From assembly GCA_947643145.1 (NCBI GenBank), contig CANRVD010000031.1:1-34156 (forward strand): a stretch of 34,156 nt of DNA. Reading direction: 5' to 3'. Under the pieces are notes generated by a model. The model was given only the letters and a program-made list of their open reading frames with translations, was not told the origin of the DNA and did not search any database. Origin of the DNA: an uncultured bacterium (GTDB lineage Bacteria > Bacillota > Clostridia > Lachnospirales > Lachnospiraceae). The position numbers and the translations under genes were made by a program. Shown here in pieces: positions 1 through 34,156 of this stretch (its first letter is position 1; each line of letters begins with the position of its first letter).

Positions 1-26
1 CTGTACCAGTTGCTTCCAGCTTTTGT

Positions 27-170
27 GCGTCAGCGAGATATATATTACCACGCTTCTTACTAACTGTCAAGACTTTTTTTTATTTTTTTTAATTTTTTCT
101 AGACTGTCTTGCTTTCTGCGACAGCGAAATATATACTACCACCATTTTCCCTATTTGTCAACATTTTTTT
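27..170. repeat. Two diverged direct copies of a ~50-bp element (27-76 and 118-167)
   Basis: Position n in the first copy aligns with n+91 in the second without gaps. The first 25 bases (GCGwCAGCGArATATATAyT and following) differ at only three positions. Both copies then run through a less conserved middle into GTCAA followed by a T-rich tract. No credible gene covers them; the 66-codon open frame here has no ribosome site and is low-complexity. They could be duplicated 3' ends or terminator regions of a transcription unit to the left of the window. Function is unknown. Confidence 0.6.
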
Positions 171-222
171 ACACCAAATTACAATTCACAGTTAAATTCA
201 GGTTACCGTTCACACTTTCATG

Positions 223-243
223 AAAAAGTCAAGGATTTTGACT
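223..243 (-). terminator. Weak hairpin with T-run after the deacetylase gene
   Basis: On the minus strand AGTCAA, a 5-nt loop and TTGACT are followed by TTTTC. It sits about 30 bases past the deacetylase stop codon, so it is a plausible but weak intrinsic terminator. Confidence 0.4.
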
Positions 244-271
244 GGTTTTTATAATCAACGTGCAGGCTGTT

Positions 272-1516
272 CTAATTATTTACACCATGATGAACTTCAT
301 TTGTACTGGCTGTAATCGGTAAAAAATGATATCCCATTTTCTTACCGTATTGTATCATCTTATTTAATGCATCAATTGTTTTATCATTTCCATTAAAATC
401 ATGCATCAGCACAACATTTCCACGTCCTTTTTGCAGGCCTCGCTTAAAATTGGCAAATGTATCTTTCGCTGTTCTCGCTCCTCCTGCATCACCGCTATCC
501 ACATTCCAGTCAAAATAATGATATCCCCATCCATGTACTTTCTTTGTCAGCTTTGTCATAATCCCCGGATTATAACGGCTTTTTGTATTGGAACTGCCGC
601 CTGGAAAACGGCTGACTGTACACCATACACCAAATTTCTTAAAAAATAGCGCGCGAAGCTTATCCAGATTTTCCCGGTATATTTTTTGTGACTGATAGAC
701 AATGTCGTATTTATGCTGATAACCATGTAAAGCCAGCGCATGCCCTTCATCTAATATGCGCTTTGTCAAATCAAAATCGCTTTTTGCCGGCTTCAGCTCA
801 AAGAAAGTCGCTTTCACGCCATTTTTCTTTAAAATATCCAGCACCTTAGGCGTACTATAGCGGTTAGGTCCGTCATCAAACGTAAGATAAATGATATCTT
901 TGATTTTACGGCTAATCTTTAACTTGCAACGGTATATTTTTCCGTCATCCGTTTCTGCCATAAGCACAGCAGTACCTTTTTTCTTTGCGACAGCTCTGCC
1001 ATTTTTCGAAACTTGTACTACTTTGGGATTTTTAGATATCCAAACCGCCTCTATACCATCCCCGTTAAATTGCAAATCCAGATGCTCTCCTTTCATCATC
1101 TGAAAAGCAGGATATACCATGCCATATTTCTTTACTTTTACATGGTAGATCCTTTTATAAACCTCATCATCAACTGCAATTTCCGCTTTTACTTTAGCCT
1201 CTCCCTGCTTCATGGCATATAGATTTCCATTCTCAGTTGCCTGCACTACCTTCTTTCGGTTACTGCTGACAGAAAGCAGTTCCTCCTCTTCCTTAAGCGG
1301 CAGGGAAATCATTTCTCCCAAATCCATAACAATTTTTTTTGCATTTGGCTTTTCGTCAGCAGACTCTTTCTTTTGTCCTGCTGCAACTGCCTTTTGACTG
1401 CTCTGCCTCCCCTGAACTTTGCTTGCATGGCAGCCAGCCAGAACTGCCCCATCTGCAAAAATACAGATTACAAGAAAAAACATAACAGACAACTTCTTAA
1501 ATTTAACGCATAACAT
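272..1516 (-). CDS. Polysaccharide deacetylase (NodB family) lipoprotein with Ig-like domain
   Basis: Predicted extracellular carbohydrate esterase (CE4) that removes acetyl groups from peptidoglycan or another N-acetylated polysaccharide. Using the ATG at 1516 (414 aa), residues 1-29 form a lipoprotein signal ending in LAGC with Cys29. The middle part contains a BIG2-like Ig segment (around GIEAVWISKNPKVVQVSKNG). The NodB domain covers roughly 207-400, with the metal and catalytic motifs TFDDGP, HGYQH (H-x3-H), RFPGG and LMHD all present, so it should be active. The frame stays open up to a TTG at 1582, but that extension runs through repeated non-coding sequence, has no ribosome site and would bury the signal peptide, so I prefer the internal ATG; its own Shine-Dalgarno is weak. 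It appears to be a single-gene unit. Confidence 0.85.
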   Translation of the reverse strand: MLCVKFKKLSVMFFLVICIFADGAVLAGCHASKVQGRQSSQKAVAAGQKKESADEKPNAKKIVMDLGEMISLPLKEEEELLSVSSNRKKVVQATENGNLYAMKQGEAKVKAEIAVDDEVYKRIYHVKVKKYGMVYPAFQMMKGEHLDLQFNGDGIEAVWISKNPKVVQVSKNGRAVAKKKGTAVLMAETDDGKIYRCKLKISRKIKDIIYLTFDDGPNRYSTPKVLDILKKNGVKATFFELKPAKSDFDLTKRILDEGHALALHGYQHKYDIVYQSQKIYRENLDKLRALFFKKFGVWCTVSRFPGGSSNTKSRYNPGIMTKLTKKVHGWGYHYFDWNVDSGDAGGARTAKDTFANFKRGLQKGRGNVVLMHDFNGNDKTIDALNKMIQYGKKMGYHFLPITASTNEVHHGVNN

Positions 1517-1545
1517 TTTCTTACCAACTTTCTTATTATTCCTTT

Positions 1546-1560
1546 GGCGGTTAAATATCA
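1546..1560. repeat. Short repeated word GGCGGTTAAATATCA
   Basis: The core GGTTAAATATCA also occurs at 15959-15970 and 33271-33282, each time just upstream of a gene. The copy at 33268 shares GGCGG as well. A 12-mer three times in 34 kb is unlikely by chance. Function is unknown. Confidence 0.4.
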
Positions 1561-1605
1561 TGATGATGGTCAAAAGTCCCAATTGTTTAGTGGCTTCGTC
1601 AATTT

Positions 1606-1647
1606 ATGACAATAGGTTTGCTGGCGAAGCCTGCAATCTATTGTTTG
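1606..1647 (+). repeat. 42-bp palindromic repeat, copy A
   Basis: Exact reverse complement of 22007-22048. Within it, CAATAGG, TTGC and GGC pair with GCC, GCAA and CTATTG around a GAA loop, so it folds as an imperfect hairpin with the tip GCGAAGC at 1624-1630. It lies upstream of the deacetylase gene. It resembles a REP/MITE-like dispersed palindrome, but no transposase is nearby. Confidence 0.8.
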
Positions 1648-1723
1648 CACAATGATACAATCATCCAGAAAGCGGAATAATAATTTTCATTTAGGACACG
1701 CTTTCGCTTGGCAAGCACGTAAT

Positions 1724-1759
1724 GGTGCATAAAACAGCAAACAACGCTGTTTAAGCACC
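1724..1759. other. Stem-loop upstream of the deacetylase gene
   Basis: GGTGC and TAAAACAGC pair with GCTGTTTA and GCACC, with one mismatch or bulge and a 7-nt loop. It lies in the 281-base gap between the deacetylase and the 68-aa gene. No T-run follows it on either strand, so it is not an obvious terminator. With the 42-bp repeat it fills most of this gap. Confidence 0.55.
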
Positions 1760-1797
1760 AACCGTATTCACAATATTACACTGCCTATTCACAAATA

Positions 1798-2004
1798 TTA
1801 CCCCTGAAAACTTTTCGAGGCAATCCTGTCTGTCAATTGGTTCATCTGCTCATTATCTCCTCTGATTTCTTCCTCTTCCTGTGCTATCTTATTTTCTGTA
1901 ATTGCTCTTTGTTTTTCCTCTTCTGTCAGTTTTGAAAAAATTTTCCTGTCTGTGTCATTCAGTTTGTCTAAAAATTCTAATTCTTTTGGAAATTCCTTAC
2001 TCAT
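1798..2004 (-). CDS. Small charged protein of unknown function (68 aa)
   Basis: I do not recognise this protein. It is highly charged and predicted helical (KELEFLDKLNDTDRKIF, then an acidic stretch EEEE), with no signal peptide, membrane segment or cysteines, so it is probably cytosolic. The start at 2004 is set by GAGAGGAG eight bases upstream; the further upstream frame is non-coding leader. It stands alone: the next gene upstream (cyclophilin) ends about 200 bases away. The leader has a TATAAT at 2117-2122 and three hairpins (2082-2109, 2058-2079, 2023-2036), so regulation at the RNA level is possible. Confidence 0.65.
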   Translation of the reverse strand: MSKEFPKELEFLDKLNDTDRKIFSKLTEEEKQRAITENKIAQEEEEIRGDNEQMNQLTDRIASKSFQG

Positions 2005-2022
2005 ATACATACTCCTCTCCCA

Positions 2023-2122
2023 TGCCTGTACAGGCACATCGTCTTTTGGGATATCTATTACTGTTCAATTCACCAGTAACAGGTGTGCTTTCCGTGCTGA
2101 ATGCACACCTTAGCGTATTATA
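2023..2122 (-). promoter_or_regulatory. Promoter and three-hairpin leader of the 68-aa gene
   Basis: The minus strand has -10 TATAAT at 2117-2122; no good -35 was found. Just downstream come GGTGTGC/GCACACC (2082-2109), TTACTG/CAGTAA (2058-2079) and a perfect 14-nt palindrome TGCCTGTACAGGCA (2023-2036) immediately before the ribosome site. The first hairpin would form at the 5' end of the mRNA. Its role is inferred only from position. Confidence 0.45.
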
Positions 2123-2209
2123 GTATATGATAAAATCCAAATATTACTCTCTTAAATTTTTATACGATATATTTCCCTGTGTAAAATCATTTTTATCATC
2201 AGACATGGC

Positions 2210-2854
2210 TTACTCAACCACCTTTATGCTGGTGATTACAGGCTGGTTCTTTGCTTCTACTGTCCCATTGTCATCCGTAACCGGCGTCTCTTCACAAATC
2301 TTATCCACAATTTCCATTCCTTCTGTCACCTCTCCGAAAGCTGCGTACTGCCCATCAAGAACTGTATTATTCTTATGCACAATGAAAAACTGGGAAGAGG
2401 CACTATCATAATCATATGCACCACGTGCCATAGATAATACGCCGCGTTTATGGGAAAGCTTATTTTCTACTCCATTGTCCGAAAACTCTCCTTTTATTGT
2501 TTTATCAGAACCACCACTGCCATTTCCTAACGGGTCGCCTCCCTGCATCACAAATCCATTAATAATCCTGTGAAACGTCAATCCATCATAAAATCCTTCT
2601 TTTACCAAGTTAATAAAATTAGTTACTGTAATTGGTGCAATGTCTGCATCTACATCTGCCTTGATTACACCATAATCCTTGATATCAATTTCAATGGAAT
2701 ACTTTCCAGAAAGCAATTTCTCCGTAGATTCCTCTGCATTTGAATCTCCATCCTGCTGTGTCTCCTTCTTGTCCTCTTCCTTTTCTGAACTGCAGGCTGT
2801 CAGACATCCAAGGCCCAAGACAGCTATCACAAATAAGTATAAATATTTTTTCAT
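2210..2854 (-). CDS. Cyclophilin-type peptidyl-prolyl isomerase, lipoprotein
   Basis: Predicted surface-anchored PPIase that assists folding of secreted proteins by proline cis-trans isomerisation. The 214-aa protein has a type II signal ending LTAC (Cys21), then a Ser/Glu-rich linker to about residue 45, then a single cyclophilin domain with FHRIINGFVMQGGDP, SSQFFIV and LDGQYAAFGEV. These match the active-site signature (Arg of FHR, Gln of MQGG, Phe of QFF). The usual tryptophan position has a different residue, as in many bacterial forms. The start at 2854 is supported by GGAG seven bases upstream; the eight codons before it are unlikely to be translated. It is transcribed alone, or at most read into from the gene at 5941. 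Confidence 0.92.
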   Translation of the reverse strand: MKKYLYLFVIAVLGLGCLTACSSEKEEDKKETQQDGDSNAEESTEKLLSGKYSIEIDIKDYGVIKADVDADIAPITVTNFINLVKEGFYDGLTFHRIINGFVMQGGDPLGNGSGGSDKTIKGEFSDNGVENKLSHKRGVLSMARGAYDYDSASSQFFIVHKNNTVLDGQYAAFGEVTEGMEIVDKICEETPVTDDNGTVEAKNQPVITSIKVVE

Positions 2855-2974
2855 AATAATCTCCATTTCTGCGCACATTCTTTGTTATTGATAATAATTT
2901 AAAGTTCTTTTGAGCTTATGTCAGGTGCACACAGACACATCTCCATCCCTTTGTGGTGCAAGACCATAAAAAAT

Positions 2975-5941
2975 TTAATAATACTGGCTCTTTGTCAGCA
3001 GCCTCCTTTTTTCTGATTCTGGAATTGTATCCGTAATATCAGATATAAAGACATAAAATAACTGTCCATCTGCCCCGCTGCCGGAATATTCCAAATGACC
3101 ACAGTCATCAATCCAGCGAACTTCTCCATCCTTTCGGATAATACGATATTTGATATAATCCATGTTCGATTCTGACTGCTGAATCTGTTCATTGATTTCC
3201 CATTCCACACGGTTGATATCTTCTTTATGAACCATACCCTGAAAAGAGTGATGCACCATTTCCAGAAATTCTTCTAACGAATTGCAGCCATATATCTGTA
3301 CTACTTTAGGATTTGCATATAAAATCTTTTCATCCCCGGCTGCCCGGTAAACAAAGAAACCATCTGACATATTTACTAACATTTCTGTCATGCTCTTTCG
3401 TTTTCTTTCCTCTTCTTCCAACAGCATCGCCTCAATACTTTTGACTGTAATGATTGCTGTCTTAGGCACTCCCTGCTCGCGTTCACTAACAGTAATGCTT
3501 GTAACATTCCACTCTTCCTTATCATTTAATATTCGTTTATAACGAAAATCCACAGTATCTTTCTTTCTCAGTTCATTTTTCAGATTCTCTAAGGATAAAA
3601 ACTCCCTGACTCTCTGTTCATCTTCTTTTGCAATCTTTCCCATTCCAATATGCCGGTTAAGGCTTTCTTCAAAATTGCCCCGCTCCAGCATATTATTTCC
3701 ATCGGGATAAATCATCCGAAGATAATTGTCCTGCAAATTAACAAAATATACCTCCTGATATAGCAGAAGAATGCTGTTCAGGGCATCTTCATAAATTTGT
3801 TTCTTTGTCACATCACGCAGGGTACAACTCACATATCCATGCTCATACTGGTAAAAATTAAATTGCAGATAGCGGTTGGATATAGAACTGTATATATATT
3901 TTTCCTCACCATGCCCAAGGCAGGCAACTCTGTACATAATTCCCAATACTTCCTCTTCATCAAAAGTATCCTTCATTAATGTACGGAAACGCTCTATATT
4001 ATCACCACAGATTTTTGCCATTTCATGATTCAGATATGTAATCTCATAGTCCCTGACCTCTCCCGCTTCATCCAGCAGGACTTTTGCAATACCAAAACCA
4101 AACGGCATATTTCCATAATACTTTTCCATCCGGTGATATTGCTTTTCCGTTAGCTCTGTTATCTCCTGCTCTGACAATACAACCTTTTTCTTCTTTTTGC
4201 GGGTTGAGGTAATATCTACCAGCGAACCATAATATGATTTATGCCCATCCTTTTCCATCAGGAAAAAGATACTGATATGCACCCACAAAACCTTACCGTC
4301 TGCCCGAAGATAGTGAATATTTCCATGAGCACCGCCTTCCGGATTCTCATATGCCTGCTCAAAGATAGACAATAAAAGCATTTTATCATCATCACGCACA
4401 TGGCTCCACACCTTTGCATCAGAATCCGCTTTCCCCGCAGAAAAACCAGTAAGCTGATAATACTGCTCGTTGACTCTGGTGATTTCTATCTGGTTGTCAT
4501 ATATTTCATAAAAGGCAATTGCCCCCAGCATATTATTAACCATTTTGTCATCAAACAGATTATCATCTAAAAATTCCCTGACATGCATTGACTCAACCTG
4601 CTTACACAGCAAGCCGCCAAAGTCAAGTCTTCTTTCATCCGACAAAAGCTCTTCAAACTGCACCAAAGAAAGTGGTCGGTAATAATAAAATCCCTGAATA
4701 TACCTGCATCCCATCTGGATTAGGTATTTTTCCTGCTTCTGGTTCTCAACACCTTCTACAATAATTGGCAGCCCCATCATCCTCGCCATATTGACAACTG
4801 ACTCCAGAATACCAATTCCCTTTTCCTCCTGCTGCTCCCCAATATCCAAAAAACGCATATCTAGCTTTAATACATCTACAGAAACATCCTTAAGCATATT
4901 CAAAGAAGAATATCCGCTTCCAAAATCATCCATCATTACCATAAACCCGGCATCCCGAAGTTCTTTCACTGTTTGGATAATTTCTGTATTGTTTTCCGCA
5001 TAAGCACTTTCTGTTATTTCCACTTTTAGCAGCTTAGCAGGTAAATCATATGTCTGCAGCAGCTCATTCAGATATACCGGTACATTCATAGAAGAAATAT
5101 CAAGGCGCGATACATTAATGGATACAGGTATAGGATGAAAGCCCCTGTCAAGCCAGCTTCTGAGCCACTCGCATACCTTCTTCCAGACATACCTGTCTAA
5201 CATACTAATCATGCCATTTTTTTCCAGCGCCGGAATAAATATCCCCGGCGATACCAGACCCTTTGTACCGTGATTCCAGCGCACCAGTGATTCCGCGCCT
5301 ACAATCTTACCAGTAGAAATATCACACTGCGGCTGCGCATAGAAGGTAAATTCCTCCTCTTCAATCCCTCTCTGGATATCAGCAAGCAGTTTTAATTCTT
5401 CCTCAAATTTTTCCTCCATACTGGAAGAATATTTGCAGATTCTTATGGAATACTTCCCCGCCAAATGGGCAATTGCAATGGTTGCACGGTCATACATCAG
5501 CACTGCCGCCTCCGTATTATCCTCAATCGGATAAATTCCAAAGACCGGATAAAAACCGACTGTATTATTGTACCCCTGCAATGCCTGTAATATCTCCTCT
5601 TCCAGTGATTTTACAAGTTCTTCCTGCTCAGGCAGCAAAATACAAAAATTATCCCCGCCAAGGTATCCTGCAATGCCATGATACATATCCTGCTGCTTCT
5701 TTAAACAATTTGCCACATGGACTAAAAACTTATCTCCTTCTTCCCGCCCATACAGTTTATTAAAAAGTCTGAAATTAACAATGTCAATTGCAACTAAGCT
5801 ATATGTACCCGGAACAATCTCTTCGAGAAATTCATCTGCCTTTTTCAGAAAAGCACGGTTATAATATAAACCGGTCAACGGATTAAATTCCGTATATGCC
5901 TGATGGACATATGTTTCTTCTGCCACCTTTCTCCCTTCCAT
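2975..5941 (-). CDS. GGDEF-EAL-PAS c-di-GMP signalling protein
   Basis: Soluble 988-aa protein without signal or membrane segments. The N-terminal GGDEF domain (about 20-175) carries GGDNF at 95-99 instead of GG(D/E)EF, so cyclase activity is doubtful. The EAL domain (about 190-435) keeps its catalytic set: E217 in ESLVRW, N276, E308 and E311 in VEITES, D338-D339 in DDFGSGYSS, K359 in LKLD, and E396 and E399 in VEGVE. It is probably an active c-di-GMP phosphodiesterase. After it come at least two, probably four, PAS or PAS-like domains (about 465-590, 610-725, 735-845, 850-975). Sensors placed after the enzyme are the reverse of the common order. The start has a strong TAGGAGGAG. With MATE upstream and cyclophilin downstream it looks like its own unit. 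Confidence 0.9.
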   Translation of the reverse strand: MEGRKVAEETYVHQAYTEFNPLTGLYYNRAFLKKADEFLEEIVPGTYSLVAIDIVNFRLFNKLYGREEGDKFLVHVANCLKKQQDMYHGIAGYLGGDNFCILLPEQEELVKSLEEEILQALQGYNNTVGFYPVFGIYPIEDNTEAAVLMYDRATIAIAHLAGKYSIRICKYSSSMEEKFEEELKLLADIQRGIEEEEFTFYAQPQCDISTGKIVGAESLVRWNHGTKGLVSPGIFIPALEKNGMISMLDRYVWKKVCEWLRSWLDRGFHPIPVSINVSRLDISSMNVPVYLNELLQTYDLPAKLLKVEITESAYAENNTEIIQTVKELRDAGFMVMMDDFGSGYSSLNMLKDVSVDVLKLDMRFLDIGEQQEEKGIGILESVVNMARMMGLPIIVEGVENQKQEKYLIQMGCRYIQGFYYYRPLSLVQFEELLSDERRLDFGGLLCKQVESMHVREFLDDNLFDDKMVNNMLGAIAFYEIYDNQIEITRVNEQYYQLTGFSAGKADSDAKVWSHVRDDDKMLLLSIFEQAYENPEGGAHGNIHYLRADGKVLWVHISIFFLMEKDGHKSYYGSLVDITSTRKKKKKVVLSEQEITELTEKQYHRMEKYYGNMPFGFGIAKVLLDEAGEVRDYEITYLNHEMAKICGDNIERFRTLMKDTFDEEEVLGIMYRVACLGHGEEKYIYSSISNRYLQFNFYQYEHGYVSCTLRDVTKKQIYEDALNSILLLYQEVYFVNLQDNYLRMIYPDGNNMLERGNFEESLNRHIGMGKIAKEDEQRVREFLSLENLKNELRKKDTVDFRYKRILNDKEEWNVTSITVSEREQGVPKTAIITVKSIEAMLLEEEERKRKSMTEMLVNMSDGFFVYRAAGDEKILYANPKVVQIYGCNSLEEFLEMVHHSFQGMVHKEDINRVEWEINEQIQQSESNMDYIKYRIIRKDGEVRWIDDCGHLEYSGSGADGQLFYVFISDITDTIPESEKRRLLTKSQYY

Positions 5942-6005
5942 AGCTTATCTCCTCCTATATAAATCCAATATAAAAATATCATTTTAGACTATTTTTATCA
6001 AGCAC

Positions 6006-7358
6006 CTATGCATAACCCGATTGTAAAATTTTCCGAATTGTAAGTAGGAATACACTGCCACAAACGATTGCTGCCAAAGCATCCGCCATACATTCTGCAA
6101 AATAAATACTCATAACATCCTGTGTTACTATTGGAAAAATCAATGCAAACGGCACCAGTAAGATTACTTTGCGCAAAAGCGCCATAAATAGCGATATCTT
6201 AGCCTGTCCAAGACCCATAAAGGTTGTCTGGCATCCCATCTGAATTCCAAAAATCAGCATTCCCGCCAGAAAAACAGGAGCTACCCTTCCTAACAGTTCA
6301 ATCAACTCTTTATCCTGGGTAAACATTCTTGCAAGCAGCTTAGGAAACAGCATTGCGAAAGAAGTAAGCAGAAAAGAAAATGCTGTCGTCATCAAAATAA
6401 TTCTTCGATATACCTTCTTTACTCTTTCCAAATTGCCAGCACCAAAATTATAACTTAAAATAGGCTGTACACCCTGTGTAAATCCCTGAATCGGAGTATT
6501 AATAAGCTGCATAATGCTTTGCAGAATAGTAAGGGAGCCAACATATAAATCACCACCATATTTTTGCAGCCCGCTGCTCATAACAACGGATATCAGGCTT
6601 TCCGTACTCTGCATGATGAAAGGAGAAATTCCCAATGCCATGATACTGCCAATTATTTTTAGTTCAGGGCGTAGAAATTGTATCTTAAGACGCAGAGAGG
6701 TCTTACGCGAAAGCATAAAACGCATCACCCATACAGCACCTGCACATTGTGATAAAACAGTTGCTAACGCCGCTCCGCGAACCCCCATCTGGAATCCAAA
6801 AATGAAAACCGGGTCAAGGATAATATTAAGAACAGCTCCAATCAGAACGGAACCCATTGCAATCTTAGACTGTCCCTGTGCCGTAATAAAAGGATTGAGT
6901 CCGATTACAATCTGCACAAATAATGTTCCGATCAAATAGACATTCAAATAAGCCCCTGCAAAATGATATGTGCTGTCACTGGCTCCTACCAAATACAAAA
7001 AGGGTTTGCCTACAATATAAAATACAATCATAAGCATGACAGAAAAACCACATAGCATGGTAAATACATTGCCCACAATATTTTCTGCTTTCTCCTTCTT
7101 TCCCTGTCCAAGTGCAATCGCAGCCAGTGGCGCTCCACCTGCTCCGGCAAAGGCACTGAATGCAGAAACAATCATAATAACAGGCAGCGTCAATCCAACA
7201 CCTGTCAGTGCTTCTCTTCCAACTCCCTGTCCAATATAGATTCTATCCACAATATTATAAAGTAAGTTTATTAACTGAGCAATTAATGTAGGAATTCCCA
7301 TTGACAGCATTAGCCGCCCAAGCGGTGCTGTCCCAAGTTTTTCTTCTGATGCGCCCAC
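6006..7358 (-). CDS. MATE family multidrug/Na+ antiporter
   Basis: A 450-aa inner-membrane protein of normal MATE length with about 12 hydrophobic segments in two related halves. It begins with the typical amphipathic lead LGTAPLGRLMLSMGIPTLIAQ and has the QGVQPILSYNFGAGN motif of MepA/NorM-like exporters in the second half. The predicted role is cation-driven efflux of cationic drugs or metabolites. The start is GTG at 7358 with GGAGGG about six bases upstream. No TetR or MarR regulator lies next to it, so the substrate cannot be guessed. It ends 65 bases before the GGDEF-EAL gene with no clear terminator in between, so read-through is possible. Confidence 0.9.
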   Translation of the reverse strand: MGASEEKLGTAPLGRLMLSMGIPTLIAQLINLLYNIVDRIYIGQGVGREALTGVGLTLPVIMIVSAFSAFAGAGGAPLAAIALGQGKKEKAENIVGNVFTMLCGFSVMLMIVFYIVGKPFLYLVGASDSTYHFAGAYLNVYLIGTLFVQIVIGLNPFITAQGQSKIAMGSVLIGAVLNIILDPVFIFGFQMGVRGAALATVLSQCAGAVWVMRFMLSRKTSLRLKIQFLRPELKIIGSIMALGISPFIMQSTESLISVVMSSGLQKYGGDLYVGSLTILQSIMQLINTPIQGFTQGVQPILSYNFGAGNLERVKKVYRRIILMTTAFSFLLTSFAMLFPKLLARMFTQDKELIELLGRVAPVFLAGMLIFGIQMGCQTTFMGLGQAKISLFMALLRKVILLVPFALIFPIVTQDVMSIYFAECMADALAAIVCGSVFLLTIRKILQSGYA

Positions 7359-7451
7359 TATATCCCTCCAAATACCATTTTAAATAAAGTATAACACGAA
7401 TCATAGTACAAATACAATGTTTTGAGCACTTCTATTTTTGAACAGTAACAG

Positions 7452-7484
7452 CAAAAACATCCCATAGAGATTTTCTCTACGGGA
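7452..7484 (-). terminator. Intrinsic terminator after the 620-aa gene
   Basis: On the minus strand TCCCGTAGAG pairs with CTCTATGGGA (one G-T pair), has a 5-nt AAAAT loop and is followed by TGTTTTTGC. It lies just after the stop codon at 7516. Confidence 0.85.
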
Positions 7485-7515
7485 CATTTCTGATTTCTTA
7501 CCCTGCTTTAATTTA

Positions 7516-9378
7516 TCAGACCACATCCATAAACAGCATTTCTATCATTTCCTCTGTTGTACGTCTTCTGGCATCTCTTTCTTTTTCCTGTTCCTTTTTC
7601 TCAACTTTTTCCAAACGCGCCTCCTGCTCTTCTCTTACAGCTTCCTGAACCGAATCAAACTTCCTGATTAGCTGTTCCCATTCCTTTTCTGTAAAAGACG
7701 CTGCTCCTATCGGATAAGAAGTCTCTGGTTCTCCCTTTTTTATCCTTTCATAAAGCTCTTCTATTTTTTCTGCCAGCAGTTTCCTGTAATCTACTGTCTC
7801 TTCCTTGACATCTGAGACTTCTGAAAGATTTTCCAACTTCTTTATAAATGCTTTATAAAACGCCCTCTCCCTGTTAATTGCCCTCTTCTCTTCTGCTGAC
7901 TTTCCTGTTGTATCAGACAGTGGATGTTCTAACTGGTATAATGCGGTTTTTGCTGCCTGTAACGCAGATTCCACAGAATCTCCTAAGACATCGGCAGAAT
8001 TTTCCCCGTCATTGTACCACTTCATAATACGCATAACCATCATTTGTGATATATGTGTCAGCTTGCCGGAAAAGTCCATTCCCATGCCGTCCATTCCTAT
8101 TTCTTCTGCCGCTTCCATCCATGCCTTCCGCACTTCCTCTGCTGCATTCGGTGCAAAACGTGAAAATGCTTCATCCCGTTCCGTCTGTTCAGAAGCAACT
8201 TTTTCAAATAACTTCTGTAATGCGCCTTTTACTTCAAAATTTTGATAGTTCGCCAGCCTTTCCTGCCAGTTTATCTTAGCACTGGTAAAATCTGACTGCG
8301 TCTCGGAGCCAAAGAAATCCGCCTGCCTTGCCTGGGAATAGACATTTTTATCTGTTCCTAACGTCCCCTGCTTCTCATGATGAAGTAAAAATGCAAACAT
8401 TTCTAACTCTGTCGCATTTTCCGGATTAACGGTATTGACATAAATATAACGAATATCCTCACTTCCATCCTCTCCGGTAATATGTACTTCTATCACAGGA
8501 CTTTCTTTTGTGGAATCATTCGCATAGCGTGCATAGTAACTGCTCTTTCCGTCCATCGTCCCGCCTAGCCCCAGTATGCCGCTGCTTAGATTCCCAACTC
8601 TTACTTCTGCCTGAAACCGCCCGTTCTCTGTTTCCAGATACTTGTTTTTGCCATTCTTATCAAGCACATAGTTATTCAGCGCATTATAAATATTTGTCCA
8701 CTTATGGTAACTCTCCATATCTCCCGAATTCCATGTTTTATCCCTTTCAGCGCTTATTTCCGATAATCTGTCGGCACAACTCTCCTCGTCATAGAACGAA
8801 AAAAATGTCCACAGAAGTTTCTTACAGTTCTGACTCTGCTCATATACACCTGCTGCTTCGTAGTCATATCCCATTTTACCAATAATATCCATCCAATTCC
8901 GTTTTCCTGTTAAAAACTCATTATAATCTGACAATGGTAAAATATAACCATTCTGCTCAGCATTCATGGCATATGCCTTCATCTTCTGATAAGAGCCATA
9001 TGTCCCGCCATCTGAAATTCCCTTATCATCTGCATAGCTTAACAATGCAAACATCTCCAGCTCTGATGCATTTTCTGGATTCACTTCTTTGATGGCAACT
9101 TTGTAAGACACCTCCTTCCCGCCATAATTTGATGTGACCTGTACAACTGGATTTTCTTCTGTAGATTCTTTCGCATACCTTGCACTCATTCCATATGTTA
9201 TGCCATTGTACTCATATGGAATCATAGTAAGGCCAATGACATCACTATCATTTTGTTCTTCCGTACATTCTGCAGCAGAAGAAATGCCCTGATAGAACTC
9301 TTCCACTGACATTTGGTTCTGCTTGTTCCTGGCATATCCTAATTCAGAATAACCAGCCTGCAATGCTCCTATTGCCAT
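7516..9378 (-). CDS. Unknown 620-aa protein with an internally duplicated domain
   Basis: I cannot assign a function. There is no signal peptide or membrane helix. Two copies of an approximately 80-residue unit are visible, near residues 58-135 and 278-360. Both contain ARYA..ST.E.PV..V and then VNPENA(S/T)ELEMFA(L/F)L, a very regular shared core. The C-terminal third is helical and charged; residues from about 540 have SFTEKEWEQLI followed by a long Glu/Lys/Arg coiled-coil ending TEEMIEMLFMD. The shape suggests a cytosolic or non-classically exported structural protein; this is inference. The start has GAAAGGAGAG just upstream. It is a monocistronic unit with a clear terminator downstream and a hairpin-rich region upstream. 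Confidence 0.75.
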   Translation of the reverse strand: MAIGALQAGYSELGYARNKQNQMSVEEFYQGISSAAECTEEQNDSDVIGLTMIPYEYNGITYGMSARYAKESTEENPVVQVTSNYGGKEVSYKVAIKEVNPENASELEMFALLSYADDKGISDGGTYGSYQKMKAYAMNAEQNGYILPLSDYNEFLTGKRNWMDIIGKMGYDYEAAGVYEQSQNCKKLLWTFFSFYDEESCADRLSEISAERDKTWNSGDMESYHKWTNIYNALNNYVLDKNGKNKYLETENGRFQAEVRVGNLSSGILGLGGTMDGKSSYYARYANDSTKESPVIEVHITGEDGSEDIRYIYVNTVNPENATELEMFAFLLHHEKQGTLGTDKNVYSQARQADFFGSETQSDFTSAKINWQERLANYQNFEVKGALQKLFEKVASEQTERDEAFSRFAPNAAEEVRKAWMEAAEEIGMDGMGMDFSGKLTHISQMMVMRIMKWYNDGENSADVLGDSVESALQAAKTALYQLEHPLSDTTGKSAEEKRAINRERAFYKAFIKKLENLSEVSDVKEETVDYRKLLAEKIEELYERIKKGEPETSYPIGAASFTEKEWEQLIRKFDSVQEAVREEQEARLEKVEKKEQEKERDARRRTTEEMIEMLFMDVV

Positions 9379-9462
9379 ATCTCTCCTTTCTGCAGTCCGT
9401 CAGGCAGTCGGGACCGCACCACTTCCCTGTTAAGGTCCAAGTGGCTTCTATTTTTTTAAGCC

Positions 9463-9490
9463 AAAAAGGGCACCGGCTTCGCTTGTGCCC
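9463..9490 (-). terminator. Intrinsic terminator with GCGAAGC loop
   Basis: On the minus strand GGGCAC pairs with GTGCCC around a loop containing GCGAAGC and is followed directly by TTTTTGG. It lies between the hydrolase gene (upstream on this strand) and the 620-aa gene, and would terminate the hydrolase transcript or attenuate the next one. Confidence 0.7.
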
Positions 9491-9492
9491 TA

Positions 9493-9625
9493 GCAAAAAT
9501 GCTAAAGCATTTTTGTTGACATCCCGCTAAACAAAGAAGCGCTAAACTTCAGACACAATCCCTTGAAATTTAGCGCTCTCCTTAGCTGATAGTTATATCG
9601 GCATAATTTGTTTTAATTATAACTA
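9493..9625. other. Cluster of further hairpins between the hydrolase and the 620-aa gene
   Basis: Three more inverted repeats lie in a row: CAAAAATGC/GCATTTTTG (9494-9515, 4-nt loop), AGCGCTAAA/TTTAGCGCT (9538-9577, 22-nt loop) and TAGTTATA/TATAACTA (9590-9625). On the minus strand a tiny open frame, ATG to TAG encoding MSTKML, overlaps the first. No other gene is visible between 9379 and 9654. Confidence 0.55.
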
Positions 9626-9654
9626 CTAAGTTCAAATACGTGATTACTTTCTTT

Positions 9655-10434
9655 TTATTCCAAAGCCAGATACTTATTCCTTCGGCAGTTCATACATTCA
9701 TGTATGAAATATAATGTCATGGCTTCCATCCGCCGATTGCCCTCCTCCGAAAATCCGTGTCCCTCATTCGGAAATATTTCTAATCTGGCATCTGGATACT
9801 GCTCCGACGCCCATACCGCATAATCTGACATCACCACACTATCCTCTGCCCCATGCATCAACAGCACACTTTTGGGAAATGTACCAACTTGCTTCTTTAT
9901 CTGAAAACCACGTATCGTTTCAAAAAATCTGCGTCCTAACAACATCCCCCACAGTTCCTCTGTATCTGGGATATCCTCTTCTTTTTCAAAACGTGCGTTC
10001 CAGTCATCCGCAATACAAAGCGCCGGATACAGCAAAACCAGCGCATTGATATCATCCCCTCTTTCCTCAGCAGTTAATGCTGAAACCATTCCTCCCTGAC
10101 TGGCACCGAACAGATAAATATTACTGTTATCAACACATTTCCATCCTTTCACCTCATCTATCACAGCATTCAAATCTTCTTTTTCTGTAAATATTGTCAT
10201 TTCCGTTGTTGGAAAACCACTGCTATCTCTTGTACTGCCGCCACAAAAGGTATAGCAGACTGCTCCAATTCCATTTGCTGCAAAATACCTCGCTGAAATC
10301 TCAAAATCCTCCTTGTGCCCATTGTAGCCATGACTAAAAATTATCAGCGGGAAACATTTACTTCCCTCTGGTTTATAGAATGTTCCGTCAATTGTTCTGT
10401 TATGATGTGATATTTTTATATCTTCTATCTGCAT
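9655..10434 (-). CDS. Alpha/beta hydrolase (esterase/dienelactone-hydrolase type)
   Basis: A 259-aa cytosolic serine hydrolase of ordinary single-domain length. The catalytic triad is readable: nucleophile S112 in GASQGG, D198 in HGAEDSVV and H226 in GHGF. The oxyanion-side motif SHGYNGHKEDF and the segment around residues 63-90 (GGST...EMT..TE..DL) resemble bacterial cinnamoyl/feruloyl esterases, so an ester of a plant phenolic or a short acyl chain is a possible substrate; that is inference. The ATG at 10434 has GGGAG at good spacing. It begins 14 bases after the thermonuclease stop, so the two are very likely co-transcribed. Confidence 0.85.
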   Translation of the reverse strand: MQIEDIKISHHNRTIDGTFYKPEGSKCFPLIIFSHGYNGHKEDFEISARYFAANGIGAVCYTFCGGSTRDSSGFPTTEMTIFTEKEDLNAVIDEVKGWKCVDNSNIYLFGASQGGMVSALTAEERGDDINALVLLYPALCIADDWNARFEKEEDIPDTEELWGMLLGRRFFETIRGFQIKKQVGTFPKSVLLMHGAEDSVVMSDYAVWASEQYPDARLEIFPNEGHGFSEEGNRRMEAMTLYFIHECMNCRRNKYLALE

Positions 10435-10448
10435 ACCAATTCTCCCTT

Positions 10449-11063
10449 CTAATTTCTCTGTTTTTTAGGAAAAGCAGCTTTAAATCCATCTTTCCAAAAG
10501 CCTTTTTTCTGCTTTTCCGCCTTTTCCTCCATCTCCTCAAAGGTTTCCCTATACTTTCCGTTCGGAGAATAATATGCCGCTCTGGCATATCCATTCATCA
10601 CCAATGTCTGATTCAGCATGATGTAGTCATTTTCCTGATCTTTCAGATATACATATGCCAAAAGCCTGCCATACCTGTCCTGTTTTTCTTTATCAAACTC
10701 CAAATATACTGTCTCATTCGTAAGTAATTTCTTGGTATATGCGCTTGCCTTGTCCCCCCATTTTACATTACTGTCCTTATCATTTGATACACTTTCCGGC
10801 GTGTCAACGCCAATCAGCCTCACCTTCGTGTCCTCCCCATTATAATCAATCACAAAAGTGTCTCCGTCTACTACCCGTTCTACCTGATAGCCATTTTCTG
10901 CAACAGAATCCTGCGGCATAGCCGAATCTTCTGGTAAGAACGGTTTTAAAATATCTTCTCCAATACTTAGGGCAACCGCCACAATGATTAGAACAATACT
11001 TGCCCCAAGTGCTTTTATCCTTCTTTTTACTTTCCGTTTCAGTTTCTTCTCCATAGATTCCAT
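10449..11063 (-). CDS. Membrane-anchored thermonuclease (SNase family)
   Basis: A 204-aa staphylococcal-nuclease-like enzyme expected to cut DNA or RNA outside the cell. An N-terminal basic stretch precedes one membrane segment (about 18-36), then the SNase fold covers 58-200. The catalytic residues align: D68 in VDGDTF, R82, D87, T88 and E90 in VRLIGVDTPES, and R133 in DRYGRLLAYVY. The start at 11063 follows AGGCAGGA; a longer frame to 11156 has no ribosome site and a Cys-rich, implausible N-terminus. It is the first gene of a two-gene unit with the hydrolase. Likely role: nutrient or biofilm DNA degradation at the surface. Confidence 0.9.
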   Translation of the reverse strand: MESMEKKLKRKVKRRIKALGASIVLIIVAVALSIGEDILKPFLPEDSAMPQDSVAENGYQVERVVDGDTFVIDYNGEDTKVRLIGVDTPESVSNDKDSNVKWGDKASAYTKKLLTNETVYLEFDKEKQDRYGRLLAYVYLKDQENDYIMLNQTLVMNGYARAAYYSPNGKYRETFEEMEEKAEKQKKGFWKDGFKAAFPKKQRN

Positions 11064-11183
11064 ATGTATCCTGCCTTTCTGTGAAATCTGCCACAATTCA
11101 TTCCTATTACCCCGGCATTTAATACTGCAAACCAAACACAGGTTTGCTTTGCACAAATATCACTATATTCTATTCTTCTGCAT

Positions 11184-11223
11184 AAGTCAATAACCCCGCT
11201 GCAAGCAGCGGGGTTATTGACTT
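11184..11223. terminator. Perfect 40-base inverted repeat, T-run on the plus strand
   Basis: Nineteen bases on each side (AAGTCAATAACCCCGCTGC and its complement) pair perfectly around two bases. The T6 tract lies on the plus side (11222-11227), but the genes on both sides are on the minus strand. It may act as a bidirectional terminator after the serpin gene, or stop an antisense transcript. Confidence 0.75.
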
Positions 11224-11246
11224 TTTTAAAAATTCACTGTAACTAT

Positions 11247-12866
11247 TTAATTCATTTCATTCACCACTCCTGCAAAAACAGGTATCCCATAATAGGAATC
11301 ACCTATCACAAAAAGAAATGGCCGATTACAATCCACCGTATATTTTTTCTTCGTCATCCCGGCACCACACCGTAAACCTACCTCCGTATAAGATGCCACG
11401 CTACAGCCAATTTCATCCACTGCTACCTTGGAAGCCTGCACTACCTTATCTGCATAAAGTTTATACTCATCCTCTTTCTCTTCCCCGACAAGGCGTGTAA
11501 AATCTGCGTCATTAGCATCAAATAAATTTTTCACCCCCATCTTTTTCATAGCAGGAATCAAATCAACTTCTCCTGTTTCAATCTGAAATTTAGGCAGCTT
11601 TATGGTTACCTCTGCATATTCGCCATCTTTATCGCTATTTGTATGATCAGAAACGATATGCAGGACATCTTCCATATCCTTTTCCAGCATCTCATCCACC
11701 GTTACTCCCTCATTTGGCAGAAAAATCCACATAGACTTCCGGTTTTCAAATCCAATCGATACCGATGTAAAATCCTTTTTCCTGCAAATATACAAAGAAT
11801 CATCTACCCGCTTCATAAAATCGCATTCCGTCTGACTTCCATCTGCATTATAGAAAACCGCACTTTTCGTAAACTCTTTTGAAAAAGGGGTTATCCACTG
11901 GTCATAAAAATATGCCGTCGATAATAATACAGCCGCTGTATCCTTTTCCGTCTCAATCCCCTCTGCCTGCTTCTTTAAAGCATCTCCAGTCATATCGTTT
12001 ACCCAGTTCTGGATTTCCGAATCCATTGCCGTTGTTCCCATTTCTCCCTGATAGGTTGAAGCATAGTAGTTATCTGAGACGGTCTTTAAAATTTCCTTCT
12101 GAAAGGGAATATTCTGATTCAGCCAAATGGAATTTCCCAAAGTACACTTTGATATCTCATTGTCCTCATATACTGTACTCCAAATCTTCTGACTCTGTTC
12201 CCGCACGGTTTTAATGCTATCCTGACCTAATGCTCCCAAAAGCTCTGACTGCGTTTCCCCTGATGTCATTTCTGTAAGCATCGCCATGCAAAGATAGAGA
12301 TTGATTGGGGAACACGCTGTATTTTCCTGTGTCTCCGAAATAAGCGTCCCTTTAAAAAACTCCTGATAAAAATTCTTCAGGCTTTTTAAGTAACTGCTGT
12401 CAGGCTCCCATCCTTCATCTTCAAGCCAGTCAACCTGTTCTGGATAACTAACAGACTGCACCTGATATACAGCAGCCCCTTGTTCGATAGAAGCCCCCCC
12501 CTTTGCGATTTTTGCTGTATCGGCATCTCCCTCCGGCAATTCCTGTCCGCCTTTCTTTGCATCGTATGCCAATTCCATATCCTGCTGCTTTTCTGCTGTA
12601 TTTAGCAGCTTTTTATCCTCTGCCCCAAAATGCACCTTCACATATACTATACTAACCAGCAGCACAATCACTGCTGCAGTGCCACAAAAAAGATATCCAG
12701 TCTTCCTCCGGTTTCTCCATATCCTTCCTCCTCCAAGAAGCAGCTTTATTTTCCCCTCTCCTGCTTCCTCGTTCCTCTCCTCTTCACCATACAGGCTATT
12801 TGCTGTATCCTGAATAAAATCCTCTCTTATATCCCCCAGCTTGTCAAAAAACTCTTTCCCTTTCAT
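11247..12866 (-). CDS. Membrane protein with extracellular serpin domain, probable anti-sigma partner
   Basis: A 539-aa single-pass protein. Residues 1-55 are cytosolic; the start MKGKEFFDKLGDIREDFI resembles the N-termini of clostridial proteins encoded next to ECF sigma factors. A positive patch (RIWRNRRK) precedes a membrane helix at about 57-79, giving an N-in, C-out topology. After a linker, a serpin fold fills about 155-539, with SPINLYLCMAMLTEM near its start and RPFLFVI...GIPVFAGVVNEM at its end. The reactive-loop hinge is E485-I-G487-C488-SVASY: the P17 Glu and P15 Gly are kept, but P14 is Cys and P12-P9 are not small. The loop is about four residues longer than in alpha-1-antitrypsin, so P1 cannot be fixed. 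The gene overlaps the sigma gene (ATGA). Inhibitory activity is uncertain. Confidence 0.85.
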   Translation of the reverse strand: MKGKEFFDKLGDIREDFIQDTANSLYGEEERNEEAGEGKIKLLLGGGRIWRNRRKTGYLFCGTAAVIVLLVSIVYVKVHFGAEDKKLLNTAEKQQDMELAYDAKKGGQELPEGDADTAKIAKGGASIEQGAAVYQVQSVSYPEQVDWLEDEGWEPDSSYLKSLKNFYQEFFKGTLISETQENTACSPINLYLCMAMLTEMTSGETQSELLGALGQDSIKTVREQSQKIWSTVYEDNEISKCTLGNSIWLNQNIPFQKEILKTVSDNYYASTYQGEMGTTAMDSEIQNWVNDMTGDALKKQAEGIETEKDTAAVLLSTAYFYDQWITPFSKEFTKSAVFYNADGSQTECDFMKRVDDSLYICRKKDFTSVSIGFENRKSMWIFLPNEGVTVDEMLEKDMEDVLHIVSDHTNSDKDGEYAEVTIKLPKFQIETGEVDLIPAMKKMGVKNLFDANDADFTRLVGEEKEDEYKLYADKVVQASKVAVDEIGCSVASYTEVGLRCGAGMTKKKYTVDCNRPFLFVIGDSYYGIPVFAGVVNEMN

Positions 12867-13417
12867 AGATATCCTCCCCTCTCAAGCTGCGCTTTTAAAT
12901 CCTTCCGCATACGAAACAGCGCACTTTTCACCTTGCTTTCACTGATACCATACCTGCCTGCAATCTCCCCTATTGATGCCGCAAAATAGTACCGCGCCAA
13001 AAAAATTCTCCTCTGCTGAACCTTTTTCCCCTCTAGAAACCGATTAATTTCTTCCAGCAGTTCTTTTGTCCATAGCGCATCTTCAACCTGTTCCAGAGAA
13101 GCAACTGTTTCCTCTAACTCTTCAAAAATCCCCTCAATTTCCCCGCCCCTCTTCTGTGCATGGTTATATGCATAACGGTTCAAAGCCAGATTTTTCACTA
13201 CCCTGCATAGATATGGCAAAAGTGGTAACGGACGTTTTGGCGGTATGCTGTTCCATAAACTCAGATAGCCGTCATTTTCGCATTCTTCCGCATCCTGTCT
13301 GTTATTCAGGATATTAAAGGCAACCTGATAACAAAGCTTTCCATACTGCTTTTGTAAAATTTGAATCGCTTCCTCCTTCCTCTGCCAAAACAAATCTATA
13401 ATTTCTTCCTCCCTCAT
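12863..13417 (-). CDS. ECF-type RNA polymerase sigma factor
   Basis: A 184-aa sigma-70-family protein with only regions 2 and 4, as in extracytoplasmic-function sigmas. Region 2 covers about 10-85 (YGKLCYQVAFNILNNRQDAEEC, then PYLCRVVKNLALNRY). Region 4 covers about 125-175 with the helix-turn-helix IGEIAGRYGISESKVKSALFRMRKDL. GGAGGTGG precedes the ATG at 13417. Its stop codon overlaps the start of the serpin gene, so the two proteins are translationally coupled. The likely model is that the serpin protein holds this factor at the membrane until an extracellular signal arrives. The sigma probably drives its own promoter in the 13418-13756 gap, but I could not identify the promoter by eye. Confidence 0.9.
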   Translation of the reverse strand: MREEEIIDLFWQRKEEAIQILQKQYGKLCYQVAFNILNNRQDAEECENDGYLSLWNSIPPKRPLPLLPYLCRVVKNLALNRYAYNHAQKRGGEIEGIFEELEETVASLEQVEDALWTKELLEEINRFLEGKKVQQRRIFLARYYFAASIGEIAGRYGISESKVKSALFRMRKDLKAQLERGGYL

Positions 13418-13756
13418 TTTCCACCTCCAGTCCTCTTGTATTTTGCGCCCATATGATAGAATGCTTTGTTGTTTTGAAATTAGTTGTTACTATTCACAGT
13501 AATCTTTGGTTTCATAATATATAACAGAATCCAGAAGCATCCGTTGCACTTTTTTTCATCTTTTTTTCTAGAATGTGACAAAAATCTTTTCTTCATTTGG
13601 TCTCCTCCTCATCATGTAATCCCCCGCTATTTAATACCTTCGGAAGTCAAGTAGCAGGGAAAAAACTTCAAACGCACCTTCCATTTGAGTTGACATCTTA
13701 TATTTTTATATATTAAGATAATACGATACCAGAGTCAAAAGGAAGGGGGGACCGTC
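13418..13756. promoter_or_regulatory. Divergent intergenic region between sigma and response-regulator genes
   Basis: On the plus strand TTGACA at 13690-13695 and TAAGAT at 13714-13719 are 18 bases apart and fit a housekeeping promoter for the regulator gene, followed by the purine-rich GGAAGGGGGG. On the minus strand no sure promoter for the sigma gene is visible. An imperfect dyad GTTACTATTCACAGTAAT lies near 13485-13502. No gene or RNA element is recognised in the rest. Confidence 0.55.
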
Positions 13757-14479
13757 ATGCTAAGTATAGCTGTATGTGATGATGAAATACTGGAATGCTC
13801 TGCTCTTGCTAAAACAATTAAGAGCATTTGTGAAACTTTGAATACGGAGGTATCTGTTAAACAATTCTACCGTGCAAAGGATATCACTGTCTCTCATGAT
13901 AATTTTGATTTAATTTTTCTTGATATACTGATGCCGGAAACCAATGGTATGGAGGCAGCAAAACAAATCCGAAAGAATAAAACGAAAAGCAAAATAGTTT
14001 TTGTCACCGTAACCAAAGATTACGTCTTTGAAGCATATGATGTTGAAGCATACCACTATCTAATTAAGCCGGTAAAGCAGGATAAATTGAAAAATATTAT
14101 TACCCGTGCCGTCAGCGATATGCAGACAGATGAAAATCAGGAATATCTGATTTTGTCAACTGGAAAAAGCAAACGGAAAATTTTATTGAAAGACATATTA
14201 TATATAGAGTCTTATGGACGGACTGTAGTCTTTCATTGCGGCAAAGAAGAAATCACTGATTATTGTAAGATTGGGGAATTAGAACATAAACTTTCTGATA
14301 AACACTTTTTCCGTATACACAAAAGTTTTATCGTTAATCTGGAACATGCAGAAACCTATACCCGAAAAGAAGCCGTATTAGATAACGGGGATACTCTGCC
14401 CATTGCCAAAAGGCGTCATGAGGCATTTACAAAAGCAATTATGCAATATATCAAAAGAAGGGGCAATATTATATGTTAA
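13757..14479 (+). CDS. LytTR-family response regulator (AgrA/VirR type)
   Basis: A 240-aa two-component regulator. The receiver domain (1-120) has acidic D8-D9, phospho-acceptor D56 in FLDILMP, T84 and K104, so it should be phosphorylated. A LytTR DNA-binding domain (about 131-234) follows, containing FFRIHKSFIVNLEHAE and DGDTLPIAKRR-like sequence (DNGDTLPIAKRR). LytTR proteins bind paired short direct repeats and usually control peptide, bacteriocin or surface genes. The stop codon overlaps the start of the kinase gene (ATGTTAA), so the pair is coupled. A promoter is visible at 13690-13719. No AgrB or AgrD gene is nearby. Confidence 0.92.
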   Translation: MLSIAVCDDEILECSALAKTIKSICETLNTEVSVKQFYRAKDITVSHDNFDLIFLDILMPETNGMEAAKQIRKNKTKSKIVFVTVTKDYVFEAYDVEAYHYLIKPVKQDKLKNIITRAVSDMQTDENQEYLILSTGKSKRKILLKDILYIESYGRTVVFHCGKEEITDYCKIGELEHKLSDKHFFRIHKSFIVNLEHAETYTRKEAVLDNGDTLPIAKRRHEAFTKAIMQYIKRRGNIIC

Positions 14480-15837
14480 GTTCAGCGACTTTAATAAACT
14501 GTGCAAGGATTCTGCTGACATATACCCTTTATATTCTGATTGGTTTTCATGTTATGGAAAAATATTTTTCCATGCGGTACCAGAAATGGTTATCCCGAAT
14601 ACTCTATACAAGTATCATGCTGGCAGTAAGCGTCAGTGCACAAAATATAACTAACTATTTCTTTTACGAAAGCCTAAGACAGGCAAGTACTATTTTTCTT
14701 ATGCATTTTCTATTCTTTGGAACAGCATGGAGCAAAGCAGCAAATGCATGTATTTTGGCAGCCTGCCAGAACATCATATGGAATTTGGCAGGCTCCTTAC
14801 TTTCGATAGGGCTGCTTATTTATACCAAAAATACATCTACGGCAGATACTTTTAGTTCCGCATATGAATCCTTGCAGCTCAAAACAGAATTATTGACTGA
14901 CTGTATCACATATGCCGTTACAGGAATCGGAATTTACCTGATATTTTTACGAAAAAAATTACTGGTCCATATCATCAAAGACACTGGAAATTATGTACTG
15001 TTTTTTGTAACCGGCGGATTATTGCTTTTATATAATTTGATTGGTTATGGAATCACGCATAGCATAATGGTGACATCTAATACCAATTATTCAGATATAT
15101 GGCTGGATATGATTTTAACCCACACAGAAATTATGATTGCATCTGTATTATGCCTTTCCATCATTTTGGTATTGTATTTTGGAATACAGCATTTTATGTA
15201 TCAAAACATAGCAGTAAAGCAGCAAACGGAAAAAATCCATTATTATCAGAACCTTTTAAAGGAAAGAGACAGCCAGACAAAACTGCGCCACGATTTCAAA
15301 AATCACTTAATTGCCATGAAACAATACACGGAAAATGAAGACTGGAATGCATTAAAACAATATATGGATAACGTATTTGATTTTGGTATGTTTACAGACT
15401 CCGACCTTGCAACAGGAAACCGTATACTGGATGCCTTGCTGGGAATAAAGAAAGAAAAAATGCAGGCAGAAGGGATAGAATTCTTTTTTGATGTCTATTT
15501 TCAGCGAAAGCTTAAAATAAACGATTTTGATTTATGCATCTTATTTGGAAACCTCCTGGATAATGCCATCGAAGCAGCAGGTCAAAACCCTAAAAAATAT
15601 CATGTCTGCTGCCGGACGGAAATTCTGAAGAAAAATTTATTGATAGAAATAGAAAATGAATTTTGTACAGATGGAAAAACCATCTTTAGCGAACAGAACT
15701 ATAATACCGGATTGTGGAATGTAGAAACCGTTGTCAGAAAGTATAACGGTGTTTTGGATATCTCCACAGAAAATCAGGTTTTCAGCGTATCCATTTTACT
15801 GCCAGATGTTTACCCGGCCATTCATGACACCGATTAG
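14473..15837 (+). CDS. AgrC-like sensor histidine kinase (GHKL)
   Basis: A 454-aa membrane kinase. The first 240 residues form about six hydrophobic helices, typical of peptide-pheromone sensors. The dimerisation helix has LRHDFKNHL with phospho-acceptor H273. The N box is GNLLDNAIEAA (N364). The G box is reduced to NTGLWNVE near 411-418 in place of the usual N.GHGLG.., as in other short GHKL kinases. The cognate partner is the overlapping LytTR regulator. The ligand is unknown because no agrB/agrD-like gene or pre-peptide is adjacent; the 154-aa protein downstream is too long and charged to be a pheromone precursor. Confidence 0.9.
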   Translation: MLSSATLINCARILLTYTLYILIGFHVMEKYFSMRYQKWLSRILYTSIMLAVSVSAQNITNYFFYESLRQASTIFLMHFLFFGTAWSKAANACILAACQNIIWNLAGSLLSIGLLIYTKNTSTADTFSSAYESLQLKTELLTDCITYAVTGIGIYLIFLRKKLLVHIIKDTGNYVLFFVTGGLLLLYNLIGYGITHSIMVTSNTNYSDIWLDMILTHTEIMIASVLCLSIILVLYFGIQHFMYQNIAVKQQTEKIHYYQNLLKERDSQTKLRHDFKNHLIAMKQYTENEDWNALKQYMDNVFDFGMFTDSDLATGNRILDALLGIKKEKMQAEGIEFFFDVYFQRKLKINDFDLCILFGNLLDNAIEAAGQNPKKYHVCCRTEILKKNLLIEIENEFCTDGKTIFSEQNYNTGLWNVETVVRKYNGVLDISTENQVFSVSILLPDVYPAIHDTD

Positions 15838-15958
15838 GCCATTTGTAACATTTTTATCATTTCATCTGATAGACATGACGAAAATAGCAATAAGCCACTA
15901 ATAATTTGAAACTTTTACCAGGCAGGAACGCTGATATTTAGCTGTTAAAATCTATGAT

Positions 15959-15973
15959 GGTTAAATATCAATG
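15959..15973. repeat. Short repeated word GGTTAAATATCAATG
   Basis: Identical over 15 bases to 33271-33285, and shares 12 bases with the copy near 1549. It lies in the leader of the 154-aa gene, between two copies of AAAATCTATGA. Significance is unclear. Confidence 0.4.
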
Positions 15974-16008
15974 CCGCCAAAATCTATGAAGAAGGAGGAT
16001 GTTGCAAT

Positions 16009-16473
16009 ATGAATGCAGGTGTAATGGAGGGATTGGTTGGAGCCAATTCCAATATGAAAATACTTAATGTACCAATGCGCGTTTACCATGAAGCAGAAAG
16101 AAAAGGAGACACTGCTAAAATGGAACGTGCAATGGGATATGCCGCAGATTTTGCAGGGAGAGCCACTGCATATAAAGATATGGCAGAAGAAGAATTGAAA
16201 AAAGAAATGGAAGAAAACCGCGAAAAAGAAAAACTGGAGCAGGAAAAAGCCATTGAAAAGCAGCGTGAGGAGACAAAGGAATTTCAAAATTCTTTGGAAA
16301 GTGGCAATACCGTTCATGTGGAAATCAGTGAAGATGGCAAGGTTTCCCTTGAGCAGTCTGGTCATGCCGAAAATGTACCACAAATGGAACCTACACAGAC
16401 AAAGACTTATAACGAAACTGGCGAGGCAGTTTCTGTAGAAACTGCAACAGTTCCATTTTCTGTAACCGTATAA
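16009..16473 (+). CDS. Unknown 154-aa charged protein
   Basis: I do not recognise a family. The first 60 residues (NVPMRVYHEAERKGDTAKMERAMGYAADF) are helical with a small-residue pattern. Residues about 60-100 are an Glu/Lys-rich coiled coil. The C-terminal third is beta-like and Thr/Val-rich (VHVEISEDGKVSLEQ), ending TVPFSVTV. There is no signal or membrane segment. The start has an excellent GAAGGAGGA. It follows the kinase gene by about 170 bases, so it may be read through from the two-component operon, and has its own terminator at 16490-16529. A structural or assembly role is possible, but nothing in the sequence proves it. Confidence 0.75.
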   Translation: MNAGVMEGLVGANSNMKILNVPMRVYHEAERKGDTAKMERAMGYAADFAGRATAYKDMAEEELKKEMEENREKEKLEQEKAIEKQREETKEFQNSLESGNTVHVEISEDGKVSLEQSGHAENVPQMEPTQTKTYNETGEAVSVETATVPFSVTV

Positions 16474-16489
16474 GTTATTTTATCTCTTT

Positions 16490-16529
16490 AAGGGAAGATG
16501 CCTGTATTATTTCTGGTATCTTCCCTTTT
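16490..16529 (+). terminator. Intrinsic terminator after the 154-aa gene
   Basis: AAGGGAAGATGCC pairs with GGTATCTTCCCTT (one G-T pair), with a loop of about 12 bases, followed by TTTCC. Confidence 0.8.
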
Positions 16530-16601
16530 CCATCTTTCATAAGCAGAACCATACAGATAACGACCTGTTTCAATTTCACTTAACCAGCCAAATGTATTAG
16601 A

Positions 16602-18464
16602 CTATCCCTGATAATACTGTGCCTGTGCCTCCCAAAGCCTTGCATACAGTCCATCCTCCTCCACCAGCTTGGTATGACCGCCCATCTGCACAATATCACC
16701 ATCATCAAACACCAGAATATTCTCACAGAAACGGCAGCTTGACATCCGGTGGGAAATATAAATAGCTGTCTTTTCCTCCACCATTTCATTAAAGCGTTCA
16801 TAAATTTCGAGCTCAGAAACCGGGTCTAATGCTGCAGTTGGTTCATCCAGGATAACAACCGGAGCATCCTTATAAAGTGCCCTTGCAATCGCAAGCTTCT
16901 GCGCCTCTCCGCCTGAGATTTCAACTCCTTCATCTTCCTGTTTATATATTACTGTTTCTATGCCCTTTTCCATCTCCCTGACACGTTCTGCCATTCCTGC
17001 CTGCCACAGCGCCTTCCACACCTTCTCCTCATCATACTCTACATCTGCTGCCACATTCTGTGCTACCGAAAAGGAAAACAGGCGAAAATCCTGAAATACA
17101 ACGCCAAATATCCGCCGGTATTCATCATAATCATATTTTTTAATATCAATACCATTCAGAAGAATTTCACCTTCTGTCGGGTCATACAAGCGGCATAGCA
17201 ATTTAATAAAAGTAGATTTTCCTGAACCATTTTTTCCTACAATTGCCATCTTTTTTCCCACATGGATTTTCGCTGTAATATTTTTTAATACCATATCTTC
17301 ACTGTTTGGGTAATGAAATGATACATTTCTAAATTCCAATTCATAATCATTATCCATCCTCTTTTCGATAGGCAGTGTCCCATTATATTTTTCATTTTCA
17401 AGTGCCAGAAAGGAAGTATAATTCCCCAAATATTGGTTCTGAACCGACATTACATTTAGATTCTGAAAGATTTCGCCAAGCGCATCTGAAAAGCTGGTCA
17501 GCGCACCAACATACAGTGACAGGCTTCCAATGCTAATTGTACCGCTAATCGCCTTGAATCCAACAAACATATAACAAAGGATAAAAAAGATTCCTGTTAC
17601 TGCTTCAGAAGGAATAACGACATGAATTAATTTTCTTCTGTTTTTCCGGTTTAACCGCACTGCTTCCTGCACCTTTTTTTGCAGTCTTGTGCGAATCAAC
17701 GGAAGGATTTGATAAATACGTACCTGCTTTCCCATCTGGTAATTCCAAAGAAAGCTTCCATAATGGGAAATTTCCCTGTTTGTCCTTACATTATCTTCAA
17801 AAAACTCATAAGCTAACTGCTGGTTCTTTTTCGAAAAAGAATATCTTGATAAAATTATTAAAATCAATAAAAAGGCCAATAAAACCCCCGCCTGTGGCGT
17901 GTTAAAGAAACAAAGCAGTTTACTTTCTCCCTTTAATTCTGCACTTTTGAAAAAACCAGCCAGAATGATAACAGAATAAACTATTGTTGTAATATTAGAA
18001 AACAGCTTGCTGAGCAATTCACAGTATGCCACAATTCCTCCCTGTGACTGTGAACCAACATTTGCCTTTTGAATATAATCCATCGTCCCGGTCCGTTCCA
18101 TAATCTGGTAATCTAATGTCAGGCATTTCTCAGATATCTGTTTTAAAATCCTTTCATTGATTTCCCTTCGCATAATAATCAGCCATTTGTCGATTCCCCA
18201 ACGCAGGAGTGCAAAGCACAGATTGCAGCTAACCATAATCACAGCCAATTGTACTAAGGCCCCCTCCTTCTGTACTGCCAGCCCATCTAAAATTTTTGCT
18301 CCCAGTATAATGTTAATAAACACAATCGCTGTAGAAAGTAATTGTTCCAGCATAGTAAGCGGCAAAAATAATGGTTTGATATCAAAAATAAGTTTAAACA
18401 TCGTTGCTGCCGATGTCTTTTTGATTTCATAGCTTTTATCCATTTTCTTCTCTTCTTTACTCAT
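16602..18464 (-). CDS. ABC exporter half-transporter (permease-ATPase), second gene of a pair
   Basis: A 620-aa exporter with a six-helix membrane domain (about 30-345) fused to an ATPase. Visible motifs: Walker A GKNGSGKST at 410-418, Q-loop around 457, signature SGGE at 517-520, Walker B VILDEP at 537-542 and H-loop H572. All are canonical, so this half should hydrolyse ATP. There is no N-terminal peptidase C39 domain. It overlaps the upstream ABC gene by eight bases, so the two proteins form a heterodimer. The start follows GGAGG. Likely cargo is a peptide, lipid or drug; the neighbouring LytTR/GHKL system suggests a peptide or an antibiotic response, which is inference. Confidence 0.92.
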   Translation of the reverse strand: MSKEEKKMDKSYEIKKTSAATMFKLIFDIKPLFLPLTMLEQLLSTAIVFINIILGAKILDGLAVQKEGALVQLAVIMVSCNLCFALLRWGIDKWLIIMRREINERILKQISEKCLTLDYQIMERTGTMDYIQKANVGSQSQGGIVAYCELLSKLFSNITTIVYSVIILAGFFKSAELKGESKLLCFFNTPQAGVLLAFLLILIILSRYSFSKKNQQLAYEFFEDNVRTNREISHYGSFLWNYQMGKQVRIYQILPLIRTRLQKKVQEAVRLNRKNRRKLIHVVIPSEAVTGIFFILCYMFVGFKAISGTISIGSLSLYVGALTSFSDALGEIFQNLNVMSVQNQYLGNYTSFLALENEKYNGTLPIEKRMDNDYELEFRNVSFHYPNSEDMVLKNITAKIHVGKKMAIVGKNGSGKSTFIKLLCRLYDPTEGEILLNGIDIKKYDYDEYRRIFGVVFQDFRLFSFSVAQNVAADVEYDEEKVWKALWQAGMAERVREMEKGIETVIYKQEDEGVEISGGEAQKLAIARALYKDAPVVILDEPTAALDPVSELEIYERFNEMVEEKTAIYISHRMSSCRFCENILVFDDGDIVQMGGHTKLVEEDGLYARLWEAQAQYYQG

Positions 18465-20316
18465 AGGATGCCTCCATTATACTTCTATCTGCTGCCTTCT
18501 CTGTATCCTCTTTATAATAATGACTTTGTATCTCATAAATTTTTGCATATCTTCCTTTTTTCCGAAGCAATTCTTCGTGTGTCCCTTCCTCGGCAATTTT
18601 CCCATTTTCCAAAAAGAGAACCCTGTCACAAAATCTGGTGCTTGCCAGACGATGGGAAATAAAAATACTGGTTTTATGCTCTGTTAATTTATCATATTCC
18701 TCATACATCGCACTTTCTGCCAGCGGGTCCAAAGCAGAAGTCGGCTCGTCTAAAATCAGAAACGGCGCATCCTTGTAGATGCATCTTGCTAACATCAGCT
18801 TCTGCATCTCCCCACCCGACAAAAGAATCCCTTTCTCATCAAAAATATTGGAAATATACGTATCTTCCTTTTGGGATAAATCCATAATTTTCCGGGAAAG
18901 TCCCGCCCGTTTCACTGCATTCCAAAATCTCTCCATATCCGTCATTTCTTTTTCCTGATTTGATACAATGCTGACAAGCTGATATGGCAGTGCTTCCACA
19001 TCCTGAAAAACCACACCAAGTATCTTAAAATACTCCTCAATATCATACTCCTCCAAATCAACCCCATTCACCAGAATCTTTCCTTCCGTTGGATGATAAA
19101 ATCCACACAATAATTTTACGAGTGTCGTTTTTCCTTCTCCATTACTGCCAACCAGAGCAATCTTTTCTCCTGCCTGCAGTTTTAAACTGATATCTGACAG
19201 TACCTCTTTTTTACTTCCATCCTCTTCCTCATAACTAAAGGATACATGGCACAGCTCTATCTCAGGAGGATTGCAAAGTTCCCCTGCTCCCGCTTTTTTT
19301 CCTCTCCCATGTAGAAAATGGTCTTCCATATCTATCACTTCCCGAAAATGTGCAACGCTTTCATTGGCATTTAACAATCCCATCAGACTGTTTAAGAAAT
19401 CAAACAGCCATTCCGAAAACCCGGCAATCACACCAAGCATCAATGTAAAATTTGCCAGTGTGATTTCTCCCACTGCTGCCTTATGAATCAGGAGTGCATA
19501 CGCCAGTCCGTCACGCAAAGCAATAAAGACACTATCCGAACATACTGGAAGATAGAAGTGTTTTTCAACCCCTTTCTGCCAGCGTTTTCCTGCATCAATA
19601 TAGGACTGCATTATTTTTCCAAACCATTTTTCCATCCGGTACATTCTGATATCTTTACCACATACAATATCTGATACTTTTTGACGCAGCGCATAAAACT
19701 TTGTACTCCTTACCTCATCCTCCTGCCGGTGCTTTTCAAGATATTTTCTTGCATACCGGTTCGATAACACATTTGCAGCAAACATCCCTGCCAACACAAA
19801 CAAAATCCGAATATCTATCAGCAGAATTGCTCCTCCGTATAACACAAGCCCAATAAAATTAGCTGCAATCAGCGGGAACTGCTTTATCACCATCTCAACT
19901 CCTACGAAATTGCCATTCAGGGAAGCATTTGCCTGATTAATTTTCTTAACATATTTATGGCTTTCCCTGTTACAATAATCGGTCTGCAGGCTTTTTATAA
20001 TCATTTTCCCCATAAAATCATATATCCTTGTCATTACTCCTGCATCATGATACATTTGCTGTGCCAACCAACGGATTAAAATGATTACGGTATAGAGAAA
20101 AATCACGCCGCCTACCTGTAGAATAAACTGCCCCGCCCCAAGCTTTTCCTCAATGATGTATACTGCCCTTGACGGAATAGAAATCTGCAGGATATACTGG
20201 AGCGGCCATGCCATAATGAGCAGCGGCAGCCAAAATCTTGCAGATGGCTGATACCGGAACAATTCTTTTAATAAAAACCTGCAATTTGAAAACAAACCAT
20301 ATTTTTTCTGTTTCAT
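18457..20316 (-). CDS. ABC exporter half-transporter (permease-ATPase), first gene of a pair
   Basis: A 619-aa exporter paired with the next gene. The membrane domain covers about 25-310. ATPase motifs are Walker A GSNGEGKTT at 390-398, signature LSGGE at 499-503, Walker B LILDEP at 520-525 and H-loop H555, with no clear loss of catalytic residues. The coupling region and Q-loop (VFQDV) are normal. GGGAGAG precedes the ATG at 20316. It starts after a strong terminator that ends the kinase gene, so it probably uses its own promoter: TATACT is seen on the minus strand near 20397-20402, with TTGCTG 19 bases upstream. The LytTR regulator next door is the natural candidate controller. Confidence 0.92.
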   Translation of the reverse strand: MKQKKYGLFSNCRFLLKELFRYQPSARFWLPLLIMAWPLQYILQISIPSRAVYIIEEKLGAGQFILQVGGVIFLYTVIILIRWLAQQMYHDAGVMTRIYDFMGKMIIKSLQTDYCNRESHKYVKKINQANASLNGNFVGVEMVIKQFPLIAANFIGLVLYGGAILLIDIRILFVLAGMFAANVLSNRYARKYLEKHRQEDEVRSTKFYALRQKVSDIVCGKDIRMYRMEKWFGKIMQSYIDAGKRWQKGVEKHFYLPVCSDSVFIALRDGLAYALLIHKAAVGEITLANFTLMLGVIAGFSEWLFDFLNSLMGLLNANESVAHFREVIDMEDHFLHGRGKKAGAGELCNPPEIELCHVSFSYEEEDGSKKEVLSDISLKLQAGEKIALVGSNGEGKTTLVKLLCGFYHPTEGKILVNGVDLEEYDIEEYFKILGVVFQDVEALPYQLVSIVSNQEKEMTDMERFWNAVKRAGLSRKIMDLSQKEDTYISNIFDEKGILLSGGEMQKLMLARCIYKDAPFLILDEPTSALDPLAESAMYEEYDKLTEHKTSIFISHRLASTRFCDRVLFLENGKIAEEGTHEELLRKKGRYAKIYEIQSHYYKEDTEKAADRSIMEASYE

Positions 20317-20443
20317 TTATCTCTCCCTTCTTGTTTCCCCCAGGCTCCCTCCGCAGGCAAACACATGCACCGCCCACCATTTTGCGGTAATAACAGTATA
20401 CCATCCCTTAAACTTTATACAGCAAAAAGTTCCTAAACTGCAA

Positions 20444-20488
20444 AAAACCGTTCATAGACTGTTTGCCCTACAGTCCATGAACGGTTTT
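20444..20488 (-). terminator. Intrinsic terminator overlapping the kinase stop codon
   Basis: AAAACCGTTCAT and GACTG on the first arm pair with the second arm (one A-C mismatch), with a 9-nt loop and TTTTTTGC after it on the minus strand. It separates the two-component genes from the ABC exporter. Confidence 0.9.
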
Positions 20489-21200
20489 AATACAGGGGCA
20501 GCATCACTTCTGTTGCAAAAACACCAGGCTCATTTTGCCGGTTAATATATCCCTGATACTTGTCTACAATCAAATCAATCCTTTTTAAACCATGACCATG
20601 ATTGCCCCGCTTATTTGAAATATACTCTTTATCCAGCTTTCGGATTACCTCATTTGTCGCATTACTGACCGAGATATAAAGCTGCTGCTTTCTGACACAC
20701 ATATATATTCTTAAAAAACGATTTTTTTCTTCTTCCAGCTTATCACATGCCTCGATTGCATTATCAATCAGATTGCCAAGCAGCACACACAAATCTACCT
20801 GATTAATAGAAATTTCTTTTGGCAGCATGGCGTCGCATTTAATACGAAGCCCGTTCTTTTCTGCCAGAGACAGCTTACTGTTAAGCATTGCATCTACCCC
20901 GGTATTTCCTGTCTTGTACATAAAGTCAATTTCTGAAAGTTCCGTTTCCATAAGGTTGATATACTTATCCACTTCCTGATATTCCCGCAAGGCCAGATGC
21001 GCCCGGATTTTCTGCATGTGGTTATGATAATCATGCCGCCATCCGCGCATTGTCATATAAATATGATTCATTTCCTCTAACTGAGATTCCATCACCTTAT
21101 TCTGATAGGCATAATACTTATCTTCCTGTCGTCTATGATTTACCACACAGACAACAATAAAAATCACAGTAAGAATAATCGCATATAACCATATCCACAT
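20487..21200 (-). CDS. GHKL histidine kinase with a minimal sensor part
   Basis: A 237-aa kinase with only one membrane helix (about 4-21) and no extracellular domain. The catalytic half is intact: H56 in WRHDYHNH, N147 in LGNLIDNAIEAC and a full G box NHGHGLKR at 200-207. A kinase so short cannot bind an external ligand in the usual way, so it may sense an event in the membrane or through a partner such as the ABC exporter; this is inference. It starts 19 bases after the response regulator stop and is the second gene of that unit. Confidence 0.9.
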   Translation of the reverse strand: MWIWLYAIILTVIFIVVCVVNHRRQEDKYYAYQNKVMESQLEEMNHIYMTMRGWRHDYHNHMQKIRAHLALREYQEVDKYINLMETELSEIDFMYKTGNTGVDAMLNSKLSLAEKNGLRIKCDAMLPKEISINQVDLCVLLGNLIDNAIEACDKLEEEKNRFLRIYMCVRKQQLYISVSNATNEVIRKLDKEYISNKRGNHGHGLKRIDLIVDKYQGYINRQNEPGVFATEVMLPLY

Positions 21201-21219
21201 TACTTATCGCTTCCTTTCC

Positions 21220-21936
21220 CTACACAAACATTTCTACAAAGGCCTGATTCAGATTTTGATAACAGCCCCTGCTTACCGGTAAACTCTCTCCATTACTTAA
21301 AACACACTCCGTTCTCGTAATCCGCTCTACATTTTCTAAGTTCACCAGCATAGAACGGTTTGCATAAACAAAACACGGCTCATTCCATTCCTCTTTTAAC
21401 TGCTTCATAGAACCTTTATAGCTGTATTCCCTGTCTGTCAGTTTCAGGTACAGGTAATGGCCGTTTACCTTCACATATAGTATATCATTTTTCTTTAATT
21501 TTACATACTCACCCTGATACCTGAAACCAATATACTCTTCTGATGATTTTTCTTCCTCTAACTTCGCCACACAGGATAATGCCTCTGCCAAGTCCTCTGG
21601 ACGATACGGCTTTAGCAGAAAACGGACCGCTCCTACTTTATAGCCCTCAAATACATAATCCCTTTCACCTGTAATAAAAATAATCGTCAGCTCCTTGTCC
21701 CGTTCACGTATTCTTTTCGCCAGATTCATACCATCCATCTTCTTTAAACCAATATCCAGTAAAAGACAGTGAAATGGCAAATCCGACGGATACTGGAAAA
21801 GTAACTGCTCTGCACTTTCGAAAATTTCAATCACTACAGAAATCCCATTTTGAGTATAATAATTCTCAACCTCCTGCTTTAGATATTTTAACTGCGTAAT
21901 ATCATCTTCACAAATGCCAATCCGTAATTCTTTCAT
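21220..21936 (-). CDS. LytTR-family response regulator
   Basis: A 238-aa regulator. Receiver residues are E10-D11-D12, phospho-acceptor D61 (LLLDIGLKKMDG), T89 and K109. The LytTR domain (about 134-236) contains NDILYVKVNGHYLYL, YANRSMLVNLENVERI and SNGESLPVSRG. The ATG at 21936 follows GAGGAGCAGGA; the frame extends 17 codons upstream, but those overlap a GCCGC/GCGGC hairpin and lack a better ribosome site. It is cotranscribed with the kinase and probably controls the ABC exporter downstream. Confidence 0.92.
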   Translation of the reverse strand: MKELRIGICEDDITQLKYLKQEVENYYTQNGISVVIEIFESAEQLLFQYPSDLPFHCLLLDIGLKKMDGMNLAKRIRERDKELTIIFITGERDYVFEGYKVGAVRFLLKPYRPEDLAEALSCVAKLEEEKSSEEYIGFRYQGEYVKLKKNDILYVKVNGHYLYLKLTDREYSYKGSMKQLKEEWNEPCFVYANRSMLVNLENVERITRTECVLSNGESLPVSRGCYQNLNQAFVEMFV

Positions 21937-22366
21937 GCATCCTGCTCCTCTGGGCCATAAAATATTTTGTTTCACTGTAATCTCCATGCCGCGTTTTTTT
22001 GCGGCTCAAACAATAGATTGCAGGCTTCGCCAGCAAACCTATTGTCATGAATAGTGATGAAAAACGCCATAATCCACAGCAAAAAACAAAGCCCCATCAG
22101 CCGCACAAACGTCACACCAAAGAAGCTCCTGCTATTTCGTCATTATTCTATTATTACTTAAACTTTCCGCCCAAAATGTGTATTTTTTATACACCTAGTT
22201 AAAACAACTTTACCACCAAATGTTACCAGTGTCAATCTTCTGTTGCTCCTATAAATATCCGATTTCGCTATAAATCCCCCGATTTCACCACTAATATGTA
22301 CATATATCTGTTTTTTTTGTATAATTAGTCTTTAATAAATAAGAAATCAGGAGGTACAGGCGAATT
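21937..22366. promoter_or_regulatory. Divergent intergenic region, 430 bases
   Basis: Contains the GCCGC/GCGGC hairpin with a T7 loop (21988-22005), copy B of the 42-bp repeat, and on the plus strand TGTACA at 22297-22302 with TATAAT at 22320-22325 (17-base spacing) for the chemoreceptor gene. The region between 22050 and 22290 shows nothing I can name. Confidence 0.6.
22007..22048 (-). repeat. 42-bp palindromic repeat, copy B
   Basis: Exact reverse complement of 1606-1647; the identity stops sharply at both ends. It lies upstream of the response regulator gene, at a position and in an orientation relative to the gene comparable to copy A and the deacetylase gene (each reads the CAAACAATAG strand away from or toward its gene within a few hundred bases). 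Confidence 0.8.
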
Positions 22367-23917
22367 ATGGCTGACAACAAAAAGACTAATTTATCTGCAT
22401 TAGATGAATACATAAATAAAGTATATGTTTTAGTTCTATTACTGGTAACAGGAGCTTGTCAGTGTGCAGGACTTCTCTATACATTTGAAAAATTCATGGG
22501 TTGGCTTCCTGCTGTTAGCTGGGCAGCATTGATTCTATTTGACATCACATGCCTGATTTATCTGGCAATCGGAATATTTTTTATTAAGACAGGTTTTTCA
22601 AACGGACTTTTGAAGGACTCCAAACGCAAAGCCGGAAAAATCTTTCTTACTATAATCATGCTTATTCAGTTTAATTTCATCTTGTATATGGTTCCAGCTA
22701 AAGATTTTTGGGGGTTTGCATTTTTCTTTGTTGTGCTTACCACTTTCTTTTTAGACTATAAAATGGTTGCTGTAACATCATTTGAAATTGCCGTCTCACT
22801 CATTGTATCATGGATTGTAAGAACTGATTTACTGCCACCACAAGATTCCATGTTCATTGCAAATCTGCTGAACAGAATTGTCTGTGTTAGTTTATCGCTT
22901 CCAACAACGATACTGTTAACTTATCTTATCGGCCGTTTTCTTGTCAATGCAAAGAAAGATGAGATGGAGCACAATAATGAAAAGGTGCAGAATGTACTGA
23001 CCTCTGTACAAGCCTTATCGGAAAATCTTTTTAGTGCAGGAACAGCGCTTTCACAGATTTCCGAAAATGAGAGTGCTTCTGTAGAAGAATTATCTGCTAC
23101 CAGTGAGCAATTACTGGAAGGAAGCAACCAGCTTGGCAGCAAAACCGAGGAAAGTATTTCAAACCTCAATGAACTTGATGAATGGAAAAATGTTGTGGCT
23201 GATAATGTAGAAAAAGTTGAAATGACATCACGGGATTTATTGAATAAGTCGCAGGAGAACGAGAAACTGCTGGCTGGTTTAAAAGCAATCAATGGAGAAG
23301 TATCCGCTTCCATGCTTGCCACAACAGATGTGGCACTAAAATTATCAGAAGCTGTGGAGCAGATTGGGAAAACCCTCAGTCTGATTAATGAAATATCAGA
23401 GTCAACAAATTTACTGTCCTTAAATGCATCGATTGAGGCCGCAAGAGCAGGCGAAGCAGGCCGTGGATTTACCGTAGTTGCACAGGAGGTAGGCAATTTG
23501 GCCAGCAATACGCAGCAATCCCTTGAAGAAGTGGAAACAGTAATTGAACGAGTACAAAATAACGTACATGAGATAACAATGTATGTACGTGAAAATTCAA
23601 AAAAACTTGAAAAGCAAAATGATTATTTTACAAATGTATTTGCGGGAATACAGGATATGACACAGCTGCTTGGAGTATCTGTAGATGCCGTTAATACAAT
23701 GGGGGACGCTCACAGCAAACAGGCGATGGTTATCCAAAATACCGTATCGATTAATAAAGAGATTGCTGAAAATATCAAAAACGAAAATGCTCAGTTTCAT
23801 TCTATCAATGCTATGGTGGAAAGCAATGTAAATGATATTTCATTAATGACTACACAAATTAACGCAATTAACGAAATGGTTGATGAGATAAATCAAATAT
23901 TGAAACAGGAAGATTAA
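22367..23917 (+). CDS. Methyl-accepting chemotaxis protein with polytopic N-terminus
   Basis: A 516-aa chemoreceptor. Instead of a periplasmic ligand domain it has about six hydrophobic helices before residue 190, then passes without a clear HAMP into the coiled-coil signalling domain. The hairpin tip (about 338-380) contains [33 protein letters not shown], the CheA/CheW-binding signature (shown here over its conserved core around [13 protein letters not shown]). No C-terminal CheB/CheR-tethering pentapeptide is present. It probably senses a membrane-soluble or membrane-state signal. It has its own promoter (22297-22325). The ribosome site AGGAGG is 12 bases from the ATG, slightly far. It ends two bases from the convergent ktrA gene. 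Confidence 0.88.
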
Positions 23918-23919
23918 TA

Positions 23920-24582
23920 TCAGTTATATAGCTCATCGATATATTTCTTGTCAATAATAATCAAAACATTATCCCCCTCCCTGAATGGCATCTTTGGGTT
24001 GATATCTGTGTCCAGCTCTCCATTTCTGCGAAACGCCACTACGTTGATCTTATGCTTCTGACGCAGGGAAAGCTCCACCAGATTCTTCCCAACCCATTCC
24101 TCCTTTACCGGCATCTCCACCATACGGATACGTCTGGACAATTCAATAAAATCAACAAAATTACCGGCAATCAGATTTCTTGCAACCCTGACAGCGCCAT
24201 CATGCTCTGGTATCACAATCTTATCTGCACCGATTCTCTCAAAAATTGCGGTCTGGGTACTATTCTGAGATTTTGCAAGAACAAACGGTACATTTGCCTC
24301 TTTTGCCGCCAGAATTGCCATCAGACAGGCATCCAGACATCCGGTCATTGCAACCACTACCCCATCCATATTGGATAGTCCCAATTTTTCAAACGAGTGC
24401 ATTTCTGTAGCATCAATCTCCATAGCCAGTGTCACCTTATCCGCTATATCCATAATCCGGTCTTCATCTTTATCGAGGACCATAACATCTGCACCTGCTG
24501 CCATAAGCTCCAATGCAACACTCCGCCCAAATTCTCCTAACCCAAATACTGCATATGATTTTTTTCCTTCTGATTTCTTCAT
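23920..24582 (-). CDS. ktrA: KtrA-type potassium uptake regulatory subunit (RCK)
   Basis: A 220-aa cytosolic RCK protein of the usual KtrA length. The N-terminal Rossmann fold has GLGEFG at 14-19 and an acidic residue ending the second strand (VLDKDE) for NAD/ATP binding. The C-terminal RCK_C part (about 140-220) follows and in this family often binds c-di-AMP. It gates the membrane subunit encoded upstream. It is convergent with the chemoreceptor gene with a 2-base gap, so no terminator can lie between them. Confidence 0.92.
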   Translation of the reverse strand: MKKSEGKKSYAVFGLGEFGRSVALELMAAGADVMVLDKDEDRIMDIADKVTLAMEIDATEMHSFEKLGLSNMDGVVVAMTGCLDACLMAILAAKEANVPFVLAKSQNSTQTAIFERIGADKIVIPEHDGAVRVARNLIAGNFVDFIELSRRIRMVEMPVKEEWVGKNLVELSLRQKHKINVVAFRRNGELDTDINPKMPFREGDNVLIIIDKKYIDELYN

Positions 24583-24732
24583 AATTTATATATTTCCCTT
24601 TCTTGATTTTTCTTTCATTCTTCCTGCTGCGCCAGTTCCTCTGATACAAACAATCACTTTCAACTCTACCGCTTTGGGGCACAAACTCCATCTTAAAATA
24701 CATTTAGAGCATCTGCCCAATTTCACTACTTA

Positions 24733-26100
24733 TCATCCTACTGTGATGGATTCCTCCGGCAGACGAACTGCGGACTGTTTATCCCGCATGGTAAATGCAA
24801 GCACCATGGAAATCGGGCCAATCCTACCAAGAAACATACAGATAATAATTATCACTTTGCCAGGCAAAGCCATCAATGGGGTATAATCCCTGGTCAAGCC
24901 TGCCGTCCCAAGCGCGCTGTACACTTCAAAAATAATATCTGCCGGATTTCCCTGCTCCAATAGAAACATGCCCATTAACGCCAAAATACTTGCCATAAAA
25001 CTGATTAATACAATCGCAACTGCTTTTCTTACTGTCTTTGCAGATATCCGTCTGTGAAAACATGTAATATCCGTCTGCCCCCTGACAGTTGCCATTACAG
25101 TAATCAGGATAACGGCAATGGTACCGGTTTTTACACCACCTGCCGTTCCTGCAGAAGACCCGCCAATGAACATCAAAATGACCGACAGAATAACAGAAGG
25201 CGCCGAAAGCCCTGCCTGTGAAATGGTTGCAAAACCTGCTGTCCTTGTTGTTACTGACTGAAAAACCGCCGCCAGAAGCTTCCCTCCGAGCGTATAATTT
25301 CCTATAGTGCCCGGATTATGATATTCAAATACCAGATATAAAATACTTCCTGACACAATCAGAAAAAATGTCATAGAAAGCACAACCTTACTGTGCAGTG
25401 AAATATTATGAAACCCGGCTGACTTTCTGGTATCCCCGGACAACTTCAGCCGAATAAAAGAAATTATATCCCACCAGACAATAAACCCAATCCCACCAAG
25501 CACAATCAGACACATCGTAACAATATTCACCCATACATTATGCACATACGGCATAAAACTGCTGTCTCCAAGTACATCGATTCCAGCATTGCAAAACGCA
25601 GAAACTGCATGAAATACAGAATACCAGACTCCCCTTGTAAAGCCGTATTCCGGCACAAAAACCGGAAGATAGCATACCGCTCCAATGCCCTCTACAATAA
25701 ATGTCCCGCGAAATACCCTTTTCAAAAAACTGACAAGCCCCTTAAGGGTATCCATATTAAAAGAATCTCCTAATAACATACGGTTTCTCATAGAAATCCT
25801 CTTTCCCAGTGCCAGCATTACTGTCATGGTCATGGTAACTACTCCAAGCCCTCCTGTCTGAATCAGCACTAAAATCACAATATGACCAAACAGACTCCAG
25901 TGTGATGCTGTTGTTACTGTTACCAGTCCGGTCACACATATGCTGGTAGTTGAAGTAAACAGCGCATCAATAAACGGCGTTGCATGGCCATCCGCCGCAG
26001 ATATTGGCAAAGACAGCATAACGGCACCCACAAGATTTGCAAATAAAAAACTTAATATAATAATTTGTGTCGTGGACAAGTGTTTTTCTATAAAACTCAT
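24733..26100 (-). CDS. ktrB: KtrB/TrkH-type potassium transporter membrane subunit
   Basis: A 455-aa membrane protein with four M1-P-M2 units. Selectivity-loop glycines are seen in SICVTGLVTV, FCNAGIDVLG, TRTAGF and ALGTAGLTRDY. The length and the partner gene fit KtrB rather than the longer proteobacterial TrkH. The ATG at 26100 is preceded by GGAGG, which lies inside the four-codon upstream extension, so that extension is not used. It is followed by ktrA after 150 bases and the two should form one operon. I looked for a c-di-AMP (ydaO) riboswitch in the leader and did not see one. Confidence 0.92.
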   Translation of the reverse strand: MSFIEKHLSTTQIIILSFLFANLVGAVMLSLPISAADGHATPFIDALFTSTTSICVTGLVTVTTASHWSLFGHIVILVLIQTGGLGVVTMTMTVMLALGKRISMRNRMLLGDSFNMDTLKGLVSFLKRVFRGTFIVEGIGAVCYLPVFVPEYGFTRGVWYSVFHAVSAFCNAGIDVLGDSSFMPYVHNVWVNIVTMCLIVLGGIGFIVWWDIISFIRLKLSGDTRKSAGFHNISLHSKVVLSMTFFLIVSGSILYLVFEYHNPGTIGNYTLGGKLLAAVFQSVTTRTAGFATISQAGLSAPSVILSVILMFIGGSSAGTAGGVKTGTIAVILITVMATVRGQTDITCFHRRISAKTVRKAVAIVLISFMASILALMGMFLLEQGNPADIIFEVYSALGTAGLTRDYTPLMALPGKVIIIICMFLGRIGPISMVLAFTMRDKQSAVRLPEESITVG

Positions 26101-26442
26101 TTTCCCCTCCAAACCATGTGATTACTAAAAAACATCAGTAGTATATCACATTTTCAAGCAAGAATACATAGTTACTATTTACGGCTGTTCTAAACATCAT
26201 GCGAAAAACCAAATGGCACTCAAAATTATAGCTTATTACCAAAAAATGTGCTATACTAAAGGAAGAATATTTTACGAACCTCTGAATGATGTCGATTAGC
26301 GCCATTCGGAGTAAGGATTAGTAACTGCTAACTTGTTTGTACCGCGAAGCTGGTGGGAAGTAAAGGCTATTTTATATAGCAATCTGGTTTTATGCATGGT
26401 GTTTAGAATGACCGTGAACCATAGCGTATCAGAAAAGCTTAC
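26101..26442 (+). promoter_or_regulatory. Intergenic region with a long structured-looking leader for the sugar-binding gene
   Basis: An extended -10 (TGCTATACT, 26249-26257) would start an approximately 180-base leader. In it I can pair CTCTGAATG/CATTCGGAG (26280-26311), TTAG/CTAA (26318-26331), ACC/GGT enclosing GCGAAGC (26341-26354), GCTAT/ATAGC (26366-26380) and GGTT..CATGGT/ACCGTG..AACC (26386-26420). It does not match a riboswitch I know. The ktrB promoter side (26101-26160) shows TATACT at 26139-26144 on the minus strand. Confidence 0.45.
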
Positions 26443-27537
26443 GTGAATATGAAAAAGAAAATTTTACCATTACTGTTAATCGCAGCCATGTCATTAACAG
26501 GCTGTGCTGGTGGAACGCAGGAATCTTACTCCACAAAAGTAAAGACGAGTGACGAACAGATTCTTGCATCTACGCAATTTGGCTCAGGTGACGCAGTCAC
26601 AAATGTTGGAGGGGCTTCAAAGGACGACAGCAAGAAGGAAGCTTCTAATAAGACTTCTTCCGGTGATGCTCCAAATGTATGGTTTATCAATAATGCCAAT
26701 GGTATCGGATGGTCAGCCGCCCTCACCTCAAGCATGAACGGAACCTTTGATACGGATGCTTATGATTATACCTTTGTAGACGGACAAGGAGACTTTAATG
26801 TGCAGATTGAGGCAATGAATAATGCTATTGCAGATAAAGCAGACGTTATCTGTCTCGACCCAATTCAGGAAGATGGGTTTGATGATGTCTTAAAAGCCGC
26901 AAAAGATGCCGGCTGTAAGGTCTTTCTTGTAGACAGAATGGTATCAGCAGATGAAAGTCTGTATGAAGGCTGGCTTGGTTCTAATTTTGACCTGGAAGGC
27001 GAAAATGCCGGCAAATGGCTGGTGGAGCAGGCTGATGGCAAAAAAATGAATATTGTAGTGCTTCAGGGTGGAAAGGGAGCATCTGCCCAGATTGGACGCC
27101 ATGACGGGTTTAACAGGATTATCGAAAAAGAGAAGAATTTCACAATCCTTGCAGAAGAGATGGCTGATTTCGATAAGGCAAAAGCAAAGACCCTTATGTC
27201 AAAGTACTTAGATACATATGGTGATAAAATTGATGTTATTGTAACACATAATGATACTATGTGTTATGGTGTAATCGAAGTTTTGAATGAAAAGAACATT
27301 GACCCTAATGATTATATAATCATGTCCTTTGACGGCGAGGCAGAAGTATTTAAGCTGATGGTAGATAATGCGAAAGTAGACCTCTGCGTGGAGTGTAACC
27401 CTCTCCTCGGCCCGGCCACGGAAGAATTAGTTGCCAAAATGATTGCCGGTGAGACAATAGACAAAACAAATTATGTAGATGAAGGTGTGTTCACTGCTGA
27501 TATGGCAGCGCAGGAACTTCCAAACCGCCAATACTAA
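26443..27537 (+). CDS. Sugar-binding lipoprotein (type 1 periplasmic-binding family)
   Basis: A 364-aa lipoprotein counted from GTG 26443 (ATG at 26449 is an alternative; neither has a clear Shine-Dalgarno). The signal ends LTGC with Cys21, followed by a Ser/Lys-rich linker. The binding-protein fold (about 60-355) belongs to the galactose/ribose group, with VWFINN...GIGWSAAL, ADVICLDPIQEDGF and VIVTHNDTMCYGVIEVL. No ABC permease or ATPase accompanies it; the next gene, 47 bases on, is a dCache chemoreceptor. It may therefore act as a sensor subunit rather than for uptake, which is inference. Confidence 0.88.
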   Translation: MNMKKKILPLLLIAAMSLTGCAGGTQESYSTKVKTSDEQILASTQFGSGDAVTNVGGASKDDSKKEASNKTSSGDAPNVWFINNANGIGWSAALTSSMNGTFDTDAYDYTFVDGQGDFNVQIEAMNNAIADKADVICLDPIQEDGFDDVLKAAKDAGCKVFLVDRMVSADESLYEGWLGSNFDLEGENAGKWLVEQADGKKMNIVVLQGGKGASAQIGRHDGFNRIIEKEKNFTILAEEMADFDKAKAKTLMSKYLDTYGDKIDVIVTHNDTMCYGVIEVLNEKNIDPNDYIIMSFDGEAEVFKLMVDNAKVDLCVECNPLLGPATEELVAKMIAGETIDKTNYVDEGVFTADMAAQELPNRQY

Positions 27538-27584
27538 AGCGCTTGAAACTCAGGCGCCACCAAACATGAAAGTAGGTGTAACGA

Positions 27585-29639
27585 TTGCGAAATAAAGAAA
27601 AGATAATTGACTCTTCAAAGAGAACAGGGAAGTTTTCCCTCACTTCTCTGAATCCTGTAAAAAGTGTAATTGCCCGCGGATATTATACTGCACTGCTATC
27701 GATTATCATTGTACTGATAGCTTCCTATCTGACTACAATTCCCGGTGCAAGAAGTTCACTTTCAGATCAGGCAGAAAATAATATGCTGGATTTGTCCCAG
27801 TCCTATATTAAAATTCTGGAAGCCAAAATCAGTGCCATTAATAATACAGCTGAATACATGAATACCGACGGTGACTTCTACAGTTGTTTGATACAGGGCG
27901 GTGAGCCTTCTCTGATTACGGCTAACTTAAAATCCTTTATCAAAGATAACCCCGGCTATTTATCTGCTGCGGTTTATGATAAGGACGGCAACTTTGTCAC
28001 TGCATCAGAAGATAGTTATTCCAAGGACAGCAACCCCTATTATGTGAATGCTGCCTTATCCATGCAGCAGCCTATGCAAAGCGACTATTTAAAAGCTGGT
28101 GATGAACACTGTATTATCTGCGCTGTACCGTTAATTAATGCGGGTACTCTATTTGGATGTGTTGCTATCACCGTTCCAGTACAGAATTTTACGGCTGAAC
28201 TCGCCTCTGTTAAATTACAGGATATGGAATCCAGCTTTGCTTATCTTCTGACTCCTTTGGGACACTTTTTATATCATCCCGACAGTACGTATATCGGACA
28301 GATTACAGGTGAAGAAATTATACGTGATATGATTTCCAAGAGGAACGTAGTGTCTGCGGTACTTCATTTCAACTATGAAGGAGAAAAAATTGCAGGTCTT
28401 GCAACCTCTACAACAAATGGCTGGACACTGATTATACAGGCAGATAAGGGTGAGCTTTTGGCGCCTGTAACGAACACGGCATTAAAATCCATTACCTTCT
28501 GTATTGTTATTGCCATCTTAGTATCAGTCTTTGCTTACCTTGCTATCTACATATTCCTGCATCCAATTGCTTTGATGACAAAGGAAATAACAAATATTTC
28601 TTCTTTGGATTTTACATCAACAGAATCTATTGATAAACTTACTAAGGAGCAAACTGAGATTGGTACTATGGCAAGAGAAATCAAGAAGATGCATAGCAAC
28701 ATTAAAAATGTTATCAGCAATCTGAATGAACTCACAGAAAACATCAGCACAGGAAGTACTGCTCTTAATGATATTGCTTCCAGTCTGACAGACTGCTCCT
28801 CTGAAAATTCTGCTGTATCCGAAGAACTCGCATCTGGTATGGAGCAAACGACGAATACAGTTAATGCCATTAAGGGGCAGGTTGATACCATCAAAAGCCG
28901 TACAGTCGAAATCAACAGACAATCGCACAACACGATTGACCTTTCGGAAGCCATTATGGAACGTGCTACGAATGCAAAACAGTCAGCAATACAGGCCGCA
29001 AACAGTACACGCGCTATGTACAGTCAGGTCAGTGTTGAAGCCCGCACCGCTTTAGAGCAGTCAAAGGCAGTTTCAAAGATTAATGATTTGACAAAGAATA
29101 TCCTTGACATTGCCGAGCAGACTTCCCTTCTTGCCCTGAATGCAAATATTGAAGCTGCAAAATCCGGTAAATACGGAAAGGGATTTGCTGTTGTAGCAAA
29201 GGAAATCAGTAATCTTGCAGAACAATCCTCCAATACCGTTTCCAATATTATTGCTATTGTAAACGAAGTAACAGCCGCTGTAAATAATATTGACGCCTGC
29301 TTGACAAATACCCTGAATTTCATTGATGAATCCGTTATGAAAGATTATGATAACTTTACAGAAATCAGCAATACCTATCACGAGGATGCCGAATCCTTCC
29401 AGTCTACCTTGGAAGAGATTACCCATTCCCTGAAGAGCCTCGAAGTGGCAACCAATGATATTGCAATGGCGATTTCCGGAATTACCGTAACCATCAGTGA
29501 ATCCTCAGAAGGTATCGTAACCATTGCAGACAGATCAACCGAAGTTGTTAATCTATCGGATAATACCTATAATCAGGTTAAACGAAATGGCGAAATGGCT
29601 GATACCTTACAGGATATTGTTGATAAATTCAAGTTGTAG
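27585..29639 (+). CDS. Methyl-accepting chemotaxis protein with dCache ligand domain
   Basis: A 684-aa receptor with TM1 at about 34-54, an extracellular double-Cache domain (about 55-295; [24 protein letters not shown]), TM2 at about 302-325, a HAMP-like linker (326-378) and a signalling coiled coil. The tip is at about 505-545 ([18 protein letters not shown]). The start is TTG at 27585 with AGGTG eight bases upstream; the nearby in-leader ATG frame stops after nine codons. It follows the sugar-binding lipoprotein in the same operon, so the lipoprotein could present sugar to this receptor. It is terminated by the stem at 29703. Confidence 0.88.
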
Positions 29640-29702
29640 GCTTAACTTCAGTTCCGCTGTAACCTATGGTTTATCAGCATATATCGCAGGAACGTAAAAG
29701 CA

Positions 29703-29753
29703 AATAGAGTCTGGCTGTTATCTTAAGACAGAAGATAACAGCCAGACTCTATT
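29703..29753. terminator. Very long perfect stem-loop after the chemoreceptor gene
   Basis: A 22-bp perfect stem (29703-29724 with 29732-29753) and 7-base loop. The T-run is poor on both sides (ATTATATG), but position and stability suggest a terminator, probably working in both directions. Confidence 0.75.
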
Positions 29754-29874
29754 ATATGCTGCTGACCTGGCCCAAACATTAATATCTGTAATCTGCTTGT
29801 TTTCATCGACCACCACCATTTAAAAATATTCTCATCGCAAACACCCTATACACTTCCATTGAATCGTTTTCATG

Positions 29875-30684
29875 CTACATATTTTCTATAATACAATACA
29901 CTTTTTCAGACCATTCCCAAATATCCTTACAGTCATTTTCCACATATATAACACGCTCTAGTAAATTATCTGGAATAGCCGCTTCCATTTCATCTCTTAA
30001 CTCTGTTGGAATAACAATGGCATCCACCCAATCCTTAAGTATAATCCCGTTTTTTACTTTCATTGGCAAAACACCATCAAAGACTACTTGCGGATGCTGA
30101 ACCAACTTGTCATATTCGAAATAGAATCTTACTCCAGGTGTAAAATTCGCACCCAAGTCTTCTTCATCAGGAAATCTTCCAAGCTTTCTCTCCATTACAA
30201 GTCTGTCGCCCGCCTGACAATTCCCCCAAGCCAGCATGACATACTCAAAATAATCAGCTGGATCATTAGCTGCATTTCTCTTTTCTGCTATCAGTTCCTC
30301 CACTGGAACTTTTCTCGCATTAAGTGCAGATAACAACTTTCCAGATTCTAAAATCTTTACTGCATTATCAGGAGATGTTGTATGGCATACATATTCCGTA
30401 ACACATCCTTTCCTATGAGGACATGCCGTACATTCTGTTATCAGACTCGGACGTGATATATTAATATACCTATCCTTATCCATAAGCTTTTGGTTAATGA
30501 CGGTGAGCAATTCTTCCTTATCACATTGGATTTCGCACTTACGTCCATTTGCTCTTTCATATTCCATAAAATCAATAAGATTACGTATCTCCCAATCTGT
30601 AATCTGTGGATAACTTGAAAGTTTTTTATACAAAACTCCGTCCCACACTTCTGTAAATTCAAAATCACCAACTTTTATCAGCAT
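29875..30684 (-). CDS. Cys-containing protein of unknown function (269 aa)
   Basis: I do not recognise it with confidence. There is no signal or membrane segment. Visible features are a cysteine cluster C85-x2-C88-x5-C94 (ECTACPHRKGC), C100-H101 directly followed by TTSPDNAVKILESGKLLSA, and a later FTPGVRFYFEYDKL...VFDGVLPMK. The string HTTSPDNAVKILESGKLLSA is reminiscent of the His-Thr/Ser start of ADP-ribosyltransferase or DarT-like folds, but I cannot show a full match. The start at 30684 has AGGAGGTG at good spacing (30687 is possible). A near-consensus promoter lies at 30806-30833. It sits among radical-SAM and WYL genes. Confidence 0.7.
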   Translation of the reverse strand: MLIKVGDFEFTEVWDGVLYKKLSSYPQITDWEIRNLIDFMEYERANGRKCEIQCDKEELLTVINQKLMDKDRYINISRPSLITECTACPHRKGCVTEYVCHTTSPDNAVKILESGKLLSALNARKVPVEELIAEKRNAANDPADYFEYVMLAWGNCQAGDRLVMERKLGRFPDEEDLGANFTPGVRFYFEYDKLVQHPQVVFDGVLPMKVKNGIILKDWVDAIVIPTELRDEMEAAIPDNLLERVIYVENDCKDIWEWSEKVYCIIENM

Positions 30685-30805
30685 CATTTCACCTCCTGCA
30701 TGCCTTTTTCCTTTAAAATCAATTACCATATGCATGCTTTGCAAGAAGTACTTTACATTCCCTTATGGCTTAGTCAAGTCTCTAAGAAACAATATCACGT
30801 AAAAT

Positions 30806-30833
30806 ATTATAAAATAATTCCCTTTTTTGTCAA
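30806..30833 (-). promoter_or_regulatory. Near-consensus sigma-A promoter
   Basis: On the minus strand TTGACA (30828-30833) and TATAAT (30806-30811) are separated by 16 bases. It is about 120 bases upstream of the 269-aa gene and is the only good promoter candidate for it. Confidence 0.75.
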
Positions 30834-30848
30834 GTTCCGCAAGCCATT

Positions 30849-30962
30849 TCAGATGTCATATTTGAACTCTAAAACATTACGTTCCCTCTCTGCGTCAAAG
30901 ATAATCCCGTTCTGACGGTTCCGTTCCTTATAAATCTTCAGCAATTTTGGATATGGAACATA
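30849..30962 (-). pseudogene. Remnant coding frame without start (37 codons)
   Basis: An open frame bounded by TAA and TGA reads YVPYPKLLKIYKERNRQN..., continuing GIIFDAERERNVLEFKYDI. The composition looks like a real protein C-terminus, but no start codon or ribosome site exists. It lies between the SPL gene and the promoter at 30806. It may be the 3' end of a deleted gene. I do not recognise the parent. Confidence 0.35.
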
Positions 30963-30973
30963 TTACTCATACT

Positions 30974-31858
30974 TTATTTCACTTCCAGGTCCCAAATACT
31001 TAATTGTTTGTTATTGTCCTTTTCTTCAAAAGCATGCAGGTAATTAAATATTTGCTCATTAGAATGCAAAATTCCATTTTCCTCACATCTTTGATGAAAA
31101 AACCGCATTAAATCTCTGTTATTAGGACTTTCAATCATATACTTGTTTCCATATGTGTACATATATTTTTCTTTTAGATAAGGGAACAATCGCTCTAACT
31201 GTTCATAGAAATACTCTCGGTTTCCTTCTCTGAGAGTCAGCCCCATTCCGAAACAGATGACACCATAAACCTTTGCCTCAATACACATATCCAAAATGCC
31301 ACAGATATTGTCTTTTGTATCGTTAACGAATGGTAAAACAGGCGTCAGCCATACAACTGTTGGTATTCCTGCATCCCGCAGCTTTTTCAATACTTCAAAG
31401 CGTTCACTTGTTGTACTTACATTCGGCTCAATCTTTTTACATAAATCTTCATTATAAGTAGTCAAAGTTATTTGCACAACACATTTTGTCTTTTCATTTA
31501 TTTTCTGCAGAAGGTCTATATCTCTCAAAATGCGGCTTGATTTTGTAATGACCGTAAATCCAAACCCCTGCTCATATATTAAGTGCAAAGCCTTCCTGAC
31601 ATTTCCTATCTCCATTTCCAACGGAATATAAGGGTCTGTCATAGAGCCGGTGCCTATCATACATTTTTTACGCTTATGAGTAAGAGCATACTCCAACAAG
31701 TCAATCGCATTTTCCTTGACTTCAATATCCTCAAAAGCGTGTTCCATGTGATAACATTTGCTTCTGGAGTCACAATAAATGCACCCGTGAGAGCAGCCAC
31801 GGTATAAATTCATCCCATTCTTATCCGATAATATTCCTTTTGCTTTCACGAAGTGCAT
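30974..31858 (-). CDS. Radical SAM protein, SPL (spore photoproduct lyase-like) family
   Basis: A 294-aa radical SAM enzyme. The [4Fe-4S] cluster motif is CSHGCIYC (C22-x3-C26-x2-C29), the spacing of this family. Conserved lines follow: MIGTGSMTDPYIPLE, FTVITKSSRILRDIDLL, and TPVLPFVNDT near the barrel end. It may repair a DNA or nucleotide lesion; many such proteins are annotated as Rv2578c-like or DNA repair photolyase, but their true substrate is unknown. GTAAGGAGG precedes the ATG. A second, partial family member lies at 33552. Confidence 0.88.
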   Translation of the reverse strand: MHFVKAKGILSDKNGMNLYRGCSHGCIYCDSRSKCYHMEHAFEDIEVKENAIDLLEYALTHKRKKCMIGTGSMTDPYIPLEMEIGNVRKALHLIYEQGFGFTVITKSSRILRDIDLLQKINEKTKCVVQITLTTYNEDLCKKIEPNVSTTSERFEVLKKLRDAGIPTVVWLTPVLPFVNDTKDNICGILDMCIEAKVYGVICFGMGLTLREGNREYFYEQLERLFPYLKEKYMYTYGNKYMIESPNNRDLMRFFHQRCEENGILHSNEQIFNYLHAFEEKDNNKQLSIWDLEVK

Positions 31859-31961
31859 TATATGTCCTCCTTACATTTTAGCACAATTTTCTATGTGCTT
31901 TTTGTTTTTTCATTACCCAACCATAATGACTTGCAGTAACAATATACCAACGCAGCTAAAA

Positions 31962-32228
31962 TTACGTTGTTTTCCACCGCTTGAGTGTTGGAAAAAACTT
32001 TTTCATCATACTGCGGGCTTCATTTTCTGTCATATCAGAATGAGCCTTAACCATATGAGGAATACAAAACTCTATCATTTCATCCATTGTGCAATCACTT
32101 GTAAAAGCACCATTTTCAAAACAATACTTGCAGTAATCCTCATTTTTGCTTCCATCCATATTTCTCCCATACATTTCATCGGTATTGCCCATTGGCATAC
32201 CACAACATTGACAATATTTTTCGTTCAT
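31962..32228 (-). CDS. Small zinc-ribbon protein
   Basis: An 88-aa protein with a CxxC-type ribbon: C6, C8, C9 in YCQCCGMPMG, and C33 and C36 in DYCKYC, then a helical tail FCIPHMVKAHSDM...KRWKTT. This looks like the putative zinc-ribbon family often found next to YafY/WYL regulators. The start at 32228 follows AGGAGG; 17 codons of upstream frame are leader. It is downstream of the WYL gene on the same strand, and an operator-like dyad (32288-32302) lies about 60 bases before it, so the WYL protein probably represses it. Confidence 0.8.
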   Translation of the reverse strand: MNEKYCQCCGMPMGNTDEMYGRNMDGSKNEDYCKYCFENGAFTSDCTMDEMIEFCIPHMVKAHSDMTENEARSMMKKFFPTLKRWKTT

Positions 32229-32287
32229 ATTCCATCCTCCTAAATTAGAATTTGTTTCGTTACAAAAATAGTGTAACACGCAAATAC

Positions 32288-32302
32288 TGACACCCTATGT
32301 CA
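32288..32302. promoter_or_regulatory. Operator-like dyad 1, before the zinc-ribbon gene
   Basis: TGACACCCTATGTCA, a 5-5-5 inverted repeat. It overlaps the WYL stop codon (TCA at 32300). A TACACT -10-like hexamer is placed 22 bases past its TTGACA on the minus strand. Identical over 24 bases to 33233-33256. Confidence 0.7.
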
Positions 32303-33196
32303 AGATTTATATTTTTCATAAATCTTTTTTGCCTGTTCTGCCACAATATCCCTCAGATACGCAGGCTCTATAATATCTACTTGCGTTCCGAATGATAACA
32401 AATACCCTATTAACCATTCATCTTCTGGCATTTCAGCAGATACAAGTAAATCTCCGTTTTCCTTTTTGCTTACCCTCGTTATATCAAATTCATCATAAAC
32501 CCGATAGGACATATATTTCGGGAAACGCAATATAATTGTATTGTAGGCTTGACTTGGTGTTTCATCTAATTCTGGAAAGGAACTTTTGCAGAAACCGTCC
32601 GTAAGAACTTCTAAATCTATAATGCGGGTTAGTTTAAAAATACGATAATCCTGCTTTTCCGTACAATACGCTTTTAAGTACCACGACATAGACCTATATA
32701 ACATTTTTAACGGTTGGACAATTCTTTCTCTAATTGTTCCATAGGAATTTACATAGATTATTTTTACGCATTTTCGATGAATTACCGCTGATTTCAGTAA
32801 TTCAAATTTCTCATTGTCAGTTCCTTTATTTCCCCATCTGGAAAAATCCACTTCAAGCCAATTCTCCGAACTAAGATGAAATATTGCGGAAAGTTTTTGT
32901 AATGTCTCGCTGCTGCTAATATTTTGTGTAAAGTTTATGCTTTGTAAGGCCGTTAATATTTCCTGCTTTTCTTCTTCTGACAATACGGATCTATCTAAAA
33001 CAAAATCATTCATCAAATGAATACCGCCGTTTCGACCTGCCTCTGCAAAAATAGGGATACCAGCTCCGCTTAAAGCATCAACATCTCTGTAAATAGTTCT
33101 TACGGAAACTTCAAATTTTTCTGCTAATTCTGGAGCTGTAGCCTGTCCTTTATTAAGTAAATGATACACAATCTTAAATAATCTGCTTTCCTGCAT
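32300..33196 (-). CDS. WYL-domain transcriptional regulator (YafY/DeoR type)
   Basis: A 298-aa regulator. The N-terminal winged helix (about 5-55) includes LLNKGQATAPELAEKFEVSVRTIYRDVDALSGAGIPI (shown by its core ELAEKFEVSVRTIYRDVDAL). A WYL-type ligand domain (about 125-210) contains KCVKIIYVNSYGTIRERIVQPLKMLYR and SWYLKAYC. The ATG at 33196 has AAGGGGGG upstream. The frame runs further to 33283, but that would include the TATAAT and operator. It likely represses itself and the zinc-ribbon gene via the two dyads. Its effector is unknown. Confidence 0.88.
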   Translation of the reverse strand: MQESRLFKIVYHLLNKGQATAPELAEKFEVSVRTIYRDVDALSGAGIPIFAEAGRNGGIHLMNDFVLDRSVLSEEEKQEILTALQSINFTQNISSSETLQKLSAIFHLSSENWLEVDFSRWGNKGTDNEKFELLKSAVIHRKCVKIIYVNSYGTIRERIVQPLKMLYRSMSWYLKAYCTEKQDYRIFKLTRIIDLEVLTDGFCKSSFPELDETPSQAYNTIILRFPKYMSYRVYDEFDITRVSKKENGDLLVSAEMPEDEWLIGYLLSFGTQVDIIEPAYLRDIVAEQAKKIYEKYKS

Positions 33197-33233
33197 TGTG
33201 GCCCCCCTTGATACTATTATAGCTCCCAAAACC

Positions 33234-33248
33234 TGACACCCTATGTCA
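33234..33248. promoter_or_regulatory. Operator-like dyad 2, before the WYL gene
   Basis: The same TGACACCCTATGTCA. On the minus strand its TTGACA is 22 bases before TATAAT, the same geometry as dyad 1. It lies about 40 bases upstream of the ATG at 33196 and is probably autoregulatory. Confidence 0.75.
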
Positions 33249-33551
33249 AGATTTATTATATTACTAAGGCGGTTAAATATCAATGTTTTTACTTGACTAA
33301 ATTTTTATCTGCCGCGTTGGTCTACGCTCTGCTACGGTCCGTGCTTATCAGATGTCCACTGGATATCTCCCATTTTTTATTTCCTTGATTATTTGGCTTT
33401 GATTTTCGGACTGTTTATGCTTTTGTATGTGTTCAAATCAGAGTATTGGTTACTGTTCATTCCAGACCAGTAACGAGTATTTCCGTTTTAGTTTTTTTGA
33501 CAAGCAGAACATATAAATGCTGTTTTTACAACTGGAAACCACGCTGGATAT
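33249..33551. other. Gene-free stretch with repeats, about 300 bases
   Basis: Holds the GGCGGTTAAATATCA word (33268-33282), a GC-richer block (33310-33345), AGATGTCC/GGATATCT hairpin with a 3-base loop (33350-33368) followed by a T-rich run on the plus strand, and GTTACTG/CAGTAAC (33449-33474), which resembles the hairpin at 2058-2079. No gene is visible. It may be a recombination scar or part of an element; this is a guess. Confidence 0.4.
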
Positions 33552-34156
33552 TTATTTATCATTGTGTCTGCACACCAGTTTTTCATGGTAAAAATAATTG
33601 ATATAATCCAATCCCAGTTCATCACAATATGTAGTGAGCAAATCAGCCAATGTATTCCAATATGTACTATCTTTCTGTAAATAAATTGCTTCATATTTTT
33701 CTTTTAAGTCTGGATAATGTGTATTGACATAAGAGAGGATACTGCTTTTATATTCCCCTCTAAGATTCAGATTTTCAAACCAATATTCGTATACATTCTC
33801 TTTTGTACAGTCAATTATATCTTTCCATTCTGTGATATATGGGAAAATAGGCGACATAAACAAAACCGTATGAATACCAGCATTGTATAATTTCTTTATT
33901 GCATGAAGCCTGTCCTTTATGGAACTGCCTTTATCCATATCCACCCTAAAAGCGTCATCTAAAGTGTTGATTGAAAAAGCTACTTTAAGGTTGGATATCC
34001 TTTTCAGCAATTCTATATCCCGTAAAATAAGTGTTGATTTTGTTGAAATTGTAACTTGGCAATCTGCATTTACAAGTTGCTCTAATATCTTCCTTGTGAT
34101 GCCATATTTCTCCTCAAAAGAATTATAACAATCTGTTACAGACGACATAAAAACAG
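33552..34156 (-). CDS. Radical SAM SPL-like protein, N-terminal part outside the window
   Basis: The frame is open to the window end (GTT TTT before the ATG at 34148), so this is the C-terminal two thirds. SSVTDCYNSFEEKYGITRKILEQL and ISTKSTLILRDIELLKRI match the family pattern of the gene at 30974 (GSMTDPYIPLE, ITKSSRILRDIDLLQKI). FMSPIFPYITEWKD corresponds to TPVLPFVNDTKD. The Cys cluster region is beyond the edge and cannot be checked. It may be a diverged paralogue. Confidence 0.82.
   Translation of the reverse strand, partial: VFMSSVTDCYNSFEEKYGITRKILEQLVNADCQVTISTKSTLILRDIELLKRISNLKVAFSINTLDDAFRVDMDKGSSIKDRLHAIKKLYNAGIHTVLFMSPIFPYITEWKDIIDCTKENVYEYWFENLNLRGEYKSSILSYVNTHYPDLKEKYEAIYLQKDSTYWNTLADLLTTYCDELGLDYINYFYHEKLVCRHNDK

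Follow-up and report, generated by a model that had tools for sequence, protein, structure and literature searches.

Could a serpin carried by an anti-sigma factor tell a bacterium that proteases are attacking its surface? Gut bacteria are surrounded by host and microbial proteases, and a serpin placed in this way would, if the reading is true, be a direct and genetically testable answer to how they notice proteolysis. The question is raised by two genes on the minus strand of the window, by which we mean the whole 34,156-nucleotide stretch of Lachnospiraceae DNA analyzed here. An ECF sigma factor gene (12863..13417, 184 aa) ends within the start of a gene for a serpin-bearing putative anti-sigma factor (11247..12866, 539 aa). 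The sigma TGA and the ATG of the serpin gene overlap as ATGA at 12863-12866, seen both in the ORF list and in the sequence, and the pair described in an earlier note on this DNA is confirmed as real and exact. The sigma protein carries regions 2 and 4, with matches above cut-off to Pfam Sigma70_r2 (1.6e-8) and Sigma70_r4_2 (2.8e-9) and to NCBIfam TIGR02937 (9e-21, 74.2 bits against a cut-off of 42.9); with no region 3 and a length of ~180 aa, it has the makeup of an ECF factor. Matches to it occur in 233 of 299 family genomes at E ≤ 0.001, many of them weak. On the 3′ side of the serpin gene, a perfect inverted repeat of two 19-base arms and a 2-base loop (11184..11223, no strand assigned) is a possible terminator of that gene; it was read in the sequence and its arms checked, as the hairpin listing, whose rule takes loops of 3-8 bases, does not contain it.

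The 539-aa protein has the layout of a membrane anti-sigma factor, namely a sigma-coupled gene, a cytosolic N terminus, a single transmembrane segment and an extracellular part. Its cytosolic module, the putative sigma-binding part (aa 1-57, 12696..12866), precedes a transmembrane helix (aa 58-76, 12639..12695; Kyte-Doolittle 2.41) that is the only hydrophobic segment within the first 150 residues. A polar extracellular tether, delimited by hydropathy and a tether-length rule (aa 77-162, 12381..12638), then leads to the serpin domain (aa 163-536, 11259..12380), all on the minus strand. The domain matches PF00079 at 5.7e-62 over profile positions 3-368 of 370, indicating a full-length fold by sequence, and was also placed by alignment with tengpin (2pee), its closest solved structure by sequence (2.4e-33). 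This is the order of parts that the earlier note had proposed. A signal peptide freeing the serpin from its anchor, a risk raised in that note, is not in evidence: signal-peptide n-regions are far shorter than the 57 residues ahead of the helix, the lipobox rule flags nothing, and the first 12 residues past the helix contain no signal-peptidase-like site by a lax rule, the transmembrane and lipobox rules being crude and the genomes drafts and MAG contigs. An AlphaFold2 model of the protein, built from an alignment with five proteins from related loci, reached pLDDT 40.1 and pTM 0.38; it was used for no fold search and supports no claim made here. We found no second serpin in the window genome, which is ~84% complete.

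An overlap of this kind could be an accident of operon layout, with the N terminus serving as a mere anchor and no functional link between the two proteins. That account would fit the lack of any anti-sigma family match to the 539-aa protein in Pfam or NCBIfam and the absence of the zinc motif HxxxCxxC from the first 120 aa of serpin-type proteins (0 of 27); class I anti-sigma factors in general are described as needing no zinc (PMC7406223). Against it stands recurrence of the pair. Relatives of the 539-aa protein occur in 17 of 28 genus genomes, its own included, and the genus holds six sigma-coupled serpins in five genomes: that of the window, L004 (G003), L022 and L008 (both G026), L016 (G027, truncated where its contig stops and excluded from the counts that follow) and L007 (G019). 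The sigma factor paired with L004 is 72% identical to that of the window, with the same ATGA overlap.

At the family level, 140 of 397 genomes match PF00079. We drew on the best 150 places by Pfam score (30 plus 119 of 120, one at a contig end being omitted), a sample biased against window-like serpins because the window's own serpin, at 211.7 bits, ranks beneath the lowest-scoring places on the list (213.4-213.7). Loci from the genus and a handful of others brought the set to 176 distinct frames, of which 166 are full length and nearly all come from the genus and the family. An ECF frame lies directly upstream on the same strand, at a gap of -30 to +80, in 23 of the 166, with the exact -4 overlap in 11; two of these 23 sigma frames are weak (L200, a 71-aa piece at 30 bits, and L107, at 68 bits). 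At an assumed 1% background, the binomial probability of at least 22 among 166 is 4e-18, and the adjacency is in excess of chance. At least 600 nt of upstream sequence was examined for 136 of the 143 uncoupled serpins, and the coupled counts are lower bounds, as a tandem second sigma/serpin pair in G351 (L255) lies outside the places listed. A class-wide search of 391 genomes gave matches in 177; among the 30 loci examined, the window's own among them, coupled pairs occur in at least three other families (L213, L215, L238), and a further locus (L216) has the module, but only a sigma-like tail recognizable by eye upstream. Across 20 pair neighborhoods no common third gene was seen by eye. The pairing is apparently widespread, and the survey of related genomes suggested in the earlier note finds it conserved in the genus, the family and three other families.

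The N terminus provides a second line of evidence. At least 25 aa precede the transmembrane segment in 22 of 23 coupled serpins compared with 7 of 143 uncoupled serpins (Fisher 2e-20). The lone exception, L153, is a signal-peptide serpin situated between its sigma gene and L154; the latter carries the module and counts among the seven uncoupled serpins with a long N terminus, in the remaining six of which the module is not evident on reading. Most coupled proteins share a ‘LFDAIGxIDDxLIEEA’-like pattern followed by a basic stretch and the transmembrane segment, with L007/L008 and L070/L117 differing. By eye and in alignment, this module is common to the partners of related sigma factors. For example, among 29 other sigma loci (L034-L062), a partner gene is present at -4 in 22 and at other short gaps in five, with none in two, and these non-serpin partners begin, as judged by eye, with the same pattern. 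Pfam finds DUF4349 in two of 34 non-serpin partners, RsgI_M in one, PepSY in one and some weak matches besides. In the window genome itself, the module stands behind all four of the paralogous sigma genes that were fetched, from ten other matches. Moreover, distances between sigma factors correlate with distances between modules, as expected for partners (Mantel r 0.41, p 2e-4), in 53 pairs chosen because the sigma match was strong and a transmembrane segment followed at least 24 residues, a correlation that still includes shared species history; in the same set, sigma against the serpin part gives 0.55, and module against serpin 0.19 (p 0.07). Since genes for related sigma factors are followed by the same module joined to different ectodomains, the module very probably constitutes the anti-sigma part and the serpin one interchangeable ectodomain, and the likeness to partners of ECF factors that the earlier note had seen in the cytosolic part is borne out. 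We therefore regard a role of the 539-aa protein as an anti-sigma factor as highly likely, and an overlap without functional meaning as very improbable.

The tree of the serpins bears on how often such fusions have arisen. When the cores of the 166 serpins are placed on a FastTree tree, which is quick and imprecise and leaves gains and losses indistinguishable, at least 18 changes occur between the 23 anti-sigma-type serpins (the 22 coupled serpins with a long N terminus plus L154) and the others; judging from these sequences, the serpin ectodomain is one that has been gained or lost repeatedly. There are at least three unlike combinations of N terminus and sigma factor in the family (the main type, L007/L008 and L070/L117), and a fourth, L238, lies outside it. 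Together, the number of changes and the unlike combinations are signs that the fusion has been selected for repeatedly, and recurrence of the pair suggests, without proving, that cells sense attacking proteases with the serpin. The earlier note had contrasted such a use with serpins as free secreted inhibitors, a description that fits this family poorly, as the lipobox rule classes 83 of the 143 uncoupled serpins as lipoprotein-like (the same label on L185 comes from a false lipobox inside its transmembrane segment). Many tree neighbors of the anti-sigma-type serpins belong to this lipoprotein type, and some share the ‘YPE’ linker motif with them; lipoprotein signal peptide and module-plus-transmembrane segment therefore appear to have been exchanged for one another.

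Would a serpin on an anti-sigma factor still be able to trap a protease? The hinge of an inhibitory serpin has Glu at P17, Gly at P15, Thr or Ser at P14 and small residues at P12-P9. In the window protein, the hinge and reactive-centre loop span aa 485-513 (11328..11414, minus strand) and, with P-numbers counted from the hinge glycine, E485 is P17, G487 is P15 and C488 is P14; C513 stands just before NRPF. P17 and P15 agree with the inhibitory motif, whereas Cys at P14, Val at P12 and Tyr at P9 are atypical, and because of these three residues the inhibitory power of this serpin is uncertain. Across the set, all 23 anti-sigma-type serpins and 139 of 143 others have Gly at P15, and P12-P10 fall within AGSTVI in 22 of 23 compared with 136 of 143, or within a strict AGST, which the window protein fails, in 18 of 23 compared with 125 of 143, all by a position-scored scan that favors anti-sigma-type hinges because they form most of its seeds. 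P14 is Cys in nine, Val in seven, Thr in six and Ala in one of the anti-sigma-type serpins; the 143 others have Thr in 94, Val in 26 and Cys in 11. As far as these residues can tell, anti-sigma-type serpins retain most of the hinge on which loop insertion depends.

The atypical hinge of the window protein could also mean that its serpin fold is a non-inhibitory receptor, which would respond to another ligand, or to redox state via Cys488 and Cys513, and trap no protease. L022, which is sigma-coupled, no longer has a reactive loop but keeps both cysteines, so that not every member can depend on protease trapping. The two cysteines also tend to occur together: of 166 serpins, 12 have both a P14 Cys and a Cys before [ND][RH]PF, eight have only the first, two only the second and 136 neither, with eight unmatched. 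A Cys488-Cys513 disulphide holding the hinge is possible. A redox role is, however, at odds with the finding that 7 of the 12 two-cysteine serpins are uncoupled and that the 12 are mutually related sequences of the window's clade, and the constant P15 Gly of the anti-sigma type and its P12-P10 residues, within AGSTVI in all but one, speak against a non-inhibitory receptor of any kind. We consider such a receptor unlikely.

We favor a model in which the serpin is both bait and inhibitor. The module would hold the ECF sigma factor encoded immediately upstream, and the tethered serpin ectodomain would await extracellular serine proteases of host or microbial origin. As long as the serpin was intact, the anti-sigma factor would be stable and the sigma factor off. 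Once a protease was trapped, or proteases outnumbered the available serpins, the tether or the complex would open to a first cut at site 1, an M50 site-2 protease would then cut the helix, and the cytosolic module would be degraded, freeing the sigma factor; one expected output would be more serpin. That sigma is bound, that a protease is the signal, in what order the cuts fall and what the regulon contains are our inferences. Given an anti-sigma role, protease sensing seems to us, by analogy, a little better than an even bet, and the model as a whole, a membrane anti-sigma factor with a serpin bait and inhibitor from which regulated proteolysis frees sigma, hangs in the balance.

The step at which the model departs from the earlier note is transmission. 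That note proposed that the shape change of a cleaved serpin is signaled through the helix, a proposal weakened by two features. First, the stretch between helix and serpin is some 85-90 residues long in the window protein and 36-121 in the other proteins measured (L154 and L255b were left out, and a value of 9 for L185 is a regex artefact), and mechanical signaling is less likely over so long a tether. Second, the cleavable reactive loop lies near the C terminus, so its cleavage leaves the tether and the N-terminal anchor uncut. Regulated proteolysis is thus more likely than mechanical passage through the helix, and of the original reading the coupling of sigma and anti-sigma factor stands, by virtue of the conserved pair and shared module, whereas the signal through the helix does not fare well. 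The window genome has genes for M50 and S26 peptidases, as do 14 of 14 and 12 of 14 control genomes, respectively. Of 27 serpin-type proteins, 22 have a possible near-helix signal-peptidase site under the lax rule and 14 have AxA sites in the tether, counts for which there is no background rate and to which we give no weight as support.

What the sigma factor might control is hinted at by gene neighborhoods. Thirteen further serpins are found at a greater distance, 632-1348 nt, from an upstream ECF gene, 11 of them with room for exactly one partner gene in between (L134 was judged from L062; L106 and L178 are ambiguous), and in G029 a sigma gene, a signal-peptide serpin and an anti-sigma serpin stand in a row (L264). 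Serpin as a sigma output, restocking spent inhibitors, is therefore a reasonable guess. The same arrangements would also suit a serpin that is cargo, where the fusion would anchor an inhibitor whose dosage is fed back through its own sigma factor, and the tether or helix would respond to a general envelope cue as the actual signal; also in favor of cargo, anchoring as a lipoprotein or by a bare transmembrane segment is common among uncoupled serpins of the same clades. By contrast, repeated use of a serpin ectodomain by unlike sigma and N-terminal types is more simply explained by sensing, and we think the cargo account improbable, if slightly less so than a non-inhibitory receptor. Upstream of 53 sigma genes, we found no bipartite promoter motif that the window's sigma gene shares with others. 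Two candidates were set aside: AAC-N13-18-TGTC occurs in 5 of 53 (shuffles: mean 1.8, maximum 6), with no AAC-spaced site reported for the window, and CTGTC followed by TA within 3 bases occurs in 6 of 53, five of them serpin-type (shuffles: 0.8, maximum 3).

Several points weigh against the model: the atypical hinge of the window protein, its lack of the near-helix site that the lax rule marks in most serpin-type proteins, the loop loss in L022, a near homologue from the window's serpin clade with neither sigma gene nor module (L003, G005), the absence of a promoter motif including the window, and a Mantel correlation of sigma with the serpin part as well as with the module. More broadly, we advance tentatively, and with somewhat more doubt than belief, the proposal that the conversion of surface serpins into single-use protease sensors on ECF sigma factors has happened repeatedly in clostridia, with consumption of the serpin by extracellular protease releasing sigma and the response restocking inhibitors. 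If true, it would define a class of bacterial protease receptor with the serpin's irreversible transition as its switch, and the fusion would be a ready reporter, with sigma-dependent promoters as the read-out of protease attack. Siropins of a gut Eubacterium are described as inhibiting human neutrophil elastase and proteinase 3 (PMC8201313).

Among known systems, sigmaV-RsiV offers a close parallel. RsiV is reported to bind lysozyme in its active site and inhibit it, thereby becoming a substrate first of signal peptidase and then of RasP (PMC5014341, PMC6066255), and the system is also described in Clostridioides difficile (PMC9044953). In Bacillus subtilis and C. difficile, so far as these accounts describe them, an ECF sigma factor is co-transcribed with a single-pass anti-sigma factor; the ectodomain of the latter captures the enzyme that attacks the cell, inhibits it and is then removed by regulated proteolysis, a scheme that the window pair would share. 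RsiV as receptor and inhibitor of lysozyme makes protease sensing by a serpin anti-sigma factor plausible, and the idea of an enzyme inhibitor doubling as receptor would, if the model is true, extend from lysozyme to proteases. There are also differences. The ectodomain in the window protein is a serpin rather than the RsiV domains, with no RsiV/DUF4179 or lysozyme-binding domain found at E 0.1 and one weak DUF4179 match (0.069) among the 23 proteins. RsiV/RsiP-like activation uses a regulated signal-peptidase site just past the transmembrane segment, of the kind that the lax rule did not find in the window protein. By domain content it is thus not RsiV, but it may well work like RsiV.

RsgI, which is described as pairing with sigmaI and sensing polysaccharides (PMC6056542, PMC3413522), provides another parallel in cellulolytic clostridia, as these accounts give it a cytosolic sigma-binding part, one transmembrane segment and varied sensory ectodomains, and RsgI_M is among the domains of the partner proteins found here. 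The window pair differs in combining an ECF factor with a serpin instead of sigmaI with polysaccharide sensing. Class II is a named class of anti-sigma factors (PMC7406223). The short cytosolic segment of the window protein, putatively sigma-binding, invites comparison with the short, CnrY-like members of that class, made here without a link in sequence. CnrY-like anti-sigma factors have a short cytosolic segment that binds sigma.

Among serpins, those of Group T, said to include Lachnospiraceae (PMC8233489), share the fold (siropins, miropin, tengpin and the Bifidobacterium serpin), with tengpin the best solved match; they are described as inhibitors, whereas in the window the serpin forms one protein with a cytosolic module and its gene follows a sigma gene. 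PinA of C. thermocellum, a cellulosomal serpin said to guard against subtilisin-like proteases (PMC12484212), is likewise put on the cell surface by an added module, but as described there it is held via the cellulosome and has no tie to a sigma factor. The words sigma and fusion occur 0 times in the main text of the serpin phylogeny paper (PMC8233489); serpins and anti-sigma factors are mentioned apart in passages of PMC10059941, PMC3413522, PMC3990059 and PMC12484212, and no report of a serpin/anti-sigma fusion was found in a literature that was mostly non-subscription and hence is weak evidence of absence. Within these sources, the sigma/anti-sigma layout is a known one, and what looks new is the proposed class of sensor, a serpin.

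A cysteine at the hinge position P14 and a second cysteine ahead of an [ND][RH]PF motif occur together in a single clade, in the window serpin (C488 and C513, gene 11247-12866) and in 11 others. Both are also present in L022, the sigma-coupled serpin of the same genus whose reactive loop has degenerated. Judging from sequence, the two residues could possibly act as a disulphide lock on the hinge.

At L070 (700-2850), a repeat region follows a sigma-coupled serpin, and the long extra C-terminus in protein set A2 belongs to this locus; a BspA-type LRR_5 match (1.2e-58) was found in one of the 23 proteins of that set. At L216, the serpin carries an anti-sigma module and the sigma frame upstream is seemingly incomplete, with a sigma-like tail alone running into the overlap, as judged by eye. 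Tandem arrangements also occur. Genome G351 has two successive sigma/anti-sigma-serpin pairs, with genes overlapping within each pair (L255:1912-6512), and in G029 an ECF sigma gene is followed by a signal-peptide serpin and then by a serpin with an anti-sigma module (L264:2936-6661). Bacterium D16-51 encodes three anchored serpins in tandem, all relatives of the window serpin and without the module (L030:3848-7996).

Directly behind the window pair, past an inverted repeat, lies a thermonuclease-like gene (10449-11156, minus strand; SNase, 1.8e-27; NF047694, 2.5e-48). Pfam and NCBIfam scans assigned no family at a useful score to the 620-aa protein encoded at 7516-9378 (minus strand).

More broadly, 13 serpins (L079, L085, L092, L097, L103, L106, L111, L125, L126, L134, L141, L178 and L194) are preceded by an ECF sigma gene at a distance of 632-1348 nt. 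Because the intervening space suits one partner gene overlapping sigma in 11 of the 13 (L134 being judged from L062), these serpins may be targets of the sigma factor.
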